The translations under genes and the position numbers were made by a program. The notes under the pieces are model-generated. The model saw nothing but the letters and a program-made list of their open reading frames with translations, made no database searches and was not told the origin of the DNA. Below, one piece after another: positions 1 through 64,000 of a stretch of 64,000 nucleotides of DNA (the stretch's first letter is position 1; the number at the start of each line of letters is the position of its first letter). The stretch is taken from positions 62,001-126,000 of the forward strand of contig NZ_QYBC01000011.1 of the NCBI RefSeq assembly GCF_004137085.1. The letters are read 5' to 3'. Source of the stretch: Lichenibacterium ramalinae (lineage in GTDB: Bacteria; Pseudomonadota; Alphaproteobacteria; Rhizobiales; Beijerinckiaceae).

Positions 1-699
1 CTGGGCGGCGAGCTGCGCCTTCACGCGCGCGATGCGGCCGTTGATGGCCTCGACCAGCGGCCGGATCTCGGACTGGACCGTCTCGGGCGCGAAGGGTTCG
101 AGGCTGGCGGTGGGCCGGGCCCGCACCTCGTCGCGCAGGCGGATCAGCGGCCCGAGGCCGCGCTTGAGGCCGAAGGCCATGAAGACGCCGGCGGTCGCCA
201 GCAGGGCCAGCCCCTGGCCGAGGCCGGTGAGCCACAGGCGCCGCACCATCGCGTCGCGCCCGACCAGCGAGGTGGCCACCACCACGGTGATGCCCCGGTG
301 CGGCCCCGGCCCCGCCAGGGCATGGTCGAGCGCGTGGAACCGCATGATCCGGCCGCGATAGGCGGCCTCGTAGGCGTCGGCCCCGCCGGTCGGCAGCGGC
401 AGGTCGGCGGCCCCCGCCACGAGGCGCCCGGCGCCGTCCGTCACGCGGACGTAGACGAAGTCCCCGGCGCCCGTGTCGAACATTTCCAGCGCGGCCGGCG
501 GCACCGTCACCTGCAGCAAGCCGTCCTCGGCCCGCGTTTCCTCGGCGATGACGCGGGCCGAGCCGAGCAGCATGCGGTCCGTCACGAGGTCGGCGGTGGC
601 GCGGGCCGTGGCATAGCCCGTCACGGCATTGACGGCGGCCAGCAGGGTCAGCGGCACCAGCAGCCAGGCGAGCAGCTGCGAGCGCAGGCTGGACATCAT
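1..699 (-). CDS. Sensor histidine kinase, TctE-like, N-terminal part (cut by window edge)
   Basis: The first 233 residues of a membrane sensor kinase are present; the HisKA and ATPase domains lie outside the window. The protein starts MMSSLRSQLLAWLL, with a membrane helix at about residues 8-28, an extracytoplasmic domain of about 125 residues, a second helix at about 156-177 and then a HAMP-like linker (GPLIRLRDEV). This layout matches the TctE/QseC class of kinases, which have a short periplasmic sensor domain. The gene begins 21 bases after the stop of an OmpR-type regulator on the same strand, so the two should form one operon and a cognate pair. The ligand is unknown; tricarboxylates are only the family precedent. 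Confidence 0.8.
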   Translation of the reverse strand, partial: MMSSLRSQLLAWLLVPLTLLAAVNAVTGYATARATADLVTDRMLLGSARVIAEETRAEDGLLQVTVPPAALEMFDTGAGDFVYVRVTDGAGRLVAGAADLPLPTGGADAYEAAYRGRIMRFHALDHALAGPGPHRGITVVVATSLVGRDAMVRRLWLTGLGQGLALLATAGVFMAFGLKRGLGPLIRLRDEVRARPTASLEPFAPETVQSEIRPLVEAINGRIARVKAQLAAQ

Positions 700-720
700 C
701 GGGCCACCGCCGGGCCGGGG

Positions 721-1392
721 TCAGGCGCCATCGTGGCGCAGCAGGTAGCCGAGGCCCCGCAGCGTCGCGATCGACACCGAACTGCCGTCGAGCTTCTTGC
801 GCAGGCGATGGACGTAGATCTCGATGGCGCTGGGGTCGGCGTCGTCGTCGAAGCCGAACACCGTTTCGGCCAGGGCGGCCTTGCTGAAGGCGCGCCCGCT
901 GCGCCGGATGAGCTGCTCCAGCACGGCCGATTCGCGCGGCGTGAGCGGCAGGGCCGCGCCCTTCAGCGTGAAGCCGCGCGTCACCGTGTCGAAGCCGAGG
1001 TCCCCGCAGCGCAGCAGGGTTCCGGCCTGGCCGGAGGAGCGCCGCAGCTGCGCCCGGATGCGGGCCTCGAGTTCCGACACTTCGAAGGGCTTGGCGAGGT
1101 AGTCGTCGGCCCCCTCGTCCAGCCCCGAGATCCGTGCCTTCAGGCTGCCGTCGGCCGTGAGCACGATGACCGGCATGGTGCTGCGCCGCCCGCGCAGGCG
1201 TCGCAGCACGTCGAGCCCGTCGAGGCGCGGCAGGGCGAGGTCGAGGATCATGAGCGCATAGGCGGCGACGCGCAGGCAGTCCTCGGCCTCGACCCCGTCA
1301 TGCGCCACATCCACCGTGTAGCGGCTGGCGCGCAGGATCTCGGCCAGCCAGCGGGCGAGATCGCGGTTGTCCTCCACCAGCAGCAGCCGCAA
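721..1392 (-). CDS. OmpR/TctD-family response regulator
   Basis: A 223-residue two-domain regulator. The receiver carries the acidic pair E7/D8, the phosphoacceptor D51 (in MILDLALP) and K101 (in YLAKPFE). The C-terminal half is a winged helix of the OmpR type, with TPRESAVLEQL and VHRLRKKLD. The start chosen is TTG, eight bases after a GGGGAGG ribosome binding site. The upstream frame stays open only because it runs through the 28-bp tandem repeat, and it contains no receiver sequence. The gene is transcribed first, ahead of the TctE-like kinase 21 bases downstream. Its targets are unknown. Confidence 0.88.
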   Translation of the reverse strand: MRLLLVEDNRDLARWLAEILRASRYTVDVAHDGVEAEDCLRVAAYALMILDLALPRLDGLDVLRRLRGRRSTMPVIVLTADGSLKARISGLDEGADDYLAKPFEVSELEARIRAQLRRSSGQAGTLLRCGDLGFDTVTRGFTLKGAALPLTPRESAVLEQLIRRSGRAFSKAALAETVFGFDDDADPSAIEIYVHRLRKKLDGSSVSIATLRGLGYLLRHDGA

Positions 1393-1456
1393 ACCCGTCG
1401 CCTCCCCGGCGCGGGACGCTCCCGGCCTCCGCGCCGCCGCAGTGTGGCGTGGCGTC

Positions 1457-1594
1457 GCCGGGCAAGGCAAGCGGAGCCGGCGAAGCCGGGCAAGGCAAGC
1501 GGAGCCGGCGAAGCCGGGCAAGGCAAGCGGAGCCGGCGAAGCCGGGCAAGGCAAGCGAAGCCGGCGAAGCCGGACAAGGCAAGCGAAGCCGGCC
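1457..1594. repeat. 28-bp tandem repeat, about five copies
   Basis: A 28-bp unit beginning GCCGGGCAAGGCAAGC is repeated head to tail at 1457, 1485, 1513, 1541 and 1569. The first three copies are identical. The fourth differs by one G-to-A change, and the fifth has a further change and is incomplete. Because 28 is not a multiple of three, all frames stay open and give false coding potential. The array lies between the divergent TctD-like regulator and the FMN reductase, so copy number could affect spacing of their control regions. I see no coding role for it. Confidence 0.93.
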
Positions 1595-1694
1595 GGCTTG
1601 CGTCCCCGGCGCGTCTCGAACATATGGGACGGCACCCGCCCGTCCCCGGCCGCCGCGCCCGGAGGCGCGAGGCGCGGCACCGGAGGATCGAGCC

Positions 1695-2276
1695 ATGGCG
1701 TTGAACTACGCGGTCCTGCTCGGCTCCGTGCGCCGCGACCGGATGGGGCTCCGGGCGGCCCGGATGGTGATGGCGTCGATCGCCGCCCGCGGCCATTCCG
1801 CCACGCTGGTCGATCCGCTGGAGCTGGGGCTGCCGCTGCTCGACCGCATGTACAAGGAATACCCCCCCGGGGAAGCGCCCGCGGCCCTGCGCGACCTCGC
1901 CGCGCTCTACCGGGCCGCCGACGGCTTCCTGGTGGTCAGCGCCGAATACAACCACGGCATCCCGCCGGCGCTGAAGAATCTGCTCGACCATTTCCTCGAG
2001 GAGTACTTCTTCCGGCCGTCGGGGATCGTCTGCTATTCGGCCGGCCGGTTCGGCGGCGTCAGGGCCGCCATGCAGCTGCGGATGACGCTGGGCGAGCTCG
2101 GCATGCCCAGCATTCCGAGCCTGCTGCCCATCGCCGACATCGGCCGGGCGCTCGGCGAGGACGGCACGGCGACGGACGCGCACCTGCCGCGTGCCGCGGC
2201 ACGGTTCTTCGACGAGTTCGACTGGTATGCCCGTGCCCTCCGGCGGGAGCGCGACGCGTCCGGCACGCCGGGCTGA
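1695..2276 (+). CDS. NADPH-dependent FMN reductase family protein
   Basis: A 193-residue flavodoxin-fold protein. The N-terminal LLGSVRRDRMG loop binds the FMN phosphate, and SAEYNHGIPPALKN is the signature that stacks on the isoalloxazine ring in the FMN_red family (azoreductase and chromate-reductase types). Such enzymes pass electrons from NAD(P)H to FMN and then to quinones or other acceptors in the cytosol. The ATG is nine bases after GGAGG. It is divergent from the two-component genes and has no partner downstream. The physiological acceptor cannot be told from sequence. Confidence 0.88.
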   Translation: MALNYAVLLGSVRRDRMGLRAARMVMASIAARGHSATLVDPLELGLPLLDRMYKEYPPGEAPAALRDLAALYRAADGFLVVSAEYNHGIPPALKNLLDHFLEEYFFRPSGIVCYSAGRFGGVRAAMQLRMTLGELGMPSIPSLLPIADIGRALGEDGTATDAHLPRAAARFFDEFDWYARALRRERDASGTPG

Positions 2277-2383
2277 GCCGCAGCGTCGCACGGCACCGGG
2301 GACGGCGGCCACCCGCCCGGGGCGAAGGCGCGGCGTGCCTGGGCCGGGGCCGCGGCGCACCCGCGGATCGGCCCTGCACGCTC

Positions 2384-2398
2384 TTTGCATGAGGCAAA
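2384..2398. promoter_or_regulatory. Inverted repeat TTTGC-N5-GCAAA upstream of gltB
   Basis: A 5-bp perfect inverted repeat with a 5-base spacer lies in the only A/T-rich patch of the 359-base gap before gltB, about 240 bases from its ATG. The symmetry and position suggest a regulator site, for example a LysR or Lrp type. No matching regulator gene is adjacent. A short palindrome like this can also occur by chance. Confidence 0.3.
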
Positions 2399-2482
2399 AA
2401 AACCATTGTGCGGCGGCGCGTTTCCTGCAACCTAGACCGGCTCCAGATAGGACAGCTTTGCTGACCAAATTCAGGGCAAGAT

Positions 2483-2582
2483 CCCGACCGATGACAGGTC
2501 GGGGTGGCGGTTTGGAGGCACGCCCTGTCCGGGGTGGGCCGAAACCGGGTCGAAAGGCAGGCAGACGTCTGCCCGTTTCGAC
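2483..2582 (+). promoter_or_regulatory. Two stem-loops in the gltB leader
   Basis: The first hairpin is CCCGACC (2483-2489) paired with GGTCGGG (2497-2503) around a 7-base loop. The second spans 2549-2582: outer arms GTCGAAA and TTTCGAC close an inner GGCAGAC/GTCTGCC palindrome, with a small bulge between them. They end about 54 bases before the gltB ATG, so they would form in the leader RNA. There is no U-run after either, so neither is a classical terminator. A role in translational or transcriptional control of gltB is inference. Confidence 0.5.
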
Positions 2583-2635
2583 GGCAGGAGGTGGGCCGGG
2601 CCCATCATCTCGGGACTGTGAGGGAGCATCGTTCC

Positions 2636-7396
<4,761 letters not shown>

Positions 7397-7400
7397 CCCG

Positions 7401-8819
7401 ATGGGCAAGATCACGGGTTTCATGGAGATCGATCGGGTGGAGCGGCGCTATGCGCCGGCCGCCGACCGCATCCGCCACTACAAGGAATTCCTGCTCCCGC
7501 TGTCGGAAGAATCCACGCGGTCGCAGGCCTCCCGCTGCATGAGCTGCGGCATCCCGTTCTGTCACAACGGCTGCCCGGTCAACAACCAGATCCCGGACTT
7601 CAACGACCTCGTCTATCGCGGGGACTGGGAAGCGGCGTCGCGCAACCTCCACTCCACCAACAACTTCCCCGAGTTCACCGGCCGCATCTGCCCGGCGCCG
7701 TGCGAAACCTCGTGCACGCTGAACCTCGACAACGCGCCCGTGACGATCAAGACGATCGAGAACGCCATCGCGGACCGGGCCTGGGCGGAGGGCTGGGTCA
7801 AGCCCGAGATCGCCAAGGTGCGGACCGGCAAGTCCGTGGCGGTGATCGGCTCGGGCCCGGCGGGGCTCGCCTGCGCCCAGCAGCTCGCCCGCGTCGGCCA
7901 CGACGTCACGGTCTTCGAGAAGAACCAGAAGGCCGGCGGCCTGCTCCGCTACGGCATCCCGGACTTCAAGCTCGACAAGGCGCATGTCGATCGCCGCGTG
8001 AAGCAGATGGAGGCCGAGGGCGTCTCCTTCCGCTACGGCGTCAACGTCGGCATCGACGTCACGGTGCGCGACGTGCTCGACGGGTTCGACGCCGTGGTGC
8101 TGGCGGGCGGGGCCGAGAAGCCGCGCGACCTGCCGATGGCGGGGCGCGACCTCGGCGGCATCTACTTCGCCATGGAGTTCCTGCCCCAGCAGAATCGCCG
8201 CGTCGGCCGCGAGCCGCTGCGCTCCAACAACCCGATCCTCGCCACCGGCAAACACGTGCTGGTGATCGGCGGCGGCGACACCGGCTCCGACTGCATCGGC
8301 ACCTCCATCCGCCAGGGCGCCCTGTCGGTCACCCAGCTCGAGATCATGCCGGAGCCGCCGGAGAAGGAGAACAAGCTCCTGACCTGGCCGGACTGGCCGC
8401 TGAAGCTGCGCACCTCGTCCTCGCAGGAGGAAGGCGCCAACCGCGATTTCGGCGTCATGACGCGCGCCTTCAAGGGGCAGAACGGCACGGTCGAGAGCGT
8501 GGAATGCGTTCGCGTGGACGCCAGGATGCAGCCCGTGCCGGCGTCGGAGTTCTCCATCCGGGCCGACCTCGTGCTGCTCGCCATGGGCTTCGTGTCGCCG
8601 CTCCACGACGGCATGCTGGCCGACCTCGGCGTCACGCTCGACGGTCGCGGCAACGTGCAGGCCGACGTGAAGGCCTACAAGGCTTCGGCCGAGAAGGTCT
8701 ATGCCTGTGGCGACATGCGCCGCGGCCAGAGCCTCGTGGTCTGGGCCATCCGGGAAGGGCGTCAGGCGGCCCATTCCGTCGACAAGCAGCTCATGGGCTC
8801 CACCGTCCTGCCGCGCTGA
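7401..8819 (+). CDS. gltD: Glutamate synthase (NADPH), small subunit
   Basis: A 472-residue beta subunit that takes electrons from NADPH through FAD and [4Fe-4S] clusters to GltB. The N-terminal cysteines C46, C49, C54 and C58 ([13 protein letters not shown]) and C97, C101 and C105 are the iron-sulfur ligand region. An FAD Rossmann motif ([12 protein letters not shown]) is near residue 150 and an NADPH motif ([11 protein letters not shown]) near 287. Length is normal for the family. The gene begins four bases after gltB, so the two are cotranscribed and probably translationally coupled. Confidence 0.97.
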
Positions 8820-8901
8820 GGCCGGGGCGCCGGCTCGACAGCGCGGGCCGGGGCCGCCACACTCGTGGCCCCGACGCTCCCTCCCGCCGTCCGAGCCCGC
8901 C

Positions 8902-10026
8902 ATGACGACCCGCGCCGCGCTCCGCCGCTTCCCCGTCGTCGCCGTGCTCCGCCTCCCATGGGCGGCGCTGCGGTTCTGGGCCGGCATCCTGACCGCCAGC
9001 ACGGCCGCGGGCCTCCTCTACGGCTCGGTCTCGGCCGGTGGCCGTCCGCAGATCGGTGCCGTCTACGGGTTCTGCTGCGGCGGTGCCGTCATGCTGTTCG
9101 AGCAGGGCCTGGTGTGGCCGGCGCTGCGCGACCGGCTGCGGCGCCTCCCCTGGCTGGCGAGCGTCGCGGCCGCCGAAGCCGCCTACCTCGCCATGACCTG
9201 GATCGGCGGGGCCGTGGCGGGCTTGCTGCTGGTGACGACCGGAGCGCTGCACCAGTCGCTGGCCGGAGCCATGGTGCTGGGGCCGGTGACGACGCTCTAT
9301 GCGCTGGCGGTGTCGGGCCTCGTCATCACCCTGACGCGCATGCGCGACCTCATCGGGGCCGAGGCGTTCCGCAACATCCTGCTCGGGCGCTATCACCGCC
9401 CGGTGGAAGAGGAGCGGATCTTCGCCTTCATCGACCTGATCGGCTCCACGGCCTATGCCCAGACGCACGGCGACCTCGCCGCCCAGCGCTACCTCGGCGC
9501 CATCTTCGCGGCTCTGGCCGAGCCGGTCCGGCGTCACGGCGGCGCCATCGACGACTACGTGGGCGACATGGCGCTCATCACCTGGCCGCTCGCCTCCGGC
9601 GTGCGCGGTGCCCGCTGCATCGCCTGCATCTTCGCCTGCCTCGATGCCGTCGCGCGTGACGCCGAGGCCTGGCATCGGGATTTCGGAGAAGTGCCGCGCT
9701 TCCGGGCGGCGCTGCACGGCGGCGAGGTCGTGACGGCCGAGATCGGCGTCGACCGGCACAAGATCTCGTATTTCGGCGACGTCGTGAACACGACGGGGCG
9801 CATCGAGGCCCTGTGCCGCACGCTCGACGCCCCGCTGCTGATCTCGGCCGACCTCCTCGGGCGCATCCCGGCCCTGCCGGCCGGGATCCGTGCCCGGCCG
9901 CTCGGCGCCCATGCCGTGAAGGGTCGCGGGCAGATGCTCACGGTCTTCGGCCTCGAAGTCGGGGAACCGGACGGCATCGGCGCCGGCTCGGGGGCCACCC
10001 TGGCGGTCCTCGGCGAGGCGGTATAA
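8902..10026 (+). CDS. Membrane class III adenylate/guanylate cyclase
   Basis: A 374-residue protein with several membrane helices in the first 145 residues and a cytosolic class III cyclase domain from about 172. Metal-binding D178 (FIDLIGST) and D222 (VGDM) are present, as are D293, N296 and R300 of the VNTTGR region. The position four residues before D222, usually the purine-reading lysine in this family, is D218, so nucleotide specificity is uncertain. It would convert ATP (or GTP) to a cyclic nucleotide. The ATG was chosen at the start of the hydrophobic N-terminus. It stands alone between gltD and a GST gene. Confidence 0.82.
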   Translation: MTTRAALRRFPVVAVLRLPWAALRFWAGILTASTAAGLLYGSVSAGGRPQIGAVYGFCCGGAVMLFEQGLVWPALRDRLRRLPWLASVAAAEAAYLAMTWIGGAVAGLLLVTTGALHQSLAGAMVLGPVTTLYALAVSGLVITLTRMRDLIGAEAFRNILLGRYHRPVEEERIFAFIDLIGSTAYAQTHGDLAAQRYLGAIFAALAEPVRRHGGAIDDYVGDMALITWPLASGVRGARCIACIFACLDAVARDAEAWHRDFGEVPRFRAALHGGEVVTAEIGVDRHKISYFGDVVNTTGRIEALCRTLDAPLLISADLLGRIPALPAGIRARPLGAHAVKGRGQMLTVFGLEVGEPDGIGAGSGATLAVLGEAV

Positions 10027-10078
10027 GACGCTTCCGCCCGCGCTCGCATGCGGGCCGCGCCCGAAAGGCACACCCCGG

Positions 10079-10777
10079 ATGATCGACCTCCACTATTGGC
10101 CGACGCCCAACGGGCACAAGATCACCCTGCTGCTCGAAGAGCTGGGCCTGCCCTATGCCATCAAGCCGGTGAACATCGGCAAGGGCGAGCAGTTCGCTCC
10201 CGACTTCCTCGCGATCGCCCCCAACAACCGCATGCCCGCCATCGTGGACCACGCGCCCGAGGGCGGCGGCGCGCCGATCACGGTGTTCGAATCCGGCGCC
10301 ATCCTGCTCTACCTCGCCGAAAAGACCGGGCGCTTCATCTCGCCCGACCGGCGCCGCCGCGTCGAGACGCTGGAATGGCTGTTCTGGCAGATGGGCGGGC
10401 TCGGCCCCATGGCGGGGCAGAACCACCATTTCAGCGTCTACGCGCCCGAGAAGATCCCCTACGCGATCAAGCGCTACGTCGACGAGACGAACCGCCTCTA
10501 CGGCGTGCTGGACCGGCGCCTGGCCGACCGGGATTTCGTGGCCGGCGACTATTCGATCGCCGACATGGCGGCCTATCCCTGGACGGTGAGCCACGAGCGC
10601 CAGGGCCAGAACCTCGACGACTTTCCCAACATCAAACGCTGGTTCGACGCCATCAGGGACCGGCCCGCCACCATCGCCGCCTACGCCAAGGGCGAGACGG
10701 TGAACCGCCCGGCGGTGATGAGCGAGGAGGACAAGCGCGTCCTGTTCGGCCAGACCGCCGCCTCCACCCGACGCTGA
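10079..10777 (+). CDS. Glutathione S-transferase, YfcG/YghU-like
   Basis: A 232-residue GST with an N-terminal thioredoxin-like domain (TPNGHKIT, then an ESGAILLYLA glutathione-binding loop) and an all-helical C-terminal domain. The GPMAGQNHHF segment is typical of the YfcG/YghU/Ure2p group, whose members mainly reduce disulfides with glutathione rather than conjugate xenobiotics. No catalytic cysteine is at the N-terminus, which agrees with that group. A dienelactone hydrolase gene starts 11 bases downstream, so the two are probably cotranscribed. Confidence 0.88.
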   Translation: MIDLHYWPTPNGHKITLLLEELGLPYAIKPVNIGKGEQFAPDFLAIAPNNRMPAIVDHAPEGGGAPITVFESGAILLYLAEKTGRFISPDRRRRVETLEWLFWQMGGLGPMAGQNHHFSVYAPEKIPYAIKRYVDETNRLYGVLDRRLADRDFVAGDYSIADMAAYPWTVSHERQGQNLDDFPNIKRWFDAIRDRPATIAAYAKGETVNRPAVMSEEDKRVLFGQTAASTRR

Positions 10778-10788
10778 GTGACCCGACC

Positions 10789-11457
10789 ATGAGCCAGACC
10801 ATCAAGCTGACCGCCGCCGACGGCGCCACCATCGATGCCTACCGGGCCGACCCCACGGGCACGCCCAAGGGCGGCCTCGTGGTGCTGCAGGAGATCTTCG
10901 GCGTGAACCCGCATATCCGCCGCGTCGCCGACGGCTTCGCGGCCGAGGGCTACCGGGTGATCGCGCCCGCGCTGTTCGACCGCGTCAAGCCCGGCGTCGA
11001 GCTCGACTACAACCAGGAGGGCATGGGGGCCGGCATCGCCCTCATGGGCCAGGTCGACCAAGGGAAGGCCCTCCTCGACGTCGCCGCCGCCGTCGCAGCC
11101 GCGTCGGACGCCGGCAAGGTCGGCATCGTGGGCTATTGCTGGGGCGGCTCGCTCGCCTATGCGGCGGCCTGCTCGGTCGACGGCCTCGCCGCCGCCGTGG
11201 GCTATTACGGCGGCAACATCGCCAAGTCGCTCGACCGCAAGCCCAAGGTGCCGGTGATGCTGCATTTCGGCGAGCGCGACGCCCACATCCCGATGAGCGA
11301 CGTCGCCGCCATCGAGGCCGCCCTGCCGGACGTGCCGGTCTACACCTACGACGCCGACCACGGCTTCAACTGCGACGCCCGCGGCTCCTACGACAAGCCC
11401 AGCGCCGCGCAGGCGCTCGAGCGCACGCTGGCCTTCCTCGCCCGATACGTCGGCTGA
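10789..11457 (+). CDS. Dienelactone hydrolase family protein
   Basis: A 222-residue alpha/beta hydrolase with the dienelactone hydrolase triad: C117 in GYCWGG, D164 in GERDAH and H191 in DADHGF. E35 (QEIFG), which controls the nucleophile in the prototype enzyme, is also kept. The prototype opens the lactone ring of dienelactones in chlorocatechol degradation. No other aromatic-degradation gene is nearby, so a general carboxylesterase role is more likely. It overlaps no neighbour and follows the GST by 11 bases. Confidence 0.9.
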   Translation: MSQTIKLTAADGATIDAYRADPTGTPKGGLVVLQEIFGVNPHIRRVADGFAAEGYRVIAPALFDRVKPGVELDYNQEGMGAGIALMGQVDQGKALLDVAAAVAAASDAGKVGIVGYCWGGSLAYAAACSVDGLAAAVGYYGGNIAKSLDRKPKVPVMLHFGERDAHIPMSDVAAIEAALPDVPVYTYDADHGFNCDARGSYDKPSAAQALERTLAFLARYVG

Positions 11458-11513
11458 TCGCGGCGGCCGGCCCCGCCGCATCGCGGCCGGGCCAGGACGG
11501 GAGGCGGGTGCCG

Positions 11514-12740
11514 ATGCGGGACGGGCCGGGGGGCGCTGCGGCGAGGTCGGGATGGCGGCGTGGCGTGCTGGCGGCACTGTCGCTGCTGGCGTCCCCGGCC
11601 TCGGCCGCCCAGCCCGAGATCCGCATCGGCGAGGTCGCCTCCTATTCGGCGCTGCCGACCCTCGCCGAGCCCTATCGCAAGGGCTGGCAGATGGCGGTCG
11701 ACGAGGTCAACCTCGCCGGGGGGATCGACGGCAGGACGCTGGTCGTGCTGTCGCGCGACGATGCCGGCCGGCCCGACAATGCCGGCGCCGCCGCCGAGGC
11801 GCTGATCGCGCGCGACCACGTCGCTTTGCTGGTCGGCGGCCTCCTGTCGAGCGTCGGCCTGGCGCTCGCCGACGTCGCCCGGCGTCACCGGACCGTCTAC
11901 CTCGCCGGCGAGCCGCCGGGCGACGCCATCGTCTGGTCGGCCGGCAACCGCTACACGTTCCGCCTGCGGCCTTCCACCACCATGCAGGCCGCCATGCTGG
12001 CCGAGGCGGCCGCCAAGCTGCCGGCCAGGACCTGGGCGGCGGTGGCGCCGCGCTCCGACGACGGCCAGGCGGCCGTGGCCGCCTTCAAGGCCCGGCTGGC
12101 GGCGCGCCGGCCCGACGTCACCTGGGTCGCCGACCAGGTGACGGCGCCGGGCCGGATCGACGCCCCCGCTGTGGCGGCGGCCGTCGGGCAGGCCAGGCCC
12201 GACGCCATCCTCAACGCCGAATCCGGCCCCGACCTCCTGAAGCTGCTGCGGGCGGGCGCCGGGCAGGACCTCTTCGCGGACCGCCGCGTCGTGAGCTTCC
12301 TCACCGGCGAATCCGAGGACCTCGACGCCCTGAAGGACGAGGCGCCCGAAGGCTGGATCGTCACCGGCTACCCGGCGGCGGCCCTGCGCACGCCGGAGAA
12401 CGACGCCTTCGTCCGCGCCTACCAGGCGCGCTACAACGAGGCGCCGCGGATGGGCTCCGTGCTGGGCTACGCGCTGATCAAGGCCGCGGCGGAGATCCTG
12501 CGCCGGGCGGGCGGCCCGGGGTCCGACCGGTTGGTGGCGGCGGCCGAGGGCCTGGCCTTCGACACGCCCCTCGGCCGCGCGCAGTTCCGCACGCTCGACC
12601 ACCAGTCGACGCTCGGCACCTTCGTGGGCCGGACGGCGCAGCGGAACAACCACGGCGTCATGGTGGACTTCGGCTATCGCGACGGCGCCCGCTACCTGCC
12701 GGCCGACGCCGAGGTGAGGGCCATGCGCCCAGCCGATTGA
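11514..12740 (+). CDS. ABC transporter substrate-binding protein, branched-chain amino acid type
   Basis: A 408-residue exported binding protein. A signal peptide (basic start, hydrophobic core ending SPASAAQ) is followed by a type I periplasmic fold of the LivK/Peripla_BP_6 class, with IRIGEVASYSALP at the start of the mature domain and a hinge near GYALIKAA. The ATG is nine bases after GGGAGG; an in-frame GTG two codons earlier is possible. No permease or ATPase gene is adjacent, so it either serves a transporter elsewhere or acts as a sensor protein. The ligand cannot be assigned. Confidence 0.82.
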   Translation: MRDGPGGAAARSGWRRGVLAALSLLASPASAAQPEIRIGEVASYSALPTLAEPYRKGWQMAVDEVNLAGGIDGRTLVVLSRDDAGRPDNAGAAAEALIARDHVALLVGGLLSSVGLALADVARRHRTVYLAGEPPGDAIVWSAGNRYTFRLRPSTTMQAAMLAEAAAKLPARTWAAVAPRSDDGQAAVAAFKARLAARRPDVTWVADQVTAPGRIDAPAVAAAVGQARPDAILNAESGPDLLKLLRAGAGQDLFADRRVVSFLTGESEDLDALKDEAPEGWIVTGYPAAALRTPENDAFVRAYQARYNEAPRMGSVLGYALIKAAAEILRRAGGPGSDRLVAAAEGLAFDTPLGRAQFRTLDHQSTLGTFVGRTAQRNNHGVMVDFGYRDGARYLPADAEVRAMRPAD

Positions 12741-12829
12741 AGCCGGCGAGCCGGGCGCGAGTGCGTCGCCACGTGTCCGAACGCCCCGGCCGTTCCCGGC
12801 ATGCCAGCCGTGCTCGGGCGCCCGACGCG

Positions 12830-12858
12830 TTGACGCTCCCCCGCGCCGCACCTATTCA
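12830..12858 (+). promoter_or_regulatory. Sigma-70-like promoter before the ferredoxin-NADP reductase gene
   Basis: TTGACG (12830-12835) and TATTCA (12853-12858) are separated by exactly 17 bases. The likely start of transcription is near 12865, about 75 bases before the GTG start of the reductase gene. This fits a housekeeping promoter and separates the reductase from the binding-protein gene upstream. Confidence 0.55.
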
Positions 12859-12939
12859 TCCATCGACCAACAGGCTATTGGCGCGGTGCGATCGCGGCCG
12901 GTAGCGGCCGAGCGCAGCGCACAGGACCGGAGCCAGGAC

Positions 12940-13713
12940 GTGAGCAACTTCAACGAAGAGACCGTGCTGTCCGTCCATCACTGGACCGACAGTCTCTTCA
13001 GCTTCAAGACGACCCGCAATCCGTCGTTCCGGTTCCGCAACGGCGAGTTCACCATGATCGGCATCCCGGTCAACGGCAAGCCGCTGCTGCGCGCCTATTC
13101 GGTGGCGAGCGCCAACTACGAGGAAGAGCTCGAGTTCTTCTCCATCAAGGTCGACAACGGGCCGCTCACCTCGCACCTGCAGCACCTGAAGGTGGGCGAT
13201 GCCGTGATGGTGAGCCGCAAGGCGACCGGCACGCTGGTGATCGACAACCTGTTCGGCGGCCGCAACCTGTACCTGCTCGGCACCGGCACGGGCCTGGCGC
13301 CCTTCCTCAGCGTCATCAAGGATCCCGAGACCTACGAGCGCTTCGAGAAGGTCGTGCTGGTGCACGGCGTGCGCCAGGTGGCGGAACTCGCCTATGGCGA
13401 CACGATCACCAAGACGCTGCCGGAGGACGAGCTCATCGGCGAGCTGCTGCGCGAGAAGCTGATCTACTACCCCACCGTGACGCGTGAACCCTTCCGCAAC
13501 ACGGGTCGCATCACCGACCTGCTCGCGTCCGGCAAGATCTCCGACGACCTCGCGCTCGAGGCGCTCGACGCCGAACACGACCGCGTGATGATGTGCGGCA
13601 GCCCCGGCATGCTCAACGACACCAAGGCCCTGCTGCTCGACCGCGGGTTCATCGAGGGCAATCACGGCGAGCCGGGCCAGTTCGTCATCGAGAAGGCCTT
13701 CGTGGAGCGCTGA
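12940..13713 (+). CDS. fpr: Ferredoxin--NADP(+) reductase, bacterial type
   Basis: A 257-residue FAD enzyme that exchanges electrons between NADPH and ferredoxin or flavodoxin. It has the FAD-binding RAYSVAS motif, the NADP-binding LGTGTGLAPFLS loop, the MMCGSPGML motif and the C-terminal IEKAFVER tail of bacterial subclass I enzymes, which have no plant-type aromatic C-terminus. The GTG start gives the usual family length; the upstream in-frame ATG at 12886 adds 18 residues with no homology and is rejected. It is typically linked to oxidative-stress and iron-sulfur metabolism. Confidence 0.93.
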   Translation: MSNFNEETVLSVHHWTDSLFSFKTTRNPSFRFRNGEFTMIGIPVNGKPLLRAYSVASANYEEELEFFSIKVDNGPLTSHLQHLKVGDAVMVSRKATGTLVIDNLFGGRNLYLLGTGTGLAPFLSVIKDPETYERFEKVVLVHGVRQVAELAYGDTITKTLPEDELIGELLREKLIYYPTVTREPFRNTGRITDLLASGKISDDLALEALDAEHDRVMMCGSPGMLNDTKALLLDRGFIEGNHGEPGQFVIEKAFVER

Positions 13714-13722
13714 GACCCCGTG

Positions 13723-14523
13723 ATGCGCGTCGCCGAGATCAGGATTTACCCCGTCAAGGGCCTGCGCGGCCGGCCGGTGGCCGATGCGGTGGTCGAGCCC
13801 TGGGGGCTCGCCGGGGATCGCCGCTACATGGTGGTGGACGAGACCGGCAGGTTTCTCAGCCAGCGTGAACTGCCGCGCATGGCGGTGCTGGAAGCCGCGC
13901 TGCGGCCGGGCGGGCTGAACCTGTCGGGCCCCGGTCTCGGCCTGCTCGCCGTCGACGAGCCCGGCCCCGAGGTCCCGTCCCGCGACGTGACGGTGTGGCG
14001 CGACCGCGTCCCGGCCCGCGATGCGGGAGACCCGGCCGCCGTGTGGCTCTCGGCGGCGCTCGGCCGCGCCTGCCGCCTGGTCCACATGGCGGATCCCGCC
14101 GCGGCGCGGCAGGTCGATCCCGATTATAGCGAAAGCCAGGACCGCGTCAGCTTCGCCGACGGCTTCCCCGTCCTCGTCACCAATGCGGCCTCGCTGGCCG
14201 ACCTCAACGCCCGCCTGCCCGTGCCGATCCCCATGGACCGGTTCCGCACCAACATCGCCGTCGTCGAGGCGGAAGCCTGGGCGGAGGACGGCTGGCAGCG
14301 GCTGCACATCGGCCCGGTGCCCTTCGCCGGCACCAAGGACTGCGCGCGCTGCGCCGTCACCACCGTGGACCAGGACACCGGCGAGCGCTCGCCCGAGAAC
14401 GAGCCCGTCCGCACGCTCGCGCAGTTCCGCCGCAAGGCCGGCGGCCGAATCATCTTCGGCCAGAACCTCATCCCGCGCGGCACGGGCCGCATCGCGGTCG
14501 GCGACACGGTCCGGCCGGGCTGA
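13723..14523 (+). CDS. MOSC domain protein, YcbX-like
   Basis: A 266-residue protein with an N-terminal MOSC beta-barrel domain (IRIYPVKGLRG) and a C-terminal MOSC domain containing RFRTNI and the cysteine-bearing DCARCAVTTVD motif. MOSC proteins bind the molybdenum cofactor and reduce N-hydroxylated compounds in the YcbX/mARC group. It lacks the C-terminal [2Fe-2S] domain found in YcbX of enterics, so it needs a separate electron donor. It starts nine bases after fpr, and a ferredoxin/FNR donor would fit that pairing. An in-frame GTG one codon upstream is an alternative start. Confidence 0.88.
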   Translation: MRVAEIRIYPVKGLRGRPVADAVVEPWGLAGDRRYMVVDETGRFLSQRELPRMAVLEAALRPGGLNLSGPGLGLLAVDEPGPEVPSRDVTVWRDRVPARDAGDPAAVWLSAALGRACRLVHMADPAAARQVDPDYSESQDRVSFADGFPVLVTNAASLADLNARLPVPIPMDRFRTNIAVVEAEAWAEDGWQRLHIGPVPFAGTKDCARCAVTTVDQDTGERSPENEPVRTLAQFRRKAGGRIIFGQNLIPRGTGRIAVGDTVRPG

Positions 14524-14578
14524 GATCGGGGGCGAGCCGGCCCGCGCCCGGGCGATGCCGGCCCGCCCGCTCAGCGCG

Positions 14579-15208
14579 TCAGACCAGGCAGGGCCGGCAC
14601 GCCGCCTCGCCCCGTCCCCGCACCAAGCCCGGCACGCGCCAGGTCTTCAAGCTCGTCCAAGCCTTGCGGTCCAGGCGGAAGCGGTCCGAGGCCGTGAGGC
14701 CGCGCCCGTCCGCGGCGGGGTCGAGCCCCGTCCCGCAGGAGCCGAATCCGCACTTCTCGAGCACGCGGCGGAAGCACGGGTCGAGCACGCGGGCCGAGGC
14801 CGAGACCAGCGGCGTGCCGGTCAGCATGAAGGCCGCGTCCACCATGGCCTGGACGGCCTCGGTGGCGAGCCCGTCGCCGCGCGCCTCCTCCTCCAACCAC
14901 AGGCTCAGGCGCAGCCCGCAGGCCTCCGCGTGCCCGCGCACCGGGGTGAGCCCGATGGCGCCGCGGACGTGCCGGTCCGTGCCGCGGCCCGTCATGAGCA
15001 GGTTGAGTTCGGCACCGGTCTCGTTGCGCTCGCGCCACGCCGCGAGCGTCGCGGGGTCGCGGTAGGGATCGCCCGCGGCAGCCTCGGGCGGTGGCGGCCG
15101 GTCGGGGTCGGGCGCCAGGGCCCTGATGTCGGCGCGCTCGGGCCAACGCAGCCACAGGCGGCGGGTCTCGATGCGGAAGACGTCTTCGCGCGTGATCTCG
15201 GGGAACAT
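14579..15208 (-). CDS. GNAT-family N-acetyltransferase, RimJ/RimL type
   Basis: A 209-residue acetyltransferase with ETRRLWLRWPERAD at the start, typical of RimJ/RimL-type GNATs, and a GDGLATEAV acetyl-CoA loop in place of the common RGxGxA. It lies downstream of rpmA on the same strand, a position GNAT genes often hold in alphaproteobacteria between rpmA and obgE. The substrate may be a ribosomal protein or an antibiotic-like amine; the sequence does not decide. A hairpin-rich gap separates it from rpmA, so its expression could be attenuated. Confidence 0.82.
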   Translation of the reverse strand: MFPEITREDVFRIETRRLWLRWPERADIRALAPDPDRPPPPEAAAGDPYRDPATLAAWRERNETGAELNLLMTGRGTDRHVRGAIGLTPVRGHAEACGLRLSLWLEEEARGDGLATEAVQAMVDAAFMLTGTPLVSASARVLDPCFRRVLEKCGFGSCGTGLDPAADGRGLTASDRFRLDRKAWTSLKTWRVPGLVRGRGEAACRPCLV

Positions 15209-15260
15209 GCCGGACCTCCAAAGCTGAGGGGAAGCGCGATGCCGCCCCCGGAAACGACGA

Positions 15261-15389
15261 GGGGGCGTGGATGCCCACGCCCCCCGCCGTCATCGGCTTC
15301 GATCGTCCGGTCCAGGGTGGAACGTTGCCGTTCCTGAGGGACCGTTCCACCGGGGTGTGAGCACCGGTGGGGTCCCTCGTGACCCCACC
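15261..15389 (-). terminator. Three stem-loops between rpmA and the GNAT gene
   Basis: Read from rpmA leftward: a 9-bp stem at 15366-15389 begins directly after the stop codon (GGTGGGGTC with GACCCCACC), a second 9-bp stem is at 15316-15351 (GGTGGAACG with CGTTCCACC), and a third 10-bp stem is at 15261-15284 (GGGGGCGTGG with CCACGCCCCC). None has a proper U-tract. GAGGGACC at 15336-15343 can instead pair with GGTCCCTC at 15371-15378, which would break the first two. Processing, partial termination or attenuation are all possible. Confidence 0.55.
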
Positions 15390-15668
15390 TTATTCCGCGG
15401 CCTCGGCGGCTACGGTGTTCTGGACGACCGCGATATAGGTGCGGCCGTTGCCTTTTTTCTGGAACTCGACGGTGCCGTCACAGACGGCGAAGATCGTGTG
15501 GTCCTTGCCCATCCCGACATTGGCGCCCGGATGCCACTTGGTGCCGCGCTGGCGCACGATGATGTTGCCGCTGCGGACTGCTTCGCTGCCGAACTTCTTC
15601 ACGCCGAGACGGCGGCCGTCGGAGTCGCGACCGTTGCGGGACGAGCCGCCTGCTTTCTTGTGAGCCAT
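15390..15668 (-). CDS. rpmA: 50S ribosomal protein L27
   Basis: A 92-residue L27 starting [16 protein letters not shown], with the conserved GVKKFG and [10 protein letters not shown] motifs. L27 reaches the peptidyl-transferase centre of the large subunit. There is no N-terminal cleaved extension of the Firmicutes type. It lies 103 bases downstream of rplU on the same strand, the near-universal rplU-rpmA arrangement, and should be driven by the promoter before rplU. Confidence 0.98.
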
Positions 15669-15771
15669 GGGGTGAAATCCTGGAGGTTAGGGCCGTAGGC
15701 GCCGCGGAGACTGTCGATCTCCGGCCCGGCGGACCGGCCGTTGAAACTGGAGGGCTGAAGCTGCGCCGGCC

Positions 15772-16158
15772 TCAGGCCGATGCGGCCTCGACGGCGGGGG
15801 TCGCCGACGTTTCCGCCTGGGCGCTGCGGGGGCGGCGCTGCTGGCCGGCGAGCAGGATGTCGGTGATCCGCACGATGGTGAGATCCTGCCGATGGCCGCG
15901 CTTGCGCTTCGAGTTCTGGCGGCGGCGCTTCTTGAAGGAGATGACCTTCGGGCCGCGCGCCTGCCGGACGATCTCGCCCGCCACGGTGGCGCCGTCCACC
16001 AGGGGGGCGCCGATCTGCATCGACGTGCCGTCGCTGTAGCTGAGCACCTGGTCGAAGGTGATTTCGGCGCCGGCCTCGCCGACCAGCGTCATGACGGTGA
16101 TCTCGTCGTCGGCCGCGACCTTGTACTGCTTTCCGCCGGTCTTGATGACTGCGAACAT
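15772..16158 (-). CDS. rplU: 50S ribosomal protein L21
   Basis: A 128-residue L21 starting [14 protein letters not shown], with the [16 protein letters not shown] rRNA-binding segment and a short Ala/Thr-rich C-terminal tail of the kind seen in alphaproteobacteria. The ATG has GAGG upstream; the frame extends 43 codons further but with no L21 similarity. It heads the rplU-rpmA operon and has an untranslated leader of roughly 145 bases if the promoter at 16311-16339 is used. Confidence 0.97.
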
Positions 16159-16310
16159 CTTTCTAGCCTCGTGTTCGATCCGGCTCTGCCCCACGGGGGA
16201 CGGCCGTCTTTTTGTGCAGGGTGACCCGCTGGTTGCAGGCAGGACCGGCGCTGGCCCGAAGGCCGTGACAGCACCGAAAGGCCGCAATGCGGCATACCTA
16301 CCCAGTGCCG

Positions 16311-16339
16311 TGTCTAGCCACGGACCGCCGCCCTGTCAA
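16311..16339 (-). promoter_or_regulatory. Sigma-70 promoter of rplU-rpmA
   Basis: On the minus strand TTGACA (16339-16334) is followed after 17 bases by TAGACA (16316-16311). This is a perfect -35 with a fair -10 at ideal spacing, as expected for a highly expressed ribosomal operon. The resulting leader contains small GC hairpins (GCCGC-ATT-GCGGC and GGCC-TTC-GGGCC) before the rplU start. The rest of 16159-16505 has no gene. Confidence 0.7.
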
Positions 16340-16505
16340 CGCCGCGTCGTCGCCCCGTGTCGTGCCGATCGCGACACGGCCGGCCCCGAACCATGCGCCG
16401 ACGGGGGCGACTCGAAGCTCCGCTTCAACAACGGCCCGACAGGCTCTAGTCTCGCGGCGAGCGCGCCGGGGTCCGGCGCTGCCGCATGCGCCGAGGGAGC
16501 CCAGC

Positions 16506-16820
16506 ATGGCCGCCAATGTCACCGTCCTCTATCCCAACACGCCCGGCGCCAGGTTCGACATGGACTACTACCTCGCCCACCACATGCCCATGGTGATGCA
16601 GCGGTTCGGCGCGCATGGCATGACGGGCTGGCGCGTGGTGCGCTTCGAGGGCAAGCCGGAGCAGACCCCCCACGGCGTGATGGCGACGCTGGACTTCGGC
16701 AGCACCGAGGGCATCGCGGCGGCCCTCGCCGCCGAGGGCGGACCCGTCCTGGCCGACGTGCCCAACTTCACCGACCTGCGGCCGACCCTGATGACCGGCG
16801 AGGTCGTGGGCCGCGTCTGA
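16506..16820 (+). CDS. EthD family protein
   Basis: A 104-residue single-domain protein with VTVLYPNTPGARFDMDYYLAHH near its start, the pattern of the EthD/REDY ferredoxin-like fold. EthD was first found in ether degradation, but many members are of unknown function or assist oxidoreductases and cyclases. The ATG has GAGGGAG just upstream. An ABC ATPase gene starts one base after the stop codon, so the two are translationally coupled. That pairing offers no obvious functional link. Confidence 0.8.
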   Translation: MAANVTVLYPNTPGARFDMDYYLAHHMPMVMQRFGAHGMTGWRVVRFEGKPEQTPHGVMATLDFGSTEGIAAALAAEGGPVLADVPNFTDLRPTLMTGEVVGRV

Positions 16821-16821
16821 C

Positions 16822-17604
16822 GTGACCACCCCCGCGGCACCGGACGTGGCGCCCCCGCTGGTGGCGCTGCGCGGCATCGGCCGCCGCTTCCCGAACGAGA
16901 CCGTGGCGCTCGACGGGCTCGACCTCGACGTGCGCCGCGGCGAGTTCCTGTCGCTCATCGGCCCGTCGGGCTGCGGCAAGTCGACGGTGCTGCGCCTGCT
17001 GGCCGGCCTCGACCGGCCGAGCGCCGGCACGGTCGCATGGGACGGGGCGCGACCCGAGATCGGCTTCGTGTTCCAGGACGCGACGCTGATGCCCTGGGCC
17101 ACGGCCGCCGACAACGTGTTCCTGCCCCTGCGGCTGCGCGGCATCGGCCGGCGCGACGCCGCGCCGCGCATCGGCGAGGCTTTGGAGCGGGTCGGCCTCG
17201 CGCGGTTCGCCGGCCATCGCCCGGCGGAGCTGTCGGGCGGCATGCGGATGCGGGTGTCGATCGCCCGCGCACTGGTAGTGCGGCCGCGCCTGCTGCTCAT
17301 GGACGAGCCCTTCGCCGCCCTCGACGAGATCACCCGCCTGAAGCTCAACGACGACCTCGCCGAACTGGTGGCGGCGCTCGGCACCACGGTGGTCTTCGTC
17401 ACGCATTCGGTGACGGAAAGCGTCTACCTGTCGGACCGCCTCGTCGTCATGGCGGCCCGGCCGGGGCGCGCGGTCGCGTCCCTCGACGTGCCGGCGCCGC
17501 CCGGCCGCGGCGAGGACATCCGCCTGACGCCGCTCTATGTCGAAGCCTGCCGTGCCGCCTCGGCGGCGCTGCGCGGCGCCATGGCGGCGGAGGACGTGCT
17601 GTAG
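16822..17604 (+). CDS. ABC transporter ATP-binding protein, nitrate/sulfonate/taurine type
   Basis: A 260-residue ATPase with Walker A at 47-55 (GPSGCGKST), the Q-loop Q85 in FVFQD, LSGGM at 137-141, Walker B ending DEP near 162 and the switch H195. LMPWATAADNV after the Q-loop is the hallmark of the SsuB/TauB/NrtD/ThiZ group. The start is GTG, one base after the EthD stop. No permease or binding protein lies next to it, so its partners are elsewhere or lost. The next plus-strand gene is kup, 95 bases on. Confidence 0.85.
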   Translation: MTTPAAPDVAPPLVALRGIGRRFPNETVALDGLDLDVRRGEFLSLIGPSGCGKSTVLRLLAGLDRPSAGTVAWDGARPEIGFVFQDATLMPWATAADNVFLPLRLRGIGRRDAAPRIGEALERVGLARFAGHRPAELSGGMRMRVSIARALVVRPRLLLMDEPFAALDEITRLKLNDDLAELVAALGTTVVFVTHSVTESVYLSDRLVVMAARPGRAVASLDVPAPPGRGEDIRLTPLYVEACRAASAALRGAMAAEDVL

Positions 17605-17699
17605 GGCGGGCGTGGCGGGCGGGATTTCCCTCGCCAGGACGCGGAACTGTCGCATAAGGGGTGCAAAGCCTGGCCCAGCGTGCCCCGTCCGGAGACATC

Positions 17700-19622
17700 G
17701 TGAGCGACCACACCGCCCCGCATGCGGCCCATCGCGTCGAGGCCGCGGCCGCCCTCGGGGCGCTCGGCATCGTCTACGGCGATATCGGCACGAGCCCGCT
17801 CTACGCCCTGAAGGAGGCCGTGAAGGCCGCGAGCGGCGGATCCGGCGTACCGGAAGCCGCCGCCGTCGTGGGTGCCGTGTCGGTGATCCTGTGGTCGCTC
17901 GTGCTGGTCGTATCGGTCAAATACGCCATCCTCATCATGCGGGCCGACAACCGGGGCGAGGGCGGCATCGTCGCCATGCTGGCGCTGCTGCGGGCCCGCG
18001 ACGCCAAGCCCGGCACGTGGCGGGCGGTGCTGCTGGTCGGCGGGCTCGTGGGCGCGGCCCTGCTCTACGGCGACGGCGCCATCACGCCGGCCATCTCGGT
18101 CCTGTCCGCCGTCGAGGGGCTCAAGGTGGACGAGCCGGGGCTCGCCCCCTTCGTGCTGCCCATCACCGTCACGGTGCTGATCGTGCTGTTCCTGGCGCAG
18201 CGCCTGGGCACGGCCTCCATCGGGCGGATCTTCGGCCCCATCATGCTGGTGTGGTTCGCCATGCTGGCCCTGCTCGGCCTCCACGGCATCGCCGAGGCGC
18301 CGGCCATCCTCGGCGCTCTGGACCCGCGGGCGGCGATCGCGTTCATGCTCCATGCCGGCCCGGGCATCGCCTTCGCCATCCTGGGCGCGGCCTTCCTGGC
18401 CGTCACGGGCGGGGAGGCCATGTATGCCGATATGGGCCACTTCGGCGCCGCGCCCATCCGCCTGTCCTGGTTCGCCCTGGTGCTGCCCTGCCTGGCGCTC
18501 AACTACCTCGGCCAGGGCGGGCTGCTGCTGGCGCAGCCGGCGGCGATCGACAACCCCTTCTACCAGCTCGCCCCCGACTGGCTGCATTATCCCCTGGTGG
18601 TCTTCGCCACGGCCGCCACCGTCATCGCCAGCCAGGCCATCATCTCGGGCGCCTTCTCGCTGACCCAGCAGTCGATCCAGCTCGGCTTCCTGCCCAAGAT
18701 GCACATCGTCCACACGGCGGCGGACGAGATCGGGCAGATCTACCTGCCGCTGGTGAACTGGCTGCTGGCCGCCGCGACCCTCGGGGCCGTGCTGGCCTTC
18801 GGCTCCTCGGACGCGCTGGCGGGCGCCTACGGCATCGCGGTCTCGGCCCTGATGGCCATCACCACGGTGCTGGCGGCGCTGGTCGCCGTGCAATGGGGCT
18901 TCCCCCTGGCGGCCGTCCTGGCGGTGAACGGGCTGTTCTTCGTCGTCGACCTCGTCTTCTTCGCCGCCAATGCCGCCAAGCTGTTCGAGGGCGGCTGGTT
19001 CCCGCTGACGCTGGCGTTCGTCGTGGCCTTCCTCATGCTGACGTGGCGCCGCGGCACCCACCTCATCGAGACGCAGCGCGCCGGGATGCGCGAGCCGGAA
19101 TCACGGCTCGTGGCGGCCTGCGAAGGCCACCTCGACGGGGCGGGGGGCAAGCTGCTCCGCCTCCCCACGGCGGCCGCCTATCTCGGCGCCAGCACCTCGG
19201 GCCTGCCCCTGCCCCTGACGCAGTTCGTGCGCATCAATCGCGCCCTCCAGAAGCGGGTGCTGCTGATCTCGGTGGCGACGAGCGAACTCCCGAGGGTCTC
19301 GTCCGAGGCGCGCGTCGCGGTCCTGCCGGTGGGCGAGGGCATCGACCGCGTGATCCTCACCTACGGGTTCGACGAAGCCCCTTGCGTGCCGGACGGGATC
19401 GGAACCGCACTCGAGCGCGGCCTGCTGTCCGACGTCGACCTCGCGACCCTGACCTACATCGTCGGCCGCGAGACCGTGATGGCGTCGCCCAGCACCCGGG
19501 GCTTCGCCCGCTGGCGCCGCAACGTCTTCGCCCTGCTGGCGCGCAATTCGGAGCGGACCGCCGTGTATTTCGGCGTCCCGACCGCCCAGGCCGTGGAACT
19601 GGGGCTCGAAATCGAACTCTGA
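17700..19622 (+). CDS. kup: Low-affinity potassium transport protein Kup
   Basis: A 640-residue inner-membrane K+/H+ symporter. GIVYGDIGTSPLYALKE at the N-terminus and GGLVGAALLYGDGAITPA are Kup/HAK signatures. About 12 membrane helices precede a cytosolic C-terminal tail that ends in an ...ELGLEIEL segment. The GTG at 17700 follows GGAG by five bases and gives the normal N-terminus; an in-frame GTG at 17661 would add 13 residues. Kup supports K+ uptake at low pH or osmotic stress. No regulator is adjacent. Confidence 0.93.
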   Translation: MSDHTAPHAAHRVEAAAALGALGIVYGDIGTSPLYALKEAVKAASGGSGVPEAAAVVGAVSVILWSLVLVVSVKYAILIMRADNRGEGGIVAMLALLRARDAKPGTWRAVLLVGGLVGAALLYGDGAITPAISVLSAVEGLKVDEPGLAPFVLPITVTVLIVLFLAQRLGTASIGRIFGPIMLVWFAMLALLGLHGIAEAPAILGALDPRAAIAFMLHAGPGIAFAILGAAFLAVTGGEAMYADMGHFGAAPIRLSWFALVLPCLALNYLGQGGLLLAQPAAIDNPFYQLAPDWLHYPLVVFATAATVIASQAIISGAFSLTQQSIQLGFLPKMHIVHTAADEIGQIYLPLVNWLLAAATLGAVLAFGSSDALAGAYGIAVSALMAITTVLAALVAVQWGFPLAAVLAVNGLFFVVDLVFFAANAAKLFEGGWFPLTLAFVVAFLMLTWRRGTHLIETQRAGMREPESRLVAACEGHLDGAGGKLLRLPTAAAYLGASTSGLPLPLTQFVRINRALQKRVLLISVATSELPRVSSEARVAVLPVGEGIDRVILTYGFDEAPCVPDGIGTALERGLLSDVDLATLTYIVGRETVMASPSTRGFARWRRNVFALLARNSERTAVYFGVPTAQAVELGLEIEL

Positions 19623-19663
19623 CGGGCGGGGGCGCATTGGCGGGACACGGCGAGGAGGATGCC

Positions 19664-20503
19664 ATGGGCGACATCGGAAACGTGACGTTGCCGGGCGGAC
19701 GGTCCGTCCCGGCCCTCGGCCAGGGCACGTGGCACATGGGCGAGGACCCCGAGCGTCGCCACGACGAGACGGCCGCGCTCCGTGCCGGCATCGAGCGGGG
19801 CATGACGCTCATCGATACGGCGGAGATGTACGGCGAGGGCGCGACGGAAAGCTTCCTCGGCGAAGCGCTGCAGGGCCTGCGGGACAGGATCGTGCTCGTG
19901 TCCAAGGCCTATCCGCAGAATGCCGGCAAGGCGCGGCTGCGGCGGGCCTGCGAGGCCAGCCTCAAGCGCCTCAGGGCCGAGCGGCTGGACCTTTACCTGC
20001 TGCATTGGCGCGGTTCGGTGCCGCTCGCCGAGACGGTGGACGCCATGGAAGCGCTGCGCGAGGACGGTCTCATCGGCGCCTGGGGCGTCAGCAACTTCGA
20101 CGCCGACGACATCGAGGACCTGATCGAGGCGGGCGGCGATGCCTGCGCCAGCGACCAGGTCCTGTTCAACCTGTCGCGCCGCGGGCCCGAGTTCGACCTG
20201 CTGCCGCTCCTCGACAAGCTGTCGATGCCCGCCATGGCCTACAGCCCCGTCGAGCAGGGGCGGCTGGTCGGTCACCCGGCGCTGGACGCGGTGGCGGCGC
20301 GGCACGGAGCGACGGGCGCCCAGGTCGCCCTGGCCTGGCTGCTGCGGCGGCCGGGCCTGATGGTCATCCCCAAGGCCGGCACGGTGGCGCATGTCGAGGA
20401 GAACCGGCGCGCTGCCGACCTCGTCCTCAGCGACGACGACTGCACCGAACTCGACCGGGCCTTCCCGCCGCCGGCCCGAAAGGTGCCGCTGGCGATGCTG
20501 TAG
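19664..20503 (+). CDS. Aldo/keto reductase
   Basis: A 279-residue TIM-barrel oxidoreductase with the full AKR tetrad: D51 and Y56 (IDTAEMYGEG), K81 (LVSKAYP) and H114 (YLLHWRG). It ends with an NADPH-binding segment around IPKAGTVAHVEEN. It would reduce aldehydes or ketones with NADPH in the cytosol. GAGGAGG lies five bases before the ATG. The much longer open frame upstream is the shadow of kup and not part of the gene. The substrate is unknown. Confidence 0.9.
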   Translation: MGDIGNVTLPGGRSVPALGQGTWHMGEDPERRHDETAALRAGIERGMTLIDTAEMYGEGATESFLGEALQGLRDRIVLVSKAYPQNAGKARLRRACEASLKRLRAERLDLYLLHWRGSVPLAETVDAMEALREDGLIGAWGVSNFDADDIEDLIEAGGDACASDQVLFNLSRRGPEFDLLPLLDKLSMPAMAYSPVEQGRLVGHPALDAVAARHGATGAQVALAWLLRRPGLMVIPKAGTVAHVEENRRAADLVLSDDDCTELDRAFPPPARKVPLAML

Positions 20504-20819
20504 CGGCGTCGGCGCAGCGCGGCTCCCGGAGGCCTCGAACAGCCCCTGGAGCAGGATCGGCCGGCTCCGAGCCGCCCTGGCGGCTCCCAGCCGATACGAC
20601 TGCTCCCGCCCCGGAGTTGGAGAGCCTTCGCCGAAGGCGAAAGCGCTCCAGCCGTCGGCGGGCTGCTGCCGACACAGGCCCCTTGCGAAGACGTGAAGCT
20701 TCTCACAGGACCTGGAAGGGTGGTTTCGATCGCGTTAGGACGGCGGCGCGGCCGCACCTGCGGCGCATCGACTCGCACCGCGCCCCTCGTGGCGCCGCGA
20801 GGCTCGCTGGACCTCGCCC
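20504..20819. other. Intergenic gap between the aldo/keto reductase and TSUP genes
   Basis: No coding sequence is supported in these 316 bases. The only structure I see is a short stem-loop at 20627-20641 (TTCGCC, GAA loop, GGCGAA), resembling the GCCGAAGGC element at 49583-49599. It may be a weak terminator for the upstream gene or a small repeat. Confidence 0.6.
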
Positions 20820-21638
20820 ATGCCTTTCGACGCCATGCCCTTCGACCTCCTGCCGCTCGCCCCCCTGCCCTTCGCCGGGCTCTGCGCCGTCGCGCTCGTC
20901 GCGGGCTGCATGGACGCGATCGCGGGCGGAGGCGGGCTGCTGACGGTGCCGGCCCTCATTCTGGCGGGGCTCGACCCGCGCAGCGTGCTGGCCACCAACA
21001 AGCTGCAGGGCAGCTTCGGCACGGCCTCCGCCACGGCGGCGTTCCAGCGGGCGGGGCACCTGGAGGTCAAGCACGCCTGGCCCTTCGCGCTCGCCGCCGC
21101 GGCAGGGTCGGTCGTCGGAGCGTTGACGCTGAACGCCGTGCCGCAGCGCGCCGTCTCGGTCGCCCTGCCCTTCGTGCTGGTCGGCGTCGCACTGTATTTC
21201 GTCCTGTCGCCGCGCTTCGGCGACGGCGACCGCCACCGGCTCATGTCGCGGCCCGCCGTCCTCGCCACCCTCGTCCCGCTCGTCGGCTTCTACGACGGCG
21301 TCTTCGGCCCGGGTGCCGGCTCGTTCTACATGGCGGGGCTGGTGGCGGTGCTGGGCTTCGGCGTCGTCAAGGCGACGGCGCATACCAAGCTCTGCAATGC
21401 CGCCAGCAACCTCGCCGGTCTCGCCACCTTCGCGCTCGGCGGCCACGTGATCTGGGTCCTCGGCCTCGCCATGGGCCTCGCCGCCCTCGTCGGCGCGCAG
21501 ATCGGGGCCCGGCTGGCGATGCGGCTCGGTGCCCGCTTGGTGAAGCCGCTGATCGTCACGGTGAGCCTCGTGCTCGCCGTCAAGCTGGCCCTGACGCCCG
21601 GCCACCCGGTCCACGACGCGATCTTCGCCCATCGGTGA
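20820..21638 (+). CDS. TSUP/TauE-SafE family membrane transporter
   Basis: A 272-residue protein with about eight membrane helices. The N-terminal CMDAIAGGGGLLTVPAL and the second-half GFYDGVFGPGAGSF repeat are the twin motifs of the TauE/SafE (DUF81, YfcA-like) family, which moves sulfite, sulfoacetate or other organic anions. The ATG at 20820 is used; a second in-frame ATG five codons later is possible. It ends just before a strong terminator. No sulfur-metabolism gene is next to it, so the substrate is open. Confidence 0.9.
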   Translation: MPFDAMPFDLLPLAPLPFAGLCAVALVAGCMDAIAGGGGLLTVPALILAGLDPRSVLATNKLQGSFGTASATAAFQRAGHLEVKHAWPFALAAAAGSVVGALTLNAVPQRAVSVALPFVLVGVALYFVLSPRFGDGDRHRLMSRPAVLATLVPLVGFYDGVFGPGAGSFYMAGLVAVLGFGVVKATAHTKLCNAASNLAGLATFALGGHVIWVLGLAMGLAALVGAQIGARLAMRLGARLVKPLIVTVSLVLAVKLALTPGHPVHDAIFAHR

Positions 21639-21656
21639 GGCGGGAGGTGCCTCCAG

Positions 21657-21690
21657 GCGAAAGGGCGACCGCGGCCGCCCTTTCGCGTTT
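21657..21690 (+). terminator. Intrinsic terminator after the TSUP gene
   Basis: An 11-bp perfect stem, GCGAAAGGGCG (21657-21667) with CGCCCTTTCGC (21676-21686), has an 8-base loop and is followed by GTTTC. It lies between two convergent genes and probably stops transcripts from the TSUP gene; it may also limit read-through from the opposite side. Confidence 0.8.
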
Positions 21691-21715
21691 CTGCCGCATC
21701 AGCGTCGACGGCGGC

Positions 21716-22432
21716 TCAGCGCCGGCCGCCCGGCTTGCCCTTGGTGACGGGCGCGGGGCCGGCCGGCGGCTTCGGCTGGGCCTTGGCGGTAACCGGGGCC
21801 GACTTCGCGGCCGGCGATGCTGCCGGGGTCGGGGCGGTCGACGAGGTCGCGGCTCCCGATCCCGCGGGCGCCACCCTGTTGCCGGGCGCGGCGCCGGCAT
21901 CGGACGGGGTCGGCGTGGCGGAGGTGGACTTCGGCACGATGGCCTGCGGCTTGTCGAGGTCGGGCGCGCCCTTCGCGGCCTCGCGCGGCGCGGACACGCC
22001 CAGCATCGGGTCGGAGGGCGTCGGCGTCACGGCGGCGACCTTCGCCCTCGGCGTGACGGTCTCGGCGTCGTCGATGTCGGGCCCCTCGTCGCGGCGCGAC
22101 CGTGCCACATGCCCGGCCGTGTCGCCGAGCGCATGCACGGCATGGGACGGCTTCGTCACCTCGGGCTCGCGGTCGATGTCCACGAGATCGTCGCGGCCCT
22201 GGTCGGTGATGCCGGGGATGTCGCCGTTATTCTCGACCGACTGGGTCGGTTCCTCGGGCTCGAAGGCGCCGGTGTCGCGCGGCAGCAGGGTGTCGCCCAT
22301 GCTGTCGTGGAGCGCGATGATCTCCTTAGCCTGGTCCCAATGGGCCTGGTCGCGGCCGTGGGGACGGCCCTCGCTTTCCCAGATCTCGTGGGCCTTGATG
22401 GCGATGCGCTCGTTGTCGTTGTCGACGGACAT
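21716..22432 (-). CDS. DUF2934 domain protein with Pro/Ala/Thr-rich tail
   Basis: A 238-residue cytosolic protein. Residues 5-45 (IAIKAHEIWESEGRPHGRD, then HW) form the short DUF2934 helix pair known from many Rhizobiales proteins. The rest is low-complexity sequence rich in Pro, Ala, Thr and Asp with two PTPSD repeats, probably disordered. The function is unknown. Its ATG follows directly on the stop codon (TGA ATG) of the small acidic protein gene, so the two are translationally coupled. Confidence 0.8.
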   Translation of the reverse strand: MSVDNDNERIAIKAHEIWESEGRPHGRDQAHWDQAKEIIALHDSMGDTLLPRDTGAFEPEEPTQSVENNGDIPGITDQGRDDLVDIDREPEVTKPSHAVHALGDTAGHVARSRRDEGPDIDDAETVTPRAKVAAVTPTPSDPMLGVSAPREAAKGAPDLDKPQAIVPKSTSATPTPSDAGAAPGNRVAPAGSGAATSSTAPTPAASPAAKSAPVTAKAQPKPPAGPAPVTKGKPGGRR

Positions 22433-22675
22433 TCACAATCTCCCGGGGGTGTCGGTGGGGAGGTCTTCGGCCTGGCGCCTCACCTCTTCGTCCATCTCGT
22501 CGAGTCCATCGACCGTCTCGCCCGGGATGTCGGGGCGGCTGCTTTCGGCTTCGGCGATGTCGTCGAGCGTCATGCTTTCGGGGTCCATGGACGTGTCGCG
22601 CCCTTCGAGGTCGGGGCTCTTCGGCTCGAAGGGTTCCACGTCGATGGCGTCGCGCGTCTTGTCGTCCTGGGTCAT
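22433..22675 (-). CDS. Small acidic protein of unknown function
   Basis: An 80-residue, strongly acidic and probably disordered protein (MTQDDKTRDAIDVEPFEP...). I recognise no domain. GGAGG lies before the ATG, and the longer frame upstream has no support. The stop is fused to the start of the DUF2934 gene, so both are made together. A role as a partner or chaperone-like companion of the DUF2934 protein is only a guess. Confidence 0.65.
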   Translation of the reverse strand: MTQDDKTRDAIDVEPFEPKSPDLEGRDTSMDPESMTLDDIAEAESSRPDIPGETVDGLDEMDEEVRRQAEDLPTDTPGRL

Positions 22676-22765
22676 GCCGTCGCCTCCTGTCGCCGTTGTT
22701 CCGCCATGGCAACGCTCGCCCGCCACGGCGGTTCCGGCGCCCGAGACGCCTGCGTTTCCCGCGTC

Positions 22766-23233
22766 TTAGGAGAGGCGACCGGCGTCCGCCAGGGCGTGGA
22801 GGCGGTCCGCGGCGGCGTGGGCGAAGCGGATCATCATGGCCCGCCGCGTCGCCGGCGGGAGCTTCATCGCCAGGGCGTCGCGCACCACCTCGGCACCGTA
22901 GCCGTCCGCCACGATGATCCCGGTCTCGTCCGGCATGATGGCCACCGGCAGCGTGACCGGGATGGCGAAATACAGGTGGTCGCAGAAGGCCCGGTAATGG
23001 TGCCACTTCCGGTCCGCCCGCAGGTCCGCCACCGAGGACTTGACCTCGACGATGGTGATGGCGCCGTCCGGCCCCAGCCCGACGATGTCGGGCCGCCGCC
23101 CGTCGGCGAGCACGAGTTCCGTGACGGTGGCGATGTTGCGGGCCCGAAGCAGGCGGCGCGTGCCGCGCACCACCTCGCGCGCCGTCTCGGATTGCCGCCC
23201 GTCGTCGGGCAGCGCCATGGGTTGAGTGAGCAT
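22766..23233 (-). CDS. mmcB: MmcB-family DNA repair nuclease-like protein
   Basis: A 155-residue protein with a PD-(D/E)xK-like core: RRPDIVGL, then ITIVEVKSS, and an arginine-rich helix before it. This is the MmcB family (PF06319), which in Caulobacter is SOS-controlled and needed for resistance to mitomycin C. The ATG at 23233 has GAGG five bases upstream; an ATG five codons later (MALPDD) is the alternative. I see no clear GTTC-N7-GTTC LexA box upstream. It lies 90 bases upstream of the acidic-protein gene on the same strand. Confidence 0.8.
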   Translation of the reverse strand: MLTQPMALPDDGRQSETAREVVRGTRRLLRARNIATVTELVLADGRRPDIVGLGPDGAITIVEVKSSVADLRADRKWHHYRAFCDHLYFAIPVTLPVAIMPDETGIIVADGYGAEVVRDALAMKLPPATRRAMMIRFAHAAADRLHALADAGRLS

Positions 23234-23548
23234 CGGCCTCAATGCTGCGGGGGTCGCGGCCCGCGCGTCCGCACACGCGAGCTTCGGGCGAAACCGTAGC
23301 ATCCCGACCGCCGCCCGCGCCAGCGGGGAGGAGGATGCATCGTCGCGGCTTCGCCTTCCCCCCGGGACACGGCACGATCCCTCACATCGACGGGCCACCC
23401 AAGCGTCGGTCCGCGCGTCGCTCACGGGGCACGGGTCGGGCTTTCCTGGCGCTCCACCGCACTGTCCCGCCGGGACGTCGCCGGGATGGGGCGCACCGAC
23501 ACCCGGCCGTCGCGGAGCCGCCACTGCGAGGCGAGGCAGACCCGGCGT
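23234..23548. other. Non-coding gap upstream of mmcB
   Basis: These 315 bases separate mmcB from the 3' end of the PDC histidine kinase gene, both on the minus strand. I see no supported gene, clear terminator or recognisable operator. An mmcB promoter must lie here but no consensus-like one stands out. Confidence 0.5.
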
Positions 23549-25396
<1,848 letters not shown>

Positions 25397-25493
25397 CCGC
25401 TCGCTGCCGATCGATCGTCCGGCGGTCCGGTCCCGCCCCGGCCCGCTCTATAGCGCTGCCGCATCCGTCCTCAAAGCGGCCGCGGCAGCGCCG

Positions 25494-26473
25494 TCACCCC
25501 TCCACCGCCCAGCAGGCCACGTCCCGCCCCTGCTTTCGCTCCAGCGCGGGCTCCTCGACGCGGCACCTGTCGAAGGCCTGCGGGCAGCGCGGGTGGAAGA
25601 CGCAGCCCCGCGGCGGGTCGATCGGCGAGGGCGGCTCGCCCACCAGCGGGATGCGCTGCTTGCGCTTCGCCGGGTCGGCGCTCGGCGTGGCCGACAGCAG
25701 GGCCCGCGTGTAGGGGTGCTGCGGGGCGCCGAAGATGGCCTCGCGCGTGCCGATCTCGACGGCGTGGCCGAGGTAGATGACCATGATGCGGTCGGCGATG
25801 TGCTCGACGACGCCGAGGTCGTGCGACACGAAGAGGTAGGCCAGGCCGAACTCGTCCTGCAGGTCGGCCAGCAGGTTCAGCACCTGGGCGCGGATCGACA
25901 CGTCGAGCGCCGCCACGGGCTCGTCCAGCACCAGGATCTTGGGCCGCAGCATCAGGGCCCGGGCGATGGCGATGCGTTGGCGCTGCCCGCCCGAGAACAT
26001 GTGCGGGTAGCGGGCGGCGAATTCCGGCCGCAGCCCCACCCGCGCCATCGCGGTCCGCACCGCTTCGCGCCGCTCGGCCCTGGGCGTGTCGGTGCTGACG
26101 ATCAGGGGCTCCTCGAGCGCCGCCGCGATGGTCTGGCGCGGGTTCAGCGACCCATAGGGGTTCTGGAACACCATCTGGACCTCGCGGCGCAGTTTCCGGC
26201 GCTGCGCCGCGTCGGCGTCGGCGACGTCGGCGCCCTCGATGCGCAGCGTGCCGCCGGTGGGCGCCTCGATGAGGGTGACGAGGCGGCTCAGGGTCGACTT
26301 GCCGGAGCCCGATTCGCCCACGACAGCCAGCGTCTCGCCGGCCGCGAGCGTGAAGGACACGCCCGCCAGCGCCTTCACGGTGGCGCTGCCGCCGAAGAAG
26401 CCGCGCTTGACCGCATAGGTGCGGCGCAGGTCCCGGGCTTCGAGCACGGGCGGGTCGCGCGACTCGCCGGCGC

Positions 26474-26477
<4 letters not shown>
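25494..26477 (-). CDS. dppF: Dipeptide ABC transporter ATP-binding protein DppF
   Basis: A 327-residue ATPase with GESGSGKST Walker A, FSGGQRQRI signature, LVLDEPVAALD Walker B, and the C-terminal oligopeptide-type region (HPYTRALL, then C-rich GCVFHPRCPQAF) that holds an iron-sulfur-like cysteine set in Dpp/Opp ATPases. It pairs with DppD to power peptide import. The ATG overlaps the dppD stop by four bases (ATGA). It is the last gene of the dppABCDF operon. Confidence 0.93.
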
Positions 26478-27490
<1,013 letters not shown>

Positions 27491-27581
27491 GGGATCCCGC
27501 ACGGATGAGGGCTTCGGTTCACGCGTCCGTCGAGGCCGGCACCGGCACCGGACCCGACGGGTTCGTCGGCACGGGCGCCCA

Positions 27582-28490
27582 TCAGGATCGCCGCATCTTC
27601 GGGTCGAGGGCGTCGCGGAGCCCGTCGCCGGCGAGGTTGATGGACACGACCGTGACCAGGATGGCGAGGCCCGGCAGCGTCACGATCCAGGGGTCGGACC
27701 GGATGAACTGGCGGGCGTCCGCCAGCATCGAGCCCCATTCGGGCGTCGGCGGCTGGGCGCCGAGCCCGAGGAAGCCGAGCGCCGCGGCCTCGAGGATCGC
27801 GTCCGAGATGCCGAGGGCCGCCTGCACGATGAGGGGGGCGAGGCAGTTCGGCAGCACGGTGACGAAGGCGAGGCGCGGTCCCTTGACGCCCGAAACGCGC
27901 GCCGCCGTGACGTAGTCCTTGTCGCGCTCCCCCATGGCCGAGGCCCGCACCAGCCTGACGAAGCGGGGCAGGAACACGACCGTGATGGCGATGACCGTGT
28001 TGGTGAGGCTCGGCCCCAGGATCGCCACCGCCAGGATGGCGAGCACGAGGCTCGGCACCGCCATGATGACGTCCATGAGCCGGGTGATCAGCACGTCGGC
28101 GAGTCCGTTGAAGGCGGCGGCGAGCCCCAGCACGACGCCGATGCCGAAGGACACCGCCATGACGGCGAAGCCGATGAACAGCGACACCCGCGCGCCGTAG
28201 ATGAGCCGCGAAAGGATGTCGCGCCCGGCCCCGTCGGTGCCGAACGGGAACCGCCAGGTGCCGCCGTCCCACACGGGGGGCGCCTTCACGAAGTCGCGGA
28301 ACTGCTCGAAGGGGGAATGGGGCGCCAGCAGCGGCGCGAAGATCGCCACCAGCACGATGACCAGGGCGACGGCCGCGCCCAGCACGGCCCCGCGGTTCTC
28401 GCGGAAGGCGAACCACAGGCTCGCGGCGCCGGACGGCGGCGCGCGGAGCTGCGGCTCCTCGGCCAGGGTGACGAGCGTGTCAGCGGCCAT
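27582..28490 (-). CDS. dppC: Dipeptide ABC transporter permease DppC
   Basis: A 302-residue inner-membrane permease with about six helices. It has the N-terminal GTDGAGRDILSRLIYGAR segment and the cytoplasmic EAA loop (ERDKDYVTAARVSG) of OppC/DppC permeases. It forms the translocation pore with DppB. Its ATG lies 11 bases inside the end of dppB, so translation is coupled. Confidence 0.94.
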   Translation of the reverse strand: MAADTLVTLAEEPQLRAPPSGAASLWFAFRENRGAVLGAAVALVIVLVAIFAPLLAPHSPFEQFRDFVKAPPVWDGGTWRFPFGTDGAGRDILSRLIYGARVSLFIGFAVMAVSFGIGVVLGLAAAFNGLADVLITRLMDVIMAVPSLVLAILAVAILGPSLTNTVIAITVVFLPRFVRLVRASAMGERDKDYVTAARVSGVKGPRLAFVTVLPNCLAPLIVQAALGISDAILEAAALGFLGLGAQPPTPEWGSMLADARQFIRSDPWIVTLPGLAILVTVVSINLAGDGLRDALDPKMRRS

Positions 28491-29493
28491 GGAGGATCCG
28501 CGGGTTGATGACGCCGTAGACGAGGTCGACGACGAGGTTGACCAGGATCACCAGGGCCGAGATCAGGATGATGCCGCCTTCGAGGGCCGGATAGTCGCGG
28601 CGCGAGATGGCGTCGATCAGCCACTTGCCGACGCCGGGCCAGGAGAAGATCGTCTCGGTCAGCACCGCGCCGGCGAGCAGCGTGCCGGTCATCAGGCCGA
28701 TCACGGTGACGACCGGGATCAGGGCGTTGCGCAGGGCGTGGAGGCCCACGACCCGGAAGGGCGACAGGCCCTTGGCCCGGGCCGTGCGGACGTAATCCTC
28801 GCTCAGCACTTCCAGCATGGAGGAGCGCGTCATGCGGGCGATGACGGCGAGCGGGATGGTGCCGAGAACGATGGCGGGCAGCATGAGGTGGCGCAGGGCG
28901 TCGACGAAGGCGCCGTCCTCCCCGGACAGCAGGCTGTCGATCAGCATGAAGCCCGTCGGCGTGTCGTAGTCGAAGCGCACGAAGTCGAGCCGGCCCGAGA
29001 CCGGGGCGAGGCCCCATCGCTCCGCCACCAGCATGATGAGCAGGAGGCCCCACCAGAAGATCGGCATGGAATAGCCCGCGACCGAGAGCCCCATGAGCCC
29101 CTGGTCGAAGATGCTGCCCCGCTTCACCGCCGCCACCACCCCCATGGGGATGCCGAGCACGACGGCGAGGAGCATGCCGGCGGCGGCGAGTTCGAGCGTG
29201 GCCGGGAACAGGGTGAAGAATTCCCCGAGGACCGAGTTGCTGGTCGACAGGGACCGGCCGAAGTCGCCGTGGCCGAGCTGCCAAAGGTAATCCAGGAACT
29301 GCTTCCAGACCGGCTGGTCGAGGCCGAGCTCGTGGCGCAGCAGCGCCAGGCGCTCGGGCGAGATCCCGTGCTCGCCCACCCGCACTTCGACGGGATCGCC
29401 CGGCACCAGCCGGATGGCGACGAAGACGAGGAAAATCAACGCGATGAAGGTCGGGACGGTGAGCAGGATGCGTTTGACGAGGAAGCGGATCAT
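28480..29493 (-). CDS. dppB: Dipeptide ABC transporter permease DppB
   Basis: A 337-residue inner-membrane permease. MIRFLVKRILLTVPTF is the typical OppB/DppB first helix, followed by the FVAIRLVPGDPV segment and the EAA loop (SEDYVRTARAKGLS). The start at 29493 gives the normal length; the 22-codon upstream extension has no similarity. The gene lies 174 bases downstream of dppA and overlaps dppC by 11 bases. Confidence 0.94.
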   Translation of the reverse strand: MIRFLVKRILLTVPTFIALIFLVFVAIRLVPGDPVEVRVGEHGISPERLALLRHELGLDQPVWKQFLDYLWQLGHGDFGRSLSTSNSVLGEFFTLFPATLELAAAGMLLAVVLGIPMGVVAAVKRGSIFDQGLMGLSVAGYSMPIFWWGLLLIMLVAERWGLAPVSGRLDFVRFDYDTPTGFMLIDSLLSGEDGAFVDALRHLMLPAIVLGTIPLAVIARMTRSSMLEVLSEDYVRTARAKGLSPFRVVGLHALRNALIPVVTVIGLMTGTLLAGAVLTETIFSWPGVGKWLIDAISRRDYPALEGGIILISALVILVNLVVDLVYGVINPRILHGR

Positions 29494-29667
29494 GGAGTCA
29501 TGCGGCCCGATGGAGGGCGGATCGGATGGTGTAGCAGTCTTCGGCGAAGGCGCCGACATCGACGCGCTTCACCTCGAGCCGGCCGTGAGCGAGCTGATCG
29601 GCCACGTCCATGACGTCTCGTCTCCCGTCGCACCGGCCGGGGCGTCGCCGCCCCGGCCCGCCTTACG

Positions 29668-31254
29668 TCACTTGATGTCGACGTGGTCGAACTCATGCGT
29701 GCCGAGCGGGCTCATGGCATAGCCCGTGACGTTCTTGCGCATGGGCAGGAACACCACCGAATGCGCGATGTTGAGCACCGGCTCCTGGTCGTGCTCGATG
29801 ACCTGCATCTCGTCGTAGAGCTTCTTGCGCTCGGCCTGCGACGACAGCTGCCGGGCCTTGGCGAGGTCCTGGTTGAACTTCGGGTCGCACCATTTGGCGG
29901 CATTCTGGCCGGCGGGCTTGCCGTCCGTGCAGCCGAGGAAGAAGAAGAAGTTGTCCGGGTCGCCGTTGTCGCCGGTCCAGCCGAACAGGGCCGCCGTGGC
30001 CTCGCCGGCCTGCAGGCGCTTGCGGTATTCGCCCCACTCGTAGGTGACGAGCTTTGCGGTGACGCCGACCTTGGCGAGGTCGGACTGCATCATCTCGGCG
30101 ATGCGCTTCGCGTCGGGATTGTAGGGGCGCTGCACCGGCATGTACCAGAGGTCCATGTCGAGGCTCTTCACGCCCGCCGCCGCCAGCATCTCCTTGGCCT
30201 TGGCGGGGTCGTAGGGGTAGTCGACGACGGCGTCGTTATAGGCCCACATGGTGGGCGGGATCAGGTTCTTGGCCTGCTGGCCGGCGCCGAGGTAGACGTC
30301 CTTGAGGATGGCGCCGCGGTCGATCGCCATGGACAGCGCCTGGCGCACCTCCTTCTTGTCGAAGGGCGGCTTCTGGGCGTTGAACGACAGGTAGCCGATG
30401 TTGAGGCCCGGCTGGCTCAGCACCTGCAGCTCCGGGTCCTTCTGCATCTCGGCGAGGTCGGCCGGGCGCGGATAGGAGGCGATCTGGCATTCGTTGGTCT
30501 TGAGCTTGGAATAGCGCGCCGTCGCGTCGGGCGTGATGGCGTAGACGAGCTCGTCCACCGGCGGCTTGCCGCCCCAGTAGTTGGGGTTGGCCTTGAAGCG
30601 GATCACCGCGTCCTTCTGGTAGGACTGGAAGATGAAGGGGCCGGTGCCGACCGGGACCTGGTCGAACTGCTGGGGCGTGCCGGCCTTCATCATGGCGTCG
30701 GCGAACTCGGCCGACTGGATGGCGGCGAAATCCATGGCCATGTCGGCCAACAGCGTCACGTTGGGTTCCGACAGGTTGAAGACGACCGTGTAGTCGTCCT
30801 TCCTGTCGATGCTGGTGACCAGCTTCGGCAGGTCCATATCGTTGTAATAGTCGTACTTACCGCCGCCGATCTTGTTGTAGGGGTTGGCGGGGTCGGACTG
30901 ACGCTTGAACGAGAAGATCACGTCGTCGGCGTTGAAGTCGCGCGTCGGCTTGAAGCCCTTGGTGGCGCCGAACTTCACGCCCTTGCGCAGGTGGAACGTC
31001 ACGGTCTTGCCGTCGGGGCTGATGTCCCAGGACTCGGCGAGGCCGGGCCGGATCTCGATCGTGCCGGGCTTGAACTCAATCAGGCGATCGAACACCGGGC
31101 GGGCGCCATCGAAGCTCGTGCCGGTGGTGTTCAGGGCCGGGGTGAAGTTCTCGGGCGAGCCTTCGGAGCAATAGACCAGGGTCTTGGCGGAGGCCGCCGT
31201 GGAACACAGCAGCAGGGCGGCGAGCCCCCAACCCAAAGCACGGTGCATCGTCAT
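29668..31254 (-). CDS. dppA: Dipeptide/oligopeptide-binding protein DppA
   Basis: A 528-residue periplasmic binding protein of the SBP_bac_5 family. A signal peptide (MTMHRALGWGLAALLL, cleavage near SAKT) is followed by LVYCSEGSPENFTPALN and AESWDISPDGKTVTFHLRKG, both typical of DppA. It captures di- and tripeptides, or heme and aminolevulinate in some members, for DppBCDF. GAGGGAA lies seven bases before the ATG; a second ATG two codons later is possible. It is the first gene of the operon; the gap to dppB may hold a stability or attenuation element. Confidence 0.95.
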   Translation of the reverse strand: MTMHRALGWGLAALLLCSTAASAKTLVYCSEGSPENFTPALNTTGTSFDGARPVFDRLIEFKPGTIEIRPGLAESWDISPDGKTVTFHLRKGVKFGATKGFKPTRDFNADDVIFSFKRQSDPANPYNKIGGGKYDYYNDMDLPKLVTSIDRKDDYTVVFNLSEPNVTLLADMAMDFAAIQSAEFADAMMKAGTPQQFDQVPVGTGPFIFQSYQKDAVIRFKANPNYWGGKPPVDELVYAITPDATARYSKLKTNECQIASYPRPADLAEMQKDPELQVLSQPGLNIGYLSFNAQKPPFDKKEVRQALSMAIDRGAILKDVYLGAGQQAKNLIPPTMWAYNDAVVDYPYDPAKAKEMLAAAGVKSLDMDLWYMPVQRPYNPDAKRIAEMMQSDLAKVGVTAKLVTYEWGEYRKRLQAGEATAALFGWTGDNGDPDNFFFFLGCTDGKPAGQNAAKWCDPKFNQDLAKARQLSSQAERKKLYDEMQVIEHDQEPVLNIAHSVVFLPMRKNVTGYAMSPLGTHEFDHVDIK

Positions 31255-31467
31255 CCGTCGTTCCCTCGCGGTTCGAGACCGCCTCGATCGCCGAGGCCTC
31301 TGTCGGCGCGCATCCAAGGGCTTTTCCCGCAGGCAAGCAAACGAAATCCGGGCGGCGCCCCGCCCGTCCACAGAGCCGGATGCCGCCCCTGCCCTAACGG
31401 CAGACACGGCCTCGTGCGGCGGCCCAACGAGGCGGCATGCCTGCCCAAGGCGCGCGCAGGCCGAAGG

Positions 31468-31502
31468 CATATAAGGACTTGTTTATATCTTTATTGCGTT
31501 AT
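31468..31502. promoter_or_regulatory. AT-rich control region upstream of ahcY
   Basis: A 35-base island of mostly A/T stands out in very GC-rich DNA, 50-85 bases before the ahcY start. It holds ATATAA (31469-31474) and TTATAT (31483-31488) as an inverted repeat with eight bases between, followed by ATATCTTTATT. It probably contains the promoter (TTGTTT and TATCCT are candidate boxes with short spacing) and a regulator site. ArsR-type SahR repressors sensing S-adenosylhomocysteine control ahcY in many Proteobacteria; that link here is inference. Confidence 0.5.
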
Positions 31503-31552
31503 CCTGGCTGGCCTGCTAGAGCGGTCCGACGCCATCCAGCACGGGCCCGAAC

Positions 31553-32965
31553 ATGACTCACGACGCCAACCTCGCCGACTCCGCCATCGCCGACATCGCC
31601 CTCGCGGGCTGGGGCCGCAAGGAGATCGCCATCGCCGAGACCGAGATGCCCGGCCTGATGGCGGTCCGCGCCGAATACGGTCCCTCGCAGCCGCTGAAGG
31701 GCGCGCGGGTCGCGGGCTCGCTGCACATGACCATCCAGACCGCGGTGCTCATCGAGACGCTGAAGGCGCTCGGCGCCGACGTGCGCTGGGCCTCGTGCAA
31801 CATCTATTCGACGCAGGACCATGCCGCGGCGGCCATCGCCGCCACCGGGACGCCGGTCTTCGCCATCAAGGGCGAGAGCCTCACCGACTATTGGGACTAC
31901 ACCCACCGCATCTTCGACTGGGCCGACGGCGGGACGCCCAACATGATCCTGGACGACGGCGGCGACGCCACGCTGCTGATCCATCTCGGCATCCGCGCCG
32001 AGGGCGGCGACACGGCCTTCCTCGACACGGCGGGCAACGAGGAGGAGGAGGTCCTCTACGCCGCCATCAAGAAGAAGCTCGCGGCCGACCACGGCTGGTA
32101 TGGCCGCAACGGCAAGACCATCAAGGGCGTCACGGAAGAGACCACCACGGGCGTGCACCGCCTGTACAACATGGCCAAGGAGGGCAAGCTCCTGTTCCCG
32201 GCCATCAACGTCAATGATTCGGTGACGAAGTCGAAGTTCGACAACCTTTACGGCTGCCGCGAATCGCTGGTGGACGGCATCCGCCGCGGCACCGACGTGA
32301 TGATGGCCGGCAAGGTCGCCATGATCGCCGGCTTCGGCGACGTCGGCAAAGGCTCGGCCGCCTCGCTGCGCAACGCCGGCTGCCGCGTGATGGTGTCGGA
32401 GGTCGACCCGATCTGCGCGCTCCAGGCCGCCATGGAAGGCTACGAGGTCACCACGATGGAGGACGCGGCGCCCCGCGCCGACATCTTCGTCACCGCCACC
32501 GGCAACGTCGACGTCATCACGCTGGACCACATGCGGGCCATGAAGGACCGCGCCATCGTGTGCAACATCGGCCACTTCGATTCCGAGATCCAGGTCGCGG
32601 GCCTGAAGAACCTGAAGTGGCACAACGTCAAGCCGCAGGTCGACGAGGTCGAGTTCGCCGACCAGAAGCGCATCATCCTGCTGTCGGAAGGCCGCCTCGT
32701 GAACCTCGGCAACGCCACCGGCCACCCGTCCTTCGTCATGTCGGCCTCCTTCACCAACCAGACGCTCGCCCAGATCGAGCTGTGGACCAAGCCCGGCCAG
32801 TACGAGCGCAAGGTCTACGTCCTGCCGAAGAGCCTCGACGAGAAGGTGGCGGCGCTGCACCTCGACAAGATCGGCGTGAAGCTCACCAAGCTCACCGACA
32901 ACCAGGCCACCTACCTCGGCCTCGACCAGGCGGGCCCCTACAAGCCCGACCATTACCGCTACTGA
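31553..32965 (+). CDS. ahcY: Adenosylhomocysteinase
   Basis: A 470-residue NAD-dependent enzyme that splits S-adenosylhomocysteine into adenosine and homocysteine, keeping methylation reactions going. It has the substrate motif [14 protein letters not shown], the NAD loop [11 protein letters not shown], and the C-terminal [13 protein letters not shown] tail that completes the neighbouring subunit's site. The length of about 470, with an insertion near residues 150-190, is the usual bacterial long form. Two hairpins follow the stop, the second a strong terminator. Confidence 0.98.
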
Positions 32966-32974
32966 GCCGCGGCC

Positions 32975-33050
32975 GGCGGCCTTTCGGGCCGCCGTCCGAT
33001 GCCACGACCGACAGCCCCGAGGGCCGGACGACGCATCGTCCGGCCCTTTC
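32975..33050 (+). terminator. Tandem terminator after ahcY
   Basis: A first stem-loop pairs GGCGGCC (32975-32981) with GGCCGCC (32987-32993). A second pairs GGGCCGGACGA (33021-33031) with TCGTCCGGCCC (33036-33046) around a CGCA loop and is followed by TTTC. The second is a good intrinsic terminator and separates ahcY from divL. The remaining bases to 33266 hold no gene. Confidence 0.8.
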
Positions 33051-33266
33051 GCGTGAGGCCCGCGACCGCGCCCTGCCACCGCCGCCGTGGTGCCGGGGAC
33101 ACAGCCTTCAGGCGACCGCGCCGAACATGATTAACGCCTTCCGAAAGGCCTGCAGCTGAGACTATGCTGCGGTGATTCGGGCGCTCTTGGCGGAGGCGGT
33201 CCGGACGACGCGTCGGCCCCGTCCTGGGGGTGTCGGACGCGTGCGAGGCGCGAGGGGACAGGGCAC

Positions 33267-35831
33267 ATGAATTGGCGGCAGCGCCTGAAAAGGGCTGAGT
33301 CTGCGTACGATCGGCGTTGTCGAGGCGAACGTCGAAACGGCACGGACGGGCCGGCTCCAGGCGCGCGAGGGCTGACCAGGCCCCTGCTGCTCGCCGGCAC
33401 GGCTTGGGCCGCCCTGGCGGTGTCCACGGCCCAGGCGGCACCCGACCTGCAGTTCCTGTCGCTCGACGGCATGACGGACCACGGCGAGGTCGCCGGCGTG
33501 TCGCTGCTGGTGGGGCTCACGCTGTTCTCGGCCGTGACGGCCCTGCTCCACCTCGCCGGCCGCCGGCGCTGGATCGACAGCGAACGCCACCTCACGGCCG
33601 ATGTCGCGGACCTGCGGGCCCGGCTCGACCGGGCCCAGATGTTCCTGTCGGCCGAAGCCCAGATCGTCGTGGCCTGGGGCTCGTCGACCGGGGAGCCCGA
33701 CATCGAGGGCGACCTGTCGCTCGTTTCGGACGTGATGGTGCCGCGCCGCATCCTGGGCTTCGGCGCCTGGCTGCCGGCCACCTCCGCCCAGGCGCTGGAC
33801 CATGCCGTGGAGCGATTGCGCTCGCGCGGCGAAGGCTTCCGCATGGCGCTCGTCACCGTGTCGGGGCGCCATGTCGAGGCGGAAGGCCGCGCCATCGGGG
33901 GGCGCGCCATCCTGCGGCTGCGCGACGTTTCGGGCGACCGGCTCGAACTGTCGCGGCTGCGCGACCACCACGCCGCCGTCCTGGCCGAAACCGACCTGTG
34001 GCGCGCCCTGCACGACGCCCTGCCCGCCCCCGCCTGGCTGCGCGACGCCACCGGCCGCGTCACCTGGGTCAATGCCGCCTACGCCCACGCGGTCGAGACC
34101 CGCGACGGGACCGAGGCCGTGGCCCGCGGGCTCGAACTCCTGGATGCACCGGCCCGGGACGCGGCCGCCGTGGCCCGCGGCGCGGGCGAGGCCTACCGGG
34201 GCCGCGTCGGCGCCGTCGTGGCGGGCGGGCGCCACACGCTCGACGTCGTCGAGGTGCCGGGGCGGGCCGGGGCCGCCGGCGTCGCCGGAGACCTCGCCGA
34301 GATCGACGCCCTGCGCGACGACCTCGCCAAGCAGCTCGACTCGCAGGCCCGCACGCTCGACCAGCTTTCCACCGCGGTGGCGATCTTCGACCGCGCCAAG
34401 CGGCTGATCTTCCACAACACCGCCTATGCGGCCCTGTGGGGGCTCGACCCCGGCTTCCTCGACAGCCGGCCGACCGACGGCGAGATCCTCGACCGGCTGC
34501 GGGCCGAGCGCCGCCTGCCCGAACAGGCCGACTACCGGGCCTGGAAGGCCGGCCTCATGTCCAACTACCAGGCCGTGGAGACCAGCGAGGCCATCTGGTA
34601 CCTGCCGGACGGGCGCACGCTGCGCGTCGTCACCAACCCCAACCTCAAGGGCGGGGTCATCTACCTCTTCGACAATGTCACGGAGCGCTACCACCTCGAA
34701 TCGCGCTTCAACGCCCTGATCCGCGTCCAGGGCGAGACGCTGGACACGCTGAAGGAGGCCGTGGCGGTGTTCGGCACCGACGGTCGCCTGAAGCTGTTCA
34801 ACCCGGCCTTCGCCGACATGTGGCAGCTCGACACCGGCAGGCTCGCCGACCAGCCCCACATCGACGCCCTCGCGGCCCATTGCGTGCCGCAGAGCATCGA
34901 CGTCGCGGTCTGGGCCGAGGTGCGCTCCAGCGTGTCGGGGCTACACGACGCCCGCAGCGGCTTCGAGCGGCGGCTGCAGCGCCGGGACGGCTCCGTGGTG
35001 GACTGCGCCGCCGCCCCCCTGCCGGACGGCGCGACGCTGCTGACCTTCATCGACGTGACGGCGGGCGTGAACGTCGAGCGGGCCCTCAAGGAGCGCAACC
35101 AGGCCCTTCTCGATGCCGAGAAGCTGCGCAACGACTTCGTCCACCACGTGTCCTACGAGCTGCGCTCGCCGCTGACCAACATCATCGGCTTCATCCAGCT
35201 GCTCGGCGACGGCTCGGTCGGCTCGTTGAACCCCAAGCAGGTCGAATATGCCGGCTACGTGACGAAGTCCTCGGCCGCCCTGCTGGCCATCATCAACGAC
35301 ATCCTGGACCTCGCCACGATCGACATCGACGCGATGGAGCTGAACCTCGGCGCCGTCGACATCGTCCAGACCATGGAGGAGGCGGCCGAGGGCGTGCAGG
35401 ACAGGCTCGCCGAGAACGACATCCGGCTGCAGATCGTCGCCATGGACGGGATCGGGACCTTCCCGGCCGACGGCAAGCGGCTCCGGCAGGTGCTGTTCAA
35501 CCTCCTGTCCAACGCGATCGGCTTCTCCTACCCGGGCCAGACCGTGACGCTCGCGGCGCTGCGGCGGGACGACCGCGTGGTCTTCAAGGTGTCGGACCGC
35601 GGCCGCGGCATCCCGCCCGACGTCCTCGACCGCGTCTTCGACCGGTTCCGGTCGGACACCGGCGGGTCGCGCCACCGCGGCGTCGGCCTCGGCCTCTCGA
35701 TCGTCAAGTCGCTGGTGGAACTCCACCACGGCGTGGTGCAGGTCGACTCGGCGCCGAACGAGGGCACGGTGGTGACCTGCATCTTCCCCGGCTCGCAGGC
35801 CGCCCAGGGCATCGTCACCGCCGCCGAGTGA
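33267..35831 (+). CDS. divL: DivL-like PAS sensor kinase with tyrosine in place of the phospho-histidine
   Basis: An 854-residue protein with two membrane helices (about 39-57 and 76-97), PAS-like repeats and a C-terminal HisKA/HATPase core. The H-box reads VSYELRSPL: the phosphorylated histidine is replaced by Y630, as in Caulobacter DivL. The N-box (LFNLLSNAIGF), G1 (VSDRGRGIP) and G2 (GVGLGLSIVK) motifs are kept. In Caulobacter, DivL reads DivK-P and controls CckA and thus CtrA phosphorylation, acting as a scaffold rather than a kinase. Position after ahcY and before tsaE/amgK/murU/addB matches the usual alphaproteobacterial neighbourhood, although 2.5 kb is inserted before tsaE. Confidence 0.85.
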   Translation: MNWRQRLKRAESAYDRRCRGERRNGTDGPAPGARGLTRPLLLAGTAWAALAVSTAQAAPDLQFLSLDGMTDHGEVAGVSLLVGLTLFSAVTALLHLAGRRRWIDSERHLTADVADLRARLDRAQMFLSAEAQIVVAWGSSTGEPDIEGDLSLVSDVMVPRRILGFGAWLPATSAQALDHAVERLRSRGEGFRMALVTVSGRHVEAEGRAIGGRAILRLRDVSGDRLELSRLRDHHAAVLAETDLWRALHDALPAPAWLRDATGRVTWVNAAYAHAVETRDGTEAVARGLELLDAPARDAAAVARGAGEAYRGRVGAVVAGGRHTLDVVEVPGRAGAAGVAGDLAEIDALRDDLAKQLDSQARTLDQLSTAVAIFDRAKRLIFHNTAYAALWGLDPGFLDSRPTDGEILDRLRAERRLPEQADYRAWKAGLMSNYQAVETSEAIWYLPDGRTLRVVTNPNLKGGVIYLFDNVTERYHLESRFNALIRVQGETLDTLKEAVAVFGTDGRLKLFNPAFADMWQLDTGRLADQPHIDALAAHCVPQSIDVAVWAEVRSSVSGLHDARSGFERRLQRRDGSVVDCAAAPLPDGATLLTFIDVTAGVNVERALKERNQALLDAEKLRNDFVHHVSYELRSPLTNIIGFIQLLGDGSVGSLNPKQVEYAGYVTKSSAALLAIINDILDLATIDIDAMELNLGAVDIVQTMEEAAEGVQDRLAENDIRLQIVAMDGIGTFPADGKRLRQVLFNLLSNAIGFSYPGQTVTLAALRRDDRVVFKVSDRGRGIPPDVLDRVFDRFRSDTGGSRHRGVGLGLSIVKSLVELHHGVVQVDSAPNEGTVVTCIFPGSQAAQGIVTAAE

Positions 35832-36093
35832 GGCGCCCCGGCCGCACCCGCTCGACACCCGTCCGAGGCGCCGGGTGCCGCGGGCCGCGCCGGGCTGTCG
35901 GGCGGCCGCACCTTGGGACGGCGCGCCGACGTTCCGGAACGGCTCTCGGTCCGGAGATGGACCGTATCCGTCGCAGGCGAAGGCGCACGTTGGCGTGGAT
36001 GTCCGACTTAACCCCGTGAACAGGCTCGCGTGATAGGACTGGCGTGTGTCGGCGCTTGCAGGACACACGCTGGCGGGGTGGGAACGGGACGGC

Positions 36094-36837
36094 ATGGTCG
36101 GAGGATGGGCGGAAGGCACGGCCCTCGTCGGCGCCGTGGTCCTGACGGCGGCGGCAGGGTTGCGCTGGCGCGTCCGGCGGCGCGGCGCGCGGCTGATCGC
36201 GCTCGCCAGGACCGTGACGACGCGCTACGCGCGCCTGCTGAGCGTCAAGCGGAAACAGCTGGTCATCCACGACGGCTACGGCAATTACGGGCTGCAGCCC
36301 TGGATCGACCACGTCGACTACTTCATCGACAACGTCATCTTGCGCGAGGCCCGATCGCTCGGCCTCGACGCCGATGCGGCCCGGACCGGGTCGAAGCTGC
36401 GGCCGGCACTGACACGGGCCCTGCTGGCGACGTTGAGCCAAGAGGAGGAAGCCGGGACGGGTTCGGTCCACGACGCCGACATCATCTCGGGGGAGCATTA
36501 CGAGACGCTCTGCCGCAACCTGCTGCAGGAGCAGGGATGGCGGGTCGAGACCACGCCCGTCACGGGGGACCAGGGCGCCGACCTCATCGCCGAAGCCCAG
36601 GGCTGCCGGGTCGTGATCCAATGCAAGTTCTACTCGAAGCCCGTCGGCAACAAGGCCGTCCAGGAAGCCCATGCCGCCCTGGGCTTTCACGCGGGCGACT
36701 GGGCCGCCGTCGTCTCCAATGCCAGCTTCACCCGGTCGGCTCACGAATTGGCGCGGGCCAACGATGTCGTGCTGCTCCACCACGACCAACTGGCGGACCT
36801 CGGCCGGCTCATCCGCCAGGCCGAAGCCCGCGCCTGA
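36094..36837 (+). CDS. Membrane-anchored Mrr-type restriction endonuclease-like protein
   Basis: A 247-residue protein with one membrane helix near the N-terminus (about residues 8-25), a basic stretch, a middle region of no known domain and a C-terminal Mrr_cat fold. The catalytic set is visible: D163 (GADLI), Q176 and K178 (IQCKFYSKPVG), preceded by SGEHYETLCRNLL. Mrr-type nucleases cut methylated or foreign DNA; TM-anchored forms are common and poorly understood. The start is uncertain: a GTG at 36046 would add 16 residues. No methylase is nearby. Confidence 0.75.
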   Translation: MVGGWAEGTALVGAVVLTAAAGLRWRVRRRGARLIALARTVTTRYARLLSVKRKQLVIHDGYGNYGLQPWIDHVDYFIDNVILREARSLGLDADAARTGSKLRPALTRALLATLSQEEEAGTGSVHDADIISGEHYETLCRNLLQEQGWRVETTPVTGDQGADLIAEAQGCRVVIQCKFYSKPVGNKAVQEAHAALGFHAGDWAAVVSNASFTRSAHELARANDVVLLHHDQLADLGRLIRQAEARA

Positions 36838-36891
36838 CCGGGGCGTCCCGCGGGCGGAACGGTCCGCCGGCGGGCGACACGCGCCTCGGCT

Positions 36892-37140
36892 TCAGGCCTT
36901 GACGGCGACCTTGCGCTTCTTCTTCGTCGCGGCCTTCTGCAAAGCGGCGGCGGCGGCGACCTTGGCCTCCTGCGCCTCCTTGGCGAGGCGGAGTTCACGC
37001 AGCGACGAGGTGCGCTCCCGCACGGCGACACAGGAAGCCTGATATTGCGCCCAGACGGCCGCGTTCTCCTCGCTGGTCTTCTGCTGCTTCTCGAACCGCG
37101 CTTCGGCCCGCAACCGCGCGGCTTCGGAGTGATCGGCCAT
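36892..37140 (-). CDS. Small helical basic protein of unknown function
   Basis: An 82-residue, highly charged and probably all-helical protein (MADHSEAARLRAEARFEKQQ at the start, Lys-rich ATKKKRKVAVKA at the end). Proteins of this look are common beside housekeeping genes in Rhizobiales; the basic tail suggests nucleic-acid binding, but no domain is recognised. An AGGA precedes the ATG at a long spacing. An ATG five codons upstream is in frame. It lies downstream of the rpsU terminator array and should have its own promoter. Confidence 0.6.
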   Translation of the reverse strand: MADHSEAARLRAEARFEKQQKTSEENAAVWAQYQASCVAVRERTSSLRELRLAKEAQEAKVAAAAALQKAATKKKRKVAVKA

Positions 37141-37215
37141 CAATTCAGTCCTCATCGGGCCTCGGCCCCGGAATCGCTGTACCGGACGGTGCGGCACCCC
37201 CGGTGCCCGATCCCC

Positions 37216-37231
37216 ATCCACCTACGTGGAT
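37216..37231. promoter_or_regulatory. Inverted repeat ATCCAC-N4-GTGGAT
   Basis: A 6-bp perfect inverted repeat lies about 80 bases upstream of the small helical protein gene on the minus strand, between it and the rpsU terminators. It could be an operator or a short hairpin in that gene's leader. No matching regulator is evident. Confidence 0.35.
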
Positions 37232-37356
37232 TCAACGCCTGAGCGCGGGGTAAGTTGCCGCCTTGCATGGCCGGATGCCGGGGCAACCACCGAGCCCCGG
37301 GCCGCACCGCGCACCGACGCGCATCGTCGAGCCTGGGGCTCTGCGCCACGACAAAA

Positions 37357-37458
37357 GGCGCGGCCGAAGCCGCGCCCATCGATGGATGACGACAGCCGCG
37401 GCCGAAACCGCGGCTGGCACGAAACGACGACGGGTGCAGCCTGAGCTGCACCCGTCGT
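37357..37458 (-). terminator. Array of three terminator-like hairpins downstream of rpsU
   Basis: On the minus strand three perfect stem-loops follow one another. A 14-bp stem (37427-37458, loop TCAG) is followed by TTTCG. A 9-bp stem (37393-37416) comes next. Last is an 8-bp GGCGCGGC-TTCG-GCCGCGCC stem (37357-37376) followed by TTTTGT. The third has the UUCG tetraloop and U-run of a classical intrinsic terminator. Together they would block read-through from the cspA-rpsU genes toward the small gene and ahead of the Mrr gene. Confidence 0.8.
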
Positions 37459-37501
37459 GGACGTCTTCACCGAAGCGGCGGCCTCGCCGGCCGCGCCGTC
37501 G

Positions 37502-37765
37502 TCAGGACGCGCTGGGAGCCACGGGCCGCGGGGGCATCATCGGCTTGCGCTTGGGCGCAGGCAGGAGCCCTTCACGCTGAGCCTGCTTCCGGGCCAACTT
37601 CCGCACGCGGCGGATGGCCTCGGCCCGCTCGCGGGCGCGCTTCTCGGACGGCTTCTCGTATTCGGCGCGGCGCTTCATCTCACGGAACACGCCCTCACGC
37701 TGGAGCTTGCGCTTCAGCGCCTTGAGAGCCTGCTCGATGTTGTTGTCGCGAACCAGAATCTGCAA
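37502..37765 (-). CDS. rpsU: 30S ribosomal protein S21
   Basis: An 87-residue S21 with [18 protein letters not shown] at the start, [20 protein letters not shown] in the centre and a basic, proline-rich tail. S21 helps mRNA recruitment on the small subunit. The start is TTG (LQILVRDN), placed after AAAGGAA; there is no ATG or GTG near this position, and the longer frame upstream is unrelated. Alphaproteobacteria often carry several rpsU copies. It lies 56 bases downstream of cspA on the same strand. Confidence 0.93.
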
Positions 37766-37821
37766 CGATAGTTCCTTTCTTGCGCCCGGGCACGGCCCCA
37801 TGTGGGCCGGAGGCTCGATGA

Positions 37822-38034
37822 TTATTCGGCCGCCTGAAGCTTGTCGGCCGACACCTTGCCGGAACGGCGATCGGTGGTCAGTTCGAAGCTGATCTTCTGG
37901 CCTTCGCGAAGATCGTTGAAGCCGGCACGCTCCACCGCGCTGATGTGCACGAACACGTCCTTGGTGCCGTCGTCGGGCTGGATGAAACCGTAACCCTTCT
38001 GGGCATTGAACCACTTCACGGTGCCGGTGCTCAT
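37822..38034 (-). CDS. cspA: Cold shock protein, CspA family
   Basis: A 70-residue single cold-shock domain with both RNA-binding motifs: KGYGFIQ (RNP1) and VFVHISA (RNP2). It binds single-stranded RNA and DNA and removes secondary structure. A promoter at 38176-38204 would give a leader of about 135 bases, the kind of long 5' leader that controls cspA translation in the cold. rpsU follows on the same strand, and CspA-rpsU neighbours are common in Rhizobiales. Confidence 0.95.
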
Positions 38035-38175
38035 GACCGAACCCTTTCAATTCCAAAGTGTGGTACGCGGCGTCGTGTGCCGGCGCAACCAATCGTCCGG
38101 GGGGAGTTCGTAAGCAGGCGTCCGAGAACATCGGCACGCGGAGGCAAAGTCGTCGGCCTTCGATCAGTGACGCGC

Positions 38176-38204
38176 AGATAAGGACCGTGCCGGCGGAATG
38201 TCAA
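38176..38204 (-). promoter_or_regulatory. Sigma-70 promoter of cspA
   Basis: On the minus strand TTGACA (38204-38199) and TTATCT (38181-38176) are 17 bases apart. Transcription would begin near 38169 and give a leader of about 135 bases before cspA. The rest of the gap up to the tsaE start (38205-38383) holds no gene. Confidence 0.7.
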
Positions 38205-38383
38205 CCTTTTCCCCCTGCAGCGGAGCCCGTTTTCGCGCGCGAAAGCTGCGGTCCCGAGCACCGGGACGGCGCGACCGCTGGCCTGGTTTACCCTCCGTTC
38301 ACCATGATTGTCCATGGTGGGACCCTCGTGTAGTGACGGGCCGCGGGCGGGTGCCCGAGCCGGCATCCGGGGAGTTCGACGGT

Positions 38384-39946
38384 TTGGCCAATCGAGCGGC
38401 ATCGCAGGCGGTGTGGTCGGTGCTCCTGCCGACGCCGGACGAGACGGTGCGCTTCGCCGCCCGGATCGCCGATTTCCTGCGGGCGGGCGACCTCGTCACC
38501 CTGTCGGGCGACCTCGGCGTCGGCAAGACCACCTTCGCCCGGGCCCTCGTGCGCCACCTCGCCGGCGAGCCGGAGCTCGACGTGCCGAGCCCCACCTTCA
38601 CGCTGATGCAGCTCTACGACACGCCGGCCTTCCCGGTGGTGCACGCCGACCTGTACCGGATCCGCTCGGCCGACGAACTCGCCGAACTCGGCTGGGACGA
38701 GGCGTCGGACGGCGCGCTGCTCATCGTCGAATGGGCGGAGCGCATCGGCGACGCCCTGCCCGAGGACCGGCTCGACGTCACCATGTCGATCGATCCGGAC
38801 CAACCCGAGACGGCGCGCACCGCCACCGTGACGGGCTTCGGCCATTTCTCCGCCCGCATCGCCCAGACGGAAGCCGTGGAATCGCTGCTCAAGGCGGCCG
38901 GCTTCGCCGACGCCACCCGAACCCATCTCACGGGCGATGCTTCCACCCGGGCCTACGAGCGCCTCGGCCTCCCCGATGGCCGCACCGCCCTCTTCATGAC
39001 CTCGCCGCCCCGCGCCGACGCGCCCGTGGTCCGCTTCGGCAAGCCCTATCACGAGATCGCCCGGCTCGCCGGCGACATCCGGCCCTTCCTGGCCATGGAT
39101 GCCGCGCTGCGTCGCCAGGGCGTCTCGGCCCCGGACGTCTACGCGGCCGACGCCGCCGCCGGGATCGCCGTGCTCGAGGACCTGGGATCGGAGCCCTTCG
39201 TCGACGCCGAAGGTCCCATCCCGGAGCGCTACCTCGAAGCCGTGGCGCTGCTGGCCCGGCTGCATGCCACCGACCTGCCCGCGACGGTGCCACTCGGCGA
39301 CGGCAGCTACGCCATCCCGCCCTACGACCTCGACGCGCTGCAGGTCGAGGCCGAGCTCGTGATCGACTGGTACGCTCCCCACATCGGCCGCATCGCCATC
39401 CCGGCCAGCGGCCGCAACGCCTTCATGGGCATCTGCAGCCGGCTCTTCGGCGAGGTCGTGGGCCGGGACACGACCTGGACGCTGCGCGACTATCATTCGC
39501 CGAACCTCATCTGGCTCGACGGGCGCGAAGGCCTGGCCCGCGTCGGCGTCATCGACTTCCAGGACTGCGTGCTCGGCCACCCGGCCTACGACGTCGCCGC
39601 CCTGCTGCAGGACGCGCGCGTCACGGTCCCGGACGCCCTGGAGCTGAAGCTGCTCGGCGCCTATGCGCAGCTGCGCGCCAGCATGGATCCGGCCTTCGAC
39701 ATGGCGGGCTTCGTGCGCGCGTACGCCATCCTCGGCGCCCAGCGGGCCACGAAGCTCCTCGGCATCTTCGCCCGGCTCGACAAGCGCGACGGCAAGCCGC
39801 AATATCTCGCCATGCTGCCGCGCATCGAAGGCTATCTGATCAAGGGGCTGGCCCATCCCGCCCTGGCGGAACTGCGCGGCTGGTACGAGACCTACATGCC
39901 CCGGGTGCTGGCGCCCCGGCCGGCACCGGCCCGCGAGACGGCCTGA
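38384..39946 (+). CDS. Fused TsaE ATPase and AmgK-type sugar kinase
   Basis: A 520-residue fusion. Residues 1 to about 155 are TsaE, the ATPase that supports threonylcarbamoyl-adenosine (t6A) formation in tRNA, with Walker A around K48 (GDLGVGKTTFAR) and SPTFTLMQLYD. From about 165 to the end is an aminoglycoside-phosphotransferase fold of the AmgK type, which phosphorylates MurNAc/GlcNAc at C1; RDYHSPNLIWL is the catalytic loop and IDFQDCVLGHPAYD the metal site. There is no stop or frame change between them. The TTG start has GGGGAG nine bases upstream; an in-frame GTG at 38333 is the alternative. murU follows two bases later. Confidence 0.85.
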   Translation: MANRAASQAVWSVLLPTPDETVRFAARIADFLRAGDLVTLSGDLGVGKTTFARALVRHLAGEPELDVPSPTFTLMQLYDTPAFPVVHADLYRIRSADELAELGWDEASDGALLIVEWAERIGDALPEDRLDVTMSIDPDQPETARTATVTGFGHFSARIAQTEAVESLLKAAGFADATRTHLTGDASTRAYERLGLPDGRTALFMTSPPRADAPVVRFGKPYHEIARLAGDIRPFLAMDAALRRQGVSAPDVYAADAAAGIAVLEDLGSEPFVDAEGPIPERYLEAVALLARLHATDLPATVPLGDGSYAIPPYDLDALQVEAELVIDWYAPHIGRIAIPASGRNAFMGICSRLFGEVVGRDTTWTLRDYHSPNLIWLDGREGLARVGVIDFQDCVLGHPAYDVAALLQDARVTVPDALELKLLGAYAQLRASMDPAFDMAGFVRAYAILGAQRATKLLGIFARLDKRDGKPQYLAMLPRIEGYLIKGLAHPALAELRGWYETYMPRVLAPRPAPARETA

Positions 39947-39948
39947 CC

Positions 39949-40677
39949 GTGGCGGGCTTCGTCCCAGCGGCCGCCATGGTCTTCGCCGCCGGCCTCGGCA
40001 GCCGCATGAGGCCGGTGACCGACACGCTGCCCAAGCCCCTGGTGCGGATCGCCGGCCGCGCCATGCTGGACCACATGCTGGATCGGCTCGCCGACGCCGG
40101 AGTGTCGCGCGCCGTCGTCAACGTGCACCACCTCGCCGACCAGATCGAACGCCACGTCGCGGGCCGCGCCGCGCCGGCCGTCACGGTGTCGGACGAGCGC
40201 GCCCGCCTGCTCGACCAGGCGGGCGGCATCCGCCGCGCCCTGCCCCACATCGGGGCGGACGCCTTCCTGGTGTGCAACACCGACGCCGTGTGGATCGCGG
40301 GCCCACGCCCCAACCTGCCCCGGCTCTTCGCCGACTGGGACCCCGACCGCATGGACGTCCTGCTGCTCGTGGCCGATGCCGCCACCAGCATCGGCGTCGA
40401 CTGGCCGGGCGACTTCCACATGGATCCCGAGGGGCGCCTCGTGCGCCGGGCCGAGGGCGACGTCGCGCCCTTCGTCTATGCCGGGGTCGGCGTCATGAAG
40501 CCCCAGGCCTTCGCGGACCTCGCCGACGGCACGCCCGTGCGCCTCGCCCCTTACTTCTTCGCGGCCGCCGAGCGGGGTCGCCTCTTCGCCACCCGGCTCG
40601 ACGGCCGCTGGCTCCATGTCGGCACCCCGGACGCCATCGCCGAAGCCGAGGCGGCGATCCGGGAATCGGTCGAATAG
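39949..40677 (+). CDS. murU: MurU-type nucleotidyltransferase (MurNAc-1-P uridylyltransferase)
   Basis: A 242-residue NTP transferase with the signature MVFAAGLGSRMRPVTDTLPK, then LVCNTDAVW for the metal site. In Pseudomonas and alphaproteobacteria AmgK and MurU turn recycled MurNAc into UDP-MurNAc, by-passing MurA and giving fosfomycin tolerance. The GTG start is two bases after the tsaE::amgK stop, so it is coupled; the ATG at 39976 is a later alternative. Its neighbours support MurU rather than a sugar-1-phosphate enzyme of another pathway. Confidence 0.87.
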   Translation: MAGFVPAAAMVFAAGLGSRMRPVTDTLPKPLVRIAGRAMLDHMLDRLADAGVSRAVVNVHHLADQIERHVAGRAAPAVTVSDERARLLDQAGGIRRALPHIGADAFLVCNTDAVWIAGPRPNLPRLFADWDPDRMDVLLLVADAATSIGVDWPGDFHMDPEGRLVRRAEGDVAPFVYAGVGVMKPQAFADLADGTPVRLAPYFFAAAERGRLFATRLDGRWLHVGTPDAIAEAEAAIRESVE

Positions 40678-40795
40678 CGGCCGGGCCGCGCCGCGGCAGG
40701 CGACGGGAGGGCGCGGCTGGCCAGGGCGGCCCGCCGTCCCCTATGCTCCCGGCTCCCGGGCCGGGCGCCCGGATCCAGGGAGGCACGGGCGGATC

Positions 40796-43700
40796 GTGGC
40801 GGCCAGCGTGAGTTCCAGCGACACCCCCCGGGTCTTCACAATCCCGCCCGGCGCGCCCTTCCTGCGGACCCTGTCGGACGCCCTGCTCGACGGGACGCTG
40901 GTGCCGGGCTTCTCGCGCGACGTCGGCCCGCTCGGCCTCGCCGCCGCCACCGTCTACGTGCCGACGCGCCGCTCCGCTCGCGCGCTCGGCGCCACCCTCG
41001 CATCGCGGCTCGGCGGCGCTTCGGCGCTGCTGCCCCGCATCGTGCCGCTCGGTGCGCTCGACGACACCGAACTGCTGTTCGAGGATCCGGACCCGGCCGA
41101 CGGGAGCGCCGGGGCGGACTTCGCCGAAGGCCTGCCGGTGGCGTTGAGCCCCATCGCCCGGCGCATGCTGCTGACGCGGCTCATCATCGCCTGGGGCCAG
41201 GCCGTCCGCCACGCCATCGTGGCGGTGGAGCCCGACGGGCGGCGCGCCACCCGGGCCGAGGAACCGCTGCTCGTCGCCACCTCGCCCGCCGATGCCTGGC
41301 ACCTGTCGGGCGAACTCGCCACGCTCATCGACGAGCTCGCCATCGAGGGCGTCGCCTGGCACCGCGTCGAGCCGCTCGGCACGGAAGACTTCGACCGCTA
41401 CTGGCGCATCACGCTCGACTTCCTCGACGTCGCCATCACGCGCTATCCCGCCATCCTGGAGAGCCTCGACCGCGTGGATGCCGCCACGCGCCAGATCGCC
41501 CTCATCGACGCCGAATGCGCGCGCCTGACCGACGGGGCGCCGCGCGGCCCCGTCGTGGTGGCGGGCTCGACCGGCACCAACAGCGCCACCGCGCGGCTCA
41601 TCGCCGTGGTGGCCCGCCTGCCGCAGGGTGCGGTCGTGCTGCCGGGCCTCGACCAGGGCCTCGACGCCGCGTCCTGGCGGCTCATCGGCGGCTTCGGGGC
41701 CGGCGACGCCGAGACCGACCCGGTCGCCGGCCACCCGCAGGCGGCGCTGCGCGGCCTCGTCGCCGCCATCGGCGTCGAGCGCGAGGCCGTCCGGCCCCTC
41801 GGGCAGGTTCCGCCCGGCCTCGCGGCACGCGGCCGGCTCATCGGCGAAGCCCTGCGCCCGGCCGCCACGACGGAGCTTTGGCGCCACGTCGACCTCGACA
41901 TGGAGGCGGCGCTCACCGGCGTCACGCTGGTCGAGGCCGAGGACGAGAACGAGGAAGCGCGTGCCATCGCGGTGGCGCTGCGCGAAACGCTGGAGGGGCC
42001 CGGAACGGCGGCGCTCGTGACGCCCGACCGGGAACTGGCGCGGCGCGTGCGCGAGGAGCTGACGCGCTGGGGCATCGACATCGAGGAATCGAGCGGCGAG
42101 CCCCTCGGCCAGACCCCCGCGGGCGCGCTGGCCCGGCTGGTGCTGGACTGTGCCCTGAAGGAGCTCGCGCCCGTCGAGATGCTGGCGCTGCTCCACCACC
42201 CGGACGTCCGCCTCGGCCGCTCGCGCGGCGCCGTCATCCGGGCGGCGCGCCACCTCGAGCTCGCCGTGCTGCGGGGCGTGCTGCCGCCGCTCGCGCTCGG
42301 CGATCCGGCGGCGCTGATCGCGGCCGCGCGGGACCGCCGTACCGCACCGCATGCCGGCCACGAACTGCGCATCATCCCGGAGGCGGAGTTCGACGCGCTC
42401 GGCACCTTCCTGGCCGACCTGCTGGCGGCGCTCCGGCCGTTGCGGGCTCTGCCGCGCGAGGCGCCGCTCCCGGCCTGGCTCGCCGCCCACGAGGCCGTGC
42501 TGGCCGAACTGGCGCGCGACGAGACCGGCGACGTGTCGCTGAGCGGCGCCGGTTTCAGCGTGCTCGGCGCGCTGTTCGAGGAACTCGACGTCTCGGCCGA
42601 TCCCGCCATCGTGCTGGACTGCCCTGGCTATGGCGCGCTCTTCGACCGGCTCGCCGCCGAGACGCCGGTGCGCGGGCCCAACCGCAGCCACCCGCGCCTG
42701 AAGATCCTCGGCCTGCTCGAGGCTCGCCTGCTGTCGGCCGACCTCATGGTGCTGGGCGGGCTCGACGAGACGGTGTGGCCTCCGGCCGCCCGGGCCGACC
42801 CCTTCCTCAACCGGCCCATGCGGGCCGCGCTCGGCCTCAGCCCGCCCGAGCGGCGGCTGGGCCGCACCGCCCACGACTTCGAGATGGCGCTCGGCCAGCC
42901 CAACGTGATGGTGACGCGGGCGAAGAAGCGCGGCGGCTCCCCCACGGTGCCGTCGCGCTTCCTGCAGCGGCTCGGCGCGGTGGCGGCCGAAGGGCTCGAC
43001 GCACCGCGGGCCCGGGGGGACCTCTACCTCGGCCATGCCCGCGCGCTCGACCGCCCCTCGGCCGTGCGGGCCATCGCCCGCCCCGCCCCCCGCCCCCCGG
43101 TGGCACTGCGGCCGGTGAAGCTCAGCGTCACCCGCATCGAGACGCTGCGCCGCGACCCCTATTCCATCTATGCCGAGAAGGTGCTGCGGCTGGCGCCGCT
43201 GGAGCCGCTCGCCGCCGTCATGGGCTTGCGCGAATACGGCACGAACTTCCACGCCCTGATCCGGGACGTGACCCGGACCTACGCCGGCACCGGCTTCATC
43301 CCCGACCAGGACGGCATGGAGGCGCTGGCCCGCGACGCCTTCGCCGATGCCCTGCGCGACGCGCAGTTCCGCGCCTTCCAATGGCCCCGCATCCTCCACT
43401 GGACGCGCGCCTTCCGGGACTGGGACGAGGAGCAGCGGCGCACGCCGGGCCAGGTCTTCGTCGAGGAATCGGGCTCGCTGCCCATCCCGCTCCACGACGG
43501 CTCGATCTTCACCCTCACCGCCACGGCCGACCGCATCGAGATCGACGGGCAGAAGCGGGCCACGATCGTCGACTTCAAGACCGGTGCGCCGCCGTCGATC
43601 CGCGAGGTCAAGGTCGGCTTCGCCCCGCAGCTGACGCTGGAAGCCGAGATGGTGGCCAGGGGGGCCTTCACCACCCTGCCCGAGGTGAAGGAGGTGGCGG

Positions 43701-43963
43701 CCGCCGTCTACGTCAAGTTCGGCGCCGACGACGTCGCCCAGCGCATCGCGCTCGACTGGAAGGGCGACCCGCCCTTCGCCGACGTGGTGGCCGCGCATCG
43801 GGACGAACTGGTGCGCCTGCTGAACAGCTTCCGCTCGGAAAGCACCGGCTACCTCGCCCGCCCCTTCCCCAAATACGCCTCGCGCTTCGGCACCTACGAC
43901 CACCTCGCCCGCGTCAAGGAATGGTCGGCGACGGGCGGGGCCGGCGACGACACCGAGCCGTGA
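40796..43963 (+). CDS. addB: Double-strand break repair protein AddB
   Basis: A 1055-residue AddB of the alphaproteobacterial type. The N-terminus has VYVPTRRSARALG, near the start of the inactive helicase fold. The C-terminal nuclease domain has NFHALIRD, then TATADRIEIDG and IVDFKTG, with the later QLTLEAEM helix, matching the RecB-type GhxxD/DYKTG nuclease. AddB with AddA resects broken ends for RecA loading. The GTG start follows GGGAGG by 12 bases; a GTG four codons later is possible. Its partner addA is 13 kb away on the other strand. Confidence 0.92.
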   Translation: MAASVSSSDTPRVFTIPPGAPFLRTLSDALLDGTLVPGFSRDVGPLGLAAATVYVPTRRSARALGATLASRLGGASALLPRIVPLGALDDTELLFEDPDPADGSAGADFAEGLPVALSPIARRMLLTRLIIAWGQAVRHAIVAVEPDGRRATRAEEPLLVATSPADAWHLSGELATLIDELAIEGVAWHRVEPLGTEDFDRYWRITLDFLDVAITRYPAILESLDRVDAATRQIALIDAECARLTDGAPRGPVVVAGSTGTNSATARLIAVVARLPQGAVVLPGLDQGLDAASWRLIGGFGAGDAETDPVAGHPQAALRGLVAAIGVEREAVRPLGQVPPGLAARGRLIGEALRPAATTELWRHVDLDMEAALTGVTLVEAEDENEEARAIAVALRETLEGPGTAALVTPDRELARRVREELTRWGIDIEESSGEPLGQTPAGALARLVLDCALKELAPVEMLALLHHPDVRLGRSRGAVIRAARHLELAVLRGVLPPLALGDPAALIAAARDRRTAPHAGHELRIIPEAEFDALGTFLADLLAALRPLRALPREAPLPAWLAAHEAVLAELARDETGDVSLSGAGFSVLGALFEELDVSADPAIVLDCPGYGALFDRLAAETPVRGPNRSHPRLKILGLLEARLLSADLMVLGGLDETVWPPAARADPFLNRPMRAALGLSPPERRLGRTAHDFEMALGQPNVMVTRAKKRGGSPTVPSRFLQRLGAVAAEGLDAPRARGDLYLGHARALDRPSAVRAIARPAPRPPVALRPVKLSVTRIETLRRDPYSIYAEKVLRLAPLEPLAAVMGLREYGTNFHALIRDVTRTYAGTGFIPDQDGMEALARDAFADALRDAQFRAFQWPRILHWTRAFRDWDEEQRRTPGQVFVEESGSLPIPLHDGSIFTLTATADRIEIDGQKRATIVDFKTGAPPSIREVKVGFAPQLTLEAEMVARGAFTTLPEVKEVAAAVYVKFGADDVAQRIALDWKGDPPFADVVAAHRDELVRLLNSFRSESTGYLARPFPKYASRFGTYDHLARVKEWSATGGAGDDTEP

Positions 43964-44034
43964 GGCTTCAGGCCGCCTCGCGTCGGTCGGGGCCCGTCCG
44001 ACCACGGGAGCGGGGCTGCGCCGCGGCGGCGGCC

Positions 44035-44757
44035 TCAGATGCCCTTCGGCCGGTCCCGGGCCTCGAGATGCAGGTAGGCGGGGTCGAAATCCGCCAGGGC
44101 CTCGAGCTCGGCCCAGTTCTCGACCAGCACCCGCTGCCCCTGCAGCGTGATGAGCCGGCGTTCGCGCAGTTCGCGCAACATGCGGTTCACGTGGACGAAG
44201 GACATGCCGAGCGCGTCCGCGATCTCGACCTGCGTGATGGGCAGCGCCATGGCGCAGTCGGCGGCGAGGCCGACGGCGGCGAGCCGGCGAAACATCTCGC
44301 ACATGAAATGGGCGGTGCGGCTCAGCCCATCGCGCTGCCCGATGCTGACGATGCGCTCGCGCAGCACCGCGGCATCGGCCAGCGTGTCGCGCCACAGGGC
44401 ACCGGCCAGGCAGGGGAAGCGGGCATTGAGGTCGTGGACCGCATCGTGCGGGATGAACCCCGCCGTCAGCGGCGTCAGGGCGGCGAGGTTGTGGTCCATC
44501 ACGGCGAGGTGCAGGCTTTGCAGGTCGGGGATGTCGCCGGGCACGTGGAAATTGAGGATCTGCCGCTTGCCGTCGCCGATCAGCTTGTAGCGGAAGGCCA
44601 AGCCCGCCATCACCAGGCAGCAATGGACGGGCTTGTCGCCCGTCCGCACGATGTCCTGGCGGGCCGGGATCTCCCTCACCGCGATGGGAAGAGCCAGCAG
44701 GGCGTCGCGTTCTTCCGCCGTGATGACCGCGATGCTGGCCAGTTTGCGGACCAGCAT
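44035..44757 (-). CDS. Crp/Fnr-family transcriptional regulator
   Basis: A 240-residue regulator with an N-terminal cyclic-nucleotide-binding-type barrel and a C-terminal winged helix (TQVEIADALGMSFVHVNRMLREL). It has no N-terminal FNR cysteine cluster, and its effector is unclear. It belongs to the Rhizobiales group of Crp/Fnr proteins with LPITQVEIAD. The ATG at 44757 sits right after GGGAGGGAG; earlier in-frame ATGs at 44775 and 44784 are less likely. It stands alone between addB and the glycerate kinase gene. Confidence 0.88.
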   Translation of the reverse strand: MLVRKLASIAVITAEERDALLALPIAVREIPARQDIVRTGDKPVHCCLVMAGLAFRYKLIGDGKRQILNFHVPGDIPDLQSLHLAVMDHNLAALTPLTAGFIPHDAVHDLNARFPCLAGALWRDTLADAAVLRERIVSIGQRDGLSRTAHFMCEMFRRLAAVGLAADCAMALPITQVEIADALGMSFVHVNRMLRELRERRLITLQGQRVLVENWAELEALADFDPAYLHLEARDRPKGI

Positions 44758-45023
44758 GTCTCCCTCCCCCGCCATGCTCCCCACTCCCGCGCCGCGCCCA
44801 TGTCCGAAGCCACATCCGAAACCATGTTCGAACCCTGCCGACCTTAGGCCCTGCGGGGCCGCCGTTGAAGCGTGCCGTCGTCACAAGCGCGTCGGCGGAC
44901 GCGCATTTTCGCGCCGGGCCGGGCCCAGTCTCGGTGGACGTCCCGAACTTGTGCCGGAGCACCGGCCGACATCATCGCAAGACCGTCTCGATTTTGGGGA
45001 GATGAGCCTTCGGCCACCGGGCC

Positions 45024-46292
45024 TCAGCGGACCAGGATGGCGCGGAAGTCGTTGACGTTGGTCCCGGTCGGGCCGGTCTCGAACAAGGCGTCGATCCGGC
45101 CAAAGGCCGCGTAGCTGTCGTGGCCCAGCAGCAGGGCGCGCGGGTCTGCCCCGGCGGCGCGCAGGGCCGCCGCCGTGCCGCCGTCCGCGAAGGCTCCGGC
45201 ATTGTCCTCGGATCCGTCGATCCCGTCCGTGTCGGCGGCGAGCGCCTGGACGCCCGCGACCCCGTCGATGGCCAGCGCGAAGGACAGGAGGAATTCGGCG
45301 TTGCGGCCGCCCCGCCCCGTCAGCCCCATCGTCACGGTGGTTTCCCCGCCCGACAGGATCACCACCGGCGGCCGGAAGGGCCGGTGCCGGGCCGCCACCT
45401 CGCGGGCGATGGCGGCATGCATCAGGCCGATGTCGCGCGATTCGCCCTCGACGGCGTCGGACAGGATCACGGCGGCCACGCCCAGCCGCTCCGCCTCGGC
45501 GGCGGCGGCGGCGAGGGACAGGCCGGCCGAGGCGACGATGCGGTGGCTGTGCCCGGCGAAGCACGGGTCATCCGGGCGGGGCGCATCGGCCGCCGGCGTG
45601 GCGAGATGGGCCAGCACCGCCTCGGGCAGCACGAGCCGGTAGTCGGCGACGACGCGCAGCGCTTCGGCGCGGGTGGCGACGTCCGGCACGGTCGGCCCCG
45701 ACGCCACGAGATGGGCGGCGTCGCCCGGGATGTCGGACAGGATCAGGCTGGCCACGGGCGCGGCCGACAGGGCCGCCAGCCTCCCGCCCTTCACGGTGGA
45801 GACGTGCTTGCGCAGCACGTTCATGGCGCCGATCGGCGCGCCGGAGCGCAGCAGCGCATCGTTGAGCGCCATCTCGTCGTCGAGGCCGAGCCCCGGCGGC
45901 GGCGCCGGCAGCAGCGCCGAGCCGCCCCCCGACACCAGCGCCACCACGAGGTCCCGGGGCGTCGCCCCGGCGACGAGTTCGGCCATGCGGGCGGTGGCGG
46001 CGAGGCCGGCCGCGTCCGGGACCGGGTGGGACGCCTCCATCACGGCGATCCGCTCGCAGGCGCAGCCATAGCCGTAGCGCGTGACGACGGCGCCCGACAG
46101 CGGCCCGTCCCAGGCCTGTTCCAGCGCCCGGGCCATCTGGGCCGCGGCCTTGCCGGCCCCCACCACGATCGTGCGTCCCGCCGGACGCGGCGGCAGGTGG
46201 GCCGGGACGGCCAGGGCCGGATGGGCGGCGGCGACGGCGGCACGGAACAGGGCGGCGAGGAGCTCCCGCCCGGCAGCCTCGGTCTCGATCAT
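45024..46292 (-). CDS. Glycerate 2-kinase (GckA/TtuD-like, DUF4147 family)
   Basis: A 422-residue enzyme of the GckA/TtuD family with VVGAGKAAAQMARALE, ALVSGGGSALLPAPP and the C-terminal DTDGIDGSEDNAGAF motif. These enzymes phosphorylate D-glycerate to 2-phosphoglycerate; older annotations call them hydroxypyruvate reductase. It would feed glycerate from glyoxylate or tartrate metabolism into glycolysis. The ATG at 46292 has GAGAGG seven bases upstream; ATG 46316 is an alternative. A beta-hydroxyacid dehydrogenase of tartronate-semialdehyde reductase type lies 3.3 kb away. Confidence 0.86.
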   Translation of the reverse strand: MIETEAAGRELLAALFRAAVAAAHPALAVPAHLPPRPAGRTIVVGAGKAAAQMARALEQAWDGPLSGAVVTRYGYGCACERIAVMEASHPVPDAAGLAATARMAELVAGATPRDLVVALVSGGGSALLPAPPPGLGLDDEMALNDALLRSGAPIGAMNVLRKHVSTVKGGRLAALSAAPVASLILSDIPGDAAHLVASGPTVPDVATRAEALRVVADYRLVLPEAVLAHLATPAADAPRPDDPCFAGHSHRIVASAGLSLAAAAAEAERLGVAAVILSDAVEGESRDIGLMHAAIAREVAARHRPFRPPVVILSGGETTVTMGLTGRGGRNAEFLLSFALAIDGVAGVQALAADTDGIDGSEDNAGAFADGGTAAALRAAGADPRALLLGHDSYAAFGRIDALFETGPTGTNVNDFRAILVR

Positions 46293-46362
46293 GCCTTGCC
46301 TCTCCCGAGCACTCATGTCAGCAGAGGGCCGACCTTTTGACTTCGACTGTGGAGCCTCCACG

Positions 46363-46554
46363 ATGGCCCGTAAACCCAATTACGACTTCGAACGCCGCGA
46401 AAGGGAGAAGGCCAAGGCCGCCAAGGCGGAAGAGCGTGCGAAGCTGAAGGCGGAGCGCAAGACCACGCCCGGCGAGGGCGAGGGCGAGGGTGAGGGCGCC
46501 GGTTCGGCCGATGCCGCCCCCGAAGGCCCGGACGATTCGGCCGCCAAGATCTGA
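46363..46554 (+). CDS. Small charged protein with Gly-Glu repeats
   Basis: A 63-residue protein: a Lys/Arg/Glu-rich helix (MARKPNYDFERREREKAKAA) followed by GEGEGEGEG and an acidic, Ala/Pro-rich tail. The Gly-Glu run comes from four tandem GGCGAG-type hexamers at 46471-46494, so its length may vary. Proteins with the MARKPNYxFERRER start occur widely in Rhizobiales, but the function is unknown. It is divergent from the glycerate kinase. Confidence 0.7.
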   Translation: MARKPNYDFERREREKAKAAKAEERAKLKAERKTTPGEGEGEGEGAGSADAAPEGPDDSAAKI

Positions 46555-46747
46555 GACGGGATCCGAGACTCGCGGATGACCGCCCTTCACACCGAAACCG
46601 AGGGGAATGCCCCGCTGATTTCGGAGGGCACCGCGGCACGGGTCCGATCCGGTCTCCCATTCTGACGACGGGTCTCCGACGGCGAGACTCCGCCGGCCGC
46701 CACGGCGCCGTCCGGGCTCGACTTCGGCGCGAGGGAGGCGAAGCGCC

Positions 46748-47440
46748 ATGTGCGGACGGTTCACGCAGCGCTACACCTGGGCGGAGGTGCACGGCTTCCT
46801 GAGCGTCATCGGTGCGCCCAGGAACCTGCGACCCCGCTACAACATCGCCCCCACGACCGAAGTCGACGTCGTGGTCGACCGCGGGCAGGGCCGCGAGATC
46901 CTGGCGATGCGCTGGGGCCTCGTGCCCGTGTGGTGGGACAAGCCGTTGAAATCCGTCCCGGCGACGTTCAACGCCCGCGCCGACACCGTGGCGCAGAAGC
47001 CGATGTTCCGCGATGCCTTCCGCAAGCGCCGCTGCGTCATCCCGGCTTCCGGCTTCTTCGAATGGACGGACGCCGCAGGCGGCAAGCAGCCCCACTATTT
47101 CTCCGCCGCCGACGGCGCCATCCTGGCCTTCGCGGGGCTGTGGGACAGCTGGACCGAGCCGGCCAGCGGCGAAACGGTGCTGTCCTGCACCGTCATCGTG
47201 TCGGAGGCCAGCGGCTGGATGGCGCCCTATCACGACCGCATGCCCGTGCTGCTCGCCGAGGCGGATATCGACGCCTGGCTGAAGGGCAAGGCCGGCCGCG
47301 AGGTGCTGAAGCCCGCCGAAGCGGCGTCGCTGCGCGAATGGCCCGTCTCGAGGCGCGTCAACCGGCCGGGCGCCGCCGACGACCCCGGACTGATCGAGCC
47401 CGTCACCGCTGAACCGGAGCCGTTCGGCCTTCTGCTGTGA
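46748..47440 (+). CDS. SOS response-associated peptidase (SRAP, YedK/HMCES family)
   Basis: A 230-residue SRAP protein that forms a stable thiazolidine cross-link with abasic sites in single-stranded DNA. The key residues are all present: C2 exposed after removal of Met, N32 (PRYNIAP), N75 (FNARAD), E105 (SGFFEW) and H162 (PYHDRMP). Length and motif order match E. coli YedK. Its 3' end overlaps the LysR gene on the other strand by 38 bases. No SOS box is evident before it. Confidence 0.95.
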   Translation: MCGRFTQRYTWAEVHGFLSVIGAPRNLRPRYNIAPTTEVDVVVDRGQGREILAMRWGLVPVWWDKPLKSVPATFNARADTVAQKPMFRDAFRKRRCVIPASGFFEWTDAAGGKQPHYFSAADGAILAFAGLWDSWTEPASGETVLSCTVIVSEASGWMAPYHDRMPVLLAEADIDAWLKGKAGREVLKPAEAASLREWPVSRRVNRPGAADDPGLIEPVTAEPEPFGLLL

Positions 47441-48383
47441 GGCCGTCGTCCGCCGCGAAGGCGTCCCAATAGGGCGGCGAGCCGATCGCCGCCGCGAGGG
47501 CGTCGATGAAGACCCGCACCTTGGGCGACACCAGGCGCCGGCCGGTATGCAGGGCCGAGATGGCGCGCTCCGGCCCGGGCGCGATGTCGGCGCGCCACTC
47601 GGGCAGCAGCGGGCGGAGCGCACCGGCGGCGATGTCGGGCCCCACCAGCCACGTCGGCAGGAGCGCGATGCCGAGGCCTTCGAGCGCGGCATCCCGCAGC
47701 GCTTCCGAATCGTTGCTGACGAAGCGGCCCGCCACCGGCACCTCCACGCCGTCCCGCGCCGGGCCGGCCTCGCGGCGGAAGTACCATTTGTCGGTCGGCT
47801 GCAGCGCCAGGGTGAGGCAGGGCCGAGCCGCGAGATCCTCCGGGCCGACGACCGGGGCGAGGCGCTCCAGCAGCGCCGGCGCGCCGCAGGGCACCCGCCG
47901 CTGGGGCGCCAGCCGCCGCGCCACCAGGGTGGAATCGGGCAGGGCGCCGATCCGGATCGCCACGTCGGCCCCCGTGGCCACGAGGTCCAGGGTCGCATCC
48001 GTCAGCATCGCCTCGACGGCGAGCTCCGGATGGCGGCGCTGCAACTCGGCCACCACCGGCAGCACGTGGCGGCGCCCGAAGGCCGTGGGCAGGTTGAGTT
48101 TCAGCAGCCCGCGCGGCGCCGCGTCGAGGCTGGTGACGGCCGCCCGCGCCTGTTCGAGATCGTCGAGCACGAGACGGGCGCCGTCGCGGAAGCGGCTGCC
48201 GGCCTCGGTCAACTGCAGGTGGCGGGTCGAGCGGTTGAACAGGGCGGCGCCGAGGTCCTCCTCCAGCGCCAGGATGGCGCGCGACACCGTGGACACCTGG
48301 CAGCGCTCGGCCGCGGCGGCCCGCGAGAAGCTGCCGGCATCGGCGGCCCGCAGGAACAGGCGCAGGGCGGCGAGTTGGTCCAT
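47403..48383 (-). CDS. LysR-family transcriptional regulator
   Basis: A 326-residue LysR protein with an N-terminal winged helix (MDQLAALRLFLRAADAGSFS, then CQVSTVSRAILALEEDLG) and a co-inducer domain ending near residue 300. It belongs to the CrgA/DmlR-like group that often represses neighbouring metabolic genes. No gene is divergently transcribed from a shared LysR-type promoter: the next gene, a receiver protein, begins 140 bases upstream on the other strand and might be a target. The stop lies inside the 3' end of the SRAP gene. Confidence 0.9.
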   Translation of the reverse strand: MDQLAALRLFLRAADAGSFSRAAAAERCQVSTVSRAILALEEDLGAALFNRSTRHLQLTEAGSRFRDGARLVLDDLEQARAAVTSLDAAPRGLLKLNLPTAFGRRHVLPVVAELQRRHPELAVEAMLTDATLDLVATGADVAIRIGALPDSTLVARRLAPQRRVPCGAPALLERLAPVVGPEDLAARPCLTLALQPTDKWYFRREAGPARDGVEVPVAGRFVSNDSEALRDAALEGLGIALLPTWLVGPDIAAGALRPLLPEWRADIAPGPERAISALHTGRRLVSPKVRVFIDALAAAIGSPPYWDAFAADDGLTAEGRTAPVQR

Positions 48384-48523
48384 GGATCTGCCTCGTTTCG
48401 CCCCTGGCGGGCCCGCACCGGGCCGCCCCGCGGGCCGCCGCAACGCCTTGCTCTCGTGAGCGGGACGTGGGAACCCGGGCACTCCGGCGTGGCTTTACGC
48501 CGGGAGCGTTCCAGGAGGCTAGC

Positions 48524-48877
48524 GTGTCGAAGCGGGTTCTGGTGGTCGAGGACGACCCCATGCTCAGGATGGACGCCGCCACCATGCTGGAGGAAGCGGG
48601 TTTCGACGTCGTGCAACTGGAGACCGGGGACAGCGCGCTGGCCTACGTGCTGGAACAATCGGAGAGCGTCGGCGCGGTCTTCTCGGACGTCCAGATGCCG
48701 GGCGACACCGACGGGCTCGACCTCGCCGCCTATATCGCCATGAACTGGCCCGCCATCACCATCGTGCTGACCTCGGGCCGCGTCCACCCGACGCGCGACC
48801 TGCCCGACAACATCAAGTTCGTGTCCAAGCCCTGGATCCCCGAGGAAGTGCTGGCGGCCCTCACGGGCGCGCTGTGA
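48524..48877 (+). CDS. Single-domain response regulator
   Basis: A 117-residue receiver with no output domain. E9/D10/D11 form the acidic pocket, D55 (SDVQMPGDTDG) is the phosphoacceptor, and VSKPW carries the conserved lysine. Such proteins act as phosphate shuttles or by binding a partner. The GTG start follows AGGAGG by five bases. No kinase is adjacent; the PDC kinase at 23.5-25.4 kb is an orphan too, but nothing ties them together. The gene is divergent from the LysR gene. Confidence 0.88.
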   Translation: MSKRVLVVEDDPMLRMDAATMLEEAGFDVVQLETGDSALAYVLEQSESVGAVFSDVQMPGDTDGLDLAAYIAMNWPAITIVLTSGRVHPTRDLPDNIKFVSKPWIPEEVLAALTGAL

Positions 48878-48902
48878 CCCCGCTCGCGGGCGCGCCGTGA
48901 AA

Positions 48903-48926
48903 CCGTGCAGCCGTGCAGCCGTGCAG
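48903..48926. repeat. Three copies of CCGTGCAG in tandem
   Basis: An 8-bp unit, CCGTGCAG, is present three times in a row between the receiver gene and the secreted hypothetical gene. It is a short direct repeat in the untranslated region with no known role and could expand or contract by slippage. Confidence 0.7.
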
Positions 48927-49000
48927 CGAAATGGCTCTCGCCCTGCGGTCGTGCTAAGGTCCGGCTTCGTCCGGCCCGCGGGGGGCCTGCGGGCGGCGGA

Positions 49001-49540
49001 ATGACGGAGCTGCACGTGCGGCGCGGACGATGGGCGCGGATACGGTCCGCTGGGGGCGTGGCGACGGCCGGAGGGCTGGCCATCGGAGCCCTGGCGGTCT
49101 CCGTCCTGCCGGCGGCGGCGGACTGGCAATATACGCAATGGGGCATGACGCCCGCCCAGGTGAAGGCCGCGTCGGGCGAGGTGGCGCAGGCCAACCCGGA
49201 CCGGCGGCTCGACGCCGACGGTCTTTCGGCGGCCCTCACGGCCTCCTACCAGGGCGAATCCATCCCCTTCACCGCCGCGTTCCTGTTCAACCGCCAGGAC
49301 ATGCTGCGCTACGTGACTCTGAGCCCCGTCGACCGGATCAGCTGTCCCCTCATCGTCGAGACGCTCGCCGCCCATTACGGCCCGCCGGAGGGTAGGGCCG
49401 ACATGGTGCACGCGAGGACCATGCGGTGGGACGACGCGGTGAACGACAACCTCGTCGTCTATCTCGATCTCGGCGGCGGCAGCTGCACGATCCAATATTC
49501 CAAGCTCCCGCCGACGCGTCCCGACGGCAAGGGGCTCTAA
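49001..49540 (+). CDS. Secreted protein of unknown function
   Basis: A 179-residue protein with a basic start, a hydrophobic signal segment at about 20-45 and a likely cleavage after AAA, giving a mature DWQYTQWGMTP start. The WGMTP-type segment recurs in small exported alphaproteobacterial proteins of unknown role. The two cysteines (in RISCPL and GSCTI) could form a disulfide in the periplasm. A convergent hairpin terminator follows the stop. Confidence 0.7.
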   Translation: MTELHVRRGRWARIRSAGGVATAGGLAIGALAVSVLPAAADWQYTQWGMTPAQVKAASGEVAQANPDRRLDADGLSAALTASYQGESIPFTAAFLFNRQDMLRYVTLSPVDRISCPLIVETLAAHYGPPEGRADMVHARTMRWDDAVNDNLVVYLDLGGGSCTIQYSKLPPTRPDGKGL

Positions 49541-49545
49541 GGGAC

Positions 49546-49603
49546 GGGGCTCCGACGGCGGAGCCGCTCCGGAGGCGTGGGCCTCCGCCGAAGGCGGAGC
49601 CCC
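49546..49603. terminator. GC-rich bidirectional terminator between convergent genes
   Basis: GGGGCTCC (49546-49553) can pair with GGAGCCCC (49596-49603), closing an inner GGAGGC/GCCTCC stem (49571-49586). A competing CTCCGCC-GAA-GGCGGAG stem (49583-49599) uses the same right arm. The structure fills the 70-base gap between two convergent genes and would end transcripts from both sides. There is no U-tract. Confidence 0.6.
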
Positions 49604-49610
49604 AACGGGT

Positions 49611-50483
49611 TCACCGGGCCAGGCCGGCCCGCCGGTGCGCCACCTCGGCCAGGGCCGACCAGTCCTTCTCGCCCAGGCCCTGGTCGATGCCGGCCATGAA
49701 GTGGTGGCGCACGAGGTCGGCGGCGGGCAGCACCGTGCCGTTGGCGGCCGCGGCCGCGATGGCGAGGTTCACGTCCTTGAGGCCGAGCCGCAGCTTGAAG
49801 CCGGCCGGCTCGTAGGATCCCGCGGCGATGTTGGCGCCGTAGCTCTTGTAGGCAGGGCTGGCGAAGACCGTGTTGGTGACGATGTCGAGGAAGTCCGCGC
49901 TCGACACGCCGTAGCCCTCGGTCAGCGACGTCGCCTCGGCCATGGCCTCGATGGCGAGCGCCAGCATCATGTTGCCGGCGAGCTTGGCGGCATTGGCGCG
50001 CCGGGGCTCGTCGCCGAGGCGCCACGTCCTGGTGCCCAGCACATCGAGCAGCGGCTGCACCCGCGCGATCGCCTCGGGGTCGCCGGCCGCCACGATGTTG
50101 AGCTGCGCCGCCGCGGCGGCCGGCGGGCGCCCGAAGACCGGTGCCGCCACGTAGGCGACGCCGGCGGTCCGGTGGGCGGCGGCGAGGTCGTCGACGAGCG
50201 CGATCGAGATCGTCGCCATCATGACGTGGACGAGACCCTTCGGGGCCGCCGGCAGCACGCCCGAGTCGAGCACCACGGCGCGCACCGCGGCGTCGTCGGC
50301 CAGCATGGTCAGGACCGCATCGCCCCGGAAGGCGTCCCGAGGGGCGCCGACCGGGGTGGCCCCCGCGATGGCGCGCGCCGCCTCGGGCGACCGGTTCCAC
50401 ACCCTCACGTCGTGGCCGGCCTTGACGAGGTTCGCCGCCATGGCGCTCCCCATGCTGCCGAGGCCGATGAAGCCGATGTCCAT
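49611..50483 (-). CDS. NAD(P)-dependent beta-hydroxyacid dehydrogenase
   Basis: A 290-residue HIBADH-type enzyme: the GFIGLGSMGSAMAANL dinucleotide fold, a substrate segment (AAPVFGRPP), and the catalytic K167 with N171 (AAKLAGNMML). It resembles glyoxylate/succinic-semialdehyde and tartronate-semialdehyde reductases. The AAPVFGRPP variant in place of DAPVSGG marks a subgroup whose substrate I cannot name. The ATG at 50483 is used, with GGAGA upstream. It is divergent from an M20 amidohydrolase gene. Confidence 0.88.
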   Translation of the reverse strand: MDIGFIGLGSMGSAMAANLVKAGHDVRVWNRSPEAARAIAGATPVGAPRDAFRGDAVLTMLADDAAVRAVVLDSGVLPAAPKGLVHVMMATISIALVDDLAAAHRTAGVAYVAAPVFGRPPAAAAAQLNIVAAGDPEAIARVQPLLDVLGTRTWRLGDEPRRANAAKLAGNMMLALAIEAMAEATSLTEGYGVSSADFLDIVTNTVFASPAYKSYGANIAAGSYEPAGFKLRLGLKDVNLAIAAAAANGTVLPAADLVRHHFMAGIDQGLGEKDWSALAEVAHRRAGLAR

Positions 50484-50707
50484 TGTGACGTCTCCGCTGT
50501 GCAGGGGGCGGCCGCGTGCCGGCCCGGATCGTGCCGGCATAACGGCAGCGCGCCGGGGATGGATGCGCGGCCGCGGGCCCCCGCGTGCGATTCGTGGCTT
50601 TCGCCCGCGGCGGCGACGCGGCAGGATCGGGACGCTCGACGGGCCCGCCCTTCGAGCGGGTTGATGTCGGCGACGGCACGACACCTCCTCCAACCCTGGG
50701 ACCGACG

Positions 50708-52132
50708 ATGCACAACACCGACGAGATCTGGCGCCTCGTGGACGCCAAGCGCGACGCCTTCACGGGCCTCGCCGACCGCGTCTTCGACACGCCCGAGTTG
50801 AACTTCAGCGAGCACCGCTCCGCCGCCGAACATACCGCCATGCTGCGGCAGCAGGGGTTCACCGTGACGGAGGCCGTCGCCGGCATCCCCACCGCCATGG
50901 TGGGGGAATGGGGCGAGGGCGGCCCGGTCATCGCCATCATGGGGGAATACGACGCGTTGCCGGGGCTGAGCCAGGAGGCCGGCGTCGCCGAGCACCGGCC
51001 GCTGCCGGGGACCGGCACGGGCCACGGCTGCGGCCACAACCTTCTCGGCTCGGCCTCGCTCCTCGCCGCCACGGCCGTGAAGGACTTCCTCGCCGCCAAC
51101 GGCCTGCCGGGGCGCGTGCGCTACTACGGCTGCCCGGCCGAGGAGGGCGGATCGGGCAAGACCTACATGGTGCGGGCCGGTGCCTTCGCCGACGTCGACG
51201 CCGCCATCTGCTGGCACCCCTCCGCCTTCACGGGCGTGCGCGTCGCGGCCTCGCTGGCCTGCATCGAGGCGGACTTCACGTTCCGGGGGCGGGCCGCCCA
51301 TGCCGCGGCCGCGCCCCATCTCGGCCGCTCGGCGCTCGACGCCGTCGAGCTGATGAACGTCGGCGTCAATTACATGCGCGAGCACATGCCGGCGAGCGCC
51401 CGCATCCATTACGCGCTGATCGACGCCGGCGGCATCGCCCCCAACGTCGTCCAGGCCAAGGCGGTGGTGCGCTACCTCGTGCGCTCGCGCGACCTGCCCG
51501 GCGTGCGCGACCTCTTCGCCCGCGTCGTCAAGGTGTCGGAGGGCGCGGCCCTGATGACCGAAACCAGCGTCGAGCACCGCATCTTCAGCGGCGACGCCAA
51601 CCTCGTCGGCAACGGGCCGCTCGAGGAGGTGATGGCGTCGGAGTTCCGCCACCTCGGCCCCCCGGTTTTCGACGACGCCGACCGCGCCTTCGCGGCCGAG
51701 ATCCAGAAGACGCTGCGGCCGGAGGACATCGCGGCCTCGTTCAAGCGCGCCGGACAGACGCCCCGCGAAGGCGCCACGCTCGCCGACTGGCTGGTGGAGC
51801 GCGACCATTGGTCGGTCGACGACATCGGCTCGACCGACGTCGGCTCGGTCAGCTGGGCCGTGCCGACCGTTCAGGCCGCCGGCACCACCTACGCCATCGG
51901 CACGCCGGGCCATTCGTGGCAGCTCACAGCCCAGGGCAAATCGCCGGCGGCCCACAAGGGCATGGTCCATGTCGCCAAGGCCATGGCCGGGACGGCGCTG
52001 GCCCTGATGCGCGACCCCGAAGCGCTGGCCCGCGCCAAGGCCGACCATCGCGCCCGCGTCGGCGACGCCCCCTTCGTGCCGCCGATCCCGGAGGACGTGG
52101 AGCCGCCGCTCGACATGGCGGTCGGCCACTGA
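50708..52132 (+). CDS. M20-family amidohydrolase, AbgB-like
   Basis: A 474-residue metallopeptidase. Metal ligands seen are C108 and H110 (GHGCGHN), E145/E146 (PAEEGG) and H170 (CWHPSA), with a further site in the C-terminal part. The sequence is close to AbgB, which with AbgA cleaves p-aminobenzoyl-glutamate; related enzymes deacylate amino acids. No abgA homologue is next to it, so the substrate is uncertain. The ATG gives the family-typical N-terminus. Confidence 0.87.
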   Translation: MHNTDEIWRLVDAKRDAFTGLADRVFDTPELNFSEHRSAAEHTAMLRQQGFTVTEAVAGIPTAMVGEWGEGGPVIAIMGEYDALPGLSQEAGVAEHRPLPGTGTGHGCGHNLLGSASLLAATAVKDFLAANGLPGRVRYYGCPAEEGGSGKTYMVRAGAFADVDAAICWHPSAFTGVRVAASLACIEADFTFRGRAAHAAAAPHLGRSALDAVELMNVGVNYMREHMPASARIHYALIDAGGIAPNVVQAKAVVRYLVRSRDLPGVRDLFARVVKVSEGAALMTETSVEHRIFSGDANLVGNGPLEEVMASEFRHLGPPVFDDADRAFAAEIQKTLRPEDIAASFKRAGQTPREGATLADWLVERDHWSVDDIGSTDVGSVSWAVPTVQAAGTTYAIGTPGHSWQLTAQGKSPAAHKGMVHVAKAMAGTALALMRDPEALARAKADHRARVGDAPFVPPIPEDVEPPLDMAVGH

Positions 52133-52312
52133 ACCCACTCCGGCCGACCGGCTCCCGCCCGGCGCGTCGCCGAGCCGGCGGGGCTCCGGCACGTGTAACG
52201 CCGTCGGTGATGGAGGCCGGTTCCGGAACGCCGGCTCGACCACAGGCTCGCGTCGCTGCTCCGCCTCGACGACGGCGGGGCACCGACGGCACGGGCCTCC
52301 GATCACGAACGC

Positions 52313-53149
52313 TCAGTGCGGCACGACGTCGAAGCCGAACCATTGGGTGGACAGCTTCTGCGCCGTGCCGTCCGCCATGGCCTCGGCGAGGCCCTTGTCG
52401 AGCAGGACCTTGAGATCGGCGTCCTCCTTGCGCAGGCCCATGGCCGAGCCCTGGCCCAGCAGCCCGTCGCGGAACAGCGGGCCGGCATAGACGAGTTCGC
52501 CCTTGGTGGCCTTGACGCTGGCGCTGAGGTTGGTCTGCGAGCCGATCCAGGCGTCGACGCGGCCGGCCTGGAGGTCGAGCGCCACCTCGTTGTTGGTCTT
52601 GTAGCTCCGCAGTTCGACGCCGGGCAGGTACTGCGCCATGAGGTCGGCCTGGATGGTCGACACCTGCACGCCCACGGTCTTGCCCTTCAGCGCGTCCCGC
52701 AGCGGCCCGAGCTTCGCGGCGGCGGCGTCCTTGTCGGCGAGGCTGAGGTCGGCGCCCGTCAGCGCCATCTTGGCGAGCGGGCTGTCGGCCACCACCGCGA
52801 AAGTGGTGGGGCTCTGGCTGTACGGCACCGTGAAGGCGATGGTTTCGAGGCGCTTGGGCGTGATGCTCATGCCCGACATGATGGCGTCGAACTTGCCGGC
52901 CTTCAGCCCGGGGATCAGCCCGTCCCAGTCCTGCACGATCGTGTCGCAGGTGATCTTGAGCCGGTCGCAGACGGACTTGAGCAGGTCCGGCTCGTAGCCG
53001 ATGACGCGGCCGTCGGGCGTCGTGGAGTTGAAGGGCGGATAGGCGCCCTCCGTGGCGATGCGGACGTGGCTCCAGTCCCGGGCCTGGGCGAAGCCGGCCG
53101 ACAGGCCGAGGGTCAGGAGGGCGGCGATCAGCGGGCGGGCGATGGGCAT
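52313..53149 (-). CDS. Polar amino acid ABC transporter substrate-binding protein
   Basis: A 278-residue type II periplasmic binding protein of the lysine/arginine/ornithine group. A signal peptide (MPIARPLIAALLTLGLSAG, cleavage near QARDW) is followed by IATEGAYPPFN, the IGYEPDLLK ligand loop and MSGMSITPKR. It lacks adjacent permease and ATPase genes and must pair with components elsewhere. A degraded toxin-like fragment lies upstream of its start on the same strand. Confidence 0.9.
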   Translation of the reverse strand: MPIARPLIAALLTLGLSAGFAQARDWSHVRIATEGAYPPFNSTTPDGRVIGYEPDLLKSVCDRLKITCDTIVQDWDGLIPGLKAGKFDAIMSGMSITPKRLETIAFTVPYSQSPTTFAVVADSPLAKMALTGADLSLADKDAAAAKLGPLRDALKGKTVGVQVSTIQADLMAQYLPGVELRSYKTNNEVALDLQAGRVDAWIGSQTNLSASVKATKGELVYAGPLFRDGLLGQGSAMGLRKEDADLKVLLDKGLAEAMADGTAQKLSTQWFGFDVVPH

Positions 53150-53223
53150 GGGACGATGGGGCTCCGGAGGGGAATGGGACTCAAGCTGGCCCAGCGGGGC
53201 TGCAGCGCTTCCGCCGTTGCAGC

Positions 53224-53438
53224 TCACGCTTCGTGACGCGGTCGCGCGCGCGACGGATGACGCAAGGTCACGATGGCGACGATGCCAACATCGTCGACGA
53301 TACGGTAGGAGAGGAGCCGACCAAAGCGCGGAACGACCAGCGTCCCGAGGTCTCCCGTCTTCCGTCGCCGACCGACCTTCGCTGCAGGGCGACCAGGTCC
53401 TGCGCTGCCCGAAGCGCCGCACCGAGCACGTTGGTCAT
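53224..53438 (-). pseudogene. Fragment resembling a RelE/ParE toxin, frameshifted
   Basis: From an ATG at 53438 with a good GGGAGG site, the frame reads MTNVLGAALRAAQDLVAL and then diverges. In the neighbouring frame, downstream of a point near 53360, comes TLVVPRFGRLLSYRIVDD and VAIVTLRHPSRAR, which looks like the C-terminal strands of RelE/ParE-type toxins. A one-base shift would join the two, but the usual N-terminal 25 residues would still be missing. No antitoxin gene is visible. This is a weak, by-eye similarity and may be a decayed remnant. Confidence 0.35.
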
Positions 53439-53617
53439 GACGGATCCTCCCGTGGCGAGCGGCCCGCTCCGGCAGGCTCGCACCGGAATGGAGGTCGAGT
53501 CCAGCCCCGTCGGTGCCATTCTGCCGGGCCACCCGAACCACCGCGGCCCTGCACGGCTCAAGAGGAAGCCGTTGTCGCCTGCCGCTGCCCGATCGGCAGG
53601 CACCCGACGATAACAAT

Positions 53618-53631
53618 ACAGGCTTGCCTGT
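53618..53631. promoter_or_regulatory. Palindrome ACAGGC-TT-GCCTGT, likely TetR operator
   Basis: A perfect 6-bp inverted repeat with a two-base spacer, in an AT-rich stretch (with near-symmetric flanks ACAAT and TTTGT), lies 47 bases before the start of the tetR gene. Size and position suit an operator for TetR autoregulation of the tetR-MFS-amidohydrolase operon. It also lies upstream of the minus-strand toxin-like fragment. Confidence 0.6.
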
Positions 53632-53677
53632 TTGTAAGTTGCGGCTAGCCTCCGCGCCGCCACCGTCTCGGGATCCC

Positions 53678-54364
53678 ATGCCTCAACGCCCCCGCCGCAG
53701 CCAGGACGAACGCAGCGACGAGACGCGCACGGCGCTGCACCGCGCGACGATCCGCTTGCTGCTGGATCGGGGCTATTCGCGCTTCACCACCGCGGACGCC
53801 GCCGCCGCCGCCGGCGTGTCGCGGGGGGCTCTGACCCATCACTTCGCCAGCAAGGAGGACCTCGTCGTCCGGTCCGTGGCGCAGGATCTGGCGGGCGTGA
53901 CGGAGGGGCTGCGGGTCTTCCTCGCCGAAGGCCGCGGCCGCAGGCGCGGGCCCGACGAACTCGTCGACCACCTTTGGGCCCTGATGGCGGGCGGCCTCTT
54001 CTACGTCACGATGGAATACCTGCCGGAGGCGCGCCACAACGCCCCGTTCCGCGAGCGCCTGCTGCCGGTCGTGCGCGACTTCCACGCCGCGCTCGACGCC
54101 CTGTGGTGCTCGGTGTCCGACGCCCACGACCTCGATCCCGCCGAAGCGCAGGTCACGCTGAACGCCACGCTCTGCCTCATGCGCGGGATGGTGGCGCAGA
54201 GCGTGCTGAAGCCGGACGAGAGCTACTTCGCCGCCATGCTGGACCATTGGAAGGCGCATCTGCGCGCCCTGTTCGCGCGCTCCGCCGGCGCCGGGGACAT
54301 CCCCGGGCCGTCCCACGCCGGTCGGCACCACTCACCCCCTGTCCCGAACCCGGAGGTCCCGTGA
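53678..54364 (+). CDS. TetR-family transcriptional regulator
   Basis: A 228-residue TetR regulator with the helix-turn-helix TTADAAAAAGVSRGALTHHF and a ligand-binding C-terminal half ending in a Pro/His-rich tail. The ATG at 53678 is used; there is no clear ribosome site. Its stop overlaps the MFS start (GTGA), so the two are coupled. It probably represses its own operon through the palindrome at 53618-53631 until the operon's substrate binds. Confidence 0.9.
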   Translation: MPQRPRRSQDERSDETRTALHRATIRLLLDRGYSRFTTADAAAAAGVSRGALTHHFASKEDLVVRSVAQDLAGVTEGLRVFLAEGRGRRRGPDELVDHLWALMAGGLFYVTMEYLPEARHNAPFRERLLPVVRDFHAALDALWCSVSDAHDLDPAEAQVTLNATLCLMRGMVAQSVLKPDESYFAAMLDHWKAHLRALFARSAGAGDIPGPSHAGRHHSPPVPNPEVP

Positions 54365-55752
54365 CCGACCTGTCGTCCCGCATCGAGCGGCTGCCCTTCG
54401 GCCGCTTCCACCGCCAGCTCCTCCTCATGGGCGGCCTCGGCTACACATTCGACGGCCTCGACCTCGCCGTCGTGTCGTTCGTGCTGCCGGTGCTGCGCCC
54501 ACTGTGGTCGCTGTCGAGCGTGCAGGTGGGGTTCCTCGGCAGCGCCACCTACATCGGCTATTTCTTCGGCGCGCTGTTTGCCGGCCTGCTGGGCGACCGC
54601 ATCGGACGTCGGGCCGTCATGGTCTGGGCGCTGGTGCTCTATTGCGTGGCCTCGCTGGTGAGCGCCTTCGCGGGCGACTGGACCTTCTTCCTCGGGTGCC
54701 GGATCGTGGCGGGCATGGGCACCGGTGCCGAATCCGCCATCGTGGCGCCGTTCCTCGCCGAGTTCGTTGCGGCGCGCTACCGCGGCCGCTTCACGGGTTC
54801 GCTGGCGGGCTTCTTCTCCTTCGGGTTCTTCGCCGCCGCTCTGCTCGGCTACTTCGCCGTGCCGGCCGCGCCGGGGGCGTGGCGATGGGTGCTGGCCCTG
54901 ACGGCCGCGCCCGTGCTGCTGCTGCTCTGGTGGCGCCGGGCGCTGCCCGAATCGCCGCGCTGGCTCGCCAGCGTCGGCCGCCGGGTCGAGGCCGAGGCCG
55001 TCGTGGCCCGGATGGAAGAGGATGCGCGCCGCGCCGGCCACGTCCTGCCGGCCCCGGCCGCCCTGCCCGCCGTCGCCGCGGTTCTGCCGCCCCGCGCCTC
55101 GGTGGCGGGCCAGCTCGCCGCGCTGTGGCGTCCGGGCCTCGCCCGCATCACGGCGATGAGCTGGATCATGTGGCTGTCGATCACCTTCAGCTACTATGCG
55201 TTCTTCACCTGGATCCCGAGCCTGCTCGTCGAGAGCGGCATGACGGTGACCAAGAGCTTCGGCTATTCCATCGCGATCTTCGCCGCCCAGATCCCCGGCT
55301 ACTTTTCGGCGGCCTGGTTCAACGAGCGCATCGGCCGGCAGGCCACCATCGCGTCCTACATGGTGCTCGGCGGCCTGTCGGCCGTAGCCCTGGCGCTGAG
55401 CCATTCGGACGGGACCGTGACGGCAGCCGGCGTGTGCCTGTCGTTCTTCATGAACGGCACCTACGCGGGCATCTACGCCTACACGCCCGAGATCTTCCCG
55501 ACCGCCATCCGCGCCACCGGCATGGGCACGGCCTCCTCGATCGGGCGCATCGGCGCCATCGCGTCGCCGCTGCTCGTCGGCTGGCTCTATCCCAACTTCG
55601 GCTTCGCGGGCGTGTTCGGCGCCACCACGGTGGTGCTGCTCGCCGGCGCGCTCGCCGTGATGCTGATGGGCGTCTCGACGCGCAACCGCTCGCTCGAGGA
55701 GATCACCGCCGAGGAACTCGCCCCCGAGGCCCCGGCCCACCGCACCGCCTGA
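54361..55752 (+). CDS. MFS transporter, sugar/aromatic acid:H+ symporter type
   Basis: A 463-residue permease with 12 predicted helices. The first loop has GDRIGRRAVMVW, the A-motif of the major facilitator superfamily, and the central loop has ALPESPRWL, typical of the sugar and aromatic-acid symporter branch. The GTG start overlaps the tetR stop and follows GGAGG. The next gene is an amidohydrolase 25 bases downstream, so the protein probably imports that enzyme's substrate. The substrate is not identifiable from sequence. Confidence 0.9.
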   Translation: MTDLSSRIERLPFGRFHRQLLLMGGLGYTFDGLDLAVVSFVLPVLRPLWSLSSVQVGFLGSATYIGYFFGALFAGLLGDRIGRRAVMVWALVLYCVASLVSAFAGDWTFFLGCRIVAGMGTGAESAIVAPFLAEFVAARYRGRFTGSLAGFFSFGFFAAALLGYFAVPAAPGAWRWVLALTAAPVLLLLWWRRALPESPRWLASVGRRVEAEAVVARMEEDARRAGHVLPAPAALPAVAAVLPPRASVAGQLAALWRPGLARITAMSWIMWLSITFSYYAFFTWIPSLLVESGMTVTKSFGYSIAIFAAQIPGYFSAAWFNERIGRQATIASYMVLGGLSAVALALSHSDGTVTAAGVCLSFFMNGTYAGIYAYTPEIFPTAIRATGMGTASSIGRIGAIASPLLVGWLYPNFGFAGVFGATTVVLLAGALAVMLMGVSTRNRSLEEITAEELAPEAPAHRTA

Positions 55753-55777
55753 ACCCGCCCCGAAGGAGGGAGCCCCC

Positions 55778-57004
55778 ATGCAGACCCTGTTCCTCAACGC
55801 CGCCATCACGGACGCCACGCGGGCCGAGCCCCGCATGGGCAACGTCCTCGTCGAGGACGGCATCATCCGTGACGTCGACGCGCGGTCGACCGGCGGCGAC
55901 CGCGAGGTGATCGACCTCGGCGGCCGCACCCTGATGCCGGGCCTCGTCGACAGCCACGTCCATGTCGTGGCCTCGACAATGGACCTCACCACCAACGCGC
56001 AGCTTCCCGACGCGCTCGCCATCCTGCGGTCCCTGCCCATCATGCGGGGCATGCTGGACCGCGGCTTCACCACGGTGCGCGACGTCGGCGGCGCACCGCC
56101 CGCCCTGTCGGACGCCATCGCCGAGGGCCTCGTGCCGGCCCCGCGCGTCGTCGCCTGCGGCAAGGCCCTGTCGAAGACCGGCGGCCATGCCGACAACCGC
56201 CCCCGCCACGACACGCACGACGCGACCCGCTGGGGCCGCAACTACGGGGCGCTCGGCCGCGTGGCGGACGGCGTCGACGAGGTGCGCCGGGCTTGCCGCC
56301 AGGAGCTGCGCCAGGGCGCGCGGTTCATCAAGGTGATGGCCAACGGGGGCGTGTCGAGCCCCACCGACCCCATCGCCTGGCAGGGCTATTCGGCGTCCGA
56401 ACTCACCGCCATCGTGGAAGAGGCGCGCGACGCGCAGACCTACGTCTCGGCCCACCTCTACACGGCCGACGCGATCCAGCGCGCCCTCGCCTGCGGGGTC
56501 CATTCGCTGGAGCATTGCAACAACATCGACGCCGCATCGGCCCGGCTCGCCGCCGAGCGCGGGGCCGTGGCGGTGCCGACGCTGGTGACCTACGAGGCCC
56601 TGGCCGAGGACGGCGAGCGCCTCGGCCTGCCGCCGGCCTCCATCGCCAAGATCGAGGCCGTGCGGGCGAACGGCCTCGGCTCGCTGTCGATCCTGCGCGA
56701 TGCCGGCGTCACCATGGCGTATGGCACGGACCTGCTGGGCGAGGCCCATGTCCGACAGAACCAGGAGTTCGCCATCCGGGCGCGGGCCCTGCCCTCGGCC
56801 GAGATCTTCGCCAGCGCCACCACGGTCGGGGCGGAGCTCTGCCACCTCGCCGGCCAGATCGGCGTCGTGGCGCCGGGCGCCTGCGCCGACCTGCTCGTGG
56901 TCGAAGGGCAGCCGCTCACCGACATCGCGGTGCTGGCCGACCCTCGGCGCAACATCCTCCTGGTGATGAAGGGCGGCCACGTCCACCGGCGCCACACCGT
57001 CTGA
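55778..57004 (+). CDS. Metal-dependent amidohydrolase, imidazolonepropionase/prolidase-like
   Basis: A 408-residue amidohydrolase-superfamily enzyme. Metal residues are H60 and H62 (DSHVHV), K185 (the likely carboxylated lysine, FIKVMANGG), H226 (SAHLY), H246 (LEHCNN) and D318 (YGTDLL), so a two-metal centre of the Sgx9260/prolidase-like group. Such enzymes cleave Xaa-dipeptides, hydantoin-like rings or similar amides. The MFS gene is 25 bases upstream. It is convergent with addA, whose stop is 12 bases away. Confidence 0.86.
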   Translation: MQTLFLNAAITDATRAEPRMGNVLVEDGIIRDVDARSTGGDREVIDLGGRTLMPGLVDSHVHVVASTMDLTTNAQLPDALAILRSLPIMRGMLDRGFTTVRDVGGAPPALSDAIAEGLVPAPRVVACGKALSKTGGHADNRPRHDTHDATRWGRNYGALGRVADGVDEVRRACRQELRQGARFIKVMANGGVSSPTDPIAWQGYSASELTAIVEEARDAQTYVSAHLYTADAIQRALACGVHSLEHCNNIDAASARLAAERGAVAVPTLVTYEALAEDGERLGLPPASIAKIEAVRANGLGSLSILRDAGVTMAYGTDLLGEAHVRQNQEFAIRARALPSAEIFASATTVGAELCHLAGQIGVVAPGACADLLVVEGQPLTDIAVLADPRRNILLVMKGGHVHRRHTV

Positions 57005-57016
57005 CGCGACGCCGCC

Positions 57017-60000
57017 CTACCCCATCGTTTCCAGCGCGTTGGCGCATTCCCCGGCCGAAACCTCCACCACGTCGCCGCTGGCCGTCCAGGCGAGGTGGGT
57101 GCGGATGCGGTGGTCGGGGTAGAGCGGCTCGATGGCGGCGCGGTAGAGGGCGAGCTGGAGGACCTGTTTCGGCGTCAGGTCGCCGGGCGTGCCGGTCTTG
57201 TAGTCGACGACGTGGACGGCGTCGTCGGTCACGCCGATGCGGTCGATCTGCCCGGTGACGTCGACGACGCGTCCGCTCGGCAGCCGCACGGCCGCCGTCA
57301 CCGCCACTTCGGCGCGCGACTGCGGCCCGAAGAGCGGTGCCAGCGCCGGGTCGTCCAACACCGCCAGGGCCTGGGCCTGCAGGGCGGCGCGGCGGTCGGC
57401 GTCGAGCGTCGCGCCCTGGGCGGCGAGGAAGCGCTCGGCGGCGGCGGCGCGGCGTTCGGACGGCACGTCGGGGAGGTATTGCAGCAGCCGATGCATCAGC
57501 CGGCCCGCCGCGGCGGCCTGCTTGCGGTCGGTGCTGCGGGTGCGGTCGATGTAGGGCCAGGCCGTGGGTCCGGCCTGGTCGGCGGCGCCGAGCGGGTTCG
57601 ACGGGCGCACCGGCGGCAGGTCCGGCTCCTCCTCGACGGCGGGCGGGCGCAGCAGCCAGTCCGGCAGATCGGGCACCGGCGCCGGCCCGGGCACCGGCGC
57701 CCCCGCGGCGGCGGCCCCGTCCGGCATCGGATCCGACATGCGCATCACGGTCTCGGCCGGGTCCCACGGGGCGGGCGCCGGGTCGAGCGGCAGGTCGGCC
57801 GCCGCGACCATGGCATACCAGGAGCCATCGCCCGGCCCCTTCTCGCCGCAGAACCCCGCGATGACGAGCCGCTCCTCGGCGCGCGTCATCGCCACGTAGA
57901 GCAGGCGGTTGTGCTCCTCGACGGCGCGCTGCCGCGTCAGCCGGCGCGCTTCGGCGACGCGCTCGGCGTCGGCGTCGCCGCGCGGCGACCAGGCGATGAG
58001 GCCGCTCTCGGCCGCGCCCGGCCGCTCGTCGAGCCCGAACAGCGCCGGGTCGTGCCGGCCGCTCGGCACCGCGCAGGTGTCGGGCAGGAAGACGATCTTG
58101 GCCTCCAGTCCCTTGGCGGCATGGACCGTCATGACCCGGACGGCGTCGCCCGCCGCCTCCATGTCGCGCTTGATCGAGAGGTCGACGCCGTCGAGGCGCG
58201 CCAGGAAGGCCATCAGCGAGGGCGCGCCGTCGCGCTCATGCGCCAGCGTCAGCGCCAGGAACTCGTCGATGGCGTCACCCGCCTCGGGGCCGAGCCGGCC
58301 CAGCAGGGCCCGCCGTCCCCCGTCGGCGCCGAGCAGGCGGGTGTAGAAGGCGAAGGGCGTCAGCCAGGCCGACAGGCTGCGCCAGCGCTCGACCCGGTCA
58401 TGCGCGACCCGGTGGCGCGGCTCCGGCGAGGTGCCGAGCGCCGCCACCAGTGTGCCGGTGCGGCCCGGCGCCAGCGCGATCAGGTCGTCGTCGTCGAGGC
58501 CAATGAGCGGCGATTTCAGCACGCAGGCCAGGGTGAAGTCGTCGGCCGGGCTCAGCGCGGCCCGGCCCGCCGCCACGAGGTCCATCACGGCGATATGCTG
58601 GGTCAGGGCCAGGCGATCGGCCCCCGCCACCGGCACGCCGCGCTCCTTGCAGGCGCGGATCACGGCTTCGAAGAAGCTGTTACGGGACCGCACCAGGATC
58701 ATCACGTCGCCCGGCCGCACGGGGCGGCGACCGCGCGTCCGGTTGTCCTCGACGGTTTCGCCCGATCCGGGACGGCACAGCTGGTGGATGGCGTCGGCGA
58801 TGCGGCGCGCCACCACGACGGGCGGGTCGCCGGGCTCCACCACGTCGACCGGCAGCTTCCAGTCGCCCGGCTCGGGCTGGGGCTGCGCCGTCACGGCGGG
58901 CCAGACCTCGACGAGGCCCGGCAGCTTCTTCAGCGGCACGTGGGGCTGCGGACCGCCATCGTCGTGGGTGAGGCCGCGGCCGTTCGGGCCATGGGCGAAG
59001 ACGCGGTCGACGGCGCGCAGCACGGCGGCGGCCGAGCGGAACGACAGGACGAGGTCGACGCCCGCGAATGGCTTCTCGGCGCCGAGGGCCCGGTCGGCGA
59101 AATGGCGCCGCATCGTGTCGAACATGTCGGGCCGGGCGCCCTGGAACGAGTAGATCGACTGCTTATCGTCGCCCACCGCGAAGAAGGTGCGGTTCTGCGG
59201 GCCGCGGCCCGCGCCCGCGAAGAACTCGTCCGACACGGCGCGCAGGATCTCCCATTGCTCGGGCGAGGTGTCCTGCGCCTCGTCGACCAGGATATGGTCG
59301 ATGCCGCGGTCGAGCTTGTACAGCACCCAGGCCGAACTCGACGTCGCCAGGAGGTTGCGGGTGCGCTCGACGAGGTCCTCGAAATCGAGGAGGCCGCGCC
59401 GGCGCTTGGCGGTGTCGTAATGGTCGAGGATGGCGCCCGCCACCGCCATCAGGGCGGCGGTGCGCTCGGCCGTCTCGGCGGCCTTGCGGCGCGCCACGAG
59501 GCCGAGAAGGCGGAGCTGTTCGCCATCGAGCGCGTCGCAGAGCGCCGGCTCCTTGGTGCGCAGCGACTTCGGCAGGTAGGTGGCGGCCCGGGCCTCGCGC
59601 TTGGCGGTGAGGAAAACGTCGAGGTAGGCTTCGGCCTGGCGGCCCTCGGGCGCGTCGAAGGCGGCCATCAGGCGGTTGCCGGTCTTGCCGGGGCCGCCGC
59701 CGTCCGCCCCGAGCGTCCGGGCGGTCGCGGCCCAGTCCGCCCAGGGCATGCCGTCCTCGACCATGGCGGCCGCGACCGTGGCGGGGGTTTCGCCGGGGGC
59801 GAGGCCGAGCGCGCCCCGCAGGCTCCCGAGCAGGCCGTCGTAGTCGCGCGCCTCGCGCAGGGCGTCGCGCACGAGATGGCGGTGGCCCAGCGCTTCGCCG
59901 ATCAGGCCCTCGAAGGTCGTGACCGAGACCTGGCCGGTGAGGGCGGCGAGGCCGCGGCCCAGCGTGGAGCCGGGCTCGCGCAGCGCCCGCGCCAGCACGA

Positions 60001-60508
60001 CCTCGCGCGCCCGCAGCAGCAGGTCGGCGGCGCGCAGGTCGTCCAGCACCTCGAACCGCGCCGGGACATTGCTTTCGAAGGGGAAGAGGTGGAGCAGCCG
60101 CTCGCAGAAGGCGTGGATGGTCTGGATCTTGAGCCCGCCCGGCGTTTCCACCGTGCGGGCGAAGAGCCGCCGCGCCTCGTCGAGCGCCGCCGCGCCCCCC
60201 GCCTGCGTCGGCACCGGCGCGCCGGTCTCGGCGATGGCGGCCCGCAGGGCGGCGTCGTCGAGCCGCGTCCACCCCGCGAGGTCGCGGAACACGCGGATCG
60301 ACATGTTGGCGGCCGCTGCCTTGGTGAAGGTGAGGCACAGGATGCGCGAGGGCGCCACGCCGGCGAGCAGGAGGCGCAGGACGCGCTGCGCCAGCACGTG
60401 CGTCTTGCCCGAGCCGGCATTGGCCGACACCCAGGCCGAGGTGGCGGGGTGGGACGCGCGGCGCTGCCGCTCGATCGTGTCGACCGGGATGGCGGGTGAA
60501 TCGGCCAT
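57017..60508 (-). CDS. addA: Double-strand break repair helicase-nuclease AddA
   Basis: A 1163-residue UvrD-type helicase with a C-terminal RecB-like nuclease. Motif I is ANAGSGKTHVLAQR, motif II VDEAQDTSPEQW, motif III VGDDKQSIYSFQGA, motif V MTVHAAKGLEAK and motif VI LLYVAMTRAEERL. The nuclease has GRLMHRLLQYLP, then GQIDRIGV and VVDYKTG. It works with AddB in end resection. The ATG at 60508 gives MADSPAIPVDTIERQ, the normal start. It is on the opposite strand to addB and 13 kb from it, which is unusual. Confidence 0.95.
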   Translation of the reverse strand: MADSPAIPVDTIERQRRASHPATSAWVSANAGSGKTHVLAQRVLRLLLAGVAPSRILCLTFTKAAAANMSIRVFRDLAGWTRLDDAALRAAIAETGAPVPTQAGGAAALDEARRLFARTVETPGGLKIQTIHAFCERLLHLFPFESNVPARFEVLDDLRAADLLLRAREVVLARALREPGSTLGRGLAALTGQVSVTTFEGLIGEALGHRHLVRDALREARDYDGLLGSLRGALGLAPGETPATVAAAMVEDGMPWADWAATARTLGADGGGPGKTGNRLMAAFDAPEGRQAEAYLDVFLTAKREARAATYLPKSLRTKEPALCDALDGEQLRLLGLVARRKAAETAERTAALMAVAGAILDHYDTAKRRRGLLDFEDLVERTRNLLATSSSAWVLYKLDRGIDHILVDEAQDTSPEQWEILRAVSDEFFAGAGRGPQNRTFFAVGDDKQSIYSFQGARPDMFDTMRRHFADRALGAEKPFAGVDLVLSFRSAAAVLRAVDRVFAHGPNGRGLTHDDGGPQPHVPLKKLPGLVEVWPAVTAQPQPEPGDWKLPVDVVEPGDPPVVVARRIADAIHQLCRPGSGETVEDNRTRGRRPVRPGDVMILVRSRNSFFEAVIRACKERGVPVAGADRLALTQHIAVMDLVAAGRAALSPADDFTLACVLKSPLIGLDDDDLIALAPGRTGTLVAALGTSPEPRHRVAHDRVERWRSLSAWLTPFAFYTRLLGADGGRRALLGRLGPEAGDAIDEFLALTLAHERDGAPSLMAFLARLDGVDLSIKRDMEAAGDAVRVMTVHAAKGLEAKIVFLPDTCAVPSGRHDPALFGLDERPGAAESGLIAWSPRGDADAERVAEARRLTRQRAVEEHNRLLYVAMTRAEERLVIAGFCGEKGPGDGSWYAMVAAADLPLDPAPAPWDPAETVMRMSDPMPDGAAAAGAPVPGPAPVPDLPDWLLRPPAVEEEPDLPPVRPSNPLGAADQAGPTAWPYIDRTRSTDRKQAAAAGRLMHRLLQYLPDVPSERRAAAAERFLAAQGATLDADRRAALQAQALAVLDDPALAPLFGPQSRAEVAVTAAVRLPSGRVVDVTGQIDRIGVTDDAVHVVDYKTGTPGDLTPKQVLQLALYRAAIEPLYPDHRIRTHLAWTASGDVVEVSAGECANALETMG

Positions 60509-60581
60509 GGTGCCGACCCTGCCACCGCCCGGCCCCGCTGTCACGACCCCTGCGGCTCCGTCGCCGGCGAACCCGCCGACG

Positions 60582-60908
60582 TCAGGGCGAGCCGCCCTTG
60601 CCGGTCTGGGGCGGGACGTCGCCGGGCCGGATCACCGGCGTGGTGCCGGTGCTGGGCGCCGCCTTGCCCATGCCGGGATCGACGTTGCCGGTCGGCTTGA
60701 TGACGCCGTTGGTGGCGCCGAGCTTGTCGCTCAACGTGCCGGGCTTGGTGGCGAGGTCGGTCCGGGGAGCCGCGCCGGGCGCCGGGGCCGAGGTCTGGGC
60801 CGCCGCGACGCCGCCGGCGAGGGCCAGAGCCGCGGCCGCCAGGGCGACACGTGGGATCCAGACACGTCGCATGGCGCTTCGGATGGGGGTGCTTCGGATC
60901 GCGGTCAT
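60582..60908 (-). CDS. Small exported Pro/Gly-rich protein
   Basis: A 108-residue protein with a signal sequence (ALAAAALALAGGVAAAQ) and a mature part of low complexity with repeated PG/TG turns (SDKLGATNGVIKPTGNVDPGMGK). Similar proteins are common in Rhizobiales but have no known function. It starts nine bases downstream of the PRC-barrel gene, so they are cotranscribed. A later ATG 12 codons in (MRRVWIP) is an alternative start. Confidence 0.65.
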   Translation of the reverse strand: MTAIRSTPIRSAMRRVWIPRVALAAAALALAGGVAAAQTSAPAPGAAPRTDLATKPGTLSDKLGATNGVIKPTGNVDPGMGKAAPSTGTTPVIRPGDVPPQTGKGGSP

Positions 60909-60917
60909 GGTGCTCCC

Positions 60918-61343
60918 TCACAGGCCGTAGTTGAAGCCGTAGAAGCCGAACACGTTGCGGCGGTGTTCCGGGTCGCCCCACGGGTCCTCGCCATCCATGA
61001 AGCTGGGTGCCGCGTCGAGCCGCGCGGGGTCGACGTCGACCACGTAGCCGCCCCGCGCCGGGTCGTAGGTCAGGGCTTCCCAGGGCAGCGGGTGGTAGCG
61101 CTCTCCGAGGCCGAGAAAACCGCCGAAGGACATGACGGCGTAGGCGACGCGGCCCGTCACCTTGTCGACCATGAAGTTGTAGACGACGCCGAGCCGCTGG
61201 CCGTCGCGGCCGAAGACTTCGGTGCCGGCGACCTTGTCGGAGGCGATGAGCCGGTCCGTCTCGTCGGTCGCCACGGCGACCGGTGGCGTCCCCGCCACCG
61301 TCTGTCGCGCGGGGTCGGCGCGGTCTTGCGCGTCGTTGGCCAT
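60918..61343 (-). CDS. PRC-barrel domain protein
   Basis: A 141-residue protein with one PRC barrel at about residues 28-105 (DKVAGTEVFGRDGQRLGVV, GRVAYAVMSFGGFLG). PRC barrels occur in photosynthetic reaction-centre H subunits, RimM and stress-related proteins; small single-domain forms in Rhizobiales are of unknown role. GGGAGG lies five bases before the ATG. It is divergent from the penicillin-binding protein gene. Confidence 0.85.
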   Translation of the reverse strand: MANDAQDRADPARQTVAGTPPVAVATDETDRLIASDKVAGTEVFGRDGQRLGVVYNFMVDKVTGRVAYAVMSFGGFLGLGERYHPLPWEALTYDPARGGYVVDVDPARLDAAPSFMDGEDPWGDPEHRRNVFGFYGFNYGL

Positions 61344-61579
61344 GGCGTCCTCCCTGATGCTTCGGGACAACGGGGGGCGGCGGCGGCGGTTCCCCGGCGG
61401 GCGGCGCTGCCCCGCCATCGTGGCGGAAGCGCGGCCTCGCCGTCCGGGCAAGACGATAAATAAACCGTTACCGCGCCGGTCCCCGCCGATTGTGCGCCGC
61501 CGACAGCCCCCCACCTGCTGCGTTGCGCCGGCTCCGGCCCCGGTTTCCGGGCGGGCCGGCGCCGAAGAAGGCGGTTCCC

Positions 61580-63364
61580 GTGCTGACGCGGTTCGTCCTC
61601 ATCTGCCTGAAATGGGCCGCCCTGGCGGCGGTCTCGGCGGCGGCCCTGGTCTGGGGGTGGTTCACCCTGGCGGGGCGCAGCGCCCCGAGCCGCGACCAGA
61701 TGGCCGCCATGATGACGTCGGGCGAGATCGTCCGCGACCGCGTCGGCGACGGCTTCGAACTGAAGTGCCTACTGCCGCTGCGGGTGTCGATCGGCGACCT
61801 GTCGCCCAAGTTCCGGGCCGTGCTGCTGGGCGCCGAGGACCGCGGCTTCGCCACCGAGCCCTTCGGGCTGAGCCTGCGCGGCCTCGCCGGCGCCGTGGCG
61901 TCGGCGGTCGGCGGCCGCGCGCGGGGCGGCTCGACCATCGCGCAGCAGCTCGTGAAGAACCTCATGTTCGAGCCCGGCGACCGCGCCTGGGTCCGCAAGC
62001 TCTACGAGATCCCCTGGGCGGTCGGTGTCAGCCGGCGCTTCACCCGCGACGAGGTGCTGGCCGCCTACCTCGACCACCTGCCCTTCCAGCACGGCATCTT
62101 CGGCCTCGAAGCCGCGTCGCGATTCTACTTCGGCAAGGCCGCCTCGGAGCTCGACTATCCCGAGGCGACGCTGATCGAGGTGATGCTGGCGAGCCCGCGC
62201 AACGACATAGCGAGCCGCGATCCCGGCACCGTGGCGCGGACCCGAACCCGGGCGCGGGCGCTGCTGCAGGCCCTGGTGCGCCAGGGCGTCATCCCGGCCG
62301 CGGCGCTGCGGGAGCGCGAGCATCGCGGCACGCGCGACCTGCCGGACCTCGGCTGCGGCTACCTGCGCGACGCCGTGGCGGGCGAGGTGAAGCGGCTCGG
62401 CGCCCCCGTGGGGGCCTTCCGGGCCTACGTGACGGTGGACGCGCTGCGCCAGGACGCCGCCGTCGCGGCGCTCGACGGCGCGGCGGACAGGCTCGCCCGG
62501 GCCGGGGCCGGGGCGGCCGCCTTCGTCGGGCTCGACCGGACGGGCGCCATCCAGGCCTTCATGGGCGGGCGCGACTATGCCGTCGACCAGTTCGATCGCG
62601 CCGAGCGGGCGCGGCGCTCCCCGGGTTCGCTCGGCAAGGTCCTGGTCCTGGCCGAAGCCTGCGAGCAGGGCCGCGACCTCGATTCAGCCGTCGAGGACTT
62701 GGCGCAGCCCGGCGGCCGGCCCCGCGACGCCGATGACCGCTACCTCGGCACGATCAGCCTCGGCGACGCCTTCCGCCTGTCCCGCAACGCCGCGATGTTC
62801 GGGCTCGAGCGCGCGCTCGGCTCCGGCGCCGTGGCGGCCCGCGCCGCCAAGCTCGGCCTCGCCGGCGCGCTGCCGCGGGACGGCGGCATCGCCATCGGGG
62901 AGTTCACCGCCAGCCCGCTCGCCATGACGGCGCTGCTGGCGACCGTGGCCAACGGCGGCTACCCGGTCGAGCCCCATGCCGTGCGGGGGATCGTGGGTCA
63001 TTACGGGCGCATCCTGTCCTGGCACCGCGACACGCTGCCGGAGCCCGCCCTCAGCGCCCGCTGCGTCGCCATGCTGGACCGGGCGCTGCGCGCCGTCGTG
63101 GCGGACGGCACCGGGCGCCGGGCCGACATCGGCGGCGCACGCGGCAAGACCGGCACCACCAACGCGTTCCGCGATGCCTGGTTCGTGGGCTATGCGGGCC
63201 CGATGGTGGCGGGGGTCTGGCTCGGCAACGACGACGATTCGGCCATGACGCACGTCGAGGGCGGAGGCCTGCCGGCGGACCTGTTCCGGTCCTACCTCGT
63301 CAACGTCGGCCGCGCCCTCGCCCGGCCGCGCGCGCCGGTGGCCCGGATGGCGCAGGGCTGGTAG
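61580..63364 (+). CDS. Class A penicillin-binding protein (transglycosylase/transpeptidase)
   Basis: A 594-residue membrane enzyme with one N-terminal helix (about residues 5-30). The GT51 domain has E86 in GAEDRGF and RGGSTIAQQL. The transpeptidase has S350-x-x-K353 (SLGK), S401-R-N403 and K523TGT, so all three active-site motifs are present. It polymerises and cross-links peptidoglycan. Length is short for PBP1A (about 800), nearer a compact PBP1-like form. The GTG start has AAGAAGG before it; an upstream TTG would add 30 residues. Confidence 0.88.
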   Translation: MLTRFVLICLKWAALAAVSAAALVWGWFTLAGRSAPSRDQMAAMMTSGEIVRDRVGDGFELKCLLPLRVSIGDLSPKFRAVLLGAEDRGFATEPFGLSLRGLAGAVASAVGGRARGGSTIAQQLVKNLMFEPGDRAWVRKLYEIPWAVGVSRRFTRDEVLAAYLDHLPFQHGIFGLEAASRFYFGKAASELDYPEATLIEVMLASPRNDIASRDPGTVARTRTRARALLQALVRQGVIPAAALREREHRGTRDLPDLGCGYLRDAVAGEVKRLGAPVGAFRAYVTVDALRQDAAVAALDGAADRLARAGAGAAAFVGLDRTGAIQAFMGGRDYAVDQFDRAERARRSPGSLGKVLVLAEACEQGRDLDSAVEDLAQPGGRPRDADDRYLGTISLGDAFRLSRNAAMFGLERALGSGAVAARAAKLGLAGALPRDGGIAIGEFTASPLAMTALLATVANGGYPVEPHAVRGIVGHYGRILSWHRDTLPEPALSARCVAMLDRALRAVVADGTGRRADIGGARGKTGTTNAFRDAWFVGYAGPMVAGVWLGNDDDSAMTHVEGGGLPADLFRSYLVNVGRALARPRAPVARMAQGW

Positions 63365-63488
63365 CGCCGCGGCCCCGGTTCCCTCGGTCCGGGCCGGACG
63401 GACACCCTATGGAAGGCGCACCACCCGCTGTCCGATCACGTGCCCGTTCTGCAGAACCCGCGACACGATCGAGCCGTCCTCCCTCGCC

Positions 63489-63649
63489 CGGACAGACTTC
63501 GGACGCCGGGCCCGCATCGAGCGCGGCATCGGTCGACTGAAACGCCTCGAGCGGATCGCTCTCCGATGTGAGGCGAGGTCGAAAAACCCCATCGATCTTC
63601 CGTCGCAATCGTCGCAGGCCTGTGCACGGGACTATCCGTCCACACAGCC
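63489..63649 (+). pseudogene. C-terminal remnant of an IS5-family transposase
   Basis: The frame reads RTDFGRRARIERGIGRLKRL, then ERIALRCEARSKN; in the next frame VEKPHRSSVAIVAGL ends in SVHTA. Both match the conserved end of IS5-family transposases (R-x2-IE-x2-GxLK-xF-x2-IALRCEKT and KSVHTA). One frameshift and loss of everything upstream show it is dead. It may reflect past insertion next to the PBP gene. Confidence 0.55.
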
Positions 63650-63669
63650 TCGGGCCAGCATCCCATCGG

Positions 63670-63790
63670 CATCGGAATGCGACGATGGCGGCAAGGGCGA
63701 CAGTCGAAGTCGCATTCCGGGCAAGCTTGCCGTAGCGGTTCGCGGCGCGACGAAGCCTTCGAGGCAGCAGACCACGACTTCGGCACTCCA
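63670..63790 (-). pseudogene. Second IS5-family transposase remnant, opposite strand
   Basis: On the minus strand RRLRRAANRYGKLARNATST and then VALAAIVAFRCRW resemble the RRVATRYDKLARNFL...VALAAIVAFW tail of IS5-type transposases. Upstream sequence does not continue the domain. With the plus-strand remnant it suggests repeated or nested insertions, now decayed. No terminal inverted repeats were found by eye. Confidence 0.5.
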
Positions 63791-63875
63791 CCGACCCTTG
63801 GGGGGCGTCCGATCATCGCGGATCGACCGGCCGAGCCGCGTTGACAGACCGGTTTTTGGATGGTCTCAACGCAGA

Positions 63876-64000
63876 ATGCTCGACTATCATCCGCTAGTCC
63901 AACGGGCCGTGTCCGGCCTGGCACAGTCGACCATCGAGACCCGGCGGGCTATCTATGAACGCGCCCTGGCGGCCCTGGTCGACCAGCTTCGGCGCATGGA
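63876..64000 (+). CDS. Start of a protein-coding gene cut by the window edge
   Basis: From ATG 63876 the frame stays open for 41 codons to the end. It reads MLDYHPLVQRAVSGL, then TRRAIYERALAALVDQLRRM. An N-terminus of this type (DYxPLxxRAV...RRxxYERARxAL) occurs in many uncharacterised Rhizobiales proteins. A TTGACA box lies 30 bases upstream at 63841-63846, with a poor -10. Function unknown. Confidence 0.6.
   Translation, partial: MLDYHPLVQRAVSGLAQSTIETRRAIYERALAALVDQLRRM

Follow-up and report, generated by a model that had tools for sequence, protein, structure and literature searches.

An orthologue of DivL with the usual acceptor tyrosine in Lichenibacterium ramalinae, and histidine at the same position in several groups of related DivL proteins

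We analyzed a 64,000-nucleotide stretch of the Lichenibacterium ramalinae genome (contig NZ_QYBC01000011.1), called the window below, in which a gene for a PAS domain protein with a histidine kinase fold lies between ahcY and a tsaE-containing frame (Table 1). Pfam searches of its product matched PAS_7 in two stretches, PAS_8 in three, and PAS_4 in three, and this PAS region, which extends up to residue 599, is followed by HisKA and HATPase_c domains, the architecture found in DivL. An earlier reading made from the sequence alone had described the protein as DivL-like, with two helices in an extended N terminus. One helix is clear, at residues 73 to 99, and that part of the prediction held, while the second, at about residues 39 to 58, fell below the hydropathy threshold that we used. 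Residues 1 to 60 are poorly conserved. Compared with Caulobacter DivL, which we take to be about 769 amino acids long against 854 here, the window protein has an N-terminal region that is poorly conserved even inside its own family.

Table 1. Features of the divL locus, in window coordinates.
Feature	Position	Strand	Evidence or remark
ahcY, upstream neighbour	31553..32965	+	PF05221, 488.7 bits; conserved in relatives
divL	33267..35831	+	854-aa PAS-HisKA-HATPase pseudokinase; ATG at 33267, stop ends at 35831
Predicted membrane helix, residues 73-99	33483..33563	+	Kyte-Doolittle, 19-residue window, maximum 2.12
PAS match, residues 245-273	33999..34085	+	PF00989, 23.4 bits
PAS_7 domain, residues 364-476	34356..34694	+	PF12860, 83.1 bits
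PAS_4 domain, residues 492-599	34740..35063	+	PF08448, 40 bits
HisKA/DHp domain, residues 621-686	35127..35324	+	PF00512, 52 bits (cut-off 26.9)
Y630 codon (TAC), phosphoacceptor position	35154..35156	+	Aligned with Caulobacter DivL Y550
R633 codon	35163..35165	+	Aligned with Caulobacter DivL R553 (DivK~P docking, accessible text of PMC4211667)
HATPase_c/CA domain, residues 735-841	35469..35789	+	PF02518, 97.2 bits; N, G1, F, and G2 boxes present
Mrr_cat endonuclease-domain gene between divL and tsaE	36046..36837	+	PF04471, 85.5 bits
TsaE + APH frame, downstream neighbour	38198..39946	+	PF02367, 117.5 bits; PF01636, 72 bits; conserved; start codon uncertain
Nucleotidyltransferase, downstream neighbour	39937..40677	+	PF12804, 59.6 bits; PF00483, 50.1 bits; conserved; start codon uncertain

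The neighbourhood has some features of its own. The Mrr_cat gene has a 72% relative at a locus of the same genus (L139) and no known part in DivL function, and within the limited flanks available no relative was present at 10 other family loci, at the 78 class loci, or at 28 family loci. Also between divL and tsaE, on the opposite strand (37502 to 38137), is a frame of uncertain start with a ribosomal protein S21 domain near its end, and the TsaE and APH-type phosphotransferase domains share a single frame in which they are apparently fused. Elsewhere, the window holds a further HisKA kinase (24068 to 24274, minus strand, in a 632-aa frame) and a receiver-domain protein (48536 to 48856, plus strand, in a 212-aa frame), and no match to CtrA-box consensus patterns was found in it.

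At the phosphoacceptor position, the codon reads TAC, so that the H-box is VSYELRSPL with Y630 where an active histidine kinase carries a phosphorylatable histidine, and the ATP-site boxes are intact (N745/N749, D777-x-G-x-G, F791, and G805-x-G-x-G), both as first described. A scan for the motif H-[ED]-x-[RKN]-[TSN]-P found no genuine histidine H-box anywhere in the 854-aa protein, and the only histidines in residues 601 to 660 are H626 and H627. Y630 is not a sequencing slip, since tyrosine is also found in the DivL of a same-genus genome (85% identity over residues 1 to 854) and in 52 of 59 family members, with both codons in use (TAC in 38 and TAT in 14 of the 52, window included). Among the 51 HisKA matches of the window genome we fetched 30, the window locus being one; the other 29 have a histidine H-box by motif in 27 cases and no motif in 2.

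Several comparisons bear out the proposal that this protein is a DivL orthologue. Its best match among solved structures is Caulobacter DivL (4q20, 5e-41, with the runner-up at 4e-27), and in the reverse comparison, made against the 30 of 51 kinase loci of the window genome, the 4q20 core scored the window open reading frame at 147 bits and the next locus at 124. In the alignment with 4q20, Y630 falls on Y550. A DivL match at E<=1e-60 was obtained in 59 of the 60 genomes sampled from the family and in 78 of the 144 sampled from the class (both samples include the window genome); the class search scored at most six candidates per genome at this threshold, so that the 66 genomes without a match need not lack DivL. 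No second match at E<=1e-60 was seen among the candidates scored in the window genome. The locus is shared as well: by Pfam, the window has ahcY, tsaE, and the nucleotidyltransferase gene, and ahcY or tsaE was present in the flanks of all 28 family loci compared (out of 59) and in the fetched flanks of 60 of the 78 class loci (ahcY in 47, tsaE in 48, and the nucleotidyltransferase in 38, counts that record presence rather than order and include some contigs that end early). Finally, in a tree of 128 DivL cores and 28 generic kinase cores of the window genome, two of which were probably entered twice, none of the 28 generic rows fell inside the DivL clade (clade support, 0.677). Thus, the window open reading frame is an ordinary DivL orthologue and adds DivL to one more genome. 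No NCBIfam model reached its cut-off for this protein among its best 25 matches. DivJ and PleC are kinases of the same fold that act on DivK and have a catalytic histidine; the DivJ model NF050805 scored the window protein at 118.5 bits against a cut-off of 1000.

The sequence-only reading also held that DivL controls CckA and CtrA in this lineage, and we looked for the partners in the genome. All are encoded: CtrA (NF045991, 420.9 bits; cut-off, 350), ChpT (NF046018, 302.9 bits; cut-off, 240), CckA (NF046020, 1130.4 bits; cut-off, 1000), and DivK, a short receiver that matched Caulobacter DivK 1m5t at 1.2e-57 (next, 1.6e-21) and lies directly ahead of a presumably PleD-like frame that carries two receiver domains. 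Because cckA, chpT, ctrA, and divK are encoded, such control is plausible. In the family sample (60 genomes, including the window's), ChpT was found in 60, CtrA in 59, and DivL in 59; in the Rhodospirillales, divL, cckA, and chpT are reported in only 27 to 36% of genomes (accessible text of PMC8116508), and we do not read the two sets of counts as conflicting.

The docking and switch residues tested in Caulobacter DivL, R553, T557, Y562, H579, and A601 (PMC4211667, in the passages available), align with R633, T637, F642, Y661, and A683 of the window protein. The phenylalanine in place of Y562 and the tyrosine in place of H579 are common to most relatives (71 and 73 of 79 class rows, respectively), and in the family (n=59) R633 is conserved in 58, Y661 in 59, A683 in 57, F642 in 53, and T637 in 50, with asparagine in 8. 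The T637 position, whose counterpart T557 is important for DivK in Caulobacter, is asparagine in 58 of 79 class rows and threonine in the window. The class sample comprises 79 rows, the 78 loci plus the window's, so that one genome enters twice. Of the 12 class DivLs from genomes without a DivK match of at least 45% identity, 7 do not have R633 (another residue in 6, a gap in 1), against none of the 67 from genomes with such a match (Fisher test, 2.7e-7, uncorrected for kinship); here and below, the 45% and 60% thresholds for DivK presence are our own choice. This loss of R633 only where a DivK match is missing agrees with the statement, in the accessible part of PMC2877005, that the kinase part of DivL goes with DivK. 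At one class locus (L104, genome G063), the DivL-like frame is 648 aa long and lacks a kinase core; its flanks contain ahcY and tsaE, and its genome gave no DivK match. DivLs of this kind are described in PMC2877005 (accessible part).

According to the available text of PMC4211667, Caulobacter DivL favours the CckA-ChpT-CtrA relay as long as it is free, the relay is inhibited when DivK~P occupies the DHp domain, and the protein had no autokinase activity in vitro and bound an ATP analogue weakly. The window protein is like Caulobacter crescentus DivL (4q20) in its acceptor tyrosine, its PAS array and DHp-CA core, its docking residues, and its companions CckA, ChpT, CtrA, and DivK. Because the docking residues are kept and R633 tracks DivK, we read it, with a probability of roughly 85%, as a DivL that would work as in Caulobacter, as a DivK~P sensor controlling CckA. 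By analogy, it would be a dimer anchored in the membrane, with a PAS array and a DHp/CA core that act without substrate phosphorylation; when free, it would raise CckA kinase activity and thereby CtrA phosphorylation via ChpT, and DivK~P docking on the DHp helix around Y630 and R633 would inhibit the CckA relay. We infer from the comparison with Caulobacter that the window protein lacks kinase activity, binds DivK~P, controls CckA, and inserts into the membrane. Its ATP boxes are well kept even though the Caulobacter counterpart needs none, which may leave room for ATP binding.

How constant is the acceptor tyrosine? DivL homologues are described as conserving it throughout, except for alanine in Magnetospirillum magneticum (PMC4211667, as far as its text was available). 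In our class sample (n=79), the acceptor was tyrosine in 65 rows, histidine in 4, phenylalanine in 2, and valine, threonine, serine, glycine, lysine, glutamine, and leucine in one each, with one gap; in the family (n=59), it was tyrosine in 52, phenylalanine in 6, and histidine in 1. The family phenylalanine rows occupy three separate places in the tree. Three of them (L239, L240, and L242) also have damaged G boxes, two (L110 and L223) lack N745, and one (L161) keeps all boxes. The tyrosine had been taken as the hallmark of DivL, and this claim did not stand: because orthologues at the same locus bear histidine or phenylalanine, and others valine or serine, the acceptor tyrosine, on these alignments, is usual in DivL and not a strict or reliable hallmark. 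The loss of the tyrosine reflects the loss of DivK only in part: at the 45% threshold, the acceptor is a residue other than tyrosine in 7 of the 67 rows whose genomes have DivK and in 7 of the 12 whose genomes have none (Fisher test, 0.0006, uncorrected for kinship), and at 60% the counts are 7 of 64 and 7 of 15, respectively (Fisher test, 0.004).

Three other explanations of the window protein were considered. The one that survives best, which we nonetheless consider improbable, is that DivL is kept but controls CckA independently of DivK, in a manner particular to its lineage. DivK is dispensable and DivL essential in Hyphomonas neptunium (PMC7200025, in the accessible text), which suggests that lineages may differ at the DivK step, and the family varies at position 630 while keeping CtrA and ChpT; against this, the window genome encodes DivK, and the docking residues are kept in the window protein. 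It is much less probable that Y630 is a true phosphoacceptor and the protein an active tyrosine autokinase, a role for which the intact N, G1, F, and G2 boxes speak, as does a glutamate beside the acceptor that 50 of the 59 family members retain; six of the 59 have phenylalanine instead, one of them with all boxes and two with all but N745, and Caulobacter DivL showed neither autokinase activity nor more than weak ATP-analogue binding in the assays cited above. Very improbable is a PAS kinase paralogue, distinct from DivL, whose histidine was lost independently. The protein shares only 38.5% identity with the core of Caulobacter DivL and matches many generic kinase models, but this is outweighed by the conserved neighbours, the partial reciprocal best match, the DivL clade free of the generic kinases compared, and the lack of a second match at E<=1e-60 among the candidates scored in the genome. 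A DivK~P sensor controlling CckA remains our preferred reading of the window protein.

The histidine cases are concentrated outside the window's family. In family f34, which we take to be Sneathiellaceae, DivL was obtained from 24 of 25 genomes and the H-box was readable in 23, all of which have histidine (22 from one genus and 1 from a second), encoded by both CAT and CAC. These proteins (L245-L272 and L298-L306) have a genuine histidine H-box with intact catalytic boxes; 21 aligned Sneathiellaceae DivLs, together with L076 and L080, keep E, R, N, D-G-G, F, and G-G-G. Like the window protein, the Sneathiellaceae DivLs (L080, L245, and others) share the ahcY-divL-tsaE locus, the PAS-DHp-CA arrangement, and the equivalents of R633, Y661, and A683, and unlike it, they carry an acceptor histidine with all boxes kept. 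The order ahcY-divL-tsaE-nucleotidyltransferase was found at 9 of 9 Sneathiellaceae loci fetched with wide flanks, and all three neighbours are in the flanks of L076 and L080. ChpT was found in 22 of 25 Sneathiellaceae genomes and in 18 of 18 good genomes, and DivK in both genomes checked (74 and 77% identical). The Sneathiellaceae core scored 154.7 bits against kinase chains, presumably of the HK853 type, and 148 bits against DivL 4q20.

In a second family, f78, DivL was found in 18 of 18 genomes, with tyrosine in 6 and histidine in 12. Two of the histidine rows, from genus g79, have intact boxes, and in the other ten, from genus g178, the N, G1, and G2 boxes have degraded; the g178 DivLs (L280-L289 and L291-L295) thus combine an acceptor histidine with decayed ATP boxes, the reverse of the window state. 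Gene order was conserved at all five g178 loci fetched, and the conserved neighbours were not found in the flanks of g79 locus L121. Single further cases are L235, from a 430-contig draft genome of the window's family, and L109, which has a decayed CA domain and neither ahcY nor tsaE in its flanks. In the literature covered (titles, abstract openings, and passages), no report of a natural histidine-bearing DivL was found.

Counted without direction, at least five changes between histidine and other residues are needed on both a 174-row FastTree and a 48-row IQ-TREE phylogeny. Sneathiellaceae groups with the tyrosine-bearing L079 (98/98), its two genera joining at 89/32 only; g79 groups with tyrosine-bearing f78 rows (86/72), and g178 groups with the tyrosine-bearing L279 (99/90). 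A single origin of histidine by descent for the three main clades was rejected by AU tests of constrained trees (p-AU, 0.017 for Sneathiellaceae plus g79, 0.005 with g178 added, and 0.006 for g79 plus g178), values that are somewhat optimistic because the groups were named after the tree was seen and the tests used 48 of 174 rows under plain LG+G4. A swap of the kinase core was rejected as a source as well: these are DivL cores, not imports, the L080 core shares 55 to 59% identity with the six best DivLs that lie outside its clade and 39.8% with the best-scoring generic kinase of the window genome. In a core tree rooted with an outgroup, the histidine clades with intact boxes lie inside the tyrosine DivLs, with low to moderate supports on the path. 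Since parsimony places tyrosine at the root of the 174-row tree, a change from tyrosine to histidine by one base appears the simplest reading, and retention of an ancestral histidine seems less likely.

A natural, fixed histidine is worth noting because, in Caulobacter, the Y550H form of DivL gains phosphate only when both DivK~P and ATP are present, and cells that carry it are impaired in growth and shape (PMC4211667, in the text available). Tentatively, and with rather less than even confidence, we propose that the acceptor position is labile and has been re-armed with histidine on several separate branches. Sneathiellaceae DivL would then be a naturally occurring histidine kinase that DivK~P stimulates, a wild counterpart of Caulobacter Y550H, and the g178 proteins, with their decayed ATP site, would be phosphotransfer-like or inert DHp domains. 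The window protein shows the usual tyrosine state, in a family with phenylalanine and histidine exceptions.

On these comparisons, the recurrent histidine in relatives, rather than the window gene, is probably the interesting part. Whole lineages have histidine at the same locus, against the near-universal tyrosine described in the accessible text of PMC4211667. Natural tyrosine, phenylalanine, and histidine versions are thus on offer for testing why the histidine was given up. If the histidine-bearing DivLs are active, a pseudokinase would be able to regain in nature the function that it had lost, and the CtrA pathway of such bacteria would receive one more input from a kinase.
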